NCBI RefSeq assembly: GCF_026341515.1
Contig: NZ_JAPEOK010000001.1
Span: 7,874,001-7,938,000, forward strand
Length of the DNA: 64,000 nucleotides
Reading direction: 5' to 3'
Source of the DNA: Streptomyces sp. NBC_00878
GTDB taxonomy: Bacteria; Actinomycetota; Actinomycetes; Streptomycetales; Streptomycetaceae
Of this stretch, positions 1 through 64,000 are shown one piece after another. Made by a program: the position numbers and the translations under genes. The first letter of the stretch is position 1, and the number at the start of each line of letters is the position of its first letter. The notes under the pieces are model-generated. The model was not told the origin of the DNA. It saw only the letters and a program-made list of their open reading frames with translations, and did no database searches.

Positions 1-1
1 C

Positions 2-3001
2 CGCTGGGAGACCCGCCGCCTCGACGCCCGCCGCGCCCGCCTCACCGCGGCCCTCGCCCTCGGCAGGGCCGAACAGTCCCTGCCCGACCTCACCGCCCTC
101 TGCGACGCCCACCCCCTCGACGAGCCCCTCCAACTCCTGCGCCTGCGCGCCCTGCGCGACGCGGGCCGCACCGCGGAGGCACTGGCGGGCTACGAGTCCC
201 TGCGACAACTCCTGGCCGACCGCCTCGGCACCGACCCGGGACCCGAACTGCGGTCGCTGCACGGGGAGTTGCTGCGCGGGGAGGCCAGGGGAACCGGGGA
301 GGCCGGTGACCGCGGGCACCACGGCCATCGCGGACACAACGGCCACTGGCAGACGCCGTACGGCCACACGCCCGGGCCCACCTCCTTGTCCGGGCCCACC
401 TCCTCGTCCGGGCCCGTTCCCTCGTCCGGGCCCGTTCCCACGCCCGGGCCCGCTCCCGCGTCCGGTAGTCGCGACCGTGCCGCGCCCCTCGGGAACCTCC
501 GCGCCCGGCTCACCTCCTTCGTCGGCCGGGACACCGACCTGGAGACCATCCGCGGGGACCTCGCGGCCGCCCGGCTCGTCACCCTGCTCGGGCCCGGCGG
601 GGCGGGCAAGACCCGGCTGTCGCAGGAGGCGGGCGAGAGCGTCGCCGCGGCCCTGCCCGACGGGGTGTGGCTGGCCGAGCTCGCGCCCGTCGACGACCCC
701 GAAGCCGTGCCCGAGGCCGTGCTCACCGCCGTCGGCGCGCGCGAGACCGTGCTGTACGGCGCCGGCGCCGAGGCCATCCGGGCAGCGGGCAGCGACCGGC
801 ACGACGACCCCGTGGACCGGCTCGCCGAGCACTGCGGCAAGCGCCGCATGCTGCTCGTCCTCGACAACTGCGAGCACGTCGTCGACGCCGCCGCCCGCCT
901 CGTCGAGCAGCTTCTCGCACGCTGCCCCGGACTGACGGTGCTCGCCACGAGCCGTGAACCCCTCGGCGTACCGGGGGAGTTGCTCCGGCCCGTGGAGCCG
1001 CTGCCCGAGCCGAGCGCGCTGCGGCTGCTCGCCGACCGCGGGGCCGCCGCCCGGCCCGGGTTCCGGGTCGAGGACGACCCCGCGGCGTGCGCCGAGATCT
1101 GCCGCCGGCTCGACGGGCTGCCGCTGGCCATCGAGCTGGCCGCCGCCCGGCTGCGGATGTTGACACCGCGTCAGATCGCCGACCGGCTCGACGACCGCTT
1201 CCGGCTGCTCACCTCCGGCAGTCGTACCCTCCTGCCCCGCCAGCAGACCCTGCGGGCGGTCGTCGACTGGTCCTGGGACCTCCTCGACGAGGACGAACGG
1301 GAGGTCCTGAGCCGGCTGTCGGTGTTCGCCGGCGGCTGCGACCTCGCGGCGGCCGAGGCGGTGTGCGGCCCGGTCGCGCTGGAGGCGCTGGGCTCGCTCG
1401 TCGACAAGTCCCTGGTGGTGGCGGCCCCTTCGGGCGCCGGCGGCATGCGCTACCGGCTCCTCGAAACCGTCGCCGAGTACGCGGGCGCCCGCCTCGACGA
1501 GGCAGGCCGACGGCGTGCCACCGAGCGCGCGCATCTGACGTACTACCGCGAACTCGCCCGTACCACCGACCCGTTGCTGCGCGGCCCCGGCCAACTCGCC
1601 GCCATCGAGCTGCTGGAGCGCGAGTACGAGAACCTGCGCACCGCCCTGCGGCACGCCCTCGCCGAGCGAGACGAACAGGAAGCCCTCAGCCTCGCCCTGT
1701 CGCTGGTCGGGTACTGGCAGATGAGGGACGTGCGCATCGAGGCGCGCAACTGGTGTGCCGAGGTCATGGCCCTGGGCCCCGACCCCTTCACCGCCCCTCT
1801 GCGCCGCGCCGCCCCGGTCCGGGAGCGCTGCACAGACGTCCCGCCCCCGCTGACCGGCGAACTCCTGGCCGAGGCCCGGCGCGGCGTCCACCTCGCCCAT
1901 CTCGCCTGCATGGACACCGAGTTGGAGGCCTGGGAGTCACCGCGGGCCAAGGAGAAACTGCGCCTGATCGGTGAGGTCTACGAGCCCGGCTTGCCGCAGA
2001 CCTGCCGGTCCCCGGGCATGCTCTGGTTCTACGCCGTGATACTGACCGGCAACGTGGACCGGCTGCCCACGATCCTCGACGCCTGCGTCCACACCTGCCG
2101 TACCACCCCCGGCATGGAGTGGGAGCTCGCCGCCACGCTCCAGATGCGTGCCAACCTCCTTGCCAACCGCAGCGACTGGGCCGGGGACGCCTCTCGTGAC
2201 GCCGACGAGTCGCTGGAGATCTTCGCCCGCCTCGGCGACGTCTGGGGCACCGCCGAGGCGCTGTCCGCGCGCGGCGAGGCCCGGGAGCGGGTCGGCGAGT
2301 ACGCGCTCGCCGCCAAGGACTACGCGGCGGCCACCGAGCAGGCCGAACGGCTGGGCGCCCGCGGCCAGGTGGCGGTGTTGCAGGCCCGGCTCGGCAGCGC
2401 GCTCATCGAGGCGGGCGAGGCCGAGCGGGGCGAGCGGCTGCTGCGCGAGGTGATCGAGCGCCGGGACGGCTCGGGCAACGAGGCCATGCCCGCCGCCCGG
2501 ATGTTCCTCGCGGGCCGACTCGCCACCACCGGCCGGGTCGACGAGGCGCGCGAGCAACTGGTGGTGCTGCGTGAGGAGTTCAGGGCCTCCCACTTCATGA
2601 TCTTCGATGCCTTCATCCTCGGCGGGGAGGCCTGGCTGGAGGCGGTCGCCGGCGACTACGAGCTCTCCCTGGACAAGATCCGGCAGGCACTCGTGCGGGC
2701 CGCCGACCCGCTGTCCAAGGCCATGGCCCCGCACATGGGTCCCCTGTACCTGGCCCTCGCCGCGATCAGCCTCGCCGAGGTCGACGGCGGCCGCCGGGCC
2801 CGCGACGGCGCCCGCTGCCTCGGGGCCTCCGTGGCGAAGCTGCTGCCGGGCCACTGCACGACGTCCACGGAGCGCGAGGTGTACGAGCGGGGCGAGCGGC
2901 ACACCCGCGCGGTACTCGGCGACGCGGCGTACGAGGCCGCGTACGCGGAGGGCGGCGGCCTCTCCCTGGAGGAGGCCACCGCCCTGGTGTGCGGACCCTG
3001 A
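2..3001 (+). CDS. SARP/AfsR-type regulator: BTAD + NB-ARC ATPase + TPR-like region (5' truncated)
   Basis: The frame is open from base 2, so the gene begins upstream of the window and only its last 999 codons are seen. The first ~90 visible residues are the end of a bacterial transcriptional activation domain (RWETRRLDARRA..., LRALRDAGRTAEALAGYE, LGTDPGPEL). A Gly/Pro/Ser-rich linker with tandem SGP units follows. Next comes an STAND/NB-ARC ATPase with Walker A GPGGAGKT near visible residue 200, Walker B LLVLDN near 285, and the GLPLAIELAAARL motif. The C-terminal half is helical and TPR-like. The upstream DNA-binding winged helix is presumably outside the window. Family members are cytoplasmic ligand- or nucleotide-gated transcription activators, often of secondary metabolism; no biosynthetic cluster is visible downstream, so the target is unknown. 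The ATG at 269 lies inside the protein and is not the start. Confidence 0.9.
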   Translation, partial: RWETRRLDARRARLTAALALGRAEQSLPDLTALCDAHPLDEPLQLLRLRALRDAGRTAEALAGYESLRQLLADRLGTDPGPELRSLHGELLRGEARGTGEAGDRGHHGHRGHNGHWQTPYGHTPGPTSLSGPTSSSGPVPSSGPVPTPGPAPASGSRDRAAPLGNLRARLTSFVGRDTDLETIRGDLAAARLVTLLGPGGAGKTRLSQEAGESVAAALPDGVWLAELAPVDDPEAVPEAVLTAVGARETVLYGAGAEAIRAAGSDRHDDPVDRLAEHCGKRRMLLVLDNCEHVVDAAARLVEQLLARCPGLTVLATSREPLGVPGELLRPVEPLPEPSALRLLADRGAAARPGFRVEDDPAACAEICRRLDGLPLAIELAAARLRMLTPRQIADRLDDRFRLLTSGSRTLLPRQQTLRAVVDWSWDLLDEDEREVLSRLSVFAGGCDLAAAEAVCGPVALEALGSLVDKSLVVAAPSGAGGMRYRLLETVAEYAGARLDEAGRRRATERAHLTYYRELARTTDPLLRGPGQLAAIELLEREYENLRTALRHALAERDEQEALSLALSLVGYWQMRDVRIEARNWCAEVMALGPDPFTAPLRRAAPVRERCTDVPPPLTGELLAEARRGVHLAHLACMDTELEAWESPRAKEKLRLIGEVYEPGLPQTCRSPGMLWFYAVILTGNVDRLPTILDACVHTCRTTPGMEWELAATLQMRANLLANRSDWAGDASRDADESLEIFARLGDVWGTAEALSARGEARERVGEYALAAKDYAAATEQAERLGARGQVAVLQARLGSALIEAGEAERGERLLREVIERRDGSGNEAMPAARMFLAGRLATTGRVDEAREQLVVLREEFRASHFMIFDAFILGGEAWLEAVAGDYELSLDKIRQALVRAADPLSKAMAPHMGPLYLALAAISLAEVDGGRRARDGARCLGASVAKLLPGHCTTSTEREVYERGERHTRAVLGDAAYEAAYAEGGGLSLEEATALVCGP

Positions 3002-3008
3002 CACGCAC

Positions 3009-3040
3009 GGCCTTGGCCCGGGGTCAGCCGGGCCAAGGCC
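3009..3040. terminator. Bidirectional terminator hairpin
   Basis: A perfect 13-bp stem (3009-3021 with 3028-3040) and a 6-nt loop lie between two convergent genes, the SARP-type regulator and the ABC permease. There is no T-tract, as is common in Streptomyces. Confidence 0.75.
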
Positions 3041-3066
3041 CCTCAAGCCCCCCAGGCACTGGGGAG

Positions 3067-3912
3067 TCAGCTCTTCGTACGGAACTTGTGGATCGCGACC
3101 GGCGCCATCACCGCCGTGATCGCCACCGACCAGCCCAGCGTCACCCACAGGTCGTGCGCGACCGGGCCGCCCACCATCAGCCCGCGGGCCGCGTCCGCGA
3201 GCGTGGACAGCGGGTTGTAGTCGGTGAACGCCTGCAGCCAGCCGGGCATCGACGCCGTCGGCGCGAAGATCGACGAGCCGAACTGCAGCGGGAACAGCAC
3301 CAGGAAGCCCATCGCCTGGACGGACTGCGCGTTCTTGAGGATCACGCCCAGGGTGAGGAACACCCACATGATCGACGAGGCGAACACCGCGGCCAGCCCC
3401 ACGGCCGCGAACAGACCGGGCCAGCTGTTGATGTCGAACCCGACCAGGACGGCGACGATCATCAGCACGGTCGTCGCGAACAGCATCCGCACCAGCTCCA
3501 CGGAGACCTTCGCGAACAGCACCGAGCCGCGCCCGATCGGCAGGGACCGGAAACGGTCCATGACTCCGCTGTTGAAGTCCTGGCTGAAGCCGGTGCCGAC
3601 GCCCTGGGACAGCGTCATGCTCATCATCGCGATCATGCCGGGGATCACGTACTGCACGTACCCGTCCTGGCCGCCGCCCAGGGCCTGCCCGATCGAGCCG
3701 CCGAAGACGAACACGAACAGCAGGGTGAAGACGACCGGCATCAGCAGCGCGTCGAACATCGACTCGGGGTCCTGCCGGATCCACAGCAGGTTGCGACGGA
3801 CGAGGGCGCCGGTGTGGCGCAGATGACCGCGCAACGGGATACGGCCGTCCGCCTTGAGGTCGGCTTTGACGTCGGTCTTGGCGTCGGGGGCGGAAAGAGT
3901 GGTGGCGCTCAT
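3067..3912 (-). CDS. ABC-2 type transporter permease (DrrB-like)
   Basis: 281-residue integral membrane protein. A charged N-terminus is followed by the typical ABC-2/DrrB pattern: RRNLLWIRQDPESMFDALLMPVVFTLLF, then further hydrophobic segments and a long periplasmic-type loop. The ATG at 3912 overlaps the stop codon of the upstream ATPase gene (ATGA), so the two are translationally coupled. This also rules out the longer in-frame ORF that runs back into the ATPase gene. It is the membrane half of a two-gene exporter of the daunorubicin-resistance type; substrate unknown, probably a lipophilic compound or drug. Confidence 0.9.
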   Translation of the reverse strand: MSATTLSAPDAKTDVKADLKADGRIPLRGHLRHTGALVRRNLLWIRQDPESMFDALLMPVVFTLLFVFVFGGSIGQALGGGQDGYVQYVIPGMIAMMSMTLSQGVGTGFSQDFNSGVMDRFRSLPIGRGSVLFAKVSVELVRMLFATTVLMIVAVLVGFDINSWPGLFAAVGLAAVFASSIMWVFLTLGVILKNAQSVQAMGFLVLFPLQFGSSIFAPTASMPGWLQAFTDYNPLSTLADAARGLMVGGPVAHDLWVTLGWSVAITAVMAPVAIHKFRTKS

Positions 3913-4934
3913 ACGGCGACCTCCTCGCGGTCGGGGGCGGGCGTCACGTCCAGCGGGGCACTGGCGCGGTGGCCGGTGAGGGACAGGAACACCTCGTCCA
4001 GGCTGGGCAGTTCGGTGGTGATGGAGGAGAGCGTGATGCCCCGCGCGATGACCGCGCCGACCACGGCGGTCAGCTGCTCGTCGCTGAGGATCGGGACCAG
4101 GACGGCACCGCGCTCGGTGTCCACGGTGGAGGCGGCGAGCCCGGTGATGCCCAGCTCGTCGAGCGCGGCGGCGAGGGGCCGCAGCTGCAGCGGATCGACC
4201 GGGCGGACCCGCAGGGTGCGGCCGCCGACCTTCGCCTTCAGCTCCTCGATGGCGCCGCCCGCGATGACCTTGCCGTGGTCCACGACGGTCAGCTCGGAGG
4301 CGAGCTGCTCGGCCTCCTCCATGTACTGGGTGGTGAGCAGGACGGTGACCCCCTCGCCGACCATGCGCTTGATCTCGGTCCACACCTCGTTGCGGGTGCG
4401 CGGGTCGAGGCCGGTGGTCGGCTCGTCGAGGAACAGCACGGCGGGCTGCCCGATCATCGACGCGGCCAGGTCCAGCCGCCGCCGCATTCCCCCGGAGTAC
4501 GTGCTCGCCGGACGCTTGGCGGCGTCGGTGAGCGAGAAGCGCTCCAGCAGTTCGTCGGCGCGGGCCCGGGCGTTCTTGCGCGGCAGGTCGAGGAGCCGGC
4601 CGATCATGTAGAGGTTCTCCCAGCCCGGGAGCTTCTCGTCGACGGAGGCGTACTGCCCGGTGAGACCTATCACCCGGCGCAACTGCCGCGGCTGCCGTAC
4701 GACGTCGTAGCCGACGACGGTCGCCTGCCCGGCGTCGGGGGAGAGGAGGGTGGACAGGATCCGTACGAGGGTGGTCTTGCCGGCCCCGTTCGGCCCGAGC
4801 ACACCCATCACGGTGCCCTCACGCACGTCCAGGTCCACGCCGTCCAGTGCCTTGGTCTCGCCGTAGTGCTTGACCAGCCCCCGTACGGAGACGGCGGCGT
4901 TTCCGCCGCTGGGGTTCTTGTCGATTCGCGTCAT
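3909..4934 (-). CDS. ABC transporter ATP-binding protein (DrrA-like)
   Basis: 341 residues from ATG 4934 (MTRIDKNPSGG). The in-frame extension to 5057 is low-complexity, lies in repeated DNA and is unlikely to be translated. Walker A GPNGAGKTT, signature YSGGMRRRLDLA, Walker B AVLFLDEPTTGLD and the switch histidine region (LLTTQYMEEAEQLA) are all present. The C-terminal ~80 residues resemble the DrrA-type regulatory extension. It energises the coupled permease downstream by ATP hydrolysis at the inner membrane face. The weak ribosome site GGCGG precedes the chosen start. Confidence 0.92.
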   Translation of the reverse strand: MTRIDKNPSGGNAAVSVRGLVKHYGETKALDGVDLDVREGTVMGVLGPNGAGKTTLVRILSTLLSPDAGQATVVGYDVVRQPRQLRRVIGLTGQYASVDEKLPGWENLYMIGRLLDLPRKNARARADELLERFSLTDAAKRPASTYSGGMRRRLDLAASMIGQPAVLFLDEPTTGLDPRTRNEVWTEIKRMVGEGVTVLLTTQYMEEAEQLASELTVVDHGKVIAGGAIEELKAKVGGRTLRVRPVDPLQLRPLAAALDELGITGLAASTVDTERGAVLVPILSDEQLTAVVGAVIARGITLSSITTELPSLDEVFLSLTGHRASAPLDVTPAPDREEVAV

Positions 4935-5015
4935 GCCGCCAAGGTGCCACCCGCCACCGACAAACCACCGACACGCTGCCGACAGCACCGACAGCACCGA
5001 CAGACTCCCGACGAA

Positions 5016-5064
5016 CACCGCAACCATCAGAGCACCGCAACCATCAGAGCACCGCAACCATCAA
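5016..5064. repeat. 17-bp tandem repeat, three copies
   Basis: CACCGCAACCATCAGAG is repeated head to tail (5016-5032, 5033-5049, then a partial copy to 5064). Short ACCGACAGC iterations lie just before it (about 4979-5003). The array sits in the leader region of the minus-strand ABC operon, about 80-130 bp upstream of the ATPase start. Confidence 0.85.
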
Positions 5065-5128
5065 TTGAGGAACCACGACGGCGAGCAACCACGTCCGCGA
5101 GAGCGGCGCCGGTTCAGGCGCAAAAAGA

Positions 5129-5164
5129 GGCAGCCCGCCGACGGGGGAAGATCGGCGGGCTGCC
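5129..5164 (-). terminator. Rho-independent-like terminator of panB
   Basis: A perfect 13-bp GC stem (5129-5141 / 5152-5164) with a 10-nt loop lies 16 bp past the panB stop. On the minus strand it is followed by CTCTTTTTG, a rare clear U-tract for this genome. Confidence 0.9.
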
Positions 5165-5179
5165 TGGTGCCACAGTGGA

Positions 5180-6046
5180 CTAGTGGACGGAGTGCTCCTC
5201 CAGAGGGAACGTTCCGCCGACGACGTCGTCGGCGAAGGCCTTCGCCGCGTCGCCCATGACCTCACGCAGATTGGCGTACTGCTTCACGAACCGAGGCATC
5301 TTGCCGCCGGTCAGCCCCAGCATGTCCGTCCACACCAGAACCTGTGCGTCCGTGTCGGGCCCTGCCCCGATCCCGACCGTCGGAATGTGCAGGACCCGCG
5401 TCACCTCGGCCGCCAGCTCCGCCGGCACCAGCTCCAGCACCACCGCGAACGCCCCCGCGTCCTGCACGGCCTTGGCGTCCCGCAGCAGCTGCTGGGCGGC
5501 TTCCTCGCCGCGGCCCTGGACGCGGTACCCCATCGAGTTCACGGACTGGGGGGTGAGGCCGATGTGCGCCATCACCGGGATGCCGGACTCCACGAGCAGC
5601 TCGATCTGGCGGTGCGACCGCTCGCCGCCCTCCAGCTTCACCGCCCCGACCCCGGCCTCCTTCACCAGTCGCGTGGCCGAGCGCAGGGCCTGCACCGGTC
5701 CCTCCTGGTACGACCCGAAGGGGAGGTCGCCGACGATCAGGGCGCGCGAGGTGCCCCGTACGACGGCGGCCGAGAGCATGGTCATCTCGTCGAGGGTGAC
5801 GGGTACGGTCGTCTCGTACCCGAGGTGGCAGTTGCCCGCCGAGTCGCCGACGAGCATGACCGGGATACCGGCCTCGTCGAAGACGGACGCGGTCATCGCG
5901 TCGTACGCCGTGAGCATCGGCCACTTCTCGCCGCGCTCCTTGGCGGTGGTGATGTCGCGGACGGTGATGCGACGTGTGCCCTTGCCGCCGTACAGCGCCC
6001 TACCGCTGCTGTCGGTGGTCTTCTGGGCAGCCGAAAGCTGCGTCAT
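5180..6046 (-). CDS. panB: 3-methyl-2-oxobutanoate hydroxymethyltransferase (ketopantoate hydroxymethyltransferase)
   Basis: 288 residues from ATG 6046, which has AGAAGGAG eight bases upstream; an ATG 21 bases earlier lacks a ribosome site. PanB transfers a hydroxymethyl group from methylene-tetrahydrofolate to 2-oxoisovalerate, the first committed step of pantothenate/CoA synthesis in the cytoplasm. Family motifs are visible in order: TAYDAMTASVFDEAGIPVMLVGDS (metal-binding Asp), DLPFGSYQ, VKLEGG, VMAHIGLTPQS, GIGAGPDTDAQVLVWTDMLG and PRFVKQYA. Length matches the family. It is transcribed alone, with a strong terminator downstream. Confidence 0.97.
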   Translation of the reverse strand: MTQLSAAQKTTDSSGRALYGGKGTRRITVRDITTAKERGEKWPMLTAYDAMTASVFDEAGIPVMLVGDSAGNCHLGYETTVPVTLDEMTMLSAAVVRGTSRALIVGDLPFGSYQEGPVQALRSATRLVKEAGVGAVKLEGGERSHRQIELLVESGIPVMAHIGLTPQSVNSMGYRVQGRGEEAAQQLLRDAKAVQDAGAFAVVLELVPAELAAEVTRVLHIPTVGIGAGPDTDAQVLVWTDMLGLTGGKMPRFVKQYANLREVMGDAAKAFADDVVGGTFPLEEHSVH

Positions 6047-6131
6047 CGCAACGGCTCCTTCTGTCATCTCGAGGCGCCCTGACGGCGTCCCCGGATCCTC
6101 TCCATGGTGGCACCTCGTGCCAGGGAACGGC

Positions 6132-6320
6132 TAGGGCCTGTCCGGCGGATCACGTCGGAGGATAATCACGGCGCCTGGTAGGCACGGCTGAGCGGGGTCT
6201 GGTGCGTGCAGCTGCAAGGCGGAGGAGGGAGTCGACGCGGAGCGTCGGCGAGTGACGACAACGCGGCAGATGGGCGTGCCAGACCCCGCGTCTCCGGCGT
6301 GATCCGTCGGACAGGCCCTA
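6132..6320. mobile_element. MITE-like element with ~29-bp terminal inverted repeats
   Basis: The left end begins TAGGGCCTGTCCGGCGGATC (from 6132). The reverse complement of the right end (to 6320) begins TAGGGCCTGTCCGACGGATC. About 29 bp match with two mismatches. An inner pair (GCGGGGTCTGG near 6193, CCAGACCCCGC near 6281) extends the symmetry, so the transcript would fold into one long interrupted hairpin. There is no coding capacity. It lies between divergent panB and the MFS gene. The ends resemble those of non-autonomous insertion-sequence derivatives common in Streptomyces, but I cannot assign the parent IS. Confidence 0.75.
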
Positions 6321-6380
6321 GGGGGCACTCGCCCTGCAGGGCTCCCCACTTTCTCGTAAGGTCTCGGTAAAGGGTTTACA

Positions 6381-6399
6381 ATACGAGACGGTCTCGTAT
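6381..6399 (+). promoter_or_regulatory. TetR-type operator overlapping the MFS exporter promoter
   Basis: A 19-bp palindrome (ATACGAGAC-G-GTCTCGTAT) sits 25 bp before the MFS start. It directly abuts a -10-like hexamer TACAAT (6377-6382), so a bound repressor would cover the transcription start. A degenerate half copy (TCTCGTAAGGTCTCGGTA, 6352-6369) precedes it. The TetR gene two genes downstream is the likely ligand. Confidence 0.8.
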
Positions 6400-6423
6400 C
6401 GAATCTCTCTTAGGCTCTTCTCC

Positions 6424-7998
6424 ATGACAACTCCCGCCGTTCCCGCCTCCCGCATACCGGAAGCCGTGCACCGGCGCCGCTGGGCGATCCTCGGTGTCCT
6501 GATGCTGAGCCTGCTGATCGTCGTCCTGGACAACTCGATCCTGAACGTCGCGATCAAGACCATCTCGACACCCGCTCCGACCGGCCTGGGGGCCACCCAG
6601 AGCGAACTCGAATGGGCCATCAACGCCTACACCCTCGTCTTCGCCGGTCTGCTCTTCTCCGCGGGCCTCCTCGGTGACCGGCTCGGGCGCAAGAAGGTCC
6701 TGCTCGGCGGACTCGTCGTCTTCGGTGTCGGCTCGGCGCTCGCGGCCTTCTCCGGCACACCGGTCCAGCTCATCGCGTTCCGCGCGGTGATGGGCCTCGG
6801 CGCCGCCTTTGTGATGCCGGCCACCCTCGCCGTCCTGATGAACGTCTTCGAGCGCGACGAACAGCCGAAGGCCATCGGCATCTGGGCGGGCGGCGTCGGC
6901 CTCGCCATCGCCATCGGGCCGATCACCGGCGGCGTACTCCTCGACCACTTCTGGTGGGGGTCCGTCTTCCTGATCAACGTGCCGATCGTCCTCATCGCGC
7001 TGGCCCTGATGGTCTGGCTCGTCCCCGACTCGCGCGACCCGAAGCCGGGCCGGATCGACCCGGTGGGCGTGGTGCTCTCCGTCATCGGGCTCGTCCTGCT
7101 CGTCTACGGCATCATCAAGGGCGGCCAGCTCGCCGACTTCACGGACCCCACGGTCCTCGCGACCATCGGCGCCGGACTCGCCGTACTCGTCGGCTTCGTG
7201 GTGTTCGAGAAGCGCAGCAGCCACCCGTCGATCGACGTCACGTACTTCAAGGACAAGGTCTTCTCGGCGGCGATCAGCGCCATCGCGCTCGTGTTCTTCG
7301 CGCTGATGGGCGTCACCTTCTTCGCCGTCTTCTACACCCAGAGCGTGCGCGGCTACTCGCCGCTGCAGACCGGCCTGCTGATGCTGCCGCTGGCCGTCGC
7401 GCAGCTCGTCTTCGCGCCGCGCGCCCGGCTGGTCGTGGACCGCTTCGGCAACAAGGCCACCACCACCGGCGGCATGCTCCTGATCGCCGCCATGCTGGCC
7501 GCGTTCGCCACGCTGGAGGCGGACACGCCGATCTGGATCCTGGAGGTCATCTTCTTCCTGATGGGCACCGGCATGGCGCACATCATGACGCCCACCAGCG
7601 TCGTGATCATGCAGGCCCTGCCCCGCGAGAAGGCCGGCTCCGCCTCCGCGCTCAGCAACACGTTCCGCCAGGTCGGCGGCGCCCTCGGCATCGCCGTACT
7701 CGGCTCGGTCCTGTCCGCCGCGTACCGCTCGGGCATCGAGGACAAGCTGCCCGCCGCCGCCCGGCACACCGCGGGCGAGTCGATCGAGGCGACGCTCGGC
7801 TTCGCGGCGAAGCTCGGCCCGCAGGGTGACGCCCTCGTCGGGCCGGCCCACGACGCCTTCCTGCACGCGATGCATGTCACCGCCCTGTGCGGCGCGGGCG
7901 TCGCCGTCGTCGGCGCGGTGGTCGTGGGTCTGTTCCTGCCGGGCCGTACGCCGGCCCCGGACGAGCGGGAGACGGAGTTGGTGAGCGCGGACCAATGA
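6424..7998 (+). CDS. MFS drug exporter, DHA2 (EmrB/QacA) family, 14 TM segments
   Basis: 524 residues. The first TM segment carries [13 protein letters not shown], the DHA2 motif D1. Motif A is [10 protein letters not shown] and motif C lies around [24 protein letters not shown]. About 14 hydrophobic segments are visible, typical of proton-coupled multidrug exporters. The ATG has no strong ribosome site, so the transcript may have a short leader. A palindromic operator overlaps its promoter and a TetR gene follows at 8201, the usual self-contained efflux/repressor pair. Substrate not predictable. Confidence 0.93.
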
Positions 7999-8056
7999 GC
8001 TAGGGCCAATTGAGCTCGGGCTGATGGAACTCGGGCTGATTGAACTCGGACCACTG
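7997..8056. repeat. 15-bp tandem repeat, four units
   Basis: Four degenerate units of the form GARCTCGGGCTGATK start at 7997, 8012, 8027 and 8042, directly after the MFS stop codon. They fill part of the gap before the TetR gene and are probably non-coding. Confidence 0.8.
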
Positions 8057-8200
8057 AGCGCGGGCGTTGAGCCGTACGGCGGGATTCGGCCCATCTGGGA
8101 CGGCGGTGATCCAGCGTCTCGTACAGCGGAGACAATCGACGGGGCGACCGGCCCGAGCGCGGGCCGGTGGAACAGCGGTACGGAAGGGCGGAGCGAGGAC

Positions 8201-8830
8201 GTGGGCGTCGCGGAGCGGGAGGCGGGGGCGGCAGGTGAGGGCGGGGCCGCCAGGGGGCGCCCACGCAGCGAGGCGGTGGAGCGCGCGATCATCGAGGGCG
8301 TCATGAGGCTGCTGGAGGAGGGCGTCCCGCTCGCGGACATCTCCATCGAGCGGATCGCCCGTATCGCCGGTGTGGGAAAGGCCACCATCTACCGGCGGTG
8401 GAGGGGCCGCGAGGAGCTCTTCTGCGACGTCCTGCGCACCGCGGAACAGCCCGACCCCGAGTTGCCCGGTGTCTCCATGCGCGAGGACCTGATCATCCTG
8501 CTCGAATCACTGCGTCAACGCGGCCTGGCCAACCGCTCGTCGGTGATCCTGCACAACGTTCACGCGCAGATGAAGAGCAGCCCCAAGCTGTGGAAGGTGT
8601 ACCACTCGGCCGTCATCGAACCGCGCCGCCGGATGACCCTCGACGTGCTGCGCCGCGGCCGGCGGAACGGCGAGATCCGCGCGGACATCGACCTCGAACT
8701 GATCAACGACATCTTCACCGGCCCCATGCTCGTACGCTCCGTCGTCCGCCCGGACGCCGAACTGGAGGAGGGCCTGTCCGAACTGATCGTCGATACGGTC
8801 CTGGAGGGGCTGCGGCCCGGCCGCCCCTGA
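8201..8830 (+). CDS. TetR/AcrR family transcriptional repressor
   Basis: 209 residues from GTG 8201; an in-frame ATG at 8024 would add 59 residues of repeat-derived low-complexity sequence and is rejected. The N-terminal helix-turn-helix reads ISIERIARIAGVGKATIYRRWRGREELFCDVL, a standard TetR domain. The C-terminal ligand domain is TetR_C-like (SSVILHNVHAQMKSSPKLWKVYHSAVIEPRRRMT). Same strand as and 200 bp downstream of the MFS exporter, so it is likely the local repressor acting at the 6381-6399 palindrome. The start codon is only moderately certain. Confidence 0.88.
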   Translation: MGVAEREAGAAGEGGAARGRPRSEAVERAIIEGVMRLLEEGVPLADISIERIARIAGVGKATIYRRWRGREELFCDVLRTAEQPDPELPGVSMREDLIILLESLRQRGLANRSSVILHNVHAQMKSSPKLWKVYHSAVIEPRRRMTLDVLRRGRRNGEIRADIDLELINDIFTGPMLVRSVVRPDAELEEGLSELIVDTVLEGLRPGRP

Positions 8831-8833
8831 GGT

Positions 8834-8857
8834 GCAGCTGAGCCATGGCTGAGCTGC
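8834..8857 (+). terminator. Imperfect hairpin after TetR gene
   Basis: An 11-bp inverted repeat with one mismatch (GCAGCTGAGCC / GGCTGAGCTGC) starts 3 bp after the TetR stop. It is a plausible terminator. The rest of 8858-9077 shows no gene. Confidence 0.5.
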
Positions 8858-9077
8858 GGTGTGTCGGTGGTTCCCGACTTGAGAGCGCCCAACGGCCCAG
8901 GGAATGTGAGCGGTTCGTCACAGAAAAGCTTCGTCATGCGCACAAACGGAACTCCCCACCTCGGCTCGCTCGTCCTCGTGCCCATACGGCCGTCATGCGA
9001 CGGCGAGAGTGAACGCGATCATCCCCTAGGGTCGTACCCGCGGGGATGGTGGCACGGCAGTTGGTGAGGCGACGCGT

Positions 9078-10115
9078 ATGGCGCAGGCGTACATGACGGA
9101 GACGGGCAGTGACGGCCAGGGGCCCGAACGCAGAGGATCCCGGCTTCGGCGCCTGCTCACCTCCCTCCGCAGAGACCGGGGCATCTGGCGGCGCGGCATC
9201 ATCCTCGCCGTGTGCGCCGTCCTGCTCGCCCTGGTCATGGGGCTGCACACGCAGATCCCGAACACCATCGGCAACCTCGGCAGCCTCACGGACACGTTCC
9301 TGCCCTGGGGAGCCATCCTCATCGCGGTGCTGCTCGTCCTCGCGCTGGTCCGCAGGTCCGCGACCGCGCTGATCGCTGTTCTGCTGCCGGCGATCGTCTG
9401 GCTCAACCTCTTCGGCGAACTGCTCACCGACCGGACCGGCAGCGGCGGAAACCTGACGGTCGCCACGCACAACGTCAACGCCGACAACCCGGACCCGGCC
9501 GGCACGGCCCGCGATGTGGCCGCGTCCGGCGCCGACGTGCTGGCCCTGGAGGAGCTGACGGACTCGGCGGTCCCGGTGTACGAGAAGGCCCTCGCCGCCG
9601 GGTTCAAGTACCACTCCGTGCAGGGCACCGTCGGCCTGTGGAGCAAGTACCCGCTGAGCGCGATCAGCCCCGTCGGTATCGAGCTCGGCTGGACGCGCGC
9701 GATGCGGGCGACGATCACCGCGCCCGAGGGGAAGCTCGCGGTCTACGTGGCCCATCTCCCGTCCGTACGGGTGAAGTTGGAGGCCGGGTTCACGGCGCGG
9801 CAGCGCGACAAGAGCGCCAACGCGCTCGGCGAGGCCATCGCCGACGAGAAGCTCCCGCAGGTCGCTCTGCTCGGCGACCTGAACGGCACGATGAACGACC
9901 GCGCGCTGACCGCCGTCACCTCGCAGCTGCGCTCCACGCAGGGTGCGGCGGGCAGCGGCTTCGGGTTCAGCTGGCCGGCGTCGTTCCCGATGGCGCGCAT
10001 CGACCAGATCCTGGTCAGGGGCGTCGAGCCGGTCACCTCCTGGACCCTCCCGGAGACGGGCAGTGACCATCTTCCGATCGCCGCCCGCGTGAAGCTGTCG
10101 GCAACCGACTCGTAA
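9078..10115 (+). CDS. Membrane-anchored endonuclease/exonuclease/phosphatase family protein
   Basis: 345 residues. About 35 basic N-terminal residues are followed by three hydrophobic segments (GIILAVCAVLLALVMGL, WGAILIAVLLVLALV, ATALIAVLLPAIVWLNLF). The EEP domain then begins at LTVATHNVNADNP. Metal and catalytic residues are present in order: N in HNVN, E in ALEELTD, D and N in LLGDLNGT, D in MARIDQIL and H in GSDHLPI. The domain probably faces the outside, as in the common Streptomyces anchored EEP proteins, where it would act as an extracellular phosphodiesterase or nuclease; the true substrate is unknown. The ATG has GAGG eight bases upstream. Confidence 0.88.
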   Translation: MAQAYMTETGSDGQGPERRGSRLRRLLTSLRRDRGIWRRGIILAVCAVLLALVMGLHTQIPNTIGNLGSLTDTFLPWGAILIAVLLVLALVRRSATALIAVLLPAIVWLNLFGELLTDRTGSGGNLTVATHNVNADNPDPAGTARDVAASGADVLALEELTDSAVPVYEKALAAGFKYHSVQGTVGLWSKYPLSAISPVGIELGWTRAMRATITAPEGKLAVYVAHLPSVRVKLEAGFTARQRDKSANALGEAIADEKLPQVALLGDLNGTMNDRALTAVTSQLRSTQGAAGSGFGFSWPASFPMARIDQILVRGVEPVTSWTLPETGSDHLPIAARVKLSATDS

Positions 10116-10141
10116 CCGTTCCTAGAGACTGAGTGGGAGTG

Positions 10142-10159
10142 AGTCCTGTTGCCAGGACT
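10142..10159 (-). other. Hairpin with GCAA tetraloop just after the tnpB-like gene (possible guide-RNA scaffold end)
   Basis: Read on the minus strand, AGUCCUG-GCAA-CAGGACU begins 5 nt after the stop of the TnpB-related gene: a 7-bp stem closed by a GNRA tetraloop. In TnpB systems the omega RNA ends in structured RNA at this place. The same hairpin could instead be a terminator for the convergent EEP gene. Function is inferred. Confidence 0.5.
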
Positions 10160-10164
10160 GTTGC

Positions 10165-11733
10165 TCAGCCGTGTGCCCCGAACGGTGTTGGGCACGCTGG
10201 TCTCCCGCGTTCGCTCCACGGTCCGGCGGCGCGCATCTGGTGCGTGGTCCGGGTGGGTGGGGGGCGGGTTTCCTCGCGCCGTCGGATATCCGGTCGGGCC
10301 TGGGCGGTCCGATGCCCCGCACCATCACTCTGGTGGTGCGGGGGCGGTGCCGTCCGTCGCCGGATCGGATGCCCGAGGGCGCGTCGCCCGATCGCGATGC
10401 TCGCTGCATCGTGCCGGGAAATCTTGCGAGTCGGTGTGGTGAGGGGTTTCTGCCAGTGCTGGGCACCCCAGCGGGAGGTGTACGCCGGGTCGACCGCGAC
10501 GACGGCGATGTCCTGCTCGGCCGCCATCGAGACGAGCCGGGCCTTGAGTTTGGCGGTGGGGAAGCGGGAGAGCAGGCGGCGGAAGCGTTTGTTGCGGCCA
10601 TGCCTCTCCCGGCTTGTGCCGTCGGTGAAGTCGAGGTCCTCGATAGCGATCGCGGCGGCCCCGCAACGGTGGGTGTAGTGCAGCAGACGACTCAGCGCGT
10701 GCCGGAGTTGCGCGTCCCGGTGTTCCGACGTGCCGGTCAGGTCGTAGAAGAAGCGCTGTGGTGCGCCGACCGGGTTGCCGTGCACGTCGAGGCGCCAGGC
10801 GGCGAGGTGGTCGTCGTTCATGTCCACCCCCACCACACCTTGGGCGAGGGCCGCCTCCAGCGGCAGCACCGGGGCGGCGGCGCGCTGCCAGGACGCACTG
10901 ATATACCAGCGTTCGCGTGCCGTGTCGTGGTGGATGCGGTAGGCCACCGCCCGGTTCGCGGTGATCCGGTCACGCCACTCCTGGCCCCGGTGCTGGAACC
11001 GTACGGTCGCGTCCAGTACATACCGTCCGTGCGGTGCGTTGGCAAGGTGGGCCAGCGGGGCAGGGAGCTTGAGGGAGAGCTGTCCGGTGTCGGTGATGCG
11101 GATGGTTTCGTTGCCGAAGCGTTTGCCGGACTCTCCGTCGGCGGCCAGGAACATCCGCTCCGCCTGCCACTGCTCCCGCCACTCCTGCTCACTCAGCCCG
11201 GCCGCCGCCAGGTGGTGGCGGGCGTGGGCGAGGCGCTTGCCGCCACGCACTACATGCACCCGGCCCGCCGCCCAGTCGCGCTCCACCACCGCCAGCCGGT
11301 CCTTCAATGCCTGCAGGCGGCGGGACTTGGCATGCCACTCGCCCCGGGAGCCATAGCCGCGCACCAGCCCCTCGCGCTTGTTCGCCCTGGCGCCCAGCGG
11401 CCGGGCCAGCCGCGCCTCAACCGTGACGATCTGCCCCCGCAGCCAGCCCAGATACGCGGCCTGCCCGCGCCGCGCCAGCGCCCACTGATCGTGGGTGGCC
11501 TTGGTGATACTGCCCGCCCACCGCGCCGACGACTTCCCCGTCAGCGCCCGCTTGCGCACCGCCCACCCAGCCGCATCGTGCGACAAACCCTGCCGGGACC
11601 GCTCCGCGAGATCACCCGCGGCCAGCGACCCGAGGAAGACACCGACCTCGGCCAGCACCGCCGCATCCGACTCGCTCACCCGCAGCCGGTCCCGGACAGC
11701 CACTCCGGCGGGACCGGGCACCACGAACGACAC
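10165..11733 (-). CDS. Stand-alone TnpB-related RuvC-like nuclease (IS200/IS605 accessory family)
   Basis: 522 residues from GTG 11733, which has GGGAG six bases upstream; TTG 11817 or ATG 11811 would extend it. The N-terminal half is helical and basic. The C-terminal RuvC-like nuclease shows its three acidic residues: D304 (VGVDMNDDH), E365 (AIAIEDLDF) and D442 (SRHDAASIAIGRRALG). Where TnpB has a CxxC zinc finger, this protein reads DPAYTSRWGAQHWQKP, without cysteines. That is typical of the TnpB-related accessory family in Streptomyces rather than of ISDra2 TnpB. No tnpA transposase is nearby. Canonical TnpB is an RNA-guided DNA endonuclease; whether this branch cuts DNA is unknown. It lies between the EEP and MFS genes. 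Confidence 0.85.
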   Translation of the reverse strand: MSFVVPGPAGVAVRDRLRVSESDAAVLAEVGVFLGSLAAGDLAERSRQGLSHDAAGWAVRKRALTGKSSARWAGSITKATHDQWALARRGQAAYLGWLRGQIVTVEARLARPLGARANKREGLVRGYGSRGEWHAKSRRLQALKDRLAVVERDWAAGRVHVVRGGKRLAHARHHLAAAGLSEQEWREQWQAERMFLAADGESGKRFGNETIRITDTGQLSLKLPAPLAHLANAPHGRYVLDATVRFQHRGQEWRDRITANRAVAYRIHHDTARERWYISASWQRAAAPVLPLEAALAQGVVGVDMNDDHLAAWRLDVHGNPVGAPQRFFYDLTGTSEHRDAQLRHALSRLLHYTHRCGAAAIAIEDLDFTDGTSRERHGRNKRFRRLLSRFPTAKLKARLVSMAAEQDIAVVAVDPAYTSRWGAQHWQKPLTTPTRKISRHDAASIAIGRRALGHPIRRRTAPPPHHQSDGAGHRTAQARPDIRRREETRPPPTRTTHQMRAAGPWSERGRPACPTPFGAHG

Positions 11734-12079
11734 CGCCAACTCCCGCAGGCCACCCACCCGTTCACCCCCGCCCGGCCGAAGATCCCCGTCACCGCAGTCA
11801 ACGAGCCCCATCCGCAAAGGTCACCCATTCGACCCAAGAACCTCCGTTCCCCTCCCGAGAACGGCAGCCCACAACACACCCATGACCGAGGAGACCCTCC
11901 CGGCACGCAGCAGACAACCGCATCCAGCCCCAGCGCTCACTCACACTCCCCAGAAGCCACTCCTGCTCAGTAAACCGGCAGCAGCTCCCAATCCCTGGGA
12001 ATACTGGGCCTGGGATGCTTTGTTCCGTGCGTGAACATAACGTGTACGGAATCCGGCTCACCCTGTGAAAGGCCCTCTC

Positions 12080-13297
12080 ATGCCCCTGGCCCTGCTCGCC
12101 CTCGCCGTGGGCGCCTTTGGCATCGGCACCACCGAGTTCGTGATGATGGGCCTGCTGCCCGATGTCGCGGACGACCTGAACATCTCGATACCCACCGCGG
12201 GACATCTGGTCTCGGCGTACGCGATCGGGGTCGTCATCGGCGCCCCGCTGCTCGCGGCCGTGACCGCGCGGATGTCCCGGCGCAAGGTTCTGATCGGTCT
12301 CATGGTGCTGTTCGTCATGGGCAACGCGCTCTCGGCGCTGGCGCCCGACTACTCGTGGCTGGTCGCCGCGCGCTTCCTGAGCGGGCTGCCGCACGGCGCG
12401 TTCTTCGGTGTGGGTGCCGTTGTCGCTACCGGCCTGGTCCCTGCGGAGCGTAAGGCGCGTGCGGTCTCGCTGATGTTCCTCGGTCTGACCATCGCGAATA
12501 TCGCGGGTGTGCCTGCGGCGACGTTGGTGGGCCAGAGCTTTGGGTGGCGTGCCACGTTCCTGGGCGTGAGTGTGATCGGCCTGGCGGCCATTGCGTCTCT
12601 GGCGCTGGTGCTGCCTCGCGACCACGCGCAGGCCCCGGTCGTTGGGCTGCGCGGCGAGCTGGCGGCGCTCAGGTCGCTTCCTGTGTGGCTGGCGCTCGGT
12701 ACGACGGTTGCGGGCTTCGGTGCGCTGTTCTCGGCGTACAGCTACATCACGCCGATGCTCACGGACGCCGCTGGGTACGCCGACTCCAGCGTGACGCTGT
12801 TGCTGGCGCTGTTCGGTGTGGGCGCGACGATCGGGAACCTGGTGGGCGGGCGGTTGGCCGACCGGTCGATGCGGGGGACGTTGTTCGGCGGGCTTGTGTC
12901 GCTGGTGGGTGTGCTGGTGCTCTTCCCGGTGCTGATGAGTACGGGGTGGAGTGCGGCGCTGGCTGTGGTGCTGCTTGGTACGGCTTCGTTCGTGACCAGT
13001 TCGCCGCTGCTGCTGATGGTGCTGGAGAAGGCGTCGTCGGCGCCGTCGTTGGCGTCCTCGGCGAACCAGGCGGCGTTCAACTTGGCCAACGCTGGTGGCG
13101 CCTGGGTCGGCGGCCTGGCTCTGGCGGGTGGCTTCGGTGTTACGTCTCCGGCTCTTGCGGGGGCGGGGCTTGGGGTGCTGGGGCTGGGTGTGGCGCTGGT
13201 CGCGTATGGCGTGGATCGGCGTCGGGTGGCGGTTCGTGGGGGGCGGGTTGTGGCTGGGTATGTTCCGGGGCATGCGGAGGTGCCGGTTCACCGCTGA
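12080..13297 (+). CDS. MFS exporter, DHA1 family (AraJ/Cmx-like, 12 TM)
   Basis: 405 residues from ATG 12080, with GAAAGG eight bases upstream; an in-frame GTG at 12065 is less likely. The N-terminus is LALAVGAFGIGTTEFVMMGLLPDVADDLNIS, the hallmark of the AraJ/chloramphenicol-efflux-like DHA1 subgroup. Further motifs are SAYAIGVVIGAPLLAA, RKVLIGLM, ARFLSGLPHGAFFGVGAVVA and SFGWRATF. About 12 TM segments. A proton antiporter for small hydrophobic compounds is likely; substrate unknown. Codon use becomes GTG/TTG-rich towards the 3' end. The upstream gap 11818-12079 has no gene and may contain the left end of the TnpB insertion. Confidence 0.92.
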   Translation: MPLALLALAVGAFGIGTTEFVMMGLLPDVADDLNISIPTAGHLVSAYAIGVVIGAPLLAAVTARMSRRKVLIGLMVLFVMGNALSALAPDYSWLVAARFLSGLPHGAFFGVGAVVATGLVPAERKARAVSLMFLGLTIANIAGVPAATLVGQSFGWRATFLGVSVIGLAAIASLALVLPRDHAQAPVVGLRGELAALRSLPVWLALGTTVAGFGALFSAYSYITPMLTDAAGYADSSVTLLLALFGVGATIGNLVGGRLADRSMRGTLFGGLVSLVGVLVLFPVLMSTGWSAALAVVLLGTASFVTSSPLLLMVLEKASSAPSLASSANQAAFNLANAGGAWVGGLALAGGFGVTSPALAGAGLGVLGLGVALVAYGVDRRRVAVRGGRVVAGYVPGHAEVPVHR

Positions 13298-13332
13298 ACT
13301 GCTGCGGTGGTTGTCGGGTGCGGGTGGGTGGG

Positions 13333-13534
13333 GGCTGGTCGCGCCGTTCCTCGCGCCCCTGGGGTTGGTGGTGGGGCGGGGCCGCGCCGGGACATCCGAG
13401 CTTGCTCTGAAGGAAGTCGGGTGGGCCGGGATGCGCGGCGCTCGGACGTCCCGGCACGTCCCCTCACGTCCGGGGAGTGGCTGCTGGTCCGGTGGGGGTG
13501 TGGTCTCCAGGGGCGCGGGGAACTGCGCGACCGG
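13333..13534. mobile_element. MITE-like palindromic element
   Basis: Outer inverted repeats: GCTGGTCGCGCCGTTCCTCG at the left (13333-13361) and, inverted, CCGGTCGCGCAGTTCCCCGC at the right (13507-13534). They match over ~28 bp with three mismatches. An inner 16-bp inverted pair (13386-13401 / 13440-13455, one mismatch) is nested inside. It lies in the 319-bp gap between the MFS gene and the small membrane protein, where I see no gene. Related outer-repeat sequences recur at 25343, 31509 and 44672. Confidence 0.7.
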
Positions 13535-13616
13535 ACCCCGTTCGCCGTCAGTCGACCGACGTGCGAAACCAACCCCTCGCGAAGTCGTCCTGACGACAGA
13601 CCTCGCCTCCACGCGC

Positions 13617-13862
13617 ATGTACGTGAGCGAAGCGCTGGAGCGTCCGGGCCTGGTTCCGGTGGCCCACTCCGCGCACGCCGCGAGCAGCGCGGTCGCTCTG
13701 TGCGGCATCCTCGTCTGCATGGTGGCATTCACCCTCACCGCACGCCGGTACGCGCCCCTCGCCCGCTTCGGCCCCGCCCTCGTGGCACTCGAACTGGCCG
13801 TCTCGCTCGGGCATACCACGACCCCCGGGGTACTTCTTGCTTCCCGAGACGTTCGCCCATGA
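13617..13862 (+). CDS. Small membrane protein coupled to the hydrolase gene
   Basis: 81 residues from ATG 13617 (MYVSEALERPGLVPVAHSAHA). Two hydrophobic stretches (AASSAVALCGILVCMVAFTL and FGPALVALELAVSL) suggest an inner-membrane protein. Its TGA overlaps the ATG of the following hydrolase (ATGA at 13859-13862), which is the best evidence that it is translated. The start is uncertain because the frame stays open upstream into repeat DNA. No family recognised. Confidence 0.6.
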   Translation: MYVSEALERPGLVPVAHSAHAASSAVALCGILVCMVAFTLTARRYAPLARFGPALVALELAVSLGHTTTPGVLLASRDVRP

Positions 13863-14728
13863 CCTTCGTACGTCTCTCCGGAGTCCCTCATCACATCCGC
13901 GTCGACGGGAACGGGCCCGTCTGCGTCCTCAGCGTCGGTCTGGGGATGGCGTGGTTCGACTGGGATCCCGTCGTTCCACTTCTCGCCCCCTACCGCACCG
14001 TCGTCCGCTTCGACCGGCCCGGGCTCGGGCTCAGTGGCCACACGCGCGCGTGGCCCACGCTCGCCGGTGAGGCGGAGCGCATCGCGCGCGTGCTCGACGC
14101 CGTCGGGGGCGGTGCGCCCGCGACCGTGGTGGGGCACTCGCTCGCCGGGTTTCACTGCGAGGCATTTGCCCGGTTGTTTCCGGAGCGGACGGCGGGGCTT
14201 GTGCTCGTCGACTCCAGTGTTGAAGAGGTGCCGCTGGGCAGGAGGACTCCCGAGTTCGCGGACGCTTGCACGCGCGCGTGCGGCACGTTGCTGTCCGTCG
14301 CGGGTGTGCCGCGCCTTCTGGGGCCCTTCCTGCGGCGCGCCGCGGTTCGCGTCGGGCGGCACAGTGGTGGTGATCCGGCCCCGGACGACCTTGTCCGTCG
14401 TGCCTACTCCACCAGCCGTTTTCTGCACGCCGTCCTCGCCGAGAACGCTCGCTATCGGGACCAGGCCGTCGAACTGGCCGCCCTGAGGGGACGGGTTCCG
14501 CTCCACGCGCCCGTGACCGTGCTTGCCGCGTACGAGGGTGGCTCTCGGCGGTGGCTCGACCGGCAGCGCGTACTCGCGGAGGGGCTTGGTGGGGTGTTGC
14601 GTGTGTCCGCGCCCGCCGGTCATCTTGTGATGCTCGACCGGCCCCAGGACGTCGCGGACGCGATTCTGGAGACGCCCGTGCGCCCGTCCCTCGCCGATGG
14701 GGACGAGGGGCGGGCGCAGGACACATAG
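13859..14728 (+). CDS. Alpha/beta hydrolase
   Basis: 289 residues. The N-terminus MTFVRLSGVPHHIRVDGNGPVCVLSVGLGM holds the oxyanion region. The strand-turn RTVVRFDRPGLGLSG follows, then the nucleophile elbow VGHSLAG (Ser), the strand GLVLVDSS, and a C-terminal histidine in APAGHLVMLDRPQDVADAI. The catalytic triad is complete. Family members hydrolyse esters, epoxides or lactones; substrate not predictable. The start overlaps the stop of the small membrane protein gene, so the two form an operon. The gene ends 8 bp from the convergent S53 protease gene. Confidence 0.9.
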   Translation: MTFVRLSGVPHHIRVDGNGPVCVLSVGLGMAWFDWDPVVPLLAPYRTVVRFDRPGLGLSGHTRAWPTLAGEAERIARVLDAVGGGAPATVVGHSLAGFHCEAFARLFPERTAGLVLVDSSVEEVPLGRRTPEFADACTRACGTLLSVAGVPRLLGPFLRRAAVRVGRHSGGDPAPDDLVRRAYSTSRFLHAVLAENARYRDQAVELAALRGRVPLHAPVTVLAAYEGGSRRWLDRQRVLAEGLGGVLRVSAPAGHLVMLDRPQDVADAILETPVRPSLADGDEGRAQDT

Positions 14729-14736
14729 AGCGGGCG

Positions 14737-16674
14737 TCAGCGGTGGTATGACGTCACATAGCCGGGGGCCGGTGAACCCACCCCGGTGACGTCGTCGTAT
14801 CCCCGTACCGCCTTCAGCGAGCTGTCCTTGCCGAGGCTGCGGACGGAGGTAAGGAGGCCCTCCGACGCGTCGAACGCGTTGACGAAGTCGACGCGCGCCA
14901 CCGCTAGGTCGCGGCCCGTCGGGTGGTCCGTGACGTCGTGGTAGAGCCCTGAGCCGTACCGGTCGTAGATCGCCGGGTTGGCGAAACCGATCGGGTGGCC
15001 GCCGCGCGCCTGCTGGGCGAGTGCCTGGATGCCCGCGATGACCGGCGAGGCTAGCGAGGTGCCGCCCAGGCGGTACTCGTCGTACTTCTGCGTTCCGTCC
15101 GGGAAGGTCTGCGTCTGGCCGACCAGGAACCCGGTGTTGGGGTCGGCTATCGCGGCGATGTCCGGCACCGTTCGCATGGCTTTTTGGCCGCGGGCCTTCG
15201 CGAGCGCGGAGGGGACCACATCTCGTTGGTAGAACGGCTGCTTCACCGTTGCGCTGGTGCCGCCGCCCGCGCCGGAGGTGTACGCGCCCGGGAAGTCCGT
15301 CCAGGTCTTGCCGTCGTCCGAGAGATTGGCCTTGAACGTGCCCCAGCCGGTCTCCCACTTGTACGTGTCGCCCTTGCCGACGGCCAGCGAGGTGCCGCCC
15401 ACCGTCGTCACCCACGCCGAGTTGGCCGGGGTGTCGACCTGCTTCGTACCGGTGTTCGCGACCTCGTCGCCGTTGTCGCCGGACGAGAAGTAGAAGCCGA
15501 TGCCCTCGATCGCGCCCAGCTGGAAGACCTGGTCGTAGGCGGCGGCGAGGTCCGGCGTCTGGTTGGCCTCGATGTCGCCCCACGAGTTGGAGACGATGTC
15601 GGCCAGGTGCCCGTCGACGATCTTGCCGAGCGAGTCGAGCAGATCGTCGTCGTAGCAGGACTCGGCGCCCACGTAGACGATGTTCGACGCGGGCGCGACG
15701 GCGTGCACGGCCTCGACGTCGAGGGTCTCCTCGCCGTACCAGCCCGCCGCCCCGCACTCCTCGGTCCGCGTGTACTGGGTCGGCAGCACCTGGGTCAACT
15801 GCCCGCCGCCGTACGCCGCGTCACCGTTCCTCGCCGCGTACGTGGCCGCGTCCGCCGCGATGGTCGGCGAGGCGTACGCGTCCGTGATCGCCACGGTCAC
15901 GCCCTTGCCGGTCGCCCCGCCCGCCCCGTACGCGGCCCGCAGCTGCTTGCCCGTGTAGCCCTTCACGGCGTACGGGATCTTCGTGCCGTATGCCTCCGGG
16001 AGCGTCGTCGCGGTCTTCGAGCCGTAGTACGAGGAGAACGGACCGGCGTTGTGGAACACGGCGTCCGGCGGCGGCAGTGTGTCGGCGTGGTTCGCCTTGT
16101 GCGGGGCGTTGTCCAGGCCGGTGACCGTGAGGACGGCGCCGTTCAGGGCGGCGGGCGCCGAGGCGGTCTTGGAGGGTGCCCGGTATGTCTTCTTGCCCTT
16201 GGTGTAGTTGTGCAGCTGGGTGCCGAACGCCTTCTCCGCGTCGGCCACTTCGCCCGTCACCGAGAGGTAGTGGCGTGTGGTGTCGGTGACGGTCAGGCCC
16301 GCCGACTTCAACCAGGCGGTCACGTGGGCCACTTGGGACTTCGTGGCGCCGAAGCGGGCCTCGGCCTGCGCCGCGCTCAGGTACTTCCCGTACGAGGGTG
16401 ACGACGGGTCGGAGACGGCCTTGGCGTAGGCGCTCAGGCCCGCCGCGTCCCGGCCGGCGAGATAGACGCGGGCCGAGACCCGGGAGCCGTTCGCCGTGGC
16501 TCCCTTGTCCGCCTGGGCGGTGGCCCAGAGGGGCTTGGTGCCCTGGAGTGTTTCCCGGCCCGCCGGGTCGGAGGCGTGGGCCGCGGGTATGCCTAGCGCC
16601 AGCGCGCCGGCAAGCAGAGGCAGTGTCGCCGCCATGCTCACACCGGCGCGTACCGCGGCACGGTTGGATCTCAT
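14737..16674 (-). CDS. Secreted S53 (sedolisin/kumamolisin-like) pro-protease
   Basis: 645 residues from ATG 16674, preceded by AGGGGG. The signal peptide ends near LGIPAAHA. It is followed by a Pro-kumamolisin activation domain (~40-190: RVYLAGRDAAGLSAYAKAVSDPSSPSYGKYL; AWLKSAGLTVTDTTRHYLSVTG) and the S53 catalytic domain. Catalytic E315 and D319 are in YGEETLDVEAV, the oxyanion Asp is probably in SNSWGD, and Ser540 is in the GGTSLASP motif. Predicted to be an extracellular serine-carboxyl endopeptidase, self-activating at acid pH, acting in nutrient supply. Length is normal for the family. Confidence 0.95.
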   Translation of the reverse strand: MRSNRAAVRAGVSMAATLPLLAGALALGIPAAHASDPAGRETLQGTKPLWATAQADKGATANGSRVSARVYLAGRDAAGLSAYAKAVSDPSSPSYGKYLSAAQAEARFGATKSQVAHVTAWLKSAGLTVTDTTRHYLSVTGEVADAEKAFGTQLHNYTKGKKTYRAPSKTASAPAALNGAVLTVTGLDNAPHKANHADTLPPPDAVFHNAGPFSSYYGSKTATTLPEAYGTKIPYAVKGYTGKQLRAAYGAGGATGKGVTVAITDAYASPTIAADAATYAARNGDAAYGGGQLTQVLPTQYTRTEECGAAGWYGEETLDVEAVHAVAPASNIVYVGAESCYDDDLLDSLGKIVDGHLADIVSNSWGDIEANQTPDLAAAYDQVFQLGAIEGIGFYFSSGDNGDEVANTGTKQVDTPANSAWVTTVGGTSLAVGKGDTYKWETGWGTFKANLSDDGKTWTDFPGAYTSGAGGGTSATVKQPFYQRDVVPSALAKARGQKAMRTVPDIAAIADPNTGFLVGQTQTFPDGTQKYDEYRLGGTSLASPVIAGIQALAQQARGGHPIGFANPAIYDRYGSGLYHDVTDHPTGRDLAVARVDFVNAFDASEGLLTSVRSLGKDSSLKAVRGYDDVTGVGSPAPGYVTSYHR

Positions 16675-16836
16675 GGAGAACCCCCTAATGGATCTCTGGA
16701 TGGGGGTCACTCTTGCGATGAACCGTTCATGCCAGGGGAATGGCCGGGGCATGGCTGGGCCAAGAAGCGCCCAAGGAACCGTATCCGCGAGGGATTTGGG
16801 GCGCGATGCCCGAGATGGATGGGTCGCGCCCCGGGA

Positions 16837-16917
16837 GGAGAGATGCCTGGGCTCGCGGGGAGTCTCTCCGCCGGGCGGAGAGATGCCTGGGCTCGCGGGG
16901 GAGTCTCTCCGCCGGGC
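16837..16917. repeat. Two tandem 40-41-bp units, each a hairpin
   Basis: Units 16837-16876 and 16877-16917 are almost identical (GGAGAGATGCCTGGGCTCGC ... TCTCTCCGCCGGGC). In each, GGAGAGA pairs with TCTCTCC. They lie 33 bp after the DUF305 stop on the minus strand and upstream of the protease gene, so they may act as a double terminator. The rest of 16675-16949 shows only the protease leader. Confidence 0.8.
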
Positions 16918-16949
16918 TCAGTGCCTCAGCCCAGTGGCTTCGCCCGGGC

Positions 16950-17582
16950 TCAGCTCTGCGGCTTCGCGCCGCGCTTCTTCAGCAGGTCGGTGATGAGCTG
17001 CATCTCCGACTCCTGGGCCTGGACCATCCCCTGCGCGAGCCGTCGCTCGACGCCGACCTCGCACCGCTTCACACAGCCCTCGGCCATGTGCACCCCGCCC
17101 ATGTGGTGCGCGTACATGAGTTGCAGATAGCGGATCTCGGCGGCCTTGCCGTTCAGCTTGCCCAGCGACTCCATCTCGGCGGTCGTCGCCATGCCCGGCA
17201 TCAGCGAGCCGTCCCCGGCGGACGGCATGCCGCTCATGTCCATCCAGGCCATGGGCTCGTCGGCCGACACCTTGGGCAGCTCCCACAGGTCCAGCCAGCC
17301 GAGCAGCATGCCGCGCTGGTTGGCCTGCGTCTGCGCGATGTCGTACGCGAGACGGCGTACCTCTTCGTCCTTGGTGTGGTCGCGCACGGTGTACGACATC
17401 TCGACGGCCTGCTGGTGGTGCACGGCCATGTCCCGCGCGAAGCCCGCGTCCGCGGAGTCGGCGGCCGGGGCCTTCATACCGGAGTCGTCGCCGTCGGCGA
17501 CCGCGAACGTGATCGCCCCGGCCGCCACGACCACGGCCGCGGCGACTGAGGAGATCCAGCCGGCGAACTTCATCCTCGTCAC
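16950..17582 (-). CDS. DUF305 family secreted/membrane-anchored protein
   Basis: 210 residues from GTG 17582, which overlaps the stop of the upstream DUF3105 gene (GTGA); ATG 17573 is the alternative. One N-terminal hydrophobic segment (WISSVAAAVVVAAGAITFAVA) acts as signal or anchor. The DUF305 core carries metal-ligand-like motifs: FARDMAVHHQQAVEMS and YAHHMGGVHMAEGC. Met/His-rich stretches (MAWMDMSGMPSAGDGSLMPGM) suggest copper or another metal; this is inference, since the family's function is not settled. It pairs with the DUF3105 gene in one operon. Confidence 0.9.
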   Translation of the reverse strand: MTRMKFAGWISSVAAAVVVAAGAITFAVADGDDSGMKAPAADSADAGFARDMAVHHQQAVEMSYTVRDHTKDEEVRRLAYDIAQTQANQRGMLLGWLDLWELPKVSADEPMAWMDMSGMPSAGDGSLMPGMATTAEMESLGKLNGKAAEIRYLQLMYAHHMGGVHMAEGCVKRCEVGVERRLAQGMVQAQESEMQLITDLLKKRGAKPQS

Positions 17583-18247
17583 TTCGACAGGCCGTTGGTG
17601 CAGGCGGCACCCGGCTCGGGTGTCTGCTTGCCCTGGACGTACGTCTCGAAGAACTTGGCGGCGTTCGGATCGCTCGCACTCGTCACCGTGCGCTGGTGGC
17701 CCCACGCGGAGAGCATGATCGGGTCCTTCTGGTCCTCGACCGGGCTCATCAGCGTGTACGGCGTCTTCTTGACCTTCGCCGCGAGCGCCTTCACGTCGGC
17801 GTCCGACGCCTTGCTGTTGTACGTCACCCAGACCGCGCCGTGCTCCAGCGAGTGCACCGCGTTCTCGTTCTTGATCGCATCGGTGTAGACATCGCCGTTG
17901 CAGTTCATCCACACCTGGTTGTGGTCACCGCCGACCGGGGGCTCCATCGGGTACTTCACGTCCTTGGTGACGTGGTTCTGCGTGAGCTTCGTGCTCCACG
18001 TCTTCACCCCGTCCTTGCCCGTCGTGAACTTCCCCGACGTGGACTTCGAGTCGCTCGCCGCGCTGTCCTTGTCGTCGGACTCCGACTTGATGAGGTACGC
18101 ACCACCGGCGACGAGACCGGCGACGACGAGCACGCTGGCGCCGATCGTGAGGATCCGGTTGCGGCGCTCCCGGGCCTGCTCGGCGCGCCGCATCTCCTCT
18201 ATCCGCGCCTTGCGCGACTTGGACTCTGTCTTCTTGGCGGAACCCAT
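17579..18247 (-). CDS. DUF3105 family membrane protein
   Basis: 222 residues. A charged N-terminal coiled segment (SKSRKARIEEMRRAEQARERRNR) precedes one TM helix (ILTIGASVLVVAGLVAGGAYLI). The extracytoplasmic DUF3105 domain shows YPMEPPVGGDHNQVWMNCNG, NAVHSLEHGAVWVTY and MLSAWGHQRTV; the conserved His residues and Cys pair may bind a metal. The ATG has AGAAGGA at good spacing. The stop overlaps the start of the DUF305 gene, a gene pair often seen in actinobacteria. Function unknown. Confidence 0.9.
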   Translation of the reverse strand: MGSAKKTESKSRKARIEEMRRAEQARERRNRILTIGASVLVVAGLVAGGAYLIKSESDDKDSAASDSKSTSGKFTTGKDGVKTWSTKLTQNHVTKDVKYPMEPPVGGDHNQVWMNCNGDVYTDAIKNENAVHSLEHGAVWVTYNSKASDADVKALAAKVKKTPYTLMSPVEDQKDPIMLSAWGHQRTVTSASDPNAAKFFETYVQGKQTPEPGAACTNGLSK

Positions 18248-18681
18248 GGGGTGGTCCTTCTGGGGAAAAGTTGAATATGGGGTGTGCGCGAAGCGCTCGT
18301 TCAGGGTGGCGGTGGGTGGCGGGCGGGCAAGTGGTCAGTTGATCGTAGTGGGGGAGAAGGGGGGATACGCAGGGAGGCCGGGGGAATGGCCAAATGGTCG
18401 GGGGCCGGTGATGATCTGAACCAGGGGCGCGGGCTGTTCACGCGGGTGATATGCGGCTTTTGTTGCCCCTCGCCCCGGCTTACATGTGCGGCACGTAGCG
18501 GGCAAGATGGGCGGCAGAGCAGTACACCTGCCGTACGTCAGGCGTTCAGGCGGAGATCGGCCGGGCGATCTGGGTCCGCAACGCGCATGAAATGCTGTTG
18601 TGGTGTGATGCGCAGGTGCCCGACCGCCTCCCAGGGACGGGAGCAGGCGGCCTGACCAGCAAGATTGGGTGGAAGCGGAAG
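18248..18681. other. 434-bp divergent intergenic region (DUF3105 / glnA2)
   Basis: No convincing gene; the open frames here lack ribosome sites and have non-coding composition. It must hold the promoters of the DUF3105-DUF305 operon and of glnA2. No clear GlnR-type box was found. GGAAG at 18671-18675 is the glnA2 ribosome site. Confidence 0.6.
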
Positions 18682-20043
18682 ATGGACAAGCAGCAGGAGT
18701 TCGTGCTCCGTACGTTGGAAGAGCGCGACATCCGTTTCGTACGCCTGTGGTTCACGGACGTGCTGGGCTTCCTCAAATCCGTGGCCGTGGCCCCGGCCGA
18801 GCTGGAGCAGGCCTTCGACGAGGGCATCGGCTTCGACGGGTCGGCCATCGAGGGCTTCGCCCGCGTCTACGAGTCCGACATGATCGCCAAGCCGGATCCG
18901 TCGACCTTCCAGGTCCTCCCGTGGCGCGCGGAGGCCCCCGGCACGGCCCGGATGTTCTGCGACATCCTCATGCCGGACGGCTCGCCGTCCTTCGCGGACC
19001 CGAGGTACGTGCTGAAGCGGGCCCTGGCCAAGGCCTCCGACCTGGGCTTCACCTTCTACACCCACCCGGAGATCGAGTTCTTCCTGCTGAAGGACAAGCC
19101 GGTCGACGGTACGCGCCCGACCCCGGCCGACAACTCCGGCTACTTCGATCACACCCCGCAGAACGTCGGCATGGACTTCCGCCGCCAGGCGATCACCATG
19201 CTGGAGTCGATGGGCATCTCGGTCGAGTTCTCCCACCACGAGGGTGCTCCGGGCCAGCAGGAGATCGACCTGCGCTACGCCGACGCGCTCTCGACGGCGG
19301 ACAACATCATGACGTTCCGCCTGGTCATGAAGCAGGTGGCGCTGGAGCAGGGTGTCCAGGCGACCTTCATGCCGAAGCCGTTCTCGGAACACCCGGGCAG
19401 TGGCATGCACACGCACCTCTCGCTGTTCGAGGGCGACCGCAACGCCTTCTACGAGTCGGGCTCCGAGTACCAGCTCTCCAAGGTCGGCCGCTCCTTCATC
19501 GCGGGCCTGCTGAAGCACGCGGCGGAGATCGCGGCGGTGACGAATCAGTGGGTCAACTCCTACAAGCGCATCTGGGGCGGCTCCGAGCGCACCGCGGGCG
19601 CCGGTGGCGAGGCCCCCTCGTACATCTGCTGGGGCCACAACAACCGCTCGGCCCTGGTCCGCGTCCCGATGTACAAGCCCGGCAAGACGGGCTCGGCACG
19701 GGTGGAGGTCCGCTCCATCGACTCGGGCGCGAACCCGTACCTGGCGTACGCGATGCTCCTCGCCGCCGGCCTCAAGGGCATCGAGGAGGGCTACGAGCTC
19801 CCGCCGGGCGCCGAGGACGACGTCTGGGCCCTCTCCGACGCCGAACGCCGCGCGATGGGCATCGAGCCCCTCCCCCAGAACCTCGGCGAGGCCCTGTCCC
19901 TGATGGAACGCAGCGACCTGGTAGCCGAAACCCTCGGCGAACACGTCTTCGACTTCTTCCTCCGCAACAAGCGGCAGGAGTGGGAGGAGTACCGCAGCGA
20001 GGTGACCGCCTTCGAGCTGCGGAAGAACCTGCCTGTGCTGTAG
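18682..20043 (+). CDS. glnA2: Glutamine synthetase-like enzyme GlnA2 (gamma-glutamylpolyamine synthetase type)
   Basis: 453 residues from ATG 18682. GSI-family signatures are in order: DVLGFLKSVAVAP, beta-grasp FDGSAIEGFARV, metal site THPEIEFFLL, HHEGAPGQQEIDLRYADAL, ATP-loop FMPKPFSEHPGSGMHTHLSLF, NSYKRIWGG and the C-terminal VEVRSIDSGANPYLAYAMLLAAGL. Context (glnE close by) and sequence match Streptomyces GlnA2. In S. coelicolor that protein is reported to glutamylate polyamines for nitrogen use rather than to act as the main glutamine synthetase. A tyrosine sits at the adenylylation position (EGYELPPG), but the surrounding residues differ from GlnA (DLYELAPEE). Followed by a hairpin terminator. 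Confidence 0.92.
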   Translation: MDKQQEFVLRTLEERDIRFVRLWFTDVLGFLKSVAVAPAELEQAFDEGIGFDGSAIEGFARVYESDMIAKPDPSTFQVLPWRAEAPGTARMFCDILMPDGSPSFADPRYVLKRALAKASDLGFTFYTHPEIEFFLLKDKPVDGTRPTPADNSGYFDHTPQNVGMDFRRQAITMLESMGISVEFSHHEGAPGQQEIDLRYADALSTADNIMTFRLVMKQVALEQGVQATFMPKPFSEHPGSGMHTHLSLFEGDRNAFYESGSEYQLSKVGRSFIAGLLKHAAEIAAVTNQWVNSYKRIWGGSERTAGAGGEAPSYICWGHNNRSALVRVPMYKPGKTGSARVEVRSIDSGANPYLAYAMLLAAGLKGIEEGYELPPGAEDDVWALSDAERRAMGIEPLPQNLGEALSLMERSDLVAETLGEHVFDFFLRNKRQEWEEYRSEVTAFELRKNLPVL

Positions 20044-20070
20044 GCGGGGGCTGGCGCCACGACCCTCCTG

Positions 20071-20103
20071 GACGGACTCGCAGTCGTGAACTGCGGGTCC
20101 GTC
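20071..20103 (+). terminator. glnA2 terminator hairpin
   Basis: A 13-bp stem with one T.G pair (GACGGACTCGCAG / CTGCGGGTCCGTC) and a 7-nt loop, 27 bp after the glnA2 stop. It is followed by TCTGTCTC. Confidence 0.75.
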
Positions 20104-20169
20104 TCTGTCTCATGCGCTGTGTGCACTGTGGAGGGCTGGTCCGGAACCGGGGCCGCGCGTGCGGCTTGC

Positions 20170-20604
20170 CTACAGATCGTCGGGAAGGATCCGGAAGGCG
20201 GGGTGTGAGGTGAGCGGACGGACGGCTCGGAAGTCCTTCCGGTCCAGAGTGAGGACGGCGTCCGTGGCGTACTCGCGGGCCAGGACGGTGATGACCGAGT
20301 CGGTAAGGTCCAGCGCGAGGTCCCGGTACCGGCGCTGCACGAGCCGTGCGTCCGCGAGGACATCCGCACTGGCGTCACCGAGGACGTAGCGCCCGGTCCG
20401 CGCTTGTGCGATGAGTTGGTCCATGACCTGCCCGGCGGCGTCCTTGTGGAACCTGCCGCTGACCAGGTGGTCGAGTTCGGCCAGTACGAGTTGAGGGATG
20501 ACGAGCAGGCCCGCGGTGTCCATGACGTGGCGGGCCACTTCGTGTTCGGGGCAGCTGCGGTCGACGGAGGCGATGATGCCCGAGGTGTCGGCGATGGCGA
20601 TCAC
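20170..20604 (-). CDS. PIN-domain toxin, VapC family ribonuclease
   Basis: 144 residues from GTG 20604, immediately after the antitoxin stop codon (TAG then GTG). PIN-domain acidic residues are visible: D in IAIADTSGI, E in LVLAELDHLV, D in LALDLTDSVI and D in VLTLDRKDF. VapC toxins are Mg-dependent endoribonucleases cutting tRNA or rRNA and are neutralised by the partner VapB. It forms a two-gene type II toxin-antitoxin module; the glnA2 terminator lies past its 3' end on the opposite strand. Confidence 0.9.
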   Translation of the reverse strand: MIAIADTSGIIASVDRSCPEHEVARHVMDTAGLLVIPQLVLAELDHLVSGRFHKDAAGQVMDQLIAQARTGRYVLGDASADVLADARLVQRRYRDLALDLTDSVITVLAREYATDAVLTLDRKDFRAVRPLTSHPAFRILPDDL

Positions 20605-20856
20605 CTATGAGGTCCGACTCCAGTCGCCGAAACCGGTGTCCCGCAGTATGTCGTCGGCCCGCTCCGCGAAGGTGGGGTCTCCGCTGTCGAGGACGGGGAG
20701 GCCCGCGGGTTCGTCCCACACGCGATTGCGTGCGATCGCGAGGCGGACGCCCTCGCGGATCAGCTCGGCCTCGCTGACTCCTTTGCGGGAGGCGGTGGCC
20801 TTGAGGTCGCGGAGGTCTTCGTCCTCAAGGTAGACCGTCGTTCGTTTCAGGCTCAT
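20605..20856 (-). CDS. VapB-type ribbon-helix-helix antitoxin
   Basis: 83 residues from ATG 20856. The N-terminal ribbon-helix-helix is KRTTVYLEDEDLRDLKATASRKGVSEAELIREGV; the acidic C-terminus (DPTFAERADDILRDTGFGDWSR) is the likely toxin-binding tail. A -10-like TACCAT ends 7 nt before the ATG, so the transcript is probably leaderless. An inverted repeat overlapping it fits RHH autoregulation. The longer in-frame ORF to 20970 is unlikely. Confidence 0.88.
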   Translation of the reverse strand: MSLKRTTVYLEDEDLRDLKATASRKGVSEAELIREGVRLAIARNRVWDEPAGLPVLDSGDPTFAERADDILRDTGFGDWSRTS

Positions 20857-20860
20857 GGGT

Positions 20861-20882
20861 CGTATGGTACGCCTGCCATACG
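20861..20882 (-). promoter_or_regulatory. vapBC operator/promoter
   Basis: CGTATGG-8 bp-CCATACG is a perfect 7-bp inverted repeat covering the minus-strand -10 (TACCAT, 20869-20864). It is the expected binding site for the VapBC complex. A direct repeat GCGTACGGACAG follows at 20894 and 20911. No gene is seen in 20883-21039. Confidence 0.7.
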
Positions 20883-21039
20883 TCGAGGGTCGTGCGTACG
20901 GACAGGTCCTGCGTACGGACAGCCTGGCCCGCACGTTGGGGGGATGGCCCTGGCGTGCATTGGTGTCCATGGCGGCGGCGATCTCGCACCGATCAAGGTC
21001 GCCGCCACCCGTCTCCGAATCAGCGGATGAGGCCCTCCG

Positions 21040-21480
21040 TCACCGCGTCTGCTCGGCCAGTTCCGTCATCAGTTTGTGGAGGGGCTTCGTGGCGCGCTCG
21101 CGGAATTCCTGGATGGCCCAGCCGTTGCCGTCGGGGTCCGTGAAGTGCATGAACGTGCCGCCGTCCTGGGGTGCGTACTGGACGGGCTCGCTGATCTCCA
21201 GGCCCCGGGCCCTCAGCTCCTCGTACGCCGCCTTGGCGTCCGCGACGACCAGCTGCAGGCCGTGGTACGTGCCCGGCTTCGGGGTTCCCGTCGGGATGGG
21301 CACCCCCTCGGCGAGCGCGATCGAACAACCGGAACCGGGGGGCGTCAGCTGGACCACGCGGGCGCCCGGCATCACCTCGGTGTCGAGGTCGACGTGGAAG
21401 CCGACCTTGTCCTGGTAGAAGGCCTTCGCCCGGTCGAGGTCGGAGACCGGCAGCGTGATCACTTCTAGGGCCATGTCCAT
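21040..21480 (-). CDS. VOC (glyoxalase/bleomycin-resistance/dioxygenase) family protein
   Basis: 146 residues; the ATG at 21480 has AGGAG seven bases upstream. Two beta-alpha-beta-beta-beta repeats are visible: VITLPVSDLDRAKAFYQDKVGFHVDLD... and YHGLQLVVADAKAAYEELRARGLEI...FTDPDGNGWAIQEF. Putative metal ligands include His in TYHGLQL and Glu in IQEF. Enzymatic role not predictable (isomerase, lyase or binding protein). Located 75 bp downstream of the split-barrel protein gene, probably in the same operon. Confidence 0.9.
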   Translation of the reverse strand: MDMALEVITLPVSDLDRAKAFYQDKVGFHVDLDTEVMPGARVVQLTPPGSGCSIALAEGVPIPTGTPKPGTYHGLQLVVADAKAAYEELRARGLEISEPVQYAPQDGGTFMHFTDPDGNGWAIQEFRERATKPLHKLMTELAEQTR

Positions 21481-21515
21481 GGAACGACTCCTTTGTCGTA
21501 CGCGTTGTCGCAGGT

Positions 21516-21545
21516 GCTCGTCGTGGCTCGTCGTGGCTCGTCGTG
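21516..21545. repeat. 10-bp tandem repeat, three copies
   Basis: GCTCGTCGTG occurs three times head to tail in the intercistronic gap between the split-barrel and VOC genes. Confidence 0.85.
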
Positions 21546-21555
21546 AGGTCGTACG

Positions 21556-22059
21556 TCAGGCGAAACGCCAGCGCGTCTGGCTGAAAGGCTCTCCCTTACC
21601 GAAGCCGAAAACGGTCCCGGGCGCCACCGAGAAGACGAGGGCCTTTCCGGCGCCGTGGTGGAAGTGGCCGTCGCCGACCTCGAAGTGCCAGAAACTGCCG
21701 TACTTGCGCTCCCACGCGTCGGCCAGCGCGCGCAGCCTGTCGTCGTCGGACACCCGGACCGCATCGCCTTCCACCACGAGGTCGTACCCCTTGTTCCAGG
21801 TGTTGGTGCCTGTGGTCAGTACGACGTGAGGGTTCAGGGCGAGGTTGCGCGCCTTGCGCTCCTCGGGGCCGGTGCAGAAGTGCAGCGCGCCCTCCGACCA
21901 CACCGTGGGCAGCGGTGTGACGTGGGGCCGGCCGTCGGGGCGTACCGTCGAGATCCAGAACAGCTCGGCCTCGGCGAGCAGGGCCTCGGCCTCGGACCAG
22001 GGGCGTGCGGTGGCGGTCTCGTCGCTGTAGTGGGCGTTCAGCTCGGCCCGTGGTTCCAT
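21556..22059 (-). CDS. Pyridoxamine 5'-phosphate oxidase-like (flavin/F420 split-barrel) protein
   Basis: 167 residues with a strong AGGAGG ribosome site. The split-barrel pattern is clear: AELFWISTVRPDGRPHVTPLPTVWSEGALHFCTGPEERKARNLALNPHVVLTTG..., followed by VVEGDAVRVSDDDRLRALADAWERKYG. Family members bind FMN, F420 or heme and reduce diverse substrates or act as general stress proteins. Cofactor cannot be fixed from sequence. Likely first gene of an operon with the VOC protein. The 203-bp region to glnE on the opposite strand carries both promoters. Confidence 0.9.
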   Translation of the reverse strand: MEPRAELNAHYSDETATARPWSEAEALLAEAELFWISTVRPDGRPHVTPLPTVWSEGALHFCTGPEERKARNLALNPHVVLTTGTNTWNKGYDLVVEGDAVRVSDDDRLRALADAWERKYGSFWHFEVGDGHFHHGAGKALVFSVAPGTVFGFGKGEPFSQTRWRFA

Positions 22060-22262
22060 GACTCTCTCCTCCTGGACCTGGCGGATGATGGTGACTCGCG
22101 GATGCGATGGCTGGTGATCTCTTGTGGTGAATTCTTACTGGGGCAGACCTTGACCGGCCACGGAACTCATCGGTCGGCCGTCCGCTCAGGCGCTTCTCGA
22201 AGGCTCTCCGGTTAGGCTCAGGGCCGTACGACCTTGATCCCGTGGGAGGACTGGAGGCCGGG

Positions 22263-25200
22263 ATGATGGCGCCGGGGCGCAGGAGCAGTACCTTCACGCG
22301 GCTGCTGCGGCACGGTTTCACCGATCCGTCGGCCGCCGAGCGGCTCCTGGAGAGCCCCGAGCTCGCCTCGATACGGAACGATCCGGTGCTGCTCGACGCG
22401 CTCGGGGCCACCGCCGATCCCGACCTGGCACTGCTTGGGCTTGTACGGCTCGCCGAGGCGCAGGACGGGCGCACGGCCCAGCGCGAGCTGCTCGACACAC
22501 TGATCGCGGCCAAGCCGTTGCGCGACCGGCTGCTCGGGGTGCTCGGCGCGTCCGCCGCGCTCGGCGATCACCTCGCGCGGCATCCGCTCGACTGGCAGGT
22601 TCTCGTGATGTACGAGCCGCAGGACCTGCACCCGGGCACCGCGGAATTCGAGCGCGGGCTCGCCGAGGCCTCCGATCCCGTGGGGCTGAGGATCGCCTAC
22701 CGGCGGTGTCTGCTGTCCATCGCCGCGCGTGACGTGTGCGGGACCACCGATGTCGCGCAGACCGCCGCCGAGCTCGCCGATCTCGCGACCGCCACGCTGC
22801 GGGCCGCGCTCGCCATCGCCCGGTCGGCCGCGCCCGAGGACGCCGCGCTGTGCCGGCTCGCGGTGATCGCCATGGGCAAGTGCGGGGGACACGAGCTCAA
22901 CTACGTCTCCGACGTCGATGTCATCTTCGTCGGGGAGGCTGTCGAGGGGGCCGACGAGGGGAAGGCGCTGAGGGCTGCGACTCGGCTGGCCTCGCATTTG
23001 ATGCGGATCTGTTCCGAGACCACGGTCGAGGGGTCCATCTGGCCCGTTGACGCCAATCTTCGGCCCGAGGGGCGGAACGGGCCGCTCGTTCGGACCTTGT
23101 CCAGTCATCTCGCCTACTACCAGCGGTGGGCCAAGACCTGGGAGTTTCAGGCTCTGCTGAAGGCCCGGCCCGTTGCCGGAGACCTTGATCTGGGGGAGAC
23201 CTACGTCACCACGCTCGCGCCGCTCGTCTGGCAGGCGGCCGAGCGGGACAACTTCGTCGCCGATGTGCAGAAGATGCGGCGGAGGGTGGTCGAGAACATC
23301 CCCGTCGCCGAGATCGAGCGCGAGCTGAAGCTCGGGCCGGGCGGTCTGCGGGACGTCGAATTCGCCGTGCAGCTGCTGCAGTTGGTGCACGGGCGGGCCG
23401 ACACGACCTTGCGCAGCGGGACCACGCTGGACGCCCTGAAGGCGCTGGCCGCGGGCGGGTACGTCGGGCGTGCCGATGCCGTGCAGCTCGCGGACGCCTA
23501 TCGGTTTCTGCGGTCCATGGAGCACCGCATACAGCTCTTCCGGCTGCGGCGTACGCATCTCGTGCCCGAGGACGAGGCCGATCTGCGGCGCATCGGGCGG
23601 TCGTTGGGGCTGCGCACCGAGCCCGTCGCCGAGCTGAACCGGGAGTGGAAGCGGCACGCCTCCGTGGTGCGGCGGCTGCACGAGAAGATCTTCTACCGGC
23701 CGTTGCTGGACGCCGTCGCCCAACTCGCGCCCGGCGAGAGCCGGTTGAGTCCGGACGCGGCGCGGGAGCGGCTGGTCGCGCTGGGATACGCCGACCCTGC
23801 CGCCGCGTTGCGGCATCTGGAGGCGCTCGCCTCCGGGGTGTCCCGGAAGGCCGCCATCCAGCGGACCCTGTTGCCTGTTCTGTTGGGGTGGTTCGCGGAT
23901 TCCGCTGATCCTGATGCCGGGTTGTTCAACTTTCGCAAGGTGTCCGACGCGCTGGGCAGAACCCCTTGGTATCTGCGGCTGTTGAGGGACGAAGGGGCCG
24001 CCGCCGAGAATCTCGCCCGGGTGCTGTCCGCCGGGCGGCTGGCGCCCGATCTGCTCATGCGGGCGCCCGAGGCCGTGGCGCTGCTCGGGGACGGGGACGG
24101 CGGTGGCGGCGGGCTCGAACCTCGCAGCCGGGCCCATCTGGAGCAGGAGATCCTCGCGGCGGTCGGGCGGGCCGACGGCGGTGAGGCCGCGGTCACCGCC
24201 GCGCGTGGCGTGCGGCGGCGGGAGCTGTTCCGTACGGCCGCCGTCGACATCGTGAACTCCTACGGGACCGAGGAGACGCCGGCCAACGCCGACCAGGGTG
24301 CGCTGGTGGACCTGGTGGGAGGGGCCGTCTCGGATCTGACGGCGGCGACGCTCGCGGGTGCGTTGCGGGCTGTGGTGCGGGAGGGGTGGGGGGACACCCT
24401 GCCCACCCGGTTCGCGGTGATCGGGATGGGGCGCTTTGGGGGGCACGAGCTCGGGTACGGGTCCGATGCGGATGTGCTGTTCGTGCATGAGCCCCGGGAG
24501 GGCGTTGGGGAGCAGGAGGCGTCTCGGGCCGCTAATTCTGTTGTCTCTGAAATGCGCCGGTTGTTGCAGGTGCCCAGCTCTGATCCGCCGTTGCTCGTCG
24601 ATGCGGATCTGCGGCCCGAAGGGAAGTCCGGGCCGCTCGTGCGGACGTTGAACTCGTACGAGGCGTATTACCGCCGGTGGTCTCTCGTGTGGGAGGCGCA
24701 TGCGTTGCTGCGGGCCGAAGTCGTCGCCGGGGACGAGGAGTTGGGGCGGCGGTTCATCGAGCTGGTTGATCCGTTGCGGTATCCGGCGGAGGGTCTTGGC
24801 GAGGATGCCGTACGGGAGATCCGGCGGCTGAAGGCCCGGATGGAGACCGAGCGGATGCCCCGCGGGGCCGATCCGACGTTGCACGCCAAGCTGGGGCGGG
24901 GCGGGCTGTCCGATGTGGAGTGGACTGTTCAGCTGCTTCAGCTGCGGCACGGGTGGGCGGAGCCGGGGCTGCGGACCACTCGTACGCGGGAGGCTCTCGC
25001 GGCTGCGTGTGCCGCGGGGTTGATCTCCGGTGAGGATGCTTCGACGCTGGATGAGGCGTGGGTGCTTGCCACTCGGGTGCGGAATGCCGTGATGCTGGTG
25101 CGGGGGCGGGCCGGGGATACGTTCCCTTCCGATGGGCGGGAACTTGCTGCCGTGGGGCGGTACTTGGGGTATGGGCCGGGGCATGTGGGGGACATGCTCG

Positions 25201-25271
25201 ATGACTATCGGCGGGCTACTCGGCGGGCTCGGGGTGTTGTGGAGGAGTTGTTCTACGGGGCGGGCGGCTGA
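22263..25271 (+). CDS. glnE: Bifunctional glutamine synthetase adenylyltransferase/adenylyl-removing enzyme
   Basis: 1002 residues from ATG 22263 (or ATG 22266), behind GGAGG; GTG 22242 is in frame but lacks support. Two nucleotidyltransferase domains show the GMGxxGGxELxxxSDxDxxF signature: MGKCGGHELNYVSDVDVIF (about 205-225, adenylyl removal) and MGRFGGHELGYGSDADVLF (about 720-740, adenylylation). Each is followed by DxxLRPEGxxGPLVRTL and the helical GlnD_UR-like region (LKLGPGGLRDVEFAVQLLQL; KLGRGGLSDVEWTVQLLQL). It switches GSI (glnA, partial at the window end) by AMP transfer to a tyrosine. All signature aspartates are intact. Confidence 0.97.
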   Translation: MMAPGRRSSTFTRLLRHGFTDPSAAERLLESPELASIRNDPVLLDALGATADPDLALLGLVRLAEAQDGRTAQRELLDTLIAAKPLRDRLLGVLGASAALGDHLARHPLDWQVLVMYEPQDLHPGTAEFERGLAEASDPVGLRIAYRRCLLSIAARDVCGTTDVAQTAAELADLATATLRAALAIARSAAPEDAALCRLAVIAMGKCGGHELNYVSDVDVIFVGEAVEGADEGKALRAATRLASHLMRICSETTVEGSIWPVDANLRPEGRNGPLVRTLSSHLAYYQRWAKTWEFQALLKARPVAGDLDLGETYVTTLAPLVWQAAERDNFVADVQKMRRRVVENIPVAEIERELKLGPGGLRDVEFAVQLLQLVHGRADTTLRSGTTLDALKALAAGGYVGRADAVQLADAYRFLRSMEHRIQLFRLRRTHLVPEDEADLRRIGRSLGLRTEPVAELNREWKRHASVVRRLHEKIFYRPLLDAVAQLAPGESRLSPDAARERLVALGYADPAAALRHLEALASGVSRKAAIQRTLLPVLLGWFADSADPDAGLFNFRKVSDALGRTPWYLRLLRDEGAAAENLARVLSAGRLAPDLLMRAPEAVALLGDGDGGGGGLEPRSRAHLEQEILAAVGRADGGEAAVTAARGVRRRELFRTAAVDIVNSYGTEETPANADQGALVDLVGGAVSDLTAATLAGALRAVVREGWGDTLPTRFAVIGMGRFGGHELGYGSDADVLFVHEPREGVGEQEASRAANSVVSEMRRLLQVPSSDPPLLVDADLRPEGKSGPLVRTLNSYEAYYRRWSLVWEAHALLRAEVVAGDEELGRRFIELVDPLRYPAEGLGEDAVREIRRLKARMETERMPRGADPTLHAKLGRGGLSDVEWTVQLLQLRHGWAEPGLRTTRTREALAAACAAGLISGEDASTLDEAWVLATRVRNAVMLVRGRAGDTFPSDGRELAAVGRYLGYGPGHVGDMLDDYRRATRRARGVVEELFYGAGG

Positions 25272-25644
25272 GCGGTCGCGGTAGCGGGGGGTTGTTCTTG
25301 CGGGGGCGTGTACCGGGGTGCGTTGTACGGGTGCGGGTGTGTGGGGGCTTGGCGCGCCGTTCCCCGCGCCCCTGATGTGGGTCCGGTCGTCGTGGATTCT
25401 GCGGGTTGTCGTCGTGCGCCTGCTCGGCGGGACCGGTCGGTGCCGCGGCGGGGTGTCCGTCCTCGGTCTGGCGCGACTGCGTGAGTTTGATGAGTACCCG
25501 GTGCGGACGCGCCATCCGCTGCGGGCGGACACCCCGCCACGGCCCCTTCGGTCGGGACGGCGGGTGCGGGGCATTGCCACCCCGGTCAGTGCCACTGCCA
25601 TGTCTGCCCAGGGCGACGGAGACGGCCGGGGGCAGGTGGCCGGC
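25272..25644. other. 373-bp gene-free region with a dispersed repeat
   Basis: No credible gene between glnE and the PAP2 gene on either strand. It holds a copy of the GGCGCGCCGTTCCCCGCGCC repeat at 25343-25375, related to the ends of the 13333-13534 element. The rest has high GC without a recognisable signal. Confidence 0.6.
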
Positions 25645-26517
25645 CTACGCCTTCGTCGGTAGCAGTGATCGTCTCGGTGTCGTTGCCGGGACCAGTTGCG
25701 GTAGTGCGTACGGCAGTGATCCGTACCAGATTCTTGCCACCATGTAGCCGAAGGCCAGGCAGATCATGCCGCCCACCGCGTCCAGCCAGAAGTGGTTGGC
25801 CGTGGCAACGATGACCACCAGGGTCGCCGTGGGGTAGAGCATGCCGAGTACGCGGACCCACGGTACCGAGGCCAGGGCGAAGATCGTCAGGCCGCACCAG
25901 AGGGACCAGCCGATGTGCATGGAGGGCATCGCGGCGTACTGGTTCGACATGTTCTTCAGGTCGCCCGAGGCCATCGAGCCCCAGGTCTGGTGGACCACGA
26001 CGGTGTCGATGAAGTTCTGGCCGTTCATCAGGCGGGGCGGGGCCAGCGGATACAGGTAGTAACCGACCAGGGCCACACCGGTGGTGGCGAAGAGGACCAT
26101 GCGCGTTGCCGCGTAACGGCCCGGGTGGCTACGGTAGAGCCACACCAGGACACCCAGCGTCACCACGAAGTGCAGTGTCGCGTAGTAGTAGTTCATGCCG
26201 ACGATCAGCCAAGCCACCGAGTTCACGGTGTGGTTGACGGACTCCTCGACGGCGATGCCGAGGTGCTGTTCCACACTCCAGAGCCAGTCGGCGTTCTTCA
26301 GTGCCTGTGACTTCTGCTCGGGGACCGCGTTGCGGATCAGTGAGTATGTCCAGTAACTCACCGCGATCAGCAGGATCTCGAACCAGAGCCGGGGGCGGCG
26401 AGGCGTGCGCAAGCGGCGCAGGAGGCGTTGTCCCACGCGGTCGTTCGTCTCGTCCGCGACGGGCTGTGGAGTGACCTGTTCCTGGTCTTCCAGTGTCGTC
26501 ACGGTGCTCTCACCCAT
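25645..26517 (-). CDS. PAP2/inositolphosphotransferase-type integral membrane phosphatase
   Basis: 290 residues with about six TM segments after a ~45-residue basic N-terminus. PAP2-type motifs: YYLYPLAPPRLMNG (motif 1 variant), AAMPSMHIGWSLWCG (catalytic His) and TANHFWLDAVGGM (second His with Asp). The pattern resembles the AUR1/IPC-synthase-like branch (PAP2_3), which acts on lipid phosphates at the outer face of the membrane. Substrate is unknown. Monocistronic, 98 bp from malR. Confidence 0.88.
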   Translation of the reverse strand: MGESTVTTLEDQEQVTPQPVADETNDRVGQRLLRRLRTPRRPRLWFEILLIAVSYWTYSLIRNAVPEQKSQALKNADWLWSVEQHLGIAVEESVNHTVNSVAWLIVGMNYYYATLHFVVTLGVLVWLYRSHPGRYAATRMVLFATTGVALVGYYLYPLAPPRLMNGQNFIDTVVVHQTWGSMASGDLKNMSNQYAAMPSMHIGWSLWCGLTIFALASVPWVRVLGMLYPTATLVVIVATANHFWLDAVGGMICLAFGYMVARIWYGSLPYALPQLVPATTPRRSLLPTKA

Positions 26518-26615
26518 AGGGACAGAGTCTGCCAGATGAGCCCTTCCTCACCGATCATCCCTCGGGTGGGTCCTTGGCGCACGTTCTCCACCCGCGGGTA
26601 GGCGGGGGCTCCTAC

Positions 26616-27743
26616 TTACGCACGATTTCGGTCCCCAGGAGCCGAAGCCGTCGAGCCCCTCACCACCAGTTCCGGCATGAACACGAACTCGCTGTGGGGC
26701 GCCGGTGTCCCGCCGATCTCCTCCAGCAACGTGCGCACCGCCGCCTGGCCCATGGCCGGGACCGGCTTGCGGATGGTTGTGAGGGGCGGATCCGTGAACG
26801 CGATCAAGGGGGAGTCGTCGAAGCCGACCACGGAGACGTCGTCGGGGACTTCGAGGCCGCGCTGCCGGGCGGCCCGTATGGCGCCGAGCGCCATCATGTC
26901 GCTCGCGCAGACGATGGCCGTGCAGCCGCGGTCGATGAGCGCCGCGGTGGCCGCCTGGCCGCCCTCCAGCGTGTACAGCGAGTGCTGGACCAGTCGCTCT
27001 TCGATGTCGATGGCGGCCAGGCCCAGCAGGTCCTGCATCGTGCGGACGAAGCCCTCGATCTTTCGCTGGACCGGTACGAACCGCTTCGGGCCCAGGGCGA
27101 GCCCGATGTTGGTGTGACCGAGCGAGACGAGGTGGGTGACCGCCAGCGCCATCGCCGCCCGGTCGTCCGGCGAGATGAAGGGCGCCTGCACCTTCGGGGA
27201 GAAACCGTCGACGAGCACGAACGGCACACCCTGGCCGCGCAGTTGCTCGTACCGCTGCATGTCCGCGGAGGTGTCCGCGTGCAGTCCGGAGACGAAGATG
27301 ATGCCGGCGACGCCCCGGTCGACCAGCATCTCGGTCAGCTCGTCCTCGGTGGAGCCGCCCGGTGTCTGGGTCGCGAGGACCGGGGTGTAGCCCTGCCGGG
27401 TCAGCGCCTGGCCGATCACCTGGGCCAGGGCCGGGAATATCGGGTTCTCCAGCTCCGGGGTTATGAGTCCGACGAGTCCCTCGCTGCGCTGTCGCAGGCG
27501 GACCGGGCGCTCGTAGCCCAGTACGTCGAGCGCGGCCAGTACGGACTGGCGGGTGGTCGCGGCGACGCCCGGTTTTCCGTTCAGGACGCGGCTGACGGTC
27601 GCTTCGCTCACGCCCGCCTGGGCTGCGATGTCGGCAAGCCGTGTGGTCACAGGGTTGGACTGTACCGGCCGGGTCTCGCCTTGCCCACCGAACGAACGCC
27701 GGGCGCGGGCACCTGATCGGCCCGCTCGGGGCTGCTGCGTCAT
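26616..27743 (-). CDS. malR: LacI family repressor of maltose genes
   Basis: 375 residues from ATG 27743, with GAGG upstream. The LacI helix-turn-helix and hinge read TRLADIAAQAGVSEATVSRVLNGKPGVAATTRQSVLAALDVLGY at about 36-80, after a Streptomyces-type basic extension. The periplasmic-binding-like effector domain follows (VGLITPELENPIFPALAQVIGQ...; TAIVCASDMMALGAIRAARQRGLEVPDDVSVVGFDDSPLI). Divergent to malE. In S. coelicolor MalR represses malEFG and starch genes and is relieved by maltose-derived ligand. Repeated CTTGCAG/TTGCWGCAA motifs in the shared intergenic region are its expected sites. Confidence 0.93.
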   Translation of the reverse strand: MTQQPRAGRSGARARRSFGGQGETRPVQSNPVTTRLADIAAQAGVSEATVSRVLNGKPGVAATTRQSVLAALDVLGYERPVRLRQRSEGLVGLITPELENPIFPALAQVIGQALTRQGYTPVLATQTPGGSTEDELTEMLVDRGVAGIIFVSGLHADTSADMQRYEQLRGQGVPFVLVDGFSPKVQAPFISPDDRAAMALAVTHLVSLGHTNIGLALGPKRFVPVQRKIEGFVRTMQDLLGLAAIDIEERLVQHSLYTLEGGQAATAALIDRGCTAIVCASDMMALGAIRAARQRGLEVPDDVSVVGFDDSPLIAFTDPPLTTIRKPVPAMGQAAVRTLLEEIGGTPAPHSEFVFMPELVVRGSTASAPGDRNRA

Positions 27744-27826
27744 CGCGTTCCCTCGTGATTCTGGTTGGCGTTCCGGGCTGTGTCCGTCGCGTACGCGCTG
27801 TGTGCGCCCGCGGGAAATGGGGTGTT

Positions 27827-28001
27827 CCTGCAAGGTGCCGACGGGGCGATGATCCCTGTGACCGACGGGTATGGCAAGAGTTTGCAGGACCTTGCAGGCT
27901 GCCCCTTGCCCGGTGGGGGCTTGTGGTGTGGGGGTGGGGGATGGCTGGGGGAGGTCACGGCGGTGTAACTGTGCAGTGGTCTTGCAGTTTTTTGCTGCAA
28001 G
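27827..28001. promoter_or_regulatory. Cluster of MalR-type operator motifs upstream of malE
   Basis: Within the 393-bp malR-malE gap, CCTGCAAGG (27827), TTTGCAGG (27881) and CCTTGCAGG (27890) are followed by a strong inverted repeat CTTGCAG-7 bp-CTGCAAG (27981-28001). The latter contains the core TTGCTGCAA (27992-28000). CTTGCA recurs at 28015. The core TTGCWGCAA is shared with the amylase and pullulanase upstream regions. No gene lies in the gap. A clear -35/-10 pair could not be fixed. Confidence 0.8.
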
Positions 28002-28136
28002 GTCTTTCGCGTTGCTTGCATCGCTGTTACGTTCACGTCGCCCGGCGGCGGCAACGGCGCGGTCGGCAAGTCGACAGGAACGGCGGACGGGGCCGATTTC
28101 TGTGAGCACACGGGCTTAAACCCTCAAGGAGAACTC

Positions 28137-29408
28137 ATGCGGCGTGGCATAGCGGCCACCGCACTGGTGGCGTCCCTCGCCCTCGCGGCGACGGCCTGCG
28201 GCGGCGACAGCGACAGTGGCGAGGCGGACGGCCCGGTCACCATCACATGGTGGGACACGTCCAACGCCACCAACGAGGCACCGGTGTACAAGGCCCTCGC
28301 GAAGGAATTCGAGCAGGCCAACCCGGACATCAAGGTCACGTACGTCAACGTGCCGTTCGACCAGGCGCAGAACAAGTTCGACACCGCCGCCGGTTCCAAG
28401 GGCGCCCCGGACATCCTGCGCTCGGAGGTCGGCTGGACCCCCGCTTTCGCCAAGAAGGGCTTCTTCCTGCCGCTCGACGGCACCGAAGCCCTCGCGGACC
28501 AGGCCAAGTTCCAGCCCAGCCTCATCGAGCAGGCCAAGTACGACGGCAAGACGTACGGCGTGCCGCTGGTCACCGACACCCTCGCGCTGGTCTACAACAA
28601 GGCTCTCTTCGAGAAGGCCGGCATCGACAAGGCGCCCGCCACCTGGGCCGACCTCAAGACCGACGCCGCCACCATCAAGGCGAAGACCGGCGTCGACGGC
28701 TACTGGGGCTCCACCCAGGCCTACTACGCGCAGTCCTTCCTCTACGGCGAGGGCACCGACACTGTCGATGCCGAGGGCAAGAAGATCACCGTCGCCTCCC
28801 CCGAGGCCAAGAAGGCCTACGGCACCTGGCAGGGCCTCTTCGACGGCAAGGGCCTGCACAAGGCCGACACCACCGCCGACGCGTACGCCCACATCCAGGA
28901 CGCCTTCGTCAGCGGCAAGGTCGCCGCGATCGTCCAGGGCCCCTGGGAGATCACGAACTTCTACAAGGGCTCGGCCTTCAAGGACAAGGCCAACCTCGGC
29001 ATCGCCACCGTCCCGGCCGGCTCCAGCGGCAAGGCGGGCGCCCCGACCGGCGGCCACAACCTCTCCGTGTACGCGGGCTCGGACAAGGCCCACCAGGAGG
29101 CCTCGCTGAAGTTCCTGAAGTTCATGACCTCGGCCAAGTCCCAGGAGACGATCGCCCTCAAGAACTCCACGCTGCCGACGCGCGACGACGCCTACACCAC
29201 CGAGGTCAAGGCCGACCCGGGCATCGCCGGCTACCAGGGCGTGCTCTCCGCCGCCCAGCCGCGTCCGGCACTGCCCGAGTACAGCTCGCTGTGGGGCCCG
29301 CTCGACACCGAACTGCCCAAGATCGCCGGTGGCAAGGAATCGCTGGACAAGGGCCTGAGCACCGCGGAGACCGCGATCGCCAAGCTGGTCCCGGACTTCA
29401 GCAAGTGA
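28137..29408 (+). CDS. malE: Maltose/maltodextrin ABC transporter substrate-binding lipoprotein
   Basis: 423 residues; AAGGAG precedes the ATG at 28137. The lipoprotein signal ends in LAATAC (lipidated Cys21). The mature protein is a family 1 solute-binding protein: TITWWDTSNATNEAPVYKALAKEFEQANPDIKV, GAPDILRSEVGWTPAFAKKG, GVPLVTDTLALVYNKALFEKAGI and AAIVQGPWEITNFY. It is anchored on the outer membrane face and delivers maltose or maltodextrin to MalFG. It is the first gene of malEFG; the ATPase gene is absent here, and in Streptomyces a shared MsiK encoded elsewhere is used. Confidence 0.95.
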   Translation: MRRGIAATALVASLALAATACGGDSDSGEADGPVTITWWDTSNATNEAPVYKALAKEFEQANPDIKVTYVNVPFDQAQNKFDTAAGSKGAPDILRSEVGWTPAFAKKGFFLPLDGTEALADQAKFQPSLIEQAKYDGKTYGVPLVTDTLALVYNKALFEKAGIDKAPATWADLKTDAATIKAKTGVDGYWGSTQAYYAQSFLYGEGTDTVDAEGKKITVASPEAKKAYGTWQGLFDGKGLHKADTTADAYAHIQDAFVSGKVAAIVQGPWEITNFYKGSAFKDKANLGIATVPAGSSGKAGAPTGGHNLSVYAGSDKAHQEASLKFLKFMTSAKSQETIALKNSTLPTRDDAYTTEVKADPGIAGYQGVLSAAQPRPALPEYSSLWGPLDTELPKIAGGKESLDKGLSTAETAIAKLVPDFSK

Positions 29409-29413
29409 CCTGT

Positions 29414-29476
29414 GTGGCCGTCGGATCCGCCGGGCCCCGTGAGACAGGGGTCAGGGGGGACGGATCCGACGGCCAC
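29414..29476 (+). terminator. malE-malF intercistronic hairpin
   Basis: Perfect 16-bp arms (GTGGCCGTCGGATCCG at 29414-29429; its complement at 29461-29476) with a 31-nt loop follow the malE stop by 5 bp. Such structures usually give partial termination or 3'-end protection, leaving binding protein in excess over permeases. Confidence 0.85.
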
Positions 29477-29532
29477 CGGCCGTGTCTCCCGAACGTGCGC
29501 CCAACCGCTGATTTTCCAGAAGGTGTCGAACC

Positions 29533-30537
29533 ATGACAGTCGTCATCGACCGCGCGACCGGCAAGCGCCGCGGTGACCGGGCCCCACGCCCCGGTCGGCT
29601 CCAGCGCCTGAAGCACTCGTACCAGAAGTACTGGTACGCGTACGCGATGATCGCCCCGGTGATCGTCGTGCTCGGTGTGCTGGTGCTCTATCCGCTGGTG
29701 CGGGGCATCTACCTGACGTTCACCGACGCCAACAGCCTCAACTCGGCCCGCACGATCGGCGTCAACCACATCGACGCCACCTACGAGTTCATCGGCCTGG
29801 ACAACTACGCCGACATCCTGTGGGGACCGACCGCGTACGACCGTTTCTGGTCGCACTTCATCTGGACGATCGTGTGGACGGCTCTGTGTGTGCTGCTCCA
29901 CTACGCCATCGGCCTCGGGCTTGCGCTGCTGCTCAACCAGAAGCTGCGGGGTCGCACGTTCTACCGGCTCATTCTTGTGCTGCCGTGGGCCGTGCCGACC
30001 TTCGTCACTGTTTTCGGCTGGCGCTTCATGCTGGCCGACGGTGGTGTCATCAACTCCATGCTGGACGCGGTGCATCTGCCCTCGCCGCTGTGGCTGGAGG
30101 ACACCTTCTGGCAGCGGTTCGCCGCGATCATGGTCAACACCTGGTGCGGTGTGCCGTTCATGATGGTCTCGCTGCTCGGCGGACTTCAGTCCATCGACGG
30201 CGCCCTGTACGAGGCCGCCGAGATGGACGGTGCGGGCGCCTGGCAGCGCTTCCGGCACGTCACCCTGCCGGGGCTGCGATCGGTCAGCTCCACCGTCGTC
30301 CTGCTGGGCGTCATCTGGACGTTCAACCAGTTCGCCATCATCTTCCTGCTCTTCGGCGACACCGCGCCGGACGCGCAGATCCTCGTCACCTGGGCCTATT
30401 ACCTGGGCTTCGGCCAGCAGCCGCGCGACTACGCGCAGTCCGCCGCGTACGGCGTGCTGCTGCTCTCCATCCTGATCGTCTTCACCTCCGTCTACCGCCG
30501 CTGGCTGGCCCGCGATGAGCAGCAGCTCGCGATCTGA
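29533..30537 (+). CDS. malF: Maltose/maltodextrin ABC transporter permease MalF
   Basis: 334 residues. A basic cytoplasmic N-terminus precedes six TM helices (first: YAMIAPVIVVLGVLVLYPLVRGIYLTF). The EAA loop that docks with the ATPase reads ALYEAAEMDGAGAWQRFRHVTLPGL. GAAGG upstream of the ATG gives the start. It is shorter than enterobacterial MalF because the large periplasmic P2 loop is missing, as usual in Gram-positives. Cotranscribed with malG 13 bp downstream. Confidence 0.95.
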   Translation: MTVVIDRATGKRRGDRAPRPGRLQRLKHSYQKYWYAYAMIAPVIVVLGVLVLYPLVRGIYLTFTDANSLNSARTIGVNHIDATYEFIGLDNYADILWGPTAYDRFWSHFIWTIVWTALCVLLHYAIGLGLALLLNQKLRGRTFYRLILVLPWAVPTFVTVFGWRFMLADGGVINSMLDAVHLPSPLWLEDTFWQRFAAIMVNTWCGVPFMMVSLLGGLQSIDGALYEAAEMDGAGAWQRFRHVTLPGLRSVSSTVVLLGVIWTFNQFAIIFLLFGDTAPDAQILVTWAYYLGFGQQPRDYAQSAAYGVLLLSILIVFTSVYRRWLARDEQQLAI

Positions 30538-30550
30538 GGCAGGAGTCCCC

Positions 30551-31462
30551 ATGAGCACCACGACAGTCAAGACCCCCGCCCCGGCGGACAAGGTCCCCGC
30601 GGACACCGCCCCGGCGGGCAAGGGGCCGCGGCGCGGCGGGCGCGGCCTCGCCGGGTCCCTGACCTCGCACGGCATCCTCACCGTCGCGAGCCTGATCGCG
30701 CTCTTCCCGATCGCCTGGCTCATCTACCTGTCCCTCGGCCCGGACAAGGACGACTACCTGCACCCCGGGGACATCCTCGGCAAGATGACGCTCGACAACT
30801 ACGCGTTCGTACTCCAGCACACGCCGTTCTTCGACTGGCTGAAGAGCACGCTCATCGTGTCGCTCGGTACGACCGTCATCGGCGTGATGGTGGCGGCCAC
30901 GACGGGTTACGCGGTCTCCCGCATGCGCTTCCCCGGCTACAAGAAGTTCATGTGGGTCCTGCTCGTCACCCAGATGTTCCCGGTCGCCGTACTGATGGTC
31001 CCGATGTACGAGATCCTCTCCGAACTCCAGCTCATCGATGAGTACCTGGGTCTGATCCTCGTCAACTGCTCGACGGCCGTGCCGTACTGCGCCTGGCTGC
31101 TCAAGGGATACTTCGACACCATCCCCTTCGAGATCGACGAGGCCGGACGCGTCGACGGGCTCTCGCCCTTCGGTACGTTCGCACGGCTGATCCTGCCGCT
31201 CGCCAAGCCGGGGCTGGCCGTTGCCGCCTTCTACAGTTTCATCACCGCGTTCGGCGAGGTCGCCTTCGCCTCGACGTTCATGCTGTCCGACACGAAGTAC
31301 ACGTTCGCCGTCGGTCTGCAGAGCTTCGTCAGCGAGCACGACGCGCAGCGCAACCTCATGGCCGCCACCGCGGTGTTGGTGGCCATCCCGGTCTCCGCCT
31401 TCTTCTACCTTGTACAGAAGAACCTGGTGACCGGGCTTACCGCGGGCGGTACGAAGGGTTAG
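30551..31462 (+). CDS. malG: Maltose/maltodextrin ABC transporter permease MalG
   Basis: 303 residues from ATG 30551 behind AGGAG; an in-frame start at 30515 overlaps malF and is not needed. A Pro/Ala/Lys-rich N-terminus is followed by six TM helices. The EAA motif is EIDEAGRVDGLSPFGTFARLILPLAKPG. It forms the translocation channel with MalF. The gene is followed by a hairpin repeat at 31529-31550, a possible operon terminator. Confidence 0.95.
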   Translation: MSTTTVKTPAPADKVPADTAPAGKGPRRGGRGLAGSLTSHGILTVASLIALFPIAWLIYLSLGPDKDDYLHPGDILGKMTLDNYAFVLQHTPFFDWLKSTLIVSLGTTVIGVMVAATTGYAVSRMRFPGYKKFMWVLLVTQMFPVAVLMVPMYEILSELQLIDEYLGLILVNCSTAVPYCAWLLKGYFDTIPFEIDEAGRVDGLSPFGTFARLILPLAKPGLAVAAFYSFITAFGEVAFASTFMLSDTKYTFAVGLQSFVSEHDAQRNLMAATAVLVAIPVSAFFYLVQKNLVTGLTAGGTKG

Positions 31463-31508
31463 CCGTTCGCGGCGAGCCATGAGGTCGTCGGTCGTCCGGC
31501 GGCCCGTC

Positions 31509-31550
31509 GTGGCTGGTCGCGCAGTTCCCCGCGCCCCTTTCGGGGCGCGG
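31509..31550. repeat. Dispersed Streptomyces-type palindromic repeat with terminator-like hairpin
   Basis: Starts GTGGCTGGTCGCGCAGTTCC and ends in a 9-bp hairpin CCGCGCCCC-TTTC-GGGGCGCGG (31529-31550). Its first part matches the ends of the 13333-13534 element and the 25343 copy. Position after malG suggests it doubles as a terminator. Confidence 0.8.
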
Positions 31551-31659
31551 GTGGCGGTCGCGGTGTCCATCCGACCCCGCTGACATCGCGGCCGCCTCGT
31601 CAGTAGTCCCACAAACGAAGAAGACACCCGCCGCTACGGCGACTCCATGACCGAACACT

Positions 31660-31702
31660 TCCCCCACTCTCGACTGCGCTCGAGCGGGGGCACCCCCATC
31701 GC
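31660..31702. repeat. Dispersed repeat, second family (copy 1)
   Basis: TCCCCCACTCTCGACTGCGC followed by TCGAGCGGGGGCACCCCCAT, 13 bp before the alpha-glucosidase start. CTCGA/TCGAG and C5/G5 can pair. The reverse complement matches the insertion inside the pullulanase gene at 39034-39080. Confidence 0.85.
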
Positions 31703-31714
31703 CTCAAGGATGTT

Positions 31715-33409
31715 ATGAGCCAGCACTCGGCCGACCCGGCCCCGGCCTCCGCCCTCGTCACCGTCGCCGACCGTCGCGACTGGTGGCGCGACGCGGTGAT
31801 CTACCAGGTCTATCCGCGCAGCTTCGCCGACAGCAACGGCGACGGCATGGGCGACCTGGAGGGCGTACGTTCCCGACTCCCGTATCTGCGCGACCTCGGC
31901 GTGGACGCCGTGTGGCTCAGCCCCTTCTACGCTTCGCCGCAGGCCGACGCCGGCTACGACGTGGCCGATTACCGGGCTGTCGACCCCATGTTCGGCAACC
32001 TGCTCGACGCCGACGCGCTGATCCGGGACGCCCATGATCTCGCCCTGCGGGTCATCGTCGACCTCGTGCCCAACCACTCCTCGGACCAGCACGAGTGGTT
32101 CAAGCGGGCCCTCGCGGAGGGGCCGGGTTCGCCTCTTCGGGAGCGCTATCACTTCCGGGCGGGGAAGGGCGCGGACGGTGAACTGCCGCCCAACGACTGG
32201 GAGTCCATCTTCGGCGGCCCCGCCTGGACGCGGGTGACCGAGCCGGACGGCACCCCCGGCGAGTGGTATCTGCACCTCTTCGCGCCCGAGCAGCCCGACT
32301 TCAACTGGGACCACCCGGCCGTCGGCGACGAGTTCCGCTCGATCCTGCGGTTCTGGCTCGACATGGGCGTCGACGGCTTCCGTATCGACGTGGCCCACGG
32401 GCTGGTCAAGGCGGACGGGCTGCCCGATCTGGGTACGCACGACCAGGTGAAGCTGCTGGGCAACGATGTCATGCCGTTCTTCGACCAGGACGGCGTCCAC
32501 GAGGTCTACCGGGCCTGGCGGATCGTCCTCGACGAGTACGCGGGCGAGAGGATTTTCGTCGCCGAGGCGTGGACTCCGACCATCGAGCGCACCGCCAACT
32601 ACGTTCGGCCCGACGAGCTGCACCAGGCCTTCAACTTCCAGTATCTGAGCACCCATTGGGACGCCGGAGAGCTGCGCTCCTGTGTCGACCGGACCCTTGA
32701 CGCGATGCGCCCCGTGGGCGCGCCCGCCACCTGGGTGCTGTCCAACCACGACGTGACCCGGCACGCCACCCGGTTCGCCAACCCGGCCGGGCTCGGCACC
32801 CAGATCCGTACCGCCGGAGACCGCCGACTGGGCCTGCGCCGGGCCCGTGCGGCCACGCTGCTGATGCTCGCGCTGCCCGGGTCCGCGTACCTGTACCAGG
32901 GCGAGGAGCTGGGCCTGCCCGACGTCGTCGACCTGCCCGACGAGGTGCGCCAGGACCCCGCTTACTTCCGGGGCGCGGGCCAGGACGGGTTCCGCGACGG
33001 GTGCCGGGTGCCGATCCCGTGGACCCGGGACGGCTCGTCGTACGGCTTCGGCAGCGGGGGCAGCTGGCTGCCCCAGCCGTCCGGCTGGGGCGAGTTGAGC
33101 ATCGAGGCGCAGACCGGGGTGGCGGGTTCGACGCTCGAGCTGTACCGGTCCGCGCTCGCCGTCCGGAGCGAGCACGCCGACCTCGGCGCGGGCGACCGCG
33201 TCGAGTGGCTGAGGGCACCCGAGGGTGTTCTCGCCTTCCGGCGTGGGGCGTTCGTCTGCACCACCAACACCGGCGCCGAGGCGGTGACCGTCCCGGCGCA
33301 CGGGCGCGTGCTGCTCACGAGCGGCGACGCGAGTGGCGAGGTGACCGTGACGGACGACGGCGAGGCGAAGCTGCCCGCCGACACCACAGCGTGGTGGACC
33401 GCTGACTGA
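31715..33409 (+). CDS. GH13 alpha-glucosidase (cytoplasmic)
   Basis: 564 residues without signal peptide. GH13 regions: [34 protein letters not shown], nucleophile in [11 protein letters not shown] (Asp), acid/base in FVAEAW (Glu) and transition-state Asp in [10 protein letters not shown]. It resembles oligo-1,6-/alpha-glucosidases (trehalulose-hydrolase-like group) that hydrolyse imported maltose and short maltodextrins. The start ATG 31715 has AAGG upstream. Downstream of malEFG and in the same direction, so it supplies intracellular breakdown of the imported sugars. No TTGCWGCAA box lies directly before it, suggesting read-through from the mal operon or another promoter. Confidence 0.93.
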
Positions 33410-33530
33410 TCGTCCATCAGTCGTCCATCAACCGAGAGGTTCTGCAAGAACTTTCCGGAATTTTCAGAAGCCCGTCTTCCGCTCTGGGAGGCGGGCTTCT
33501 ACTATCTGGCGCACCGCATGGCCGTTGAAT

Positions 33531-33541
33531 CTTGCAGCAAG
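33531..33541 (+). promoter_or_regulatory. MalR-type operator upstream of alpha-amylase gene
   Basis: CTTGCAGCAAG contains the core TTGCAGCAA (33532-33540), 66 bp before the amylase start. A looser copy, TTCTGCAAGAA, lies at 33440-33450. It matches the core upstream of malE and pullulanase; CTGCAAG-type repeats are known glucose/MalR control sites in Streptomyces amylase promoters. Confidence 0.8.
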
Positions 33542-33605
33542 AACCTTCAACGGCACGCCCTTCACACGCCCTTCGTACGCCCTTCAACGGAGAAGGACCC
33601 CCCAC

Positions 33606-34988
33606 ATGGCCAAGAGAGCTCTTTCCGGCGCGCTCGCCCTCGCGGCAGCCGCGCTCGTCGTCCCCGCGAGCACCACGGGCACCGCGTACGCCTCCCCGCC
33701 CGGCACCAAGGACGTCACCGCCGTCCTCTTCGAGTGGACCTTCGCCTCGGTCGCCAAGGAGTGCACCAACCGCCTGGGCCCGGCCGGTTACGGATACGTC
33801 CAGGTCTCGCCGCCCGCCGAGCACATACAGGGCTCGCAGTGGTGGACCTCGTACCAGCCGGTCAGCTACAAGATCGCCGGGCGGCTCGGTGACCGTACGG
33901 CCTTCCAGAGCATGGTCAGCACCTGTCACGCGGCGGGTGTGAAGGTGGTCGCCGACTCGGTGATCAACCACATGTCGGCGGGCAGCGGCACGGGTACCGG
34001 CGGCTCCTCGTACACGAAGTACGACTACCCGGGGCTGTACTCGTCCTTCGACTTCGACGACTGCACGGCGACGATCAGCGACTACACGAACCGCGGCAAC
34101 GTCCAGAACTGCGAACTTGTCGGGCTCGCCGACCTGGACACCGGCGAGGAGTACGTGCGCGGGGCCATCGCGACGTACCTGAACGACCTGCTCTCGCTGG
34201 GTGTCGACGGCTTCCGCATCGACGCGGCCAAGCACATCCCGGCCGCCGACCTCGCCAACATCAAGGGCCGGCTGAGCAATTCGTCCGCGTACTGGAAGCA
34301 GGAGGCCATCTACGGTACGGGCGAGGCCGTCCAGCCCAGCGAGTACACGGGCAGCGGCGATGTCCAGGAGTTCCGGTACGCGTTCGATCTCAAGCGGGTC
34401 TTCAACAACGAGAACCTCGCCTACCTGAAGAACTACGGCGAGGGCTGGGGCTATATGAGCAGCGGGGTCTCGGGCGTCTTCGTCGACAACCACGACACCG
34501 AGCGCAACGGCAGCACCCTCAACTACAAGGACGGCGCGAACTACACGCTGGCCAACGTCTTCATGCTGGCCTGGCCCTACGGGGCGCCCGACATCAACTC
34601 CGGCTACGAGTTCTCCTCGACGGACGCGGGTCCGCCCAACGGCGGTACGGTCAAAGCCTGTTGGCAGGACGGCTGGAAGTGCCAGCACGCCTGGCCGGAG
34701 ATCCAGTCGATGGTCGCGTTCCGCAACGCGACGCGCGGCGAGTCCGTCACCAACTGGTGGGACAACGGGGGCGACGCCATCGCCTTCGGCCGGGGCGCCA
34801 AGGGCTTCGTGGCCATCAACCACGAGTCGTCCGCGCTGACCCGCACCTATCAGACCTCGCTCGCGGCGGGCACGTACTGCGATGTCCAGAGCAACACGAC
34901 CATGACGGTCAACAGCTCGGGTCAACTCACGGCGACGCTGGGCACGAACACTGCCCTGGCGGTCTACTCGGGCAAGTCGAGCTGCTGA
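33606..34988 (+). CDS. Secreted alpha-amylase (GH13)
   Basis: 460 residues from ATG 33606 with GAAGGA upstream. The Sec signal peptide ends near STTGTAYA. The GH13 domain is of the Streptomyces/animal-type amylase (subfamily 32-like): [43 protein letters not shown], nucleophile in [11 protein letters not shown], acid/base Glu in IYGTGEAV and Asp in [11 protein letters not shown]. The C-terminal beta domain ends at AVYSGKSSC. There is no separate starch-binding domain. It cuts starch outside the cell to feed MalEFG. Likely repressed by MalR. Confidence 0.95.
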
Positions 34989-35019
34989 GCACGGACCGCG
35001 TCAGTTGCTGAGGGACCGT

Positions 35020-35037
35020 GCACGTCAGCTGACGTGC
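35020..35037. terminator. 18-bp perfect palindrome at convergent gene ends
   Basis: GCACGTCAGCTGACGTGC overlaps the last codons of the 35025 gene and lies 32 bp past the amylase stop. Near it, GCACGG (34989) can pair with CCGTGC (35016). A plausible two-way terminator. Confidence 0.55.
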
Positions 35038-35879
35038 GACGACGACAGGAGACGGTCGATCTCGGCCTTCTTGTAGTAGTCGGTGCCACCGACGGTGATG
35101 TGCTTGCGCGGGGCGTTCCCGCGGCGCAGCAGGGTCCTGACCCGCTCGCGCCGCTGCTCGGGGGTCCCGCTGTGGCCGGCCCGCTCAAGGAGTCCCGCGA
35201 TGGCGCTGCGGGGGATGAGCAGATGGCAGCCCATCACCTGCTCGGCGGCCCGGGCGAGGTAGGCCCGTGCCACGGCGGGGGCGACTCCCAGCTCTTCGGC
35301 GAGAGTCGCCGTCGTCAGGTCCTCCGGTCCGGCCAGTGCCGACTTCAGCCGTGCGACGACTTCCGGGATACGCCCTTCCTCGCGACGTGCCGCGTATCCC
35401 GGACGCTCGGTGTCGTACCAGAGGAACCACTCGGACACGGCCGCCGCGTCGCGCCCGCGCCCGGCAGCCCGGGGGAACGGCCTGGCCGGGTGGTTCTCGT
35501 ACGACTTCGCCAGGTTGCTGACGGCCCCGGGGGTCACCCCGCGCCGCCGGGCGATGTCGACCCACCCCCACTGCTCGCCGGGGGCATGACTCAACCGCCG
35601 AGGCTCTTCGGCCAGGCGCGGACCGGTCCACGGCACGGTGGTGCCGTCCCTGGGTCCGAAGAGGCGTTTGCGGGCCAGGGTCGCGGCGGCCTCGCGCTCG
35701 ATGAGCTGGGTGTTGTGCGGGCCCGTCCGGGTCTCGGACGGGGCCAGGGGGCCTGCGGCCAGCCAGTTGCGGACGGTCTTCTCCGTGACTCCCGCCAGCT
35801 CCCGCATCTGCCTGCGGGTGATCCAGGCGTCCCCCAGTGCGGCGAGCCGCTGCTCGAACTGTTCTCGTGTCGTAGCCAT
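35025..35879 (-). CDS. Unrecognised protein with several helix-turn-helix-like segments
   Basis: 284 residues, no TM segment. Three regions look like helix-turn-helix: ITRRQMRELAGVTEKTVRNWLAAG (about 20-43, Mer/Xre-like), WVDIARRRGVTPGAVSNLAKS (about 105-125) and TTATLAEELGVAPAVARAYLARAAE (about 190-215). The C-terminus, HITVGGTDYYKKAEIDRLL, resembles a further excisionase-like module. It may be a DNA-binding adaptor rather than a classical repressor. It lies 62 bp downstream of the 35942 gene on the same strand, and the pair interrupts the amylase-pullulanase block. Family not recognised. Confidence 0.75.
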   Translation of the reverse strand: MATTREQFEQRLAALGDAWITRRQMRELAGVTEKTVRNWLAAGPLAPSETRTGPHNTQLIEREAAATLARKRLFGPRDGTTVPWTGPRLAEEPRRLSHAPGEQWGWVDIARRRGVTPGAVSNLAKSYENHPARPFPRAAGRGRDAAAVSEWFLWYDTERPGYAARREEGRIPEVVARLKSALAGPEDLTTATLAEELGVAPAVARAYLARAAEQVMGCHLLIPRSAIAGLLERAGHSGTPEQRRERVRTLLRRGNAPRKHITVGGTDYYKKAEIDRLLSSSHVS

Positions 35880-35941
35880 CTAGTTCATCGTCGCGTATCG
35901 CGCGTCGCGTGATGCGGGCCGCCCCCCAGGTGTGGCGGACG

Positions 35942-36796
35942 CTACTCGTCGTACGGCCGCATGACCGTGAGCATGCTCAGCAGGACCGAGTGGATCCGGC
36001 TCGCGAGTTCGGCGGGGACCTCGACGGCCGTGGCGTTGGCGCCGTCCCGCTCGGCGAGGGTGATGAGGGCGCCGCCGGAGGTGTCCAACCCGCCCTGGTG
36101 GCTCGGTAGTTGGGCCAGTTCCTTGATCAGCCGGGCCACCGACCCCGCGGTGACCTCCTGTTCCGGTGCGGGCAGCGGGCGGTGGCCGTCGTGGCGCAGC
36201 CCCGCCTCGGTGAGATAGCGGGCGACATGCTTGGCCATCAGGTCGATGCCGGGCTCACCGGTCGCGGCCTCGGGATCACGGTCCTGCGGAGCCGACTGGT
36301 AGACGACCCTGCTCCTGCCGCCGGGGCCCGTGTGCCGGACCTGCCAGTCGCTGACCTGCGTCAGCTGAGGGGGAAGCGACCCGGGAGCACCGATGACGAG
36401 CCGGGTGCCGTCGGCGAGGTAGGCGCAGATCAGATGACGGCCTCCGCCGGTGGCCACGACCGCCGGGTCGAGTCCGATGCTTCGCAGCGCGTCCAGAACC
36501 GGTCCGTACGGTGGCTCGCACCGTCGGTTGGAGTGCGCGTAGCCGACAACCTCCCCGACCACGGGCCCGGGGTCGGCCGTCCACTCCAGATACCCGCACT
36601 CGTTGGTACGGGTGCCGAGGAACGTACGGCGCTGCCAGAACAGACGGGGCTCGCTCCCGCTCCGGCTGGGGCCCAGGATCAACTGGTCCCGGGTGCCGGG
36701 CAGGTTGACGACGATCTGGCCCTCCCCGGTCAGCGTGGCGTCCAGCGCGTGGGCCTTCAAGGCGTCGACCAGTGCAGACAGTTCTATCAAGGGCAT
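35942..36796 (-). CDS. Conserved-looking protein of unknown function
   Basis: 284 residues from ATG 36796. GTG 36811 and a TTG at 36790 (with GGAAGGA six bases upstream) are alternatives. Soluble, no signal peptide. Notable segments are LILGPSRSGSEPRLFWQRRTFLGTRTNECGYLEW, GYAHSNRRCEPPYGPVLDALRSIGLDP and GGGRHLICAYLADGTRLVIGAPG. I do not recognise a family. It is probably the first gene of a two-gene unit with the helix-turn-helix protein (62-bp gap). The upstream region is unusually A/T-rich for this chromosome and holds a palindrome. Confidence 0.75.
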   Translation of the reverse strand: MPLIELSALVDALKAHALDATLTGEGQIVVNLPGTRDQLILGPSRSGSEPRLFWQRRTFLGTRTNECGYLEWTADPGPVVGEVVGYAHSNRRCEPPYGPVLDALRSIGLDPAVVATGGGRHLICAYLADGTRLVIGAPGSLPPQLTQVSDWQVRHTGPGGRSRVVYQSAPQDRDPEAATGEPGIDLMAKHVARYLTEAGLRHDGHRPLPAPEQEVTAGSVARLIKELAQLPSHQGGLDTSGGALITLAERDGANATAVEVPAELASRIHSVLLSMLTVMRPYDE

Positions 36797-36831
36797 TCCT
36801 TCCGCGCACACCTAATTGCATAGGTAAATCT

Positions 36832-36846
36832 ATTGAACGTTTCAAT
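36832..36846 (-). promoter_or_regulatory. AT-rich promoter/operator of the 35942-35025 unit
   Basis: ATTGAA-CGT-TTCAAT is an inverted repeat in an A/T-rich patch (36811-36850). On the minus strand TTGAAA, 17 bp, TATGCA is a possible sigma70-type promoter, so the palindrome would cover the -35. Inference only. Confidence 0.5.
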
Positions 36847-36969
36847 GTTCGACCGTGCGTATCCAGTTCGGCCTGTAGGACGGGTAATTGGAGTGGTCGG
36901 TTCCAAGCCGCCCCTGTGAATTACCGTCAAGGATGCTGATGAAATCTCTTTCTTCTCCTTGCAGGCATC

Positions 36970-36978
36970 TTGCTGCAA
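36970..36978 (+). promoter_or_regulatory. MalR-type operator upstream of pullulanase gene
   Basis: TTGCTGCAA, 71 bp before the GTG start, with CTTGCAGG at 36958 on the 5' side and CCTTGCG on the 3' side. It is the same core as at malE (27992) and, with A for T, at the amylase gene (33532). Confidence 0.8.
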
Positions 36979-37049
36979 CCCTTGCGTCGGCGATACGGTC
37001 TCGCCGGGGTCGGACCCGACTGAGCCGTAATCGCAAGGAGTTCCCGCCT

Positions 37050-40000
37050 GTGATACCGAGATGGCCGGCGCCCCCGGCGCGCCGCACCGCCCACGCCGGA
37101 CGGGTCGCGGCCGTCGCCGTGGCCGCCCTCGCCGCGGCGCTCGTCCAGCCCCTCGCCGCGCGCGCCGCGGCCCCGCCCGCGCCCCCGTCGGACGCGGCCC
37201 TGGCCAGGACGCCCGCCCGCAACGACCTCACCCGTGAGCAGTTCTACTTCGTCCTGCCGGACCGTTTCGCCAACGGCGACGCGTCGAACGACAAGGGCGG
37301 CCTCACCGGCTCCCGCCTCGACACCGGGTACGACCCGACCGACAAGGGCTTCTACCAGGGCGGCGACCTCAAGGGCCTGACGAAGAAGCTCGACTACATC
37401 AAGGACCTCGGCACCACCGCCATCTGGATGGCGCCGATCTTCAAGAACCAGCCCGTGCAGGGCACCGGCACGGACGCCTCGGCCGGCTACCACGGCTACT
37501 GGATCACCGACTTCACCCAGGTCGACCCGCACTTCGGCACGAACGCGGATCTGGAGCGGCTGATCGACAAGGCCCACGACAAGGGCATGAAGGTCTTCTT
37601 CGACGTCATCACCAACCACACGGCCGACGTCGTCGACTACGAGGAGAAGTCCTACGGGTACCTCTCCAAGGGCGCCTTCCCGTATCTGACGAAGGACGGC
37701 GAGCCCTTCGACGACGCCGATTACGCCGACGGGACAGCCGGTGAGGCGGACTTCCCGTCCGTGGGCTCCGGCTCCTTCCCGCGTACGCCCGTCGTGGCCG
37801 ACGCGAAGAAGAACGTCAAGGTGCCGTCGTGGCTCAACGACACGTCGATGTACCACAACCGCGGCGACTCGACCTTCGCCGGAGAGAACTCCACATACGG
37901 CGATTTCGGCGGCCTCGACGATCTGTGGACCGAGCGTCCCGAGGTCGTCAGCGGTATGGAGAAGATCTACCAGCGGTGGGTCAGGGACTACGACATCGAC
38001 GGCTTCCGGATCGACACCGTGAAGCACGTCAACACGGAGTTCTGGACCCAGTGGGCCACCGCCCTCGACACGTACGCGGCCGAGCGGGGGCGTGACGACT
38101 TCTTCATGTTCGGCGAGGTGTACTCGGCCGACACGTCGATCACCTCGCCGTACGTCACCCAGGGCCGCCTCGACTCCACGCTGGACTTCCCCTTCCAGGA
38201 CGCGGCACGGGCGTACGCCTCCCAGGGTGGCAGTGCGAAGCGGCTCGCCTCGGTCTTCGGGGACGACTACAAGTACACGACGGACAAGGCCAACGCGTAC
38301 GAGCAGGTCACCTTCCTCGGCAACCACGACATGGGCCGCATCGGCACCTTCCTCAAGCAGGACAACCCGGGGGCGTCCGACGCCGAGTTGGTGAAGAAGG
38401 ACCGGCTCGCGAACGAGCTGATGTTCCTCGGCCGCGGCAACCCGGTCGTCTACTACGGCGACGAGCAGGGCTTCACGGGCGCGGGCGGCGACAAGGACGC
38501 CCGCCAGACCATGTTCGCGTCGAAGACGGCCGACTACCTGGACGACGACCAGCTGGGCACCGACCGCACGCACGCCGAGGACGCGTACGACACGAGTGCA
38601 CCGCTCTACCAGCAGATCAGTGCTCTCGCCAAGCTCCGCAAGGCCAACCCGGCCCTCGCGGACGGCGTCCAGACGGAGCGGTACGCGGCCGACGGCGCCG
38701 GTGTCTACGCCTTCTCCCGGACCGACGCGAAGACCGGCATCGAGTACGTCGTCGCCGTGAACAACGCCGACACGGCGAAGGAGGCGACCTTCGCTACCGG
38801 TTCGGCGGACATGACGTTCCGCGGGATCTACGGCACGGACGGCACCGGCGGTACTGATGGCGCGGACGAGTCCCTCAAGAGCGGCTCCGACACAAAGGTC
38901 ACCGTCACCGTCCCGGCCGGTTCCTCGGTCGTGTTCAAGGCGACGGGCAGGCTCTCACCGCCTGCCGCCAAGCCGACTCTCACGCTGAAGGCCCCTGCCG
39001 AGGGCGCCACCGGCACCGTGGAGATCTCCGCGGATGATGGGGGCACCTCCCGCTCGAGCGAAGCCGAGAGTGGGGGAGGCGGACAGCTCAACCGCGTCGT
39101 CCTCGCCGCCCAGGTCGGCAACGGCAGGTGGAAGACGCTCGGCTCCGCCGACCACGCCCCCTACCGGGTCACCCAGGTCGTCGGCAAGGACGTACCGGCC
39201 GGAACAGCCTTGCGCTACAAGGCGGTTGTGATCGACTCCGCCGGACGTACGGCGAGTGCGACGGCTGCCTCCACCACCGGCACCCCGCCCGCCGAAGAGG
39301 TCCCCACCGCCTCCTCGCGCGAGTACGCGGTCGTCCACTACAAGCGCGAGGACGGCGACTACACCGACTGGCGGCTGTACGCCTGGGGCGACATCGCCGA
39401 CGGCGAGGGCACCACCTGGCCCGAGGGCCACGACTTCATCGGCCGGGACGCGTATGGGGCCTTCGCCTACGTGAAACTGAAGCCCGGCGCGTCGAACGTG
39501 AGCTTCCTCGTCATCGACAAGGACGGCGACAAGGACGTCTCCGCCGACCGCACGATCGACGTCACCAAGACCGGCGAGGTCTGGGTCGAGCAGGGCAAGG
39601 AGGCCGTACGCACGGAGAGGCCGGCCGCCGACTATCCGGCGCCGGACAAGACCAAGGCCGTGCTCCACTACCAGCGGGCCGACGGGAACTACGCCGGCTG
39701 GGGTCTGCACACCTGGACCGGAGCCGCTGACCCCACGGACTGGTCGAAGCCCCTGGAGCCGGTGAAGACTGACGCTTATGGCGCTGTCTTCGAGGTGCCG
39801 CTCACCGAGGGTGCCACCAGCCTCAGTTACATCATCCACAAGGGCGACGAGAAGGACCTGCCCGCCGATCAGTCGCTCGACCTCACGGCGAACGGCCATG
39901 AGGTGTGGCTGTTGAACGGCCAGGAGAAGTACCTCCTGCCGCAGCCCGCGGGCAGCGCCGCCGCGCTCGACCTGACCACCTCCAAGGCGGTCTGGATCGA

Positions 40001-42566
40001 CCGGAACACCGTCGCCTGGAACGGCAACGAGGCCGCCGCGTCGACCCAGTTGCTGTCCTCGCGTGACGGGTCCGTCAAGGCCGAGGACGGCACCCTCACG
40101 AGCGACGACGAGCGCTGGCTACGGCTCGACAAGGCCACGCTCACCGACGCCCAGAAGGCGAAGTTCCCGCACCTCAAGGACTACCAGGCCTGGTCCGTCG
40201 ACCCGCGCGACCGTGATCGCGGCCGGATGCGTGAGGCGCTGCGCGGCCAGCTCGTCGCCTCCCAACGAGCCGCCAATGGTGCCGTGTTGGCGGCCACGGG
40301 CGTACAGATCGCGGGCGTGCTCGACGACCTGTACGGCGATGCGACGAAGGCGGACCTCGGGCCGACGTTCGACAAGGGACGCCCGACGCTCGCCCTTTGG
40401 GCGCCCACCGCGCAGGACGTGAAGCTGGAGATCGGCGACAGGGGCGCCTCGCCGAAGACCGTGCCGATGAAGCGTGACGCAAGCTCGGGCGTCTGGTCCG
40501 TCACCGGCCCCAAGTCCTGGCAGAACAAGGCCTATCGGTACGTCGTGAAGGTGTGGGCGCCCAGCGTCCGCGAGGTCGTCACCAACAAGGTCACCGACCC
40601 CTACTCGGTCGCCCTCACCGCGGACTCCGAGCGCAGTCTCGTCGTCGACCTGGGCGACAAGTCCCTTGCCCCGAGCGGCTGGTCGGGGCTGCGGAAGCCC
40701 AAGGCCGTCCCGCTGAAGGACGCGCAGATCCAGGAGCTGCACGTCCGGGACTTCTCCGTCGACGACAAGACCGTCCCCGCGAAGGACAAGGGCACCTATC
40801 TCGCCTTCACCGACAAGGGCAGCGCGGGCTCTCGGCACCTCAAGAAGCTTGCGGATTCCGGGACTTCGTACGTCCATCTCCTGCCCGTCTTCGACATCGC
40901 CACCATCCCGGAGAAGAAGGCGGACCAGGCGACCGTCGACTGCGACCTCTCCTCCTACGCCGCCGACTCGGAGAAGCAGCAGGAGTGCGTGGCGAAGGTG
41001 GCGGCGAAGGACGCGTACAACTGGGGCTACGACCCGTACCACTTCACGGTGCCGGAGGGTTCGTACGCCACCGACCCCGACGGGACGGGCCGTACGGTCG
41101 AGTTCCGGAAGATGGTCAAGTCGCTGAACGAGGACGGTCTGCGGGTCGTCATGGACGTGGTCTACAACCACACCACCGCGAGCGGCCAGGCAGGCACGAG
41201 CGTGCTCGACAAGGTGGTCCCCGGCTACTACCAGCGCCTCCTCGTCGACGGCAGCGTCGCCACCTCCACGTGCTGTGCCAACACGGCACCCGAGAACGCC
41301 ATGATGGGCAAGCTGGTGGTCGACTCGATCGTCACCTGGGCCAGGGAGTACAAGGTCGACGGCTTCCGCTTCGACCTGATGGGCCACCATCCGAAGGCCA
41401 ACATCCTGGCGGTCAGGAAGGCCCTCGACGCGCTCACCGTCGAGAAGGACGGCGTCGACGGGAAGAAGATCATCCTGTACGGGGAGGGCTGGAACTTCGG
41501 CGAGATCGCGGACGACGCCCGCTTCGTCCAGGCCACCCAGAAGAACATGGCCGGGACCGGCATCGCCACCTTCTCCGACCGGGCCCGTGACGCCGTGCGC
41601 GGCGGCGGCCCGTTCGACGAGGACCCGGGCGTCCAGGGCTTCGCCTCCGGCCTCTACACCGACCCCAACTCCTCGACGGGCAACGGCACTTCGGACGATC
41701 AGAAGGCCCGACTCCTGCACTACCAGGACCTGATCAAGGTCGGGCTGTCCGGCAACCTCGCCACGTACGCCTTCACCGACACGAGCGGCAAGGAGGTCGA
41801 AGGCTCCGAGGTCGACTACAACGGGGCGCCCGCCGGATACGCGGACGCTCCCGGCGACGCCCTCGCGTACGTGGACGCGCACGACAACGAGTCGCTGTTC
41901 GACGCGCTCGCGTTCAAGCTGCCGAAGGGCACCCCGGCCGCCGACCGGGCCCGGATGCAGGTCCTCGCGATGGCCACGGCCGCGCTCTCGCAGGGCCCGG
42001 CGCTGTCCCAGGCGGGTACCGACCTGCTGCGTTCCAAGTCGCTCGACCGCAACTCGTACGACAGCGGTGACTGGTTCAACGCGATCCACTGGGACTGCCG
42101 CGACGGCAACGGCTTCGGACGCGGGCTGCCGATGGCGGCCGACAACGAGTCCAAGTGGCCTTACGCCAAGCCCCTGTTGACGTCCGCGGGCCTCACGGTG
42201 GGCTGTCCGCAGATCGAGGGCGCCTCCGCCGCGTACCGGGATCTGCTGAGGATCCGTACGAGCGAGAGCGTCTTCGGGCTCGGCAGCGCCGCGCAGGTGC
42301 AGTCGAAGCTGTCCTTCCCGCTGTCCGGCGAGGACGAGACGCCCGGGGTGATCACCATGCGACTCGGTGATCTCGTCGTGGTGTTCAACGCGACCCCCGA
42401 GAGGCGGGAGCAGCGGGTCGCCTCCCTGGCCGGGGCGGCGTACACCCTGCACCCGGTGCAGCGGACGGGAGCGGACGCCACCGTGAAGTCCTCTTCGTAC
42501 GATCCGGAATCGGGCAGTTTCGCCGTTCCGGGACGCAGCGTGGCCGTATTCACCCGGACCGCCTGA
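37050..42566 (+). CDS. Secreted bimodular alpha-amylase/pullulanase
   Basis: 1838 residues from GTG 37050, with AAGGAG nine bases upstream. The Sec signal peptide ends near PLAARAAA. The N-terminal GH13 amylase module has catalytic D322 ([10 protein letters not shown]), E356 (MFGEVYS) and D427 (LGNHDMGR). Then come a beta domain, two CBM41/PUD-like modules ([21 protein letters not shown]...; [22 protein letters not shown]...), pullulanase N2/CBM48 regions and a second GH13 module with [18 protein letters not shown]. The second catalytic set is D1442 ([11 protein letters not shown]), E1479 (LYGEGWNF) and D1612 (DAHDNES). Both catalytic sets are complete, so it should cut alpha-1,4 and alpha-1,6 bonds outside the cell. 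A dispersed DNA repeat is inserted in frame at about residues 662-677. Confidence 0.95.
39034..39080. repeat. Dispersed repeat, second family (copy 2), inside the pullulanase gene
   Basis: The segment GATGATGGGGGCACCTCCCG, then CTCGAGCGAAGCCGAGAGTG, then GGGGAGG matches the reverse complement of the intergenic copy at 31660-31702. It is translated as [17 protein letters not shown] between the first GH13 module and the following beta module. The length keeps the frame. Confidence 0.9.
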
Positions 42567-42580
42567 CTAGGCATTATTTT

Positions 42581-42615
42581 GGTGGGGCGGAACCCGAACC
42601 CTGTTCCGCCCCACC
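42581..42615. terminator. Terminator hairpin after pullulanase gene
   Basis: A perfect 13-bp stem GGTGGGGCGGAAC / GTTCCGCCCCACC with a 9-nt loop, 14 bp past the pullulanase stop. It would lie inside the next gene if that gene started at GTG 42579, which supports ATG 42639 instead. Confidence 0.85.
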
Positions 42616-42638
42616 ACCGTGCCTCGGGGGCCGCGCAG

Positions 42639-44267
42639 ATGGACGGCAACGCCAACAGGACGCGCACCACCGTGCTGATCGTCGACGACGTGCCGGCCAG
42701 TCGCTACGCCCTGGGGGCGGTGCTCCGCCGCGCCGGCCACCGGATCGTCCCCGTGGCCACCGCGGTCGAGGCGCTCGCCGAACTCGACGTACGGCTGCGC
42801 GCGGGTTCCCTGCCCGATGTGGCCCTCATCGATGTCGGTCTGCCGGACATGAGCGGCTTCGAACTGTGCCGTCGGCTCAAGGCGCAGCCGCCCATGGCCA
42901 CGCTGCCCGTCGTCCACTTCTCCGCCGCGGCCGTGGCACCCGACGACCGGTGCGAGGGCCTGGACACGGGCGGCGAGGCGTATCTGACGGTGCCCGCCGA
43001 ACCCGAGGAGATCCGTGCCGTCGTACGGGCCGCGGTGCGCGCCGCCCAGATGCGCTCCGGCGCCGAGACGCTCGTCCGCCGGCTGACACTGCTGTCCGGG
43101 ACGATCGTCACCGTGCAGGCCGCGCGCAACCTCACGGAACTCGCCGACGCGTCCGCCGAGGGCGCCGCCCGGCTCACCGGCGGCCCGGCCGTCGTCTTCG
43201 TCCTCGGCCCGGACGGCGAGCTGTACTACAGCACGTCCAAGGGCCGGAGCGTCTTCGCCCTGCCGGACGGCCAGGCGCAGGAGGCCGTCGTCCGGCTGAT
43301 CAGAGAGATCAGCCAGGGGCGGTCCGGGGTGTTCCGCACCGTCGTGCCCGCGCCCCTGTGGCCGATGGGCTTCTTCCGGTCCGGCACCCGGGACGACGCC
43401 CGTCTCGTCCTCACCCTGACCCAGGACGGCAAGGCACCGGTGTGTTTCGCGACGCCCCTGCGTGCGCCGCGGCCCGGTGAACCCGAGGACGCCGATCTGG
43501 TCGGCCGCCTCGCCCAGGCCACCGCGCTCGCCGCCGAACCCCTGCTGATGTATCAGGTCGAGCGCCATGTCGCCCTCACCCTCCAGCACAGCTTCCTGCC
43601 CCAGCCGCACCGGCTGCCCGACCTGCCCGGCGTCGATGTGGTGGTGCGTTACGTGCCCGCGTCCCGGCAGACCGAGATCGGCGGCGACTTCTACGCCGCG
43701 CTGCGCACCGACGACGGGGTGCTCACCGCGGTCGGGGACGTCGTCGGGCACTCGCTGGACGCGGCCACCGTCATGGTCGAGATGCGGCACGCCCTGCGCG
43801 CCTACTGCGTCGACGAATCCGATCCGGCGGTACTCGCCGATCGGCTCGACCGGATGCTGCAGCGCTACCACCCCGAGGTGACGGCCACCGTGTGTCTGGT
43901 GCTGGTCGACCCGGGCACCGGGCGCACCCGGATAGCCAACGCCGGCCACATCCCGCCGCTGATCGTCCGCGACTCGGGCAACGCCGAGTACGCCAAGGCC
44001 GCCGGGCCGCTGCTCGGGCTCGGTCTCGGCCTGCCCCGGCAGCCGCCCGTCGAGCTGTTCCTCGACCCCACGGACCGCCTCCTCATGGTCACCGACGGTC
44101 TCATCGAGACCCGCGGTACGGATCTGGCGGTCTCCATGGAGCAACTCCGTACGGCCGCGGCCGAGGCGCCGCCCGGAGTGTCCGCCCTGTGCGACACGCT
44201 CCTGGAGCGGTTCGGCAGGGAACGGGAGGACGACATCGCACTGCTCGCGCTCCGGCTGGAGCCTTAG
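42639..44267 (+). CDS. Receiver-domain PP2C (SpoIIE/RsbU-type) phosphatase
   Basis: 542 residues from ATG 42639. A response-regulator receiver (about 10-125: TVLIVDDVPASRY, phosphoacceptor-like Asp in ALIDVGLPDMSG) is followed by a GAF-like segment (~140-300) and a SpoIIE PP2C phosphatase (~310-540). The phosphatase metal sites are intact: EIGGDFYA, GDVVGHS, LLMVTDGLIETR and REREDDIALLAL. The usual receiver Lys-Pro pair reads TVPAEP, so the Lys is missing. The protein probably dephosphorylates an anti-sigma-factor antagonist, linking a signal to a sigma factor; partners are not encoded nearby. Confidence 0.9.
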   Translation: MDGNANRTRTTVLIVDDVPASRYALGAVLRRAGHRIVPVATAVEALAELDVRLRAGSLPDVALIDVGLPDMSGFELCRRLKAQPPMATLPVVHFSAAAVAPDDRCEGLDTGGEAYLTVPAEPEEIRAVVRAAVRAAQMRSGAETLVRRLTLLSGTIVTVQAARNLTELADASAEGAARLTGGPAVVFVLGPDGELYYSTSKGRSVFALPDGQAQEAVVRLIREISQGRSGVFRTVVPAPLWPMGFFRSGTRDDARLVLTLTQDGKAPVCFATPLRAPRPGEPEDADLVGRLAQATALAAEPLLMYQVERHVALTLQHSFLPQPHRLPDLPGVDVVVRYVPASRQTEIGGDFYAALRTDDGVLTAVGDVVGHSLDAATVMVEMRHALRAYCVDESDPAVLADRLDRMLQRYHPEVTATVCLVLVDPGTGRTRIANAGHIPPLIVRDSGNAEYAKAAGPLLGLGLGLPRQPPVELFLDPTDRLLMVTDGLIETRGTDLAVSMEQLRTAAAEAPPGVSALCDTLLERFGREREDDIALLALRLEP

Positions 44268-44302
44268 GGTGAGCCTGTCGACCCAGAGCAATAGGAGTAC
44301 CC

Positions 44303-44659
44303 GTGCCGCAGATCACCGTTGACTACTCGACGTCGCTCGCCGACGCGTTTGACCGGCAGGGGTTCGCCGGCGCGCTGCATGCGGTGGTGGTGGAGACGGC
44401 TGCCGCGAAGGTTGAGGCGTGCAAGACGCGGTTCCGGCCCGCGGAGGATGTTGTCGTGGGGGCTGAGGTGACCGGGCATGCGCTGGTGCACGTGGGCCTC
44501 GCGCTGTTGGCGGGGCGGGCAGATGAGACCAAGGTGCTGTTGACCGAGCGGGTGCTTGAGCTTGTGCGGGCGTATGTGAAACCGGTTGATGGTGTGGCGT
44601 TGCATGCGTCCGCGGAGGTGCGGGATCTTGATGCGTCGTACCAGAAGTTCGTGGACTGA
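44303..44659 (+). CDS. 5-carboxymethyl-2-hydroxymuconate isomerase-like tautomerase
   Basis: 118 residues from GTG 44303 with AGGAG upstream. The N-terminus MPQITVDYS places proline next to the initiator Met, as needed for the catalytic Pro1 of the tautomerase superfamily. LHAVVVETAAAKVEACKTRF and VHVGLALLAGRADETKVLLTERVLELV match the CHMI family. CHMI acts in homoprotocatechuate degradation, but no other gene of that pathway is here, so the real substrate may differ. Starts 35 bp after the phosphatase gene and ends at a shared terminator. Confidence 0.88.
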   Translation: MPQITVDYSTSLADAFDRQGFAGALHAVVVETAAAKVEACKTRFRPAEDVVVGAEVTGHALVHVGLALLAGRADETKVLLTERVLELVRAYVKPVDGVALHASAEVRDLDASYQKFVD

Positions 44660-44674
44660 CATCCGGTTCGGTTC

Positions 44675-44692
44675 GCGCCCCTGAAGGGGCGC
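44675..44692. terminator. Terminator hairpin (repeat-derived)
   Basis: GCGCCCC-TGAA-GGGGCGC between the convergent isomerase and TetR genes. The surrounding TTCGCGCCCCTGAAGGGGCG is a variant of the dispersed GCGCCCCT repeat seen at 13333, 25343 and 31509. Confidence 0.7.
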
Positions 44693-44698
44693 CCCCGC

Positions 44699-45388
44699 CT
44701 ACGACGCCAGTGAGACCAAGCGGCCCATCAAGTCCGTGAACGGGCCCTCCGCTGGTTCGTTTGCCAGCATGTGGCGTAGGAGGTCGGCCATTTCGGGGTC
44801 GTAGGCCGCGCTCACTGCCGTGAGGGCCGCGAAGTCGTGGACGAGTTGGGCCTCCAGTTCCGCGCGCGGGATCCGGCGGCCGTCCAGCCAGATCAGGGCG
44901 GTCGACTCGGCCAGGGAGATCCACGAGCGGATGACCAACTCGAGGCGCGCGGGCGGCCGTTCGATCCGCAGATGGGCCAGGATCTGGAGGTACGCGGCCT
45001 GCCGTACGCCGTCGACGAGGGCGTTCGTGTTGCTGGAGCCGACCGCCGGGCCGCCGCGCATCAGGGCCGAGAAACCCGGCCCGTGCTCGTCGACGAAGTC
45101 GAAGTACCGCCGCATGACGCGCAGCAGCCGCGCGCCCAGCGGGCCCTCCTGAGGCTCGACGAAACGTTCCGTCAGATCGTCCGAGGCGCGCTTCAACGCG
45201 GCCTCGTACAGGCTGAGTTTGCCGGGGAAGTAGTGGTAGACCAGCGGCCGCGAGATGCCCGCCGCGGACGCTATCTCGTCGATGGAGACGTCGTTCGGCG
45301 AGCGTCGGCTGAACAGGTCGAGGGCGACGCCGATCAACTGCTGCCGCCGCTCCTCGACACCCATTCTGCGGCGTACCCCGGTTGTCAT
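44699..45388 (-). CDS. TetR family transcriptional regulator
   Basis: 229 residues. Helix-turn-helix: VSIDEIASAAGISRPLVYHYFPGKLSLYEAALKRA. The ligand domain is TetR_C-like (MRRYFDFVDEHGPGFSALMRGGP). On the minus strand TAAGGT lies 6 nt before the ATG, so the mRNA is probably leaderless, with CCGATCGG (45401-45408) next to it as a possible autoregulatory site. No adjacent transporter gene; target unknown. Confidence 0.9.
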   Translation of the reverse strand: MTTGVRRRMGVEERRQQLIGVALDLFSRRSPNDVSIDEIASAAGISRPLVYHYFPGKLSLYEAALKRASDDLTERFVEPQEGPLGARLLRVMRRYFDFVDEHGPGFSALMRGGPAVGSSNTNALVDGVRQAAYLQILAHLRIERPPARLELVIRSWISLAESTALIWLDGRRIPRAELEAQLVHDFAALTAVSAAYDPEMADLLRHMLANEPAEGPFTDLMGRLVSLAS

Positions 45389-45451
45389 ACGAACACCTTA
45401 CCGATCGGATCCGGCCGGGAATGGGCCGGTCCAGTACGGTGTTCGCCCGTC

Positions 45452-47404
45452 TCAGCGCAGCCCGCCGATCGTCCTTCCGTTGGCCAGAGCCCCCTTGAGG
45501 CTTGCCTGCGCGCCCTGTTGGGCCCGTACGGCAAGGAGATTCCCCCGGGCGGAACCGTTGACTCCGCCCGTCGCACGGATCGACGCGGTGTCCCCGCTTC
45601 CGGCGGCGAGGAGATACCAGCCACCCGTACCGGACTTCCACAGCACGCCCGCCAGAACGTAGGAGTCCTTCGCCCCGCAGGCGGCCACGTTCTGCGCCTT
45701 CGCCACGACCGCGCCGTACGGCTGGCCCTGGGCGTGGAACTGGGCCAGCACCCGGGTGCCGCCGCCGCGCCAGGTGTCCGCGCGGGTGCACAGCCAGTTC
45801 GCGGTGCCGCTCGCGTCGGGCAGCGGCTGCCGGGCGTACTGCCAGGCGTTGACCGAGCGCACGCCCTCGCCGCGGACCGCCGCGAGGGAGCAGGCGAGCG
45901 GGGCCCAGGTCGCCGCCGACGCCTCGCGGGGCTGCCCGGGGCGGCCCGCGGTGAGGTGGGCCGGGGTCAGCTCACCGAGGTCGGTCGTCAGCCGGGTACC
46001 CGAACGGTCCGTGAACTCCAGCGCGTTCCACGAACGGCACTCGCCGGTCTGCTGGGCGGGGCTGGCGAACGGCTCGGTCACCCCGTCCGCCGACCGGCCG
46101 AGACGCGTCGCACCGGAAGAGTCGGGGGCACCTGATGCGCCTGCCGCGGACTTCAGCAGGTCGCGCACCGTCGCCGTACGCACCCACGGTGCCGTCAGAT
46201 AGCGGACGTTGCCGTCGGCGCGGCCGAGGACCACCGCGTTCGCCTCCGCCCCCGTGGCGTTGTCGACCCGGGCGAAGTCCAGGGCGGCGCCCCGCGTGCC
46301 GTCCTTCGGCTCGGCGTAGCGCGCGATGCGCAGTCCGTCGTAGAGCAGCACGACCCGGCTCTGGTCGACCTCGCCCGCGTACAGCAGCTGCGGCGGTCCC
46401 GGCGGCGCGCCCGCCGGGGTGCCGGGGGTCGCCGAGACCTGTACGGACTCGCCGGGGCGCGCCCAGACGGCGAGTGCGCGGCGCAGCAGCGCCTTGTCGC
46501 CGGTGAGGGGGCCGCGCGCGGGCCACACGGAGAAGTCGGTGCGCGTGGACGACTCCCACGCCGCCGCCGGAACCAGCGTCAACTTGCCGGGATCCAGGGC
46601 GGCTTGGGCCGAGGGGTTCTGCGCGTACGAGGGGGCCGCCGCGCCGTCGGGGCCCCAGCCGTCGCCGGGCAGTCCTAGGAGCGCCCCGCACACCGCGGCA
46701 GCGGCGGCAGCGGCGAGCGCCGCCTTCATGTGCTGGCGGCGGCGCATCAGGTCCGGCGGCCGGGCCTGCAGCGAGCACGGGTCGAACTCGGGGGACATCA
46801 GCAGCCCGTACTCGGCCTCCATGCCGTCGGCCTCCGCGAGTGCGTCGGCCGGGTCCTCCTCGCCCGCCGCGGCCAGCACTCTGCGTACGTCCGCGTCGGC
46901 CAGCCGCTCCAGGCCGCGCAGGACGTAGGCGGCCCGGGCCGGGGCCGACAGGGCCGACAGCCGCTGGTCCAGGGCGAGTTCGTCGGCGCCGCCCGAACGC
47001 GGGAAGAGCCGCAGGCCCCACACCTGGGGGAGCAGCGGTGGCAGCTGCGCGCGCTTCGGCCAGGCCCTGAACGTCAGCGGGCGGCCGGCCTCCAGCGCCG
47101 TACGCAGCACCCGCAGGCGTACGTACGCGTAACCCGGATCGCCGGCGCGGCCCTCGGCGGTCTGCTGGGCCGGGACGAACGAGGCGTCGCCGGACGTGCG
47201 GCCGTGGGGCAGGGCGCGCTGGGTGAGCGCGTGCGCGGTGAGGACCCGGCGGTTGCGGCCGAGGCTCGGCGGCAGCACCAGATAGGCGAGCCGGACGAGC
47301 CGGGGGTAGTGCTCGACGAGCGCGGCCTCGGCCTGCTCGACGTCGACGACCGGTCCGGGGCGGGGATTCGGGGCGGGGCGCGGGGCGACATCCTGTGACT
47401 GCAC
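45452..47404 (-). CDS. Sigma-like N-terminal domain fused to a membrane anchor and large extracytoplasmic domain
   Basis: 650 residues. The N-terminal ~190 residues look like a degenerate ECF-type region: AALVEHYPRLVRLAYLVLPPSLGRNRRVLTAHALTQRAL, then LSALSAPARAAYVLRGLERLADADVRRVLAAAG, similar to a sigma region 4 helix-turn-helix. One TM helix follows near residue 235 (LAAAAAAAVCGALLGLPG). The remaining ~390 residues are a secreted-type domain with paired cysteines (GECRSWNALEF, LACSLAAV, NWLCTRADTW, VAACGAKDSYV). I recognise the type from Streptomyces but know no assigned function. It could be a membrane-tethered regulator. TPR gene 60 bp upstream. Confidence 0.75.
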   Translation of the reverse strand: MQSQDVAPRPAPNPRPGPVVDVEQAEAALVEHYPRLVRLAYLVLPPSLGRNRRVLTAHALTQRALPHGRTSGDASFVPAQQTAEGRAGDPGYAYVRLRVLRTALEAGRPLTFRAWPKRAQLPPLLPQVWGLRLFPRSGGADELALDQRLSALSAPARAAYVLRGLERLADADVRRVLAAAGEEDPADALAEADGMEAEYGLLMSPEFDPCSLQARPPDLMRRRQHMKAALAAAAAAAVCGALLGLPGDGWGPDGAAAPSYAQNPSAQAALDPGKLTLVPAAAWESSTRTDFSVWPARGPLTGDKALLRRALAVWARPGESVQVSATPGTPAGAPPGPPQLLYAGEVDQSRVVLLYDGLRIARYAEPKDGTRGAALDFARVDNATGAEANAVVLGRADGNVRYLTAPWVRTATVRDLLKSAAGASGAPDSSGATRLGRSADGVTEPFASPAQQTGECRSWNALEFTDRSGTRLTTDLGELTPAHLTAGRPGQPREASAATWAPLACSLAAVRGEGVRSVNAWQYARQPLPDASGTANWLCTRADTWRGGGTRVLAQFHAQGQPYGAVVAKAQNVAACGAKDSYVLAGVLWKSGTGGWYLLAAGSGDTASIRATGGVNGSARGNLLAVRAQQGAQASLKGALANGRTIGGLR

Positions 47405-47464
47405 GTTCAGCAGAACGAGCGAATCCGTGGTTGGTCACCTGGACTGCCCCGAGTCCGCGGGGAG

Positions 47465-47986
47465 TTATGCCTCCGGTTCGACGAGCTGGCGCGCGTAGTT
47501 CGCCGTGGAGCGCTGATAGCGCGGCAGATGAGGGGCCAGGGCGCCCAGGGCGAGCGAGAGCCCCTCGCGCTCGCGGCCCAGGCTCGCCAGGCACAGGGCG
47601 AGGGTGGCGCGTACGGCGTCGTCCAACTCGTCGGAGGGCGCGTCGAGTTCGGGTGTCAGGAGCTTGACGCCCTCCTCCGGCCGGCCGATGTTCCGCAGCG
47701 AGCTGGAGAGCTGGATCTTCGTGCGCCGGCCGCGGTAGCCGTCGAGCCCGCGCGCCAGCGCCTCCTGGTACAGCGGCACGGCCCGGTCCGAGTGGCCCGT
47801 CGAGTCCCAGGCACAGGCCCGCTCGAACGGGCCGACCGGGCTCTCGGCGGGCAACTCGGCGACCAGGGCGTCGATCACCGCGCGGAAGTCGGCCGCCTGC
47901 GCCTCGGCGTAGTCGTCGAAGGTGGCCCAGGCGGCCGTCACGCGCTCTTCCCAGTCAGCGTCGATGTCAGCGTCGATCGTGGTCAT
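47465..47986 (-). CDS. Tetratricopeptide-repeat-like protein
   Basis: 173 residues. Helical repeats with TPR character: FERACAWDSTGHSDRAVPLYQEALARGLDG, IQLSSSLRNIGRPEEGVKLLTPEL and ATLALCLASLGREREGLSLALGALAPHL. Soluble; likely a protein-protein interaction module. Starts MTTIDADIDADWEE from a small GTCGAT repeat. Located 60 bp upstream of the sigma-like membrane protein gene, probably cotranscribed. Specific role unknown. Confidence 0.85.
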   Translation of the reverse strand: MTTIDADIDADWEERVTAAWATFDDYAEAQAADFRAVIDALVAELPAESPVGPFERACAWDSTGHSDRAVPLYQEALARGLDGYRGRRTKIQLSSSLRNIGRPEEGVKLLTPELDAPSDELDDAVRATLALCLASLGREREGLSLALGALAPHLPRYQRSTANYARQLVEPEA

Positions 47987-48317
47987 GAGCCCAGCCTCGC
48001 ACGGGTGTGCCCGCGAACGGCATCGGTTTACGCACGCATCGACAGCCCTGGTGGTGGACGGCGGCCGGTGTGGTGTCTGTAGTGGCGTCCGTCACTGCGA
48101 TGCGACCGAGGTGGAACTGTTCCGTATGTTCGGGCAGGTGCCGATTGAGCGCCGAGCGTGCGGGAGCCGTATCGAAGGAGGAGCCCCCGCCGGGGCTCTC
48201 AGCGGCGTGGGCCGGAACTCGCCCGTCCCTGGGAGGGTTCCGAGGCCGATGGCACCGGCTGGTGCGCACGGACCCGGCGCGTTCACGTCGCCGGAACGGA
48301 CCCGGAGGTACGTACGA
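47987..48317. other. 331-bp divergent intergenic region
   Basis: Between the TPR gene (minus) and the lipoprotein gene (plus). No gene seen. It carries a small hairpin GAGCCCC-CGCC-GGGGCTC at 48181-48198, just after an AAGGAGG-like stretch, and GGAGG at 48304 as the lipoprotein ribosome site. Confidence 0.5.
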
Positions 48318-48785
48318 ATGCGTTTGACGAGGAAGAGGATCGCGGTCGGTACGGCCGGGGCGGTCACGGCACTGCTCGCGGTGACCGGCTGCGGCTCCGA
48401 GGACAGCGGGGAGAAGGTCCCCGCCACCGCGAGCGGGAGCCTGGAGCACATCGCGAGCGAGGCGGGCTGCAAGCCCGACATGCAGACGGACGCGGACACC
48501 ATCCGGCAGGCCATCTGCAAGACCTCCGGCGGCAAGTACATCCTCGCGACGTTCGCCACCGACCGCGGTCAGCGTGAGTGGCTGAACGGGGCGAAGGACT
48601 ACGGCGGCTACTACCTCGTCGGCCGCAAGTGGGTCGCCGTCGGCGAGAAGAAGACGGTCACGGCGCTGCGCGGCCAGCTCGGCGGGATCATGGAGGAAGG
48701 GTCCGAGCACATGAACCCCGGTGGCAGTCACAACAAGAACCCCAGCAGCAGCAGTAGTCACGACAGTGGTGGTCACACCAGCTGA
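48318..48785 (+). CDS. Secreted lipoprotein of unknown function
   Basis: 155 residues; GGAGG nine bases before the ATG. Lipoprotein signal with lipobox LLAVTGC (Cys25). The mature part has two cysteines (AGCKPDM, AICKTSGG) and a small fold (YILATFATDRGQREWLNGAKDYGGYYLVGRKWVAVG). The tail is low-complexity and rich in Ser, His and Gly. Anchored outside the membrane. No family assigned. Confidence 0.85.
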   Translation: MRLTRKRIAVGTAGAVTALLAVTGCGSEDSGEKVPATASGSLEHIASEAGCKPDMQTDADTIRQAICKTSGGKYILATFATDRGQREWLNGAKDYGGYYLVGRKWVAVGEKKTVTALRGQLGGIMEEGSEHMNPGGSHNKNPSSSSSHDSGGHTS

Positions 48786-48814
48786 CCGCGCGGGTTCGGT
48801 CGGGAGCAAGCGAA

Positions 48815-48846
48815 AGCCGGCGGTGGGGAATCCCACCGCCGGCTTC
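48815..48846. terminator. Bidirectional terminator
   Basis: A perfect 14-bp stem AAGCCGGCGGTGGG / CCCACCGCCGGCTT with GAAT loop, between the convergent lipoprotein and DUF1996 genes. Confidence 0.92.
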
Positions 48847-48871
48847 CTACTGCTCATCGCTTACTGCGTTG

Positions 48872-50422
48872 TTACTGGCACTGCTGGCCGCTGTTGATGC
48901 AGTCGACCACCTGGTTCATCGTGTTCTCGTCGAAGAAGTTGATGAAGTCGTTGTGGTCGGTGATCGCCTTGTGCAGCTGGTCCGGGAAGCCGTCCACCGC
49001 GAACGGGTTCACGACTTGTCCGTTCTCGATCTGAGGAGCCGGAACATCGTAGACCAGACGGGCCTGGAGCTGGGGGATGGCCTGGAAGCCGTTGGCGCAG
49101 GTTCCGTCCGCCTGCACGAAGGCCACGTGCGTGCGGTGGTTGGCGCTGTCGATGTTCTGGCCGTCCCAGCAGCTCTGGAAGAAGGACGTCCGCACCACGG
49201 AACTGCCCTCGGGGCAGATCGGGTACTTGTCCGTCAGCTGCCGGTCCTCGAAGCCGGTGCAGCTCCAGTTGGTGTTGGCGTTGGCGAGGCCGTTGGTGAA
49301 GGCCTTGGCGTCACCGGTGATGATGCGCAGAGCCTGCGGCATCGCGACGACATCGCTCGCCTTGTTGCCGACGAACTTCAGCTGAGCCTCGCTGGCTTCG
49401 AGGATCTTGCCGATGTTGCCTTCCGCACCACCACCGAGGTCGTTCGCGTCGAACTCGTCCGTACCGTCCTGCAGGCGCAGCACCGGCCAGTAGTACGACG
49501 ACTTGTCGCCCTGGTTCTCGCAGGTGGTGTCGGCCTGGAGGAACTGCTCGTCGCTGGTGAAGGCGTTGTTGTCCTGGTTGCCGACGTAGTCGTGCGTGTG
49601 CTGCGCGCCGTTGTCGACACCCGGAGCGACGATGACGTTGTCCGAGTTGTGGTTGTCGTTCGCGTTGGTGCCGCAGCTCGTGGTGAACGTGCCCGTCGAA
49701 CCGGAGTCCCCGTTCGCGGCGAGCCCGTTCGGGCCCACGCCCTTCGGACCGCCGTTGGGCTGGACCTGGGTGATGTCCTGGAAGTCGTCCGCCGCCGGAC
49801 CGTTGCCTTCCTGGCCCTGGCCCTGGTCCTGGCCCTGGTCCTGACCCTGGCCGTTGTCCTGACCCTGGTCCTGACCCTGGTCCTGGCCTTGATCCTGGCC
49901 CTGGTCATTGGCCTGGTCCTGACCCTGACCCTCGGCGGGCTGGTCGGCCGCCACGCCCTCACACTCGGCGAGTTGGTCGGCGCCCTGTCCCTGCGGCGTC
50001 TTGCCGCCCTTGCGCTTGATGCTGTTGTTGATCCGGTCGATCGTGGCAGTCCGCTTGGACTTCAGCGGGCTGAGAATGGCGTTGTTGACGTAGCTGGCGT
50101 CCCCCGCCTGGGCCTGGCGCGTGTCGGCGAGGCGCTTGTAGGCCTCGGTGACCTGCTGGTCCAGCCGCGCCAGCTCCTTGTCGACGCCGGCGCGGGCGCC
50201 CTTCGGCACGTCGGTCAGCTGCTGGCCGACGTCCGGACATTTGATCGTCGCCACTCCGGCGGCCGTCGTCTGCGCGTTCTGCGTCGAGTTCTTGTTGTTC
50301 TCGTGCGCAGAGGCGTAGATGTTGGCCGCCAGCAAGCCGCCGCCACCCAGCGCGAGAGCCGCCGATGCGGCAATCGCCCGGTTGGCGAGCGTGGAGCGGC
50401 GTTTACGGTTCGTGCGTCCCAT
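48872..50422 (-). CDS. Secreted DUF1996 protein with Gln/Asp/Gly repeat linker
   Basis: 516 residues from ATG 50422 with AGGAG upstream. An N-terminal signal/anchor ([24 protein letters not shown]) is followed by a helical segment (60-140), then a linker of GQDQ-type repeats at about 165-205. The DUF1996 domain comes last: [68 protein letters not shown] and [13 protein letters not shown]1996 is found in secreted actinobacterial and fungal proteins; its function is unproven. Conserved His/Asp/Cys residues suggest an extracellular enzyme or metal site. Confidence 0.9.
49811..49929. repeat. Coding tandem repeat (CTGGTCCTGGCC type) in the DUF1996 gene
   Basis: About ten units of a 12-bp CTGGYCCTGRCC motif encode the GQDQ linker on the minus strand. 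Likely to vary in copy number between strains. Confidence 0.85.
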
Positions 50423-50723
50423 GGAACTCCTCTGGCTTCCTTGCGGGGGCATTGAGGCGCCCGACAGGAGGTGAAGCGGCGCCATTCAATACGGAGGGGG
50501 TTCCTGAGGTGTTCAGCGGTCCGAGAAATTGATGAGAGTTCAGTGACGCAATCCCGGCGCAAGGGGCCCAGAAGCCCCTGAAACAACGGCAGTTGAGCGG
50601 GAATTATTGAATATCATTCAGCGAAAACGGAACGCCGGACCCGTCTCCTGACAGGTCTAGGGACGACCCCCGCCGATCTTTCTGGACCCTTGTTCGGGAC
50701 CTTTTCAGCGGTCCTGGTCCAAT
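50423..50723. other. Intergenic region upstream of the DUF1996 gene
   Basis: No gene found. It has comparatively A/T-rich patches (50580-50640). A hairpin AGGGGC...GCCCCT lies near 50562-50579. The first copy of a 19-bp tandem duplication (50704-50722) continues into the response regulator gene. Confidence 0.55.
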
Positions 50724-51377
50724 TCAGCGGTCCTGGTCCAAATAGGCGAGAACGGCCAGGACGCGACGGTTGTCGTCGTCCGAGACCTCAAGTCCCAGCT
50801 TCGCGAAGATGTTGGACGTGTGCTTGGCGATCGCCCGCTCCGTGACCACCAGTTGGCCCGCGATCGCCGCATTCGACCTGCCCTGCGCCATCAGTTCACA
50901 AACCTCCAGCTCGCGCGGAGTCAGCCGGCCCAGCGGCTGGTCGTCCGCCTGGCGCCGCGACAGCAGCTGCTGGATGACCTGCGGATCCATCGCCGTACCG
51001 CCCGCCGCGACCCGCCGCACGGCGTCGACGAACTGCTCGGCGTCGAACACCCGGTCCTTCAGCAGATAGCCGACCCCGCCGGCCCCGTCGGCGAGCAACT
51101 CGCGCGCGTACAACTGCTCCACGTGCTGCGAGAGCACCAGCACCGGCAGTCCGGGTCTGGCCCGGCGGGCCGCCAGCGCGCACTGCAGCCCCTCGTCCGT
51201 GTGCGAGGGCGGCAGGCGTACGTCGACCACGGCGACGTCCGGTGCCAACTCGGCCAGTGCCCGGGTGAGTTCGGGCCCCGTCTCGACGGCCGCGGCGATC
51301 TCGAAGTCGTACGCCTCCAGTAGCCGGACCAGTCCGTCGCGCAGCAGGAACAGGTCTTCGGCTAGGACAACTCGCAA
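50724..51377 (-). CDS. NarL/LuxR family response regulator
   Basis: 217 residues from TTG 51377 (GGAG five bases upstream), overlapping the kinase 3' end by 16 bp. Receiver: RVVLAEDLFLLRDGL, phosphoacceptor Asp in VAVVDVRLPP and Lys in GYLLKDRVFD. C-terminal LuxR helix-turn-helix: LGRLTPRELEVCELMAQGRSNAAIAGQLVVTERAIAKHTSNIFAKLGL. Partner of the overlapping histidine kinase. A 19-bp tandem duplication covers its stop codon. Target genes unknown. Confidence 0.92.
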   Translation of the reverse strand: MRVVLAEDLFLLRDGLVRLLEAYDFEIAAAVETGPELTRALAELAPDVAVVDVRLPPSHTDEGLQCALAARRARPGLPVLVLSQHVEQLYARELLADGAGGVGYLLKDRVFDAEQFVDAVRRVAAGGTAMDPQVIQQLLSRRQADDQPLGRLTPRELEVCELMAQGRSNAAIAGQLVVTERAIAKHTSNIFAKLGLEVSDDDNRRVLAVLAYLDQDR

Positions 51378-52666
51378 GGGATCTCCATGGTCACCATGGT
51401 GGGGCCGCCCGCGGGACTGCTGACGGCCAGGACGCCGTCGAATGTACCGAGTCGCCGCTCGACTCCGGAGAGCCCCGAACCCCCGCCGATCGTGGCGCCG
51501 CCGCTGCCGTCGTCGGTGACGGCGATCCGCAGCAGGCCGCCCCGCTCCGGGACGTGGTGCACGTCGACCCAGATGCGGTCGGCGCCCGAGTGCTTGACGG
51601 CGTTCGTGAGGACCTCGCTGACGGCGAAGTACGCGGCGGACTCCACCGGCGCCCCGAGCCGGGCGCGCAGCTCCACCGCCACCTCCGTACTGATCGGCAG
51701 CCGCAGCGCCAACGCCCGTACGGCGTCGCCGAGTCCGCGCTCCGCGAGGACCGGCGGGTGGATGCCGCGGACCAGGTCCCGCAGTTCGGTGAGCGCGTCG
51801 GCGGAGGACTGCCGGGCCTGTGCGAGCAACTGCTTGGCCTTCGCCGGATCCTTCTCGATCAGCGCCTCGACCGTGCCGAGATCCATGCCCATCGCGACCA
51901 GCCGGGCCTGCGCCCCGTCGTGCAGGTCCCGTTCGATCCGGCGCAGTTCGGCCGCCGAGGTGTCCACGGCGTCGCGCCGGGTCTCGGTGAGGACGCGGAC
52001 CCGCTCGGCGAGCTCGCCCCGGCCGGACCCGAGGACGGAGCGGGCCAGCAGGAAGTGGACGCGCAGCAGCAGCGGAGCCGTGTAGACGCCGGTGACCAGC
52101 AGGGCGGCGCCCAGCGCGGCCGCGCCGAGGGCGCTGAGCTGCCCGCTGATCGGCACGAACCCGTACCACCAGCCCACCCGAGTGCCGTCCGTGAAGACCC
52201 GCCACAGCCCGGCGCCCAGCGCGAACCCCTCGAAGGGATAGACGAGCAGCGCGGCGGGCAGCAGCGCCGTGACCGTACCCGCGATCATGTCGACCGGCAG
52301 CCACAGCAGATCCCGCCAGGTCGCCGGATCGCGAAGCATCCCGAAGCACCGCTCCCACGGATTGGCGTCCTTCGGGACCGGCCGATACGCGAGCGGGATC
52401 CGCACACCGCACCACTGGGCCGCCACCAGGCGCCGCCAGTTCGCGAACCCGCGTACGGCCGCCAGCACCCAGGGCGTCGTGACGATGCCGATGCCCAGCG
52501 GTACGAGGACGATCGACACGGCGGACAGGACGAAGAGGGTGAGCGACCCGGCCAGCGCCACGACGGCCAGCGGCAGCGCCCGCACTCCGGCGAGCGCGGC
52601 GGTACGTGCCCGCCCGCCGAGGGCCTTGTCGTCCCCGGTGTCCCCGTTGTCCCCGCTCGTGTTCAT
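51362..52666 (-). CDS. Sensor histidine kinase (HisKA_3/DesK-LiaS type)
   Basis: 434 residues from ATG 52666; an in-frame GTG at 52702 is the alternative. The N-terminal half has about four TM segments (LPLAVVALAGSLTLFVLSAVSIVLVPLGIGIV; IAGTVTALLPAALLVYPFEGFAL; LGAAALGAALLVTGVYTAPLLL). The DHp domain carries the phosphorylated His in RRIERDLHDGAQARLVAMGMDLGTVE. The ATPase has N in VLTNAVKHSGA and G boxes VTDDGSGG and GSGLSGVERRLG. A membrane-embedded sensor, possibly of cell-envelope stress. Forms a two-component system with the overlapping regulator gene. Confidence 0.92.
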   Translation of the reverse strand: MNTSGDNGDTGDDKALGGRARTAALAGVRALPLAVVALAGSLTLFVLSAVSIVLVPLGIGIVTTPWVLAAVRGFANWRRLVAAQWCGVRIPLAYRPVPKDANPWERCFGMLRDPATWRDLLWLPVDMIAGTVTALLPAALLVYPFEGFALGAGLWRVFTDGTRVGWWYGFVPISGQLSALGAAALGAALLVTGVYTAPLLLRVHFLLARSVLGSGRGELAERVRVLTETRRDAVDTSAAELRRIERDLHDGAQARLVAMGMDLGTVEALIEKDPAKAKQLLAQARQSSADALTELRDLVRGIHPPVLAERGLGDAVRALALRLPISTEVAVELRARLGAPVESAAYFAVSEVLTNAVKHSGADRIWVDVHHVPERGGLLRIAVTDDGSGGATIGGGSGLSGVERRLGTFDGVLAVSSPAGGPTMVTMEIPCELS

Positions 52667-52752
52667 GCCCCCAGTCTCGCCGAGGCCGGTCGCCTCGGTC
52701 ACGGGGGCCGGGCCACCCGACGGGGGTGGTGCCAGCGACACCCCCGCCGCGC

Positions 52753-53859
52753 TCAGCCGCCCAGGACCTTCGCCTCCACGGAGGGGTCGAGCCCGACCAC
52801 CGGGCGGTCGGGGCGCTGGGGAGCGGTCCCGCCGATGCTCTGGAGCCAGCTCCAGGTGTCGGCCACCGTCTCGACGACCGGTCGGCACCGGAGCCCGTCC
52901 CGTACCGCCCGGGACACATCCGCCCGATGCAGCGCGCCGTACGACTCCGACCCCGGCGGCACCCACACCGGCAACTCCAGCCACGGCTCGATCCCGGCCG
53001 CGAGAACGACGTCGGGGTCGGTCCACCGAAGCTCGGCAGGGCCGCCCGCGCGCCGGCCGCCCACGGGGTCCCCAGCGACCTGGCCGCGCGCGGCGCCTTC
53101 CGTGACTTGGCCGCGCGCTGTGCCTCCCGCGACCGGGTCGCCCGCGGTGCCTCCGGTGACCTGGACGCACGCGTCGAGCAGTGCCCCCATCGTCGCGTGG
53201 CCCGACGGGCTGATGACGTTGTACGGCCCGGCCGCACCCGTCTCCGCCGCCCCGAGCGTCCACTCGGCCAGATCGCGGACGTCGACGTACTGGAGCGGGA
53301 GGTCACGGGGGCCGGGTGCGAGGACGGGCCCGCCGCGTGCCATCCGGCCGAGCCACCACGGCAGGCGCCCGATGTTCTCGTACGGGCCGAGGATCAGCCC
53401 GGCCCGTACGAGGAGCGAGCGCTCCGCCCCGAAGGCTTCGAGCACGGCCAGTTCGCCGCCCCGCTTGTCGCGCGCGTAGTCGGTCTGTTCGGCGTCCGGG
53501 GAGGCGTCCGCCACCGGCGGGCTGTCCTCGTCGTATCCCGCCGGCGGCGGCCAGGCGTACACGGAACAGCTCGACACGTACACGTATCGCCGGGCGCGGT
53601 GCGCCAGCAGCCGAGCCGCGTCCCGGACCACCCGCGGGGCCGCGGACCAGGTGTCGACGACGACGTCCCACTCCTCGTCGGTCCCGGCCAGCGCCGCGAG
53701 CCCGTCGGGCGCGGTCCGGTCGCCGTGCAGGGACCGTACGCCCGCCGGAGGTTCGTGGCGTCCCCGGTGGAAGACGGTCACGTCCCAGCCGCGGGCGAGC
53801 GCCGCCTCCACGACGGCCCGGCCCACGAACTCCGTACCACCCAGCGTCAGAAGTCTCAT
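52753..53859 (-). CDS. NAD-dependent epimerase/dehydratase-like (extended SDR) protein
   Basis: 368 residues from ATG 53859. Rossmann motif LLTLGGTEFVGRAVVEAAL; VYVSSCSVYAWPPP; catalytic YxxxK in TDYARDKRGGE; GLILGPYENIGRLPWWLGRM; LQYVDVRDLAEWTLGA. It is the isoflavone reductase/epimerase-like reductase type common in actinobacteria. An insert of GDPVAGGTARGQ-type repeats (about 235-268, nucleotides 53055-53160) is absent from typical members and probably forms a loop. Substrate unknown. Same strand as the winged-helix gene (103 bp upstream) and the kinase gene downstream. Confidence 0.88.
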   Translation of the reverse strand: MRLLTLGGTEFVGRAVVEAALARGWDVTVFHRGRHEPPAGVRSLHGDRTAPDGLAALAGTDEEWDVVVDTWSAAPRVVRDAARLLAHRARRYVYVSSCSVYAWPPPAGYDEDSPPVADASPDAEQTDYARDKRGGELAVLEAFGAERSLLVRAGLILGPYENIGRLPWWLGRMARGGPVLAPGPRDLPLQYVDVRDLAEWTLGAAETGAAGPYNVISPSGHATMGALLDACVQVTGGTAGDPVAGGTARGQVTEGAARGQVAGDPVGGRRAGGPAELRWTDPDVVLAAGIEPWLELPVWVPPGSESYGALHRADVSRAVRDGLRCRPVVETVADTWSWLQSIGGTAPQRPDRPVVGLDPSVEAKVLGG

Positions 53860-53962
53860 ACGAGTGACTCTGCCCGGCGGCCCCGCGCGACGGAACGGCA
53901 ATCTGCCGACAGACGAACCGCGGCGCCGCGGGGTGAATCCGCAACTGGTCCGGGGGCCGGGA

Positions 53963-54589
53963 TCAACTCCCGGTCGGCGGCGTGTACTTGTACCCCACGC
54001 GCCGCACCGTCTGGATCGCGTTCCGGTGCTCCGCGCCGAGCTTGCGGCGCAGCCGGGCGACGTGGACGTCCACGGTCCGGCCGTCGCCCACGTGTCCGTA
54101 GCCCCACACCGTGGTGACCAGCTGATCGCGGCTGTGCACCTGGTGCGGATGCGCCACCAGGTGCGAGAGCAGCTCGAACTCCAGATACGTGAGGTCCAGC
54201 GGCTGCCCGCCGACTTCGGCCGTACGCCGCGCGGTGTCGACGCGTACGAGGGAGTCGTCGTCGGAGTCCCCGGAGCCCCGGAAGTCCCCGAGCTCCGCCC
54301 GGCCCGTCTCACGCAGCGCGTCCGGTACGGCGACCGGCAGGAGAGACGGCTGGTCGGCCGGTACGAGGACCAGGTATCCGATCATCGGCGGCCGGCCCGG
54401 CAGCGTGGGCAGGGTGTGCGGGGGAGCGGGCAGCCAGGTGGCGCCCGGCGGGAGGAGGTCGGTGACGTCGACCACCTCGTCCCGGTCGACGGCACGCAGC
54501 CTGTGGCGCGCCGAGCCCGTGGCAGGCACGGGGGAGGGGACCGCGGACGGGCCGGTGGCAACGGACGAGAAGGTGCGGGTGTTCGCCAT
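53963..54589 (-). CDS. Winged-helix (OmpR/PhoB C-terminal) regulator with atypical N-terminus
   Basis: 208 residues. The C-terminal ~95 residues are a Trans_reg_C winged helix: LDLTYLEFELLSHLVAHPHQVHSRDQLVTTVWGYGHVGDGRTVDVHVARLRRKLG, ending VRRVGYKYTPP. The N-terminal ~100 residues are not a receiver domain (no DD or phosphoacceptor) and contain IGYLVLVPADQPSLLPVAVPD. It is an orphan regulator of the type seen beside glnII in Streptomyces, so phosphorylation control is unlikely. Target unknown. Confidence 0.88.
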   Translation of the reverse strand: MANTRTFSSVATGPSAVPSPVPATGSARHRLRAVDRDEVVDVTDLLPPGATWLPAPPHTLPTLPGRPPMIGYLVLVPADQPSLLPVAVPDALRETGRAELGDFRGSGDSDDDSLVRVDTARRTAEVGGQPLDLTYLEFELLSHLVAHPHQVHSRDQLVTTVWGYGHVGDGRTVDVHVARLRRKLGAEHRNAIQTVRRVGYKYTPPTGS

Positions 54590-54870
54590 GAGAGGTCAGC
54601 TCTTTCGCGCGAGAGGTCGTCGGAGGACGTACGTCGTGCGCGCTGGCCGAAGGCCGGAATGTACGGCTTTAGAGGGCCCGCGCGTTCGTCGCGCGACAAC
54701 ACACCCGGTCGAAGTCGTGATGCTGACGGGAAGGCCAGAAGGGCTCAAGGTCATGAAGACCCGTAGCGGTGAACTTCTGGAAGCCGGTCATGCCCTCATT
54801 GAAGCAGAGACATGCCTCCAAGAGCAGCCTCCTCTCACAGGCCGGACAGCCTCAACCCCTGACCGAACGC
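54590..54870. other. Intergenic region upstream of the winged-helix gene
   Basis: No gene supported on either strand. It must contain the promoter of the minus-strand winged-helix gene. No recognisable operator was seen. Confidence 0.5.
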
Positions 54871-54905
54871 GGAAGGGGCGCCCACCATCAGTGGGCGCCC
54901 CTTCC
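54871..54905 (-). terminator. glnII terminator
   Basis: A perfect 15-bp stem GGAAGGGGCGCCCAC / GTGGGCGCCCCTTCC with a 5-nt loop, 16 bp after the glnII stop. Confidence 0.92.
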
Positions 54906-54921
54906 GAAGAACACAGCCGAA

Positions 54922-55950
54922 TCAGACCTGCCCGGCCTTCTCGAGGGCAGAGCAGCACGTGTCGACGATCAGCCGCGTCACCACGTACGGGTCGACGTTG
55001 GCGTTGGGACGACGGTCCTCGATGTACCCCTTGCCGTCCTTCTCGACCTGCCAGGGGATCCGCACCGAGGCACCACGGTTGGACACACCGTAGGAGTACT
55101 CGTTCCACGGGGCGGTCTCGTGCAGACCCGTCAGCCGGTCGTCGATGCCGGCGCCGTAGTTCTTGACGTGGTCGAGCGGCTTGGAGCCCTCGCCCAGCGA
55201 CTCGCACGCGGTGATGATCGCGTCGTAGCCCTCGCGCATCGCCTTCGTGGAGAAGTTGGTGTGCGCACCGGCGCCGTTCCAGTCGCCCTTCACCGGCTTC
55301 GGGTCCAGCGTCGCGGAGACGTCGAAGTCCTCGGCGGTGCGGTAGAGCAGCCAGCGGGCCACCCACAGGTGGTCCGAGACCTCCAGCGGGGAGACCGGGC
55401 CGACCTGGAACTCCCACTGGCCGGGCATGACCTCGGCGTTGATGCCGGAGATGGCGAGACCGGCCTTGAGACAGTTGTCCAGGTGGGCCTCGACGATCTC
55501 ACGGCCGAAGATCTCGTCGGCGCCGACGCCGCAGTAGTAGCCGCCCTGCGGGGCCGGGAAGCCGCCGACGGGGAAGCCGAGCGGGCGCTCGCCGTCGAAG
55601 AAGGTGTACTCCTGCTCGATGCCGAAGATCGGCTCCTGCGCGGCGAACTTGTCCGAGACCTCGGTGAGCGCGGCACGGGTGTTGGACTCGTGCGGCGTCA
55701 TGTCGATGTTGAGGACCTCGCACATGACGAGCACGTCGTCGCCGCCGCGGATCGGGTCCGGGAAGACGGCGACCGGCTTGAGCACGCGGTCGGAGGCGTG
55801 ACCTTCGGCCTGGTTCGTGGACGACCCGTCGAAGCCCCAGATCGGCAGCTCCGCACCCTTGGCGTCGTCGGCCATTATCTTCGTCTTCGAACGGAGCTTG
55901 GCCGTCGGCTCGGTGCCGTCGATCCAGATGTACTCAGCCTTGAAGGTCAC
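54922..55950 (-). CDS. glnII: Glutamine synthetase type II
   Basis: 342 residues from GTG 55950 (VTFKAEYIWIDGTEP), with GAAGGA upstream. Eukaryotic-type GSII signatures: LPIWGFDGSSTNQAEGHASD, FGIEQEYTFFD, GGYYCGVGADEIFGREIVEAH, GINAEVMPGQWEFQVGP, DWNGAGAHTNFSTKAMR, ASVRIPWQVEKDGKGYIEDRRPNANVDPYVV. It makes glutamine from glutamate, ammonia and ATP in the cytoplasm. It is not adenylylated by GlnE, unlike GlnA. In Streptomyces it is GlnR-activated and rises with differentiation. A candidate GlnR-like box lies 123-138 bp upstream. Confidence 0.97.
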   Translation of the reverse strand: MTFKAEYIWIDGTEPTAKLRSKTKIMADDAKGAELPIWGFDGSSTNQAEGHASDRVLKPVAVFPDPIRGGDDVLVMCEVLNIDMTPHESNTRAALTEVSDKFAAQEPIFGIEQEYTFFDGERPLGFPVGGFPAPQGGYYCGVGADEIFGREIVEAHLDNCLKAGLAISGINAEVMPGQWEFQVGPVSPLEVSDHLWVARWLLYRTAEDFDVSATLDPKPVKGDWNGAGAHTNFSTKAMREGYDAIITACESLGEGSKPLDHVKNYGAGIDDRLTGLHETAPWNEYSYGVSNRGASVRIPWQVEKDGKGYIEDRRPNANVDPYVVTRLIVDTCCSALEKAGQV

Positions 55951-56072
55951 GGGCCACATCCTTCGGGGTGTGTCTGTGCGCGCAATGCGGGTGCTGCGGC
56001 GCTGCCTCACTGGGGCGCCGCGGGGATGCCCCGCAGCCTGTCAACAGGCCATTTCCCGATCATTGCTCGAAA

Positions 56073-56088
56073 GTGAACCCCGTGTTAC
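56073..56088 (-). promoter_or_regulatory. Candidate GlnR-like box upstream of glnII
   Basis: On the minus strand GTAAC-6 bp-TTCAC, partly matching the GlnR half-sites gTnAC-n6-GaAAC. The position fits an activator site for glnII. The match is partial. The rest of 55951-56296 shows no gene. Confidence 0.4.
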
Positions 56089-56296
56089 CTGGCGCCTCTG
56101 TGTTGCGGCTCACTCGCTGAGAGCGTTCGCGGGCCGCCTGCCCGCCTCCCGAACGGCGGATTCCGCGCTGTGGTCGGCAGGCCCGCGGATTCCTCGTATG
56201 CGATGGGTTTCGTTCGAGCGGGAGGGCCCCACAACGCGCAATGGGCGGCGGCCGAAGCCGCCACCCTGTTGCTGCACGCCGACGATGACTGTTCCG

Positions 56297-56344
56297 TCAG
56301 CCGACCTTCTCGATGAGGGCTCAGCCCACCTTCTCGATGAGGGC
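56297..56344. repeat. 24-bp tandem duplication spanning a stop codon
   Basis: Two copies of TCAGCCSACCTTCTCGATGA plus GGGC (56297-56320 and 56321-56344), one mismatch. On the minus strand both encode ALIEKVG followed by TGA. The second copy therefore lies after the stop of the secreted protein gene. Confidence 0.9.
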
Positions 56345-56992
56345 CCTGCGGATCAGGAACTTGCCGGGCTCGCGGACCTGCTCGAACGCCGCGTTGTTCA
56401 GGAGCGCGCAGCTGCCGGAGACCGAAGTGACCTCCACGGTCGTGGACTTGTTGTTGTCCAGGTTCGTGACCTTCAGCTTCGTACCGGCCGGGAACTGGTT
56501 GCTGGACGCCGCCGGAGCGCCGCCCTCACCGGAGAGGGTGACGGTGGATCCGTTGCAGACCTGCTGGCCATTGGCAACGTTGCCACCGCCCGTGTCACCA
56601 CCGGCGTTACCCGCTGCGGGCGCGCTCGGCGAAGGCGCTTCGGCGGCCGGCGGGGTCGACGCGGCGGGTGCTTCCGCCTGCGGCGCGCCTGCCTGCGAGG
56701 ACTCACCGACCTCGCAGCCGGAGGCCTTCTGCTGCACCTTGATCTGGGCGATCACCGCTTCCCGGTTGGCGATCCTCGCCGCGGACTGGGCGTCGGGGGC
56801 GGTGCGCTGCCCCTCAATGAACTTCTCGTTGTTGCCGAGCGCGGTGGCCAGCCCGTCACAGACCACCGAGGACCCGGTGGGGGCCGCGTTCGAGGTGGCG
56901 GCGAAGGCGAAGGCTCCACCGCCGGCTACCGCCGCGGCGGTCACCAGCAGCGCGATCTTCTTCTTCGGGCTGAGAGTTCTTCCGCGTGACAT
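56321..56992 (-). CDS. Secreted protein of unknown function
   Basis: 223 residues from ATG 56992 with AAGGAG upstream. The signal peptide KKKIALLVTAAAVAGGGAFAFAATSNAAP gives export. The mature part has a helical segment with Cys (SSVVCDGLATALGNNEKFIEGQRT...QKASGCEVG), a Pro/Ala/Ser linker, and a C-terminal beta domain (VCNGSTVTLSGEGG, FPAGTKLKVTNLDNNKSTTVEVTSVSGSCALLNNAAFEQV) that looks like a double-psi/RlpA-type fold. The catalytic residues of that fold are not certain. A 24-bp duplication covers the C-terminus. Confidence 0.82.
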   Translation of the reverse strand: MSRGRTLSPKKKIALLVTAAAVAGGGAFAFAATSNAAPTGSSVVCDGLATALGNNEKFIEGQRTAPDAQSAARIANREAVIAQIKVQQKASGCEVGESSQAGAPQAEAPAASTPPAAEAPSPSAPAAGNAGGDTGGGNVANGQQVCNGSTVTLSGEGGAPAASSNQFPAGTKLKVTNLDNNKSTTVEVTSVSGSCALLNNAAFEQVREPGKFLIRRALIEKVG

Positions 56993-57164
56993 GAACGGCT
57001 CCTTATCCCCGGCCGCTCCTGGCGGCGACCGTACGCCGCTATGTACGAGGTACCGAACGGACTTGCTCAACGGCTCACAGGATTCACTTAAGTAACGTGG
57101 ATCACACGCGAGTTGGGGAACCCCAGGCCCTCGTCATGCATCCGCCCCGGCATGCGCCCGCCAT

Positions 57165-57524
57165 CTAACGTCCCAAGGCGTCCCGCACGGCCTCATCCGT
57201 ACGGGCCACGACGGCGGTTCCGTCCTCCGCGGTGATGATCGGGCGCTGGATGAGCCGAGGACGCTCCGCCAGAGCCTTGACCCACCGCGCCCGTGAACCG
57301 GCGTCCCGGGCCCACTCCTTCATCCCCAGTTCCTTCGCCTCGGCTTCCTGGGTCCGGGTGATGTCCCAGGGCTCCAGCCCCAGCCGGTCCAGGACCTCCC
57401 GGATCTCGGCCTCGCTCGGCACGTCCTCCAGATAGCGCCGAACCGTGTACGTGGCCCCCTCCTCGTCCAGCAGCTTGAGGGCGCCGCGGCACTTCGAACA
57501 GGCCGGATTGATCCAGATCTCCAT
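57165..57524 (-). CDS. ArsC/Spx-family (arsenate reductase-like) protein
   Basis: 119 residues. Thioredoxin-like N-terminus MEIWINPACSKCRGALKLLDEEG with the CxxC motif; then YLEDVPSEAEIREVLDRLGLEPWDITR and the substrate-loop motif ERPRLIQRPII. Either a glutaredoxin-linked arsenate reductase or a related thiol protein; no other ars gene is nearby. On the minus strand TACCTT lies 7 nt before the ATG with no ribosome site, so the mRNA is probably leaderless. Confidence 0.9.
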   Translation of the reverse strand: MEIWINPACSKCRGALKLLDEEGATYTVRRYLEDVPSEAEIREVLDRLGLEPWDITRTQEAEAKELGMKEWARDAGSRARWVKALAERPRLIQRPIITAEDGTAVVARTDEAVRDALGR

Positions 57525-57694
57525 ACCGCACAAGGTACGCGAAGCGCCGTGCCGGACACCGGTCCCGGCTCGGCCCGAAACCCTTCTGGCCAGGGCCTTG
57601 ACCACCCGCACCTGATCGCATGCCGACCGGCGGCGGCCAGGCGCTACCGGCAGCGGCCAAGGGTTAAAGTGCCGAGGTCGAAAGGGAGACGCGC

Positions 57695-60529
57695 ATGAAC
57701 GGGGATGGGCCTCCGCTGCCGGATCCGGCCGGACATCCGCTGCCGGGTGCTGCCGGACATCCGCTGTCGGGTCCGGCCGGACATCCGGTCGGACGCGATC
57801 ACGACCTCGGACTGATCCGGGAGTTGGTCGACGAGGCCATGGTCTCCGGCGGGGCACTGCTGCTGTCCGGGGATCCCGGTGTCGGCAAGACGGTGTTGCT
57901 GGACGCCGCGGCCGAACAGGCTCACGGCGCGGGCATGCGGGTCGTGCGAGCCGCCGGGGTGGAGTTCGAGAGCACCATCACTTTCGCGGGGCTCCATCAG
58001 GTCCTCCAGCCGCTGCTGCCCGGACTCGATCGGCTGACCGACCCGCACCGCACCGCCCTGAGTGTCGCGCTGGGCCTGGACCAGGGCGCGCCTTCCGATC
58101 AACTGCTGGTGTCGAACGCGGCGTTGACCCTGCTCGTCCAGGCCGCCGTGGAGCGGCCGTTGCTGGTGATCGTCGACGATCTTCCGTGGCTGGATCGCGC
58201 CAGCGCCGTGGTGCTGGGCTTCGTCGCCCGCCGCCTGGGCGGCAGCCGGGTCGGCTTCCTCGGCGCGTTCCGGTCGGACGAAGGCAGCTTCTTCGAAGGC
58301 GGCGGGCTGCCCCATCACCACGTACAGCCTCTCGATACGACCGCGGCGGCGGCGTTGATCCAAGCTCGTTCCCCTTCCCTGGCCCCTCGCGTGCGCGAGC
58401 GTCTGCTGGCGGAGGCGCAGGGCAACCCGCTGGCCCTGCTGGAACTGCCCCTCGCTCTCAGTGCCCCGCAACGCTCCGGATCCGGCGTGCCCGACCTGCT
58501 GCCGCTGAGCCGCCGCCTCCAGGCCGTGTTCGCGTCCCGGGTCGAGGCGCTGCCCGCCGCGACCCGGCTGTTCCTCCTTTACGCGGTCCTGGACGGCACC
58601 GGCGATCTGCACGTCCTTGCGTCGGCCGGTTTCGAGCGGACCGGGATGGAAGACCTGGCGATCGCGGAGCGGGCCGGACTCGTGTACGTGGACGAGGGCA
58701 CCGGCCGACTGGCGTTCCGCCATCCCCTGACGCGCTCCGCCGTCGTGGAGCTCTCCACCAGCGGCCTGCGCCGCGAGGTACACCGTGCCCTGGCCGAGCA
58801 GCGGGCCGACCGGCCCGAGCGACGCGCCTGGCACCTCGCCCACGCCACGGTCGAGCCCACCGAGGAAGTCGCGGTCCTCCTTGAGGAGTTGGCGCGCGAC
58901 AACGTACGGCGTGGCGACGCGGGCGGTGCCATCGCCGCGCTGCTGCGCGCCGCGGAGCTGAGTCCGCGCGGCTACGAACGCAGTCGCCGGATCGCCGAGG
59001 CCGCCTACCTCGGCGCGGATCTGACCGGTGATCTGCGTGATGTGCCCCGACTGCTCGAAGAGGCCCGGCTGGCCGACGGCGGCCGGGCCGGCCCGCTGGT
59101 CGCCGCGGTCGCGGCGGCGCACCACATCCTCCTCAGTGGTGAGGGCGACCTGGACACCGCCCACCGGCTGCTCGTCGGCGCGATCGAGATGCAGCACCAG
59201 CCGTACGACGCGACCGACGCCACCATGAACGACGCGCTGTACACCCTCGCCTGGCTGTGCCAGAACAGCCAGCGTCCGGAGCTGTGGGAACCGCTGCACC
59301 GGGCGCTCAGCCTGCTGAAACCGGAGATCCCGGACCAGCTGGCCCTGACCCTCAGCACCATGGCCGACCCGGCTCGGACGGCACCGCCCGCGCTCGGGAG
59401 GCTCGATCAGGTCATCACCTCCCTCGACCAGGATGCCGACCCCGTCCGAGTCGTCAGGACCGCCATGGCATCCCTGTACGTGGACCGGCTGCCGGGGTGC
59501 AGGACGGCGTTGCGGCGCGTGCTCCGCGACGGGCGGGACAACCTCATGCTCACCGTGGAGATCCAGGGACTGGTCTACCTGGGCAGAGACCAGTTCGCGG
59601 CAGGTGAGTGGGACGAGCTGGAGACGCAGGCGGCCCAGGGCCGGGACCTGGGTGAAGCCCACAGCTACCAGCTGCTGTCGACGGAGTTCCTGTACCAACG
59701 GGCACTGGTGGCCGCCGCGCGCGGTGACGAAAAGGCCACCAGGGCACTGACGGACGAGATGACCCTGTGGGCGACACCGCGCGGTGTGAGTTCGTACCTC
59801 TCGTGCGCCTCGCACGCCAGGGCGCTCGCCGCGCTCGGCCGCGGCCGCTTCGAGGACGCCTACCGGCACGCGTGCGCCATCAGCCGCGCGGGTGAGCTCG
59901 CCTCGCACGTTCCTCCTGCCCTGTTCGTCATCATGGATCTGGTCGAGGCCGCGGTCAGAACGGGCCGGGTCGAGGAGGCGGCGGCTCATGCCGCGGCGGC
60001 ACGCGAGGCCGGTATCGCCGCGATCTCGCCACGGCTCGCCATGCTCGTGAACGCGTCGGCGGCGATCGCCGCAGTGGACCACCCCGACGCGATCGAGCTG
60101 TTCGAGGAGGCGCTCGCCGAACCCGGCACCGAACGCTGGCCCTTCGAACGCGCCCGGGTCCAACTCGCGTACGGCGAACGTCTCCGCCGGGCGAAATCCA
60201 CCACGGAAGCGCGCACCCGTCTCGGCGACGCGATCGACACCTTCGAGAGACTCGGCGCCCTCCCCTGGGCAGCCCGCGCAGGCAACGAACTGCGGGCGAC
60301 CGGCCTGTCCCTCGGGGCCGCCGCCGTCACCGGGCCGGCGTCACTGACGCCACAGCAACGGGAGATCGCCATGCTCGCGGCGGCCGGCCTCACCAACAAA
60401 CAGATCGCCGAACGCCTCTTCCTCTCCCCACGCACCGTCGCCGCGCACCTGCGCCAGCTCTTCCCCAAACTTGGCGTGGCCTCCCGAGCCGCCCTGCGCG
60501 ACGCATTGGCGGACACGCCTCCCGAGTAG
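57695..60529 (+). CDS. LAL-type (large ATP-binding LuxR) transcriptional regulator
   Basis: 944 residues; AAGGGAGA before ATG 57695. The N-terminus has three AGHPL repeats from a 27-bp DNA repeat (57725-57785). AAA ATPase: Walker A GDPGVGKT (about 59-66) and Walker B LLVIVDDLPWLD. The long middle is TPR/MalT-like. The C-terminal LuxR helix-turn-helix is LTPQQREIAMLAAAGLTNKQIAERLFLSPRTVAAHLRQLFPKLGV. LAL proteins are ATP-dependent activators, often of secondary metabolism or sugar use. No obvious target operon lies alongside. Confidence 0.94.
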   Translation: MNGDGPPLPDPAGHPLPGAAGHPLSGPAGHPVGRDHDLGLIRELVDEAMVSGGALLLSGDPGVGKTVLLDAAAEQAHGAGMRVVRAAGVEFESTITFAGLHQVLQPLLPGLDRLTDPHRTALSVALGLDQGAPSDQLLVSNAALTLLVQAAVERPLLVIVDDLPWLDRASAVVLGFVARRLGGSRVGFLGAFRSDEGSFFEGGGLPHHHVQPLDTTAAAALIQARSPSLAPRVRERLLAEAQGNPLALLELPLALSAPQRSGSGVPDLLPLSRRLQAVFASRVEALPAATRLFLLYAVLDGTGDLHVLASAGFERTGMEDLAIAERAGLVYVDEGTGRLAFRHPLTRSAVVELSTSGLRREVHRALAEQRADRPERRAWHLAHATVEPTEEVAVLLEELARDNVRRGDAGGAIAALLRAAELSPRGYERSRRIAEAAYLGADLTGDLRDVPRLLEEARLADGGRAGPLVAAVAAAHHILLSGEGDLDTAHRLLVGAIEMQHQPYDATDATMNDALYTLAWLCQNSQRPELWEPLHRALSLLKPEIPDQLALTLSTMADPARTAPPALGRLDQVITSLDQDADPVRVVRTAMASLYVDRLPGCRTALRRVLRDGRDNLMLTVEIQGLVYLGRDQFAAGEWDELETQAAQGRDLGEAHSYQLLSTEFLYQRALVAAARGDEKATRALTDEMTLWATPRGVSSYLSCASHARALAALGRGRFEDAYRHACAISRAGELASHVPPALFVIMDLVEAAVRTGRVEEAAAHAAAAREAGIAAISPRLAMLVNASAAIAAVDHPDAIELFEEALAEPGTERWPFERARVQLAYGERLRRAKSTTEARTRLGDAIDTFERLGALPWAARAGNELRATGLSLGAAAVTGPASLTPQQREIAMLAAAGLTNKQIAERLFLSPRTVAAHLRQLFPKLGVASRAALRDALADTPPE

Positions 60530-60859
60530 CCCCGGTCGTCACATGCCCGCCCGCCGGGCGGCGGGCGGCGCCTGGCACGCACTCTCGGCCGCTCAGTGGC
60601 TCGGCCGGCGGCGATGACTTTTCGCCGCCGGTCCGGCGTGCCTCCGCCGTACCCGTCGATGGCTCTGTTCGAATTTACGCCGTCTCACGCACCTCTCGAA
60701 AACCATGGGTGACACGGCGCCAACTCCCTTGTCCACCTGGGCTTTTCTTGGATGTCCTGGACTCACTGGATGTCAGTGGCGGCCGGTAAACTGTAAGCAG
60801 TGTTCGAGGGTGCCGCCGGAGAGGCCGGACGGTTCCCTGACCGCGACAGGAGGATGCCT
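60530..60859. other. 330-bp intergenic region upstream of the small conserved gene
   Basis: No gene found. It contains CACTG-5 bp-CAGTG (60764-60778) just before TAAACT (60787-60792), a possible -10, and the AGGAGG ribosome site at 60848-60853. The leader would be about 60 nt. Confidence 0.5.
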
Positions 60860-61168
60860 GTGCCCGCTGCCGCACTCAGCCCGCTGCCCACTCAGTCCAC
60901 ATCCAAGAGGGCGGTCCTGCTCGACCTGCCGTACGAGCCGATCGAGAAGCGTCCGCTGCCACCGGGACGCCCCCGCGATTGGTACATCACGCACAACCGC
61001 CGCCTGAAGGCGATGCGGCTCGCGATCGCCCTCCTCGACTCGGGTGTGTACGTACCGAACCAGGCCCGCAACGAGAAGATCCGCAGCACGGCCGAACTCA
61101 TCGGCGTCCACCCGCCGTCGGACACCACGTGCCACATGGTCCGAGCCCTGATGAGGTACGCCCGCTGA
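60860..61168 (+). CDS. Small conserved actinobacterial-type protein, function unknown
   Basis: 102 residues from GTG 60860: AGGAGG is spaced six bases from it and abuts the in-frame ATG 60854. Basic, soluble, with KRAVLLDLPYEPIEKRPLPPGRPRDWYITHNRRLKAMRLAIALLDSGVY and TAELIGVHPPSDTTCHMVRALMRYAR. The middle has a helix-turn-helix-like look, but no family was assigned. Monocistronic with its own terminator. Confidence 0.8.
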   Translation: MPAAALSPLPTQSTSKRAVLLDLPYEPIEKRPLPPGRPRDWYITHNRRLKAMRLAIALLDSGVYVPNQARNEKIRSTAELIGVHPPSDTTCHMVRALMRYAR

Positions 61169-61175
61169 GGCCCGC

Positions 61176-61219
61176 ACCCGGTGCGCCGCCCGCTTGTCGG
61201 AGCAGGCGGCGCACCGGGT
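61176..61219 (+). terminator. Strong terminator hairpin
   Basis: 15-bp perfect arms (61176-61190 / 61205-61219) with a 14-nt loop, followed by TTGTTCGG. It lies 8 bp past the small conserved gene. Confidence 0.88.
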
Positions 61220-61402
61220 TTGTTCGGCTTCAGGAGTTCTGTGAGCGTTCGCGCTCGAAGCCTGGCGTTATTCGTTTCCGCCGGAGAGGCATCACCCGGC
61301 ATCCTGAGGGCTACTCTCAACGCACCGACGGACAGGCGCCCTTCCCCCAGCGCCGCGTCGGACATCTCAAGGTCCCACCACTCACGCACAAGGAGACCCA
61401 TC

Positions 61403-61702
61403 ATGGGTACCTTGATCATTTTGGCGATCCTCGCTCTGGTCGTCCTCGGTTTCAACAACCCCGTCTGGTGGCTCGCCGGGGCCGCCCTGCTCTACCTGCA
61501 CTTCCGTTACGGCCGCGCGGGCCAGGGGTCGACGGGCTCCGCACCGCCCCGCGGCTCCTCGGGTTCGGGCGGCTCGTCGGGTGGGTCGCTGCGCGGCGAC
61601 AACGACTACCGCGCGTACCGCGAACGCCGTGACCAGCAGGCCAGGTGGGAGCGCCGCTACCGCCGCGAACGCCCCTGGATGACCCGCCAGAAGGGAAACT
61701 AG
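61403..61702 (+). CDS. Small membrane protein with basic Arg-rich tail
   Basis: 99 residues from ATG 61403, AAGGAG seven bases upstream. Two closely spaced hydrophobic segments (TLIILAILALVVLGF and PVWWLAGAALLYLHF), a Gly/Ser linker, and a strongly basic tail (YREWRR-like: ERRDQQARWERRYRRERPW). Likely inner-membrane with cytoplasmic tail. Function unknown. Confidence 0.82.
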   Translation: MGTLIILAILALVVLGFNNPVWWLAGAALLYLHFRYGRAGQGSTGSAPPRGSSGSGGSSGGSLRGDNDYRAYRERRDQQARWERRYRRERPWMTRQKGN

Positions 61703-61704
61703 CC

Positions 61705-61835
61705 CGACGAGGATCCAGCCCGACCAGGAACCGGCCCGGCGGGGAAGCAGTCCGGTGGGGAACCAGTCGGGCGAGGAACCAGCCCGACCAGGAACCAGCC
61801 CGACAAGGAACCAGTCCGGTGAGGAACCAGTCCGG
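61705..61835. repeat. 16-bp tandem repeat array, about eight units
   Basis: Units of the form AACCAGYCCGRCNAGG run head to tail from just after the small membrane protein stop to 7 bp before the pspAB 3' end. The last five units are nearly identical, the first ones degenerate. Gene-free. Confidence 0.88.
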
Positions 61836-61841
61836 GAGCTG

Positions 61842-62429
61842 CTAGCCCAGGCCCGGGGCGCCCCAGATCGGGAACCAGCGGCTCAGATCCCGCTCGATCC
61901 GCAGATCGTCGGTGAGCGCGGCCTTGATCTGCAGTTCCAGCGCGTTGTCGCGCCGCAGGCCCGTACCGGCCAGCGGCGCGAAGGGATAGAACGTGCCGCG
62001 TTTGTAGAGATAGACGATCCCGAGCCGCCGTTGGTCAGAGCCCTGGAAGCTCGCCACCGAGCAGAGCAGCTGCGGCCCGAAGCCGCTGCCCTCCAGTGCG
62101 CTGTTGACCGCGTGCAGATCACTCACCAGTGCGGGCAGATCGTCGGGCTCCCGCCGCGAGACCAGCCACGAGTATCCGTACTCGTCCCGGCTGACCTCCA
62201 CCGGCGGGCCACCGCGCTCCGCGTCCGCGTCCAGCAGCTCCTGGACCTCCTGACGCGCCTCGGTGAACGCCCCGCCCTCCACGGTCGCGAAGCACACCGC
62301 GCCCGTCCCGGTCGGGGTGAACCCGGCGGCCGCCTGCAAGGTGATGGCGGCCGACGGCAGGGCGAAGAGCTGGTCGAGGTCGGGCGCGACCGGTTTGCTG
62401 CGCCCCAGCAGGATGTCCAGGAGCCGCAT
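61842..62429 (-). CDS. pspAB: PspA-associated protein PspAB
   Basis: 195 residues; ATG 62429 lies 2 bp after the htpX stop codon, so the two are an operon. The sequence MRLLDILLGRSKPVAPDLDQLFALPSAAITL, then EVSRDEYGYSWLVSRREPDDLPALVSDLHAVNSALEGSGFGPQLLCSV and YKRGTFYPFAPL, fits PspAB, a soluble protein encoded with HtpX in actinobacteria and linked to the phage-shock/envelope-stress response. Molecular role unproven. Confidence 0.88.
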   Translation of the reverse strand: MRLLDILLGRSKPVAPDLDQLFALPSAAITLQAAAGFTPTGTGAVCFATVEGGAFTEARQEVQELLDADAERGGPPVEVSRDEYGYSWLVSRREPDDLPALVSDLHAVNSALEGSGFGPQLLCSVASFQGSDQRRLGIVYLYKRGTFYPFAPLAGTGLRRDNALELQIKAALTDDLRIERDLSRWFPIWGAPGLG

Positions 62430-62431
62430 GT

Positions 62432-63352
62432 TCAGTCGGCCTTCCCCGGGGTCGCCGCCTCACCCAGCTCCGCCGAGATACGTGCCAGTTGTTCGAGCCG
62501 CTGCTCCAGGCTCGGGTGGGTGGAGAAGTACTTCGCCACGCCAGGTTCGGCGCCGAGGGCGGGGGTGAAGTAGAAGGCGTTGAAGGCCTGGGCCGTCCGC
62601 AGGTCCTTGGTCGGGATCCTGGCGATGTCCCCGGTGACCTTGGTCAGCGCGGACGCCAGCGCCGAGGGCCGCCCGGTGAGCTGGGCCGCGGCCCGGTCGG
62701 CGGCCAGCTCGCGGTACCGGGACAGCGCCCGGATCAGCAGGAAACTGATCGCGTACACGGCCGCCGAGACCGTCATGACGGCCATGAACACCAGGGCCGT
62801 GTTCTGATCCCTGCGCCCGCCGCCCAGAAGCTGCGAGTAGAAGGCGAACCGGACGATCAGCCCGGCGATCACCCCGAGGAAGGAAGCGACGGTGATCACC
62901 GCGACGTCCTTGTGCGCCACGTGCGACAGCTCGTGCGCCAGTACACCTTCGAGCTCATCGGGTTCGAGCCGCCGTAGCAGCCCGGTGGTCACACAGAGCA
63001 CCGCGTGATCGGGGTTCCGCCCGGTCGCGAAGGCGTTGGGCATATCCATATCGGAGACGGCGACGAGCGGCTTCGGCATGTCGGCGACGGCACACAGCCG
63101 GTCGACCACCCCGTGCAGCCGCGGATACTCCTCCCGCTCCACGATCCGCCCACGCATGGCGAACAGTGCGATCCGGTCCGAGAACCAGTACTGCGCGCCG
63201 AGCAGCGCCGCGGCGACGACCACGACCAGTACCCAGGACTTCAGCAGCACGATCAGCGCGGCCACGAACACCACGTACAGCAGTCCGAGCAGGAACAGCG
63301 TGGTTCCCATTCGTACGGTCAGCCGCGGGTCGGCCTGGAAGCGGCTCTGCAT
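62432..63352 (-). CDS. htpX: Membrane-bound zinc metalloprotease HtpX
   Basis: 306 residues from ATG 63352 behind GAGGTG; the frame continues upstream to 63454 but without support. Two N-terminal TM helices (FLLGLLYVVFVAALIVLLKSWVLVVVVAAALLGAQYWF), the active site LAHELSHVAHKD (HExxH), two more TM helices, and the third zinc ligand Glu in RYRELAADRAAAQLTG. M48B protease that degrades misfolded membrane proteins. Coupled to pspAB. Confidence 0.95.
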   Translation of the reverse strand: MQSRFQADPRLTVRMGTTLFLLGLLYVVFVAALIVLLKSWVLVVVVAAALLGAQYWFSDRIALFAMRGRIVEREEYPRLHGVVDRLCAVADMPKPLVAVSDMDMPNAFATGRNPDHAVLCVTTGLLRRLEPDELEGVLAHELSHVAHKDVAVITVASFLGVIAGLIVRFAFYSQLLGGGRRDQNTALVFMAVMTVSAAVYAISFLLIRALSRYRELAADRAAAQLTGRPSALASALTKVTGDIARIPTKDLRTAQAFNAFYFTPALGAEPGVAKYFSTHPSLEQRLEQLARISAELGEAATPGKAD

Positions 63353-63455
63353 AGCGATCACCTCGAAATCGGGCACTCGTCCCGATTCCAGTGTGCACCC
63401 ACGCATTTCCACGAACAGATCTCGATCAGCCCTCCACCAGGCAAAGAACGACAAA

Positions 63456-63488
63456 GCCCTGTCACTGCCCGAGGGGCGGTGACAGGGC
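63456..63488 (-). terminator. glnA terminator
   Basis: An approximately 15-bp stem with one G.T pair (GCCCTGTCACTGCCC / GGGCGGTGACAGGGC) and a 3-nt loop, between glnA and htpX; minus-strand continuation TTTGTCG. Confidence 0.85.
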
Positions 63489-63553
63489 GTCGTCGTCAGC
63501 CGTGCGGCGCGCCGGCCGTGAGGCCTACGCGTACGTGACGGCCGTGGGGTCGA

Positions 63554-64000
63554 TCACACGTCGTAGTAGAGCTCGAACTCGTGCGGGTGCGGACGCAGCT
63601 GCAGCGGGGCGATCTCGTTCGTGCGCTTGTAGTCGATCCACGTCTCGATCAGGTCGGACGTGAAGACGTCGCCCTGGAGGAGGAACTCGTGGTCCCGCTC
63701 CAGCGAGTCGAGGACCGCCGGGAGCGAGGTCGGGACCTGGGCGACACCCGCGTGCTCCTCGGGGGCCAGCTCGTAGAGGTCCTTGTCGATCGGCTCGGCC
63801 GGCTCGACCTTGTTCTTGATGCCGTCGAGGCCCGCGAGCAGCAGCGCCGAGAAGGCGAGGTACGGGTTGCCGGAGGAGTCGGGCGCGCGGAACTCGACGC
63901 GCTTGGCCTTCGGGTTCGAGCCCGTGATCGGGATACGCATGGCCGCGGAGCGGTTGCGCTGCGAGTAGACCAGGTTGATCGGCGCCTCGAAGCCCGGGAC
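63554..64000 (-). CDS. glnA: Glutamine synthetase type I (3' part only)
   Basis: Only the last 148 codons are present; the gene continues past the window end. [24 protein letters not shown], then [28 protein letters not shown] and the adenylylation site [14 protein letters not shown] with the target Tyr identify an adenylylated GSI-beta enzyme. It is the main ammonium-assimilating glutamine synthetase and the substrate of GlnE (22263). The C-terminus ends [11 protein letters not shown], as in Streptomyces GlnA. Confidence 0.97.

Follow-up and report, generated by a model that had tools for sequence, protein, structure and literature searches.

Between two host genes of Streptomyces sp. NBC_00878 lies a minus-strand gene for a relative of TnpB. 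A note made earlier from the letters of this DNA had described it as a stand-alone RuvC nuclease gene with a GNRA hairpin right after its stop codon, and had suggested that it might belong to a domesticated or distinct RNA-guided system. The locus raises the question of whether the gene serves the host or a mobile element, and what the hairpin is. We analyzed the surrounding stretch of 64,000 nucleotides, called the window below; plain coordinates count from its first letter.

The element, its ends and its empty site

The limits of the element and the neighbouring host genes are as follows.

9078..10115, plus strand: host gene for an endonuclease/exonuclease/phosphatase (EEP) family protein (PF03372)
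12065..13297, plus strand: host gene for an MFS transporter (PF07690)
10116..11995, minus strand: IS607-type TnpB-only element, GG core counted at both ends (from relatives' empty sites and end alignments)
11976..11995, minus strand: left end, core GG (11995-11994) plus GATTGGGAGCTGCTGCCG (from the left-end alignment)
10115..10121, minus strand: right end and pseudoknot 3' strand, GAACGGU; core GG at 10117-10116; T 10115 is host DNA

We searched for the 3' end of the EEP gene in 60 relatives and fetched the loci of the best 19. The joined EEP-MFS flanks align without the element in 12 of these, and the right end of the element was found in none of the 19, all of which hold the EEP gene. The comparison with relatives lacking the insertion, as the earlier note had proposed, fixed both ends. 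The plus strand of a relative has TCGTAACC-TCGGGGAATACTGGG here; in the window, TCGTAACC is followed by the element and then by TGGGAATACTGGG. Empty sites vary among relatives by a few bases at the junction itself. From this reading of the window against the empty sites we place the crossover at CC (GG on the element strand), with the next base belonging to host DNA. That base, T 10115, is part of the TAA that ends the EEP gene, and the relatives have it too. The gene had been assigned the span 10120 to 11817; a minus-strand frame is indeed open from 10165 to 11817, but 10120 falls inside the right end, and the boundary is the GG at 10117-10116.

Among 89 related loci, 84 carry a right end with at most one mismatch from TAGGAACGGT, two carry one with two mismatches and three have none. 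In the alignment of these 84 ends, a set defined so that strongly altered ends are not among them and in which L009 overlaps L002, CGGT is invariant (84/84) and conservation stops there, the sequence being variable from the next base onward. The right-flanking base is thus T in 84 of 84. Left ends within three mismatches of a consensus were found at 44 of the 89 loci, with G at the two core positions in 38 and 42 of the 44 and no conserved base farther out. Nothing beyond GG was found when these 44 left flanks were inspected for a TAM preference. In the right end AC stands before GG; none of the 44 left flanks, a sample too small for a conclusion, has this dinucleotide there. The right end itself puts GG-T directly before the guide, just as in the empty target, which poses a puzzle of self-targeting.

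The description of the gene as stand-alone did not survive a search of its own genome, which holds seven full copies, counting that of the window, and two partial matches. The proteins of the other copies are 62-91% identical to that of the window, and three copies (L005, L006 and L007) have an IS607 transposase gene directly upstream. This TnpA scores 191.5 bits with the IS607 transposase model NF033518 (cut-off 110) and has a Resolvase domain too. Two of the TnpA-bearing copies, L006 and L007, share tnpB genes that are 99.93% identical at two different sites; their comparison yields the ends GGGGTAGGAACTG... and ...TAGGAACGGT, of which GGGGTAGGAACTG is similar to the left end in the window. 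TnpA was seen at 4 of the 89 loci, three of them in the own genome, a count to be read with nine fetched loci that start within 350 nt of the tnpB match, where TnpA is not visible. The own genome has four TnpA genes of that kind, and a search in 12 other genomes gave a match in nine (some distant or partial) and none in three. Elsewhere in the own genome, at G000:C1 7041794-7043616 (L113, L118), lies a different IS607-type element with a TnpA 54% identical beside a zinc-finger TnpB.

With respect to class, the window set against the empty sites shows a GG-dinucleotide crossover without a longer target-site duplication, as in IS607 elements. The serine-recombinase TnpA of IS607 is not encoded in the element, as the earlier note had also seen, and we therefore regard it as a TnpB-only derivative and not as an autonomous IS607 element. 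IS200/IS605 elements insert 3' of a short motif and have a variable right-flanking base; the constant T does not fit that family. The arrangement is that of the IS1341 group, in which, according to the part of the source used here (PMC9956272), tnpB stands alone between two recognisable ends.

A TnpB branch without a zinc finger

The open reading frame and its catalytic codons are located as follows.

10165..11817, minus strand: tnpB ORF, 550 aa, zinc-finger-less, RuvC-I motif D-M-N (TTG start as listed)
10822..10824, minus strand: codon of RuvC catalytic D332 (42 of 42 aligned members)
10639..10641, minus strand: codon of RuvC catalytic E393, canonical position (42 of 42)
10408..10410, minus strand: codon of RuvC catalytic D470 (40 of 42)

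These are the residues that had been numbered D304, E365 and D442, an intact triad as claimed; the older numbers fit a start 28 codons further in, and the true translation start may lie further in than the TTG. A stretch like TTCTTGGGTCGAATGGGTGACCTTTGCGGA at about 11811-11842 (minus strand), alike in many loci by eye, overlaps the TTG start and is possibly a promoter or operator. The D-E-D triad with a canonical Glu is that of TnpB. Fanzor and pro-Fanzor proteins have DPG in RuvC-I and a shifted Glu; all 42 aligned members of the branch have D-[MTA]-N and the canonical Glu. The third Asp is lost in L011 (H) and L072 (A), where the frame is otherwise open. The missing zinc-finger cysteines proved to be a trait of the whole branch: a CxxC pair at the expected place occurs in 0 of 42 aligned members, and a single Cys within residues 438-486 in four rows. 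The CxxC zinc-finger pattern is present in 9 of the 14 other TnpB-model loci of the own genome (two of these loci are the same gene).

The protein matches the NCBIfam model guided_TnpB (NF040570) with 45 bits (E 8.6e-12), short of its naming cut-off of 100 bits; hence we speak of a TnpB branch and not of a member by that model. The Pfam match is below cut-off, Pfam and PADLOC give weak TnpB/Cas12f matches only, and a search of PDB sequences gave five weak matches (best E 0.007). The predicted fold is Cas12/TnpB-like across residues about 35-455, with low Foldseek TM-scores (top match 0.29 by query length), and residues 447-550, including the third catalytic Asp, are not confidently modelled.

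Of 7,996 candidates scored in a protein search, 5,287 reached E <= 0.001; 120 of the proteins were listed, and where a source name was given it was mostly transposase, IS605 OrfB or TnpB-related protein. Scanning genome contigs gave 389 relatives, and the best 80, which were fetched, comprise 75 from Streptomyces, four from Actinomadura and one from Nocardiopsis. Plasmids contributed five Streptomyces records (73-76%), and phages one weak match, to Thermus phage phiLo (33% over 29% of the protein). dN/dS was 0.20-0.38 across 11 pairs and 0.22 between the window copy and the nearest copy in its own genome, values that point to purifying selection on the branch protein. Judged from sequence, this is a large, mainly Streptomyces TnpB lineage that lacks the zinc finger and has retained the RuvC triad, and in that sense the branch is distinct, as had been proposed.

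A predicted RNA scaffold that overlaps the coding sequence

The predicted guide-RNA scaffold has the following parts.

10115..10377, minus strand: reRNA (omega RNA) scaffold, 5' limit approximate, within the ORF in most relatives (from synonymous-site constraint, covariation and fold)
10315..10343, minus strand: coding-embedded hairpin E, 9-bp arms, loop ACCAGAGTGAT (from pairing against shuffles)
10232..10244, minus strand: stem D, CGCA/UGCG (from covariation)
10173..10195, minus strand: stem A, GUGCCC/GGGCAC, with the pseudoknot strand in its loop (from compensatory changes)
10180..10186, minus strand: pseudoknot 5' strand ACCGUUC, pairing with 10121-10115
10127..10170, minus strand: stem C, GGCUGAG (10170-10164) with CUCAGUC (10133-10127), enclosing stem B (83.5% of cells paired)
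10142..10159, minus strand: stem B, the GNRA hairpin of the earlier note (in both scaffold types)
10122..10124, minus strand: TAG that ends the ORF of most relatives, out of frame in the window copy (55 of 75 loci)

Counting the window, 75 loci have a right end together with a frame open over 483 codons or more; at 55 of these the ORF passes through the scaffold and stops at the TAG inside TAGGAACGGT. Compared with L002, L003, L010 and L021, the window copy differs slightly in length upstream of its last ~30 codons, and its frame ends sooner, at TGA 10167-10165. The hairpin AGTCCTG-GCAA-CAGGACT lies at 10159-10142, 5 nt past this TGA, just as first described, but its place right after a stop codon is a peculiarity of the window's frame-shifted copy; intact copies exist.

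The shift could indicate a decaying copy of the same element, with a tnpB that has ceased to function and a relic reRNA; truncation or loss of the third Asp is seen in some of the other copies. However, the shift falls after all catalytic residues, in the poorly modelled tail that is partly constrained at synonymous sites, the scaffold is complete, and the dN/dS against the nearest own-genome copy also speaks against decay, which we consider unlikely.

Third-base differences at fourfold sites, counted per 20 codons across 33 loci, were 0.22-0.44 in codons 21-480, 0.12 and 0.10 in codons 481-520, 0.29 at 521-540 and 0.16 at 541-560, with synonymous-site constraint beginning at codon ~481. The whole scaffold stretch folds with -118.4 kcal/mol (z -2.87). 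Its strongest structure, hairpin E, lies upstream inside the ORF: 83 of 84 loci gave 59 distinct versions, in which 94.4% of cells are paired, compared with a mean of 64.7% and a maximum of 71.9% in 1,000 shuffles, and one pair shows all four Watson-Crick types.

We scored stems D, A, C and B together with the pseudoknot on 70 aligned right ends. In this structure 90.6% of cells pair, and 154 cells show double changes versus 48.7 in shuffles, none of 500 shuffles being as high; stems B and C and the pseudoknot were scored on a structure that we had named ourselves, and that part leans on our reading. RNAalifold, given the 70-row alignment, proposed stems A and D and two other pairs, and not stems B and C. 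Compensatory changes are many in stem A and in one pair of stem D. The pseudoknot, in which the host T pairs with the first A of ACCGUUC, is nearly invariant (98.2% of cells paired), its covariation support being one double change (L079). Stem B is paired in 81-84% in the mixed alignment (closing pair 97%), less well than the neighbouring stems, and is kept up mainly through G-U changes. An alternative form, GTGGGTC-CAA-GACTCAC, occurs at 17 loci, where the structure pairs in 88.2% of cells; in 18 of 89 loci, of which L009 overlaps L002, the element ends with an exact-stem hairpin of the stem-B kind, a recurrence that, like the covariation of the wider scaffold, exceeds chance. The covariation that had been suggested as a check of the hairpin is found in the wider structure, and in the hairpin itself mainly as G-U changes. 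TnpB elements are expected to have a reRNA at the right end that runs into host DNA, and the conserved ends and the covariation argue for a conserved right-end scaffold of this kind, in which stems covary and the host T closes a pseudoknot.

A 7-bp stem rich in GC and close to the ends of two genes might also merely terminate transcription, either of tnpB or of the EEP gene. No T-run follows the hairpin, however, the ORF passes through the region in most relatives, and the hairpin belongs to a larger covarying structure. Because the right end is missing from the relatives' loci with the EEP gene (19/19), we rejected an EEP terminator, the reading that the earlier note had tied to a hairpin present in strains without the gene, and give the terminator explanation as a whole practically no credence.

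In Streptomyces sp. V4I2 three TnpB copies each contain an IS110-type element (L012 4668-6017, L019 4638-5989, L026 4701-6052), inserted at the same point just past the reRNA hairpin; NF033542 scores above cut-off in L012, the one tested. Here one RNA-guided system, an IS110-type transposase, seems to have the guide scaffold of a second one as its target.

Predicted guides and scaffold units without TnpB

The predicted guide and the scaffold units without TnpB are listed here.

10095..10114, minus strand: first 20 nt of the predicted guide, running antisense to the EEP gene at its 3' end (variable from this base in 84 right ends; putative function)
G000:C1 5292262, 5299837, 7630595 and 1728211: TnpB-less units of the own genome (L149, L172, L176 and L164)
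L150 and L151: further units that carry this reRNA scaffold without TnpB and differ in guide

As anticipated earlier, if the 3' end of this TnpB relative encodes an RNA scaffold, the guide would read from 10114 downwards into the 3' end of the EEP gene. When GGT plus 16 bases of this guide was searched in the own genome with up to three mismatches, we obtained six matches, itself and five with three mismatches, compared with four for the reversed-pattern control; no second match with fewer than three mismatches was found there.

We searched 41 genomes with a model of the scaffold, under filtering at which weak matches are lost, and obtained hits in 8 of them, at 35 places. By comparison of coordinates, 24 of them adjoin a TnpB match of this branch and 11 do not, a count in which contig ends in draft genomes could hide neighbours; four of the 11 are in the own genome, two in a genome with no branch match at E <= 1e-10 and five elsewhere; other Streptomyces have units of this kind as well. 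Three of the four own-genome units were inspected and contain no TnpB frame. Six units whose right end was read all show GAACGGT followed by differing DNA, and most units have in common an upstream block like TTAGCTCGATCGTGTGATGGTCGG. An IS607-like left end was seen in two units (one by eye), 530 nt upstream in the L141/L176 unit. The guide of one unit matched itself and one place with three mismatches (control 1), that of another matched itself, one place with two mismatches and fifteen with three (control 7).

The TnpB-less scaffold copies may be trans-acting guides, and the units are possibly working guides, miniature elements or relics. More speculatively, and in our view less likely than not, the branch might run a multi-guide system in trans. 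The TnpB-less units could then be the smallest selfish elements of this kind, consisting of two ends and a guide RNA, which depend on a common IS607 TnpA for movement and on a common zinc-finger-less TnpB for staying in place.

The guides also bear on domestication, i.e. on a fixed host role as an RNA-guided regulator or defence system of the TldR-like or Cas12-like kind. Such a role would agree with the purifying selection and with an element that has no TnpA; in a midpoint-rooted tree, a supported branch has on one side 23 rows in which TnpA is not in view, the window among them (one row, L025, has no upstream DNA). Against it stand the intact RuvC triad, the absence of the insertion from the fetched relatives, the variable guides, a window guide that has no other close match in its own genome, and the lack of a CRISPR-like repeat array within 7000-15000. 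We rejected domestication for lack of a conserved site or second target and regard it as very improbable. This half of the earlier proposal was not supported: the ends, the GG crossover, the empty sites, the several copies and the IS607 TnpA-bearing sisters, which have ends of a like kind in the same genome, show a mobile element.

Relation to described systems and proposed mechanism

The closest described system is the TnpB of ISXfa1 (IS607). In the part of PMC10711439 on which we draw, ISXfa1 has a GG crossover, a fixed right-flanking base that is counted in the scaffold, and a pseudoknot that is required, and its TAM test depleted a GGG motif. The window element shares the GG crossover, the fixed right-flanking host base within the scaffold, and stem-loops with a pseudoknot. 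In contrast to ISXfa1, its fixed base is T, its TAM is a predicted one, and its scaffold is mostly coding in relatives. It also differs in having D-x-N in RuvC-I and no zinc finger; the same portion of that source gives D-hydrophobic-G as typical of RuvC-I in TnpB and places a CxxC...CxxC zinc finger between RuvC-II and RuvC-III in many, not all, TnpBs.

The TnpB of ISFba1 (IS607), with its RAGATH-18 reRNA, has 387 aa, a TAM of AGGAG and an RNA that begins 13 nt past the gene, according to the passages used from PMC11061315. Unlike it, the TnpB of the window has 550 aa, and Rfam gave no relevant family in the window region or in 8 loci. The account of the IS1341 group in the sections used of PMC9956272 leaves the origin of that group open, whereas here a tie to IS607 is provided by the TnpA-bearing sisters with similar ends. 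Cas12f proteins (AsCas12f, 8j12, 8dzj) differ from our case, which has the ends of a mobile element and, within 7000-15000, only one two-copy, 71% repeat, not the array expected of type V (Cas12f). A literature search, with subscription papers largely outside it, returned no title or abstract on this Streptomyces branch.

Very probably, then, the locus is an IS1341-type element with TnpB only, derived from an actinobacterial lineage of the IS607 type; its RNA-guided nuclease would cut the element's own empty site and so keep the element in place. An IS607 serine transposase acting in trans would mobilise the element in circular form, with crossovers at GG. Towards its 3' end the tnpB transcript would fold into the reRNA scaffold, made up of hairpin E, stems D, A, C and B and the pseudoknot closed by the host T after GG, and this RNA would continue into host DNA as the guide. 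TnpB bound to the reRNA would cut an empty donor or sister site at GG-T (the predicted TAM contains this GG) followed by the guide sequence, and repair from an intact copy would restore the element. As far as can be read from the DNA, the element would work like an IS607 TnpB element.

A branch that has no zinc finger next to the active site offers a natural case for asking what the zinc finger does, and a covarying guide-RNA hairpin inside coding sequence tests how one stretch of DNA serves as both protein and guide scaffold. Directly testable predictions for the TAM and the scaffold boundary follow from the exact ends, from the empty site and from the place of the host T in the pseudoknot. 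Finally, the branch tests whether TnpB can serve guide-only elements in trans.
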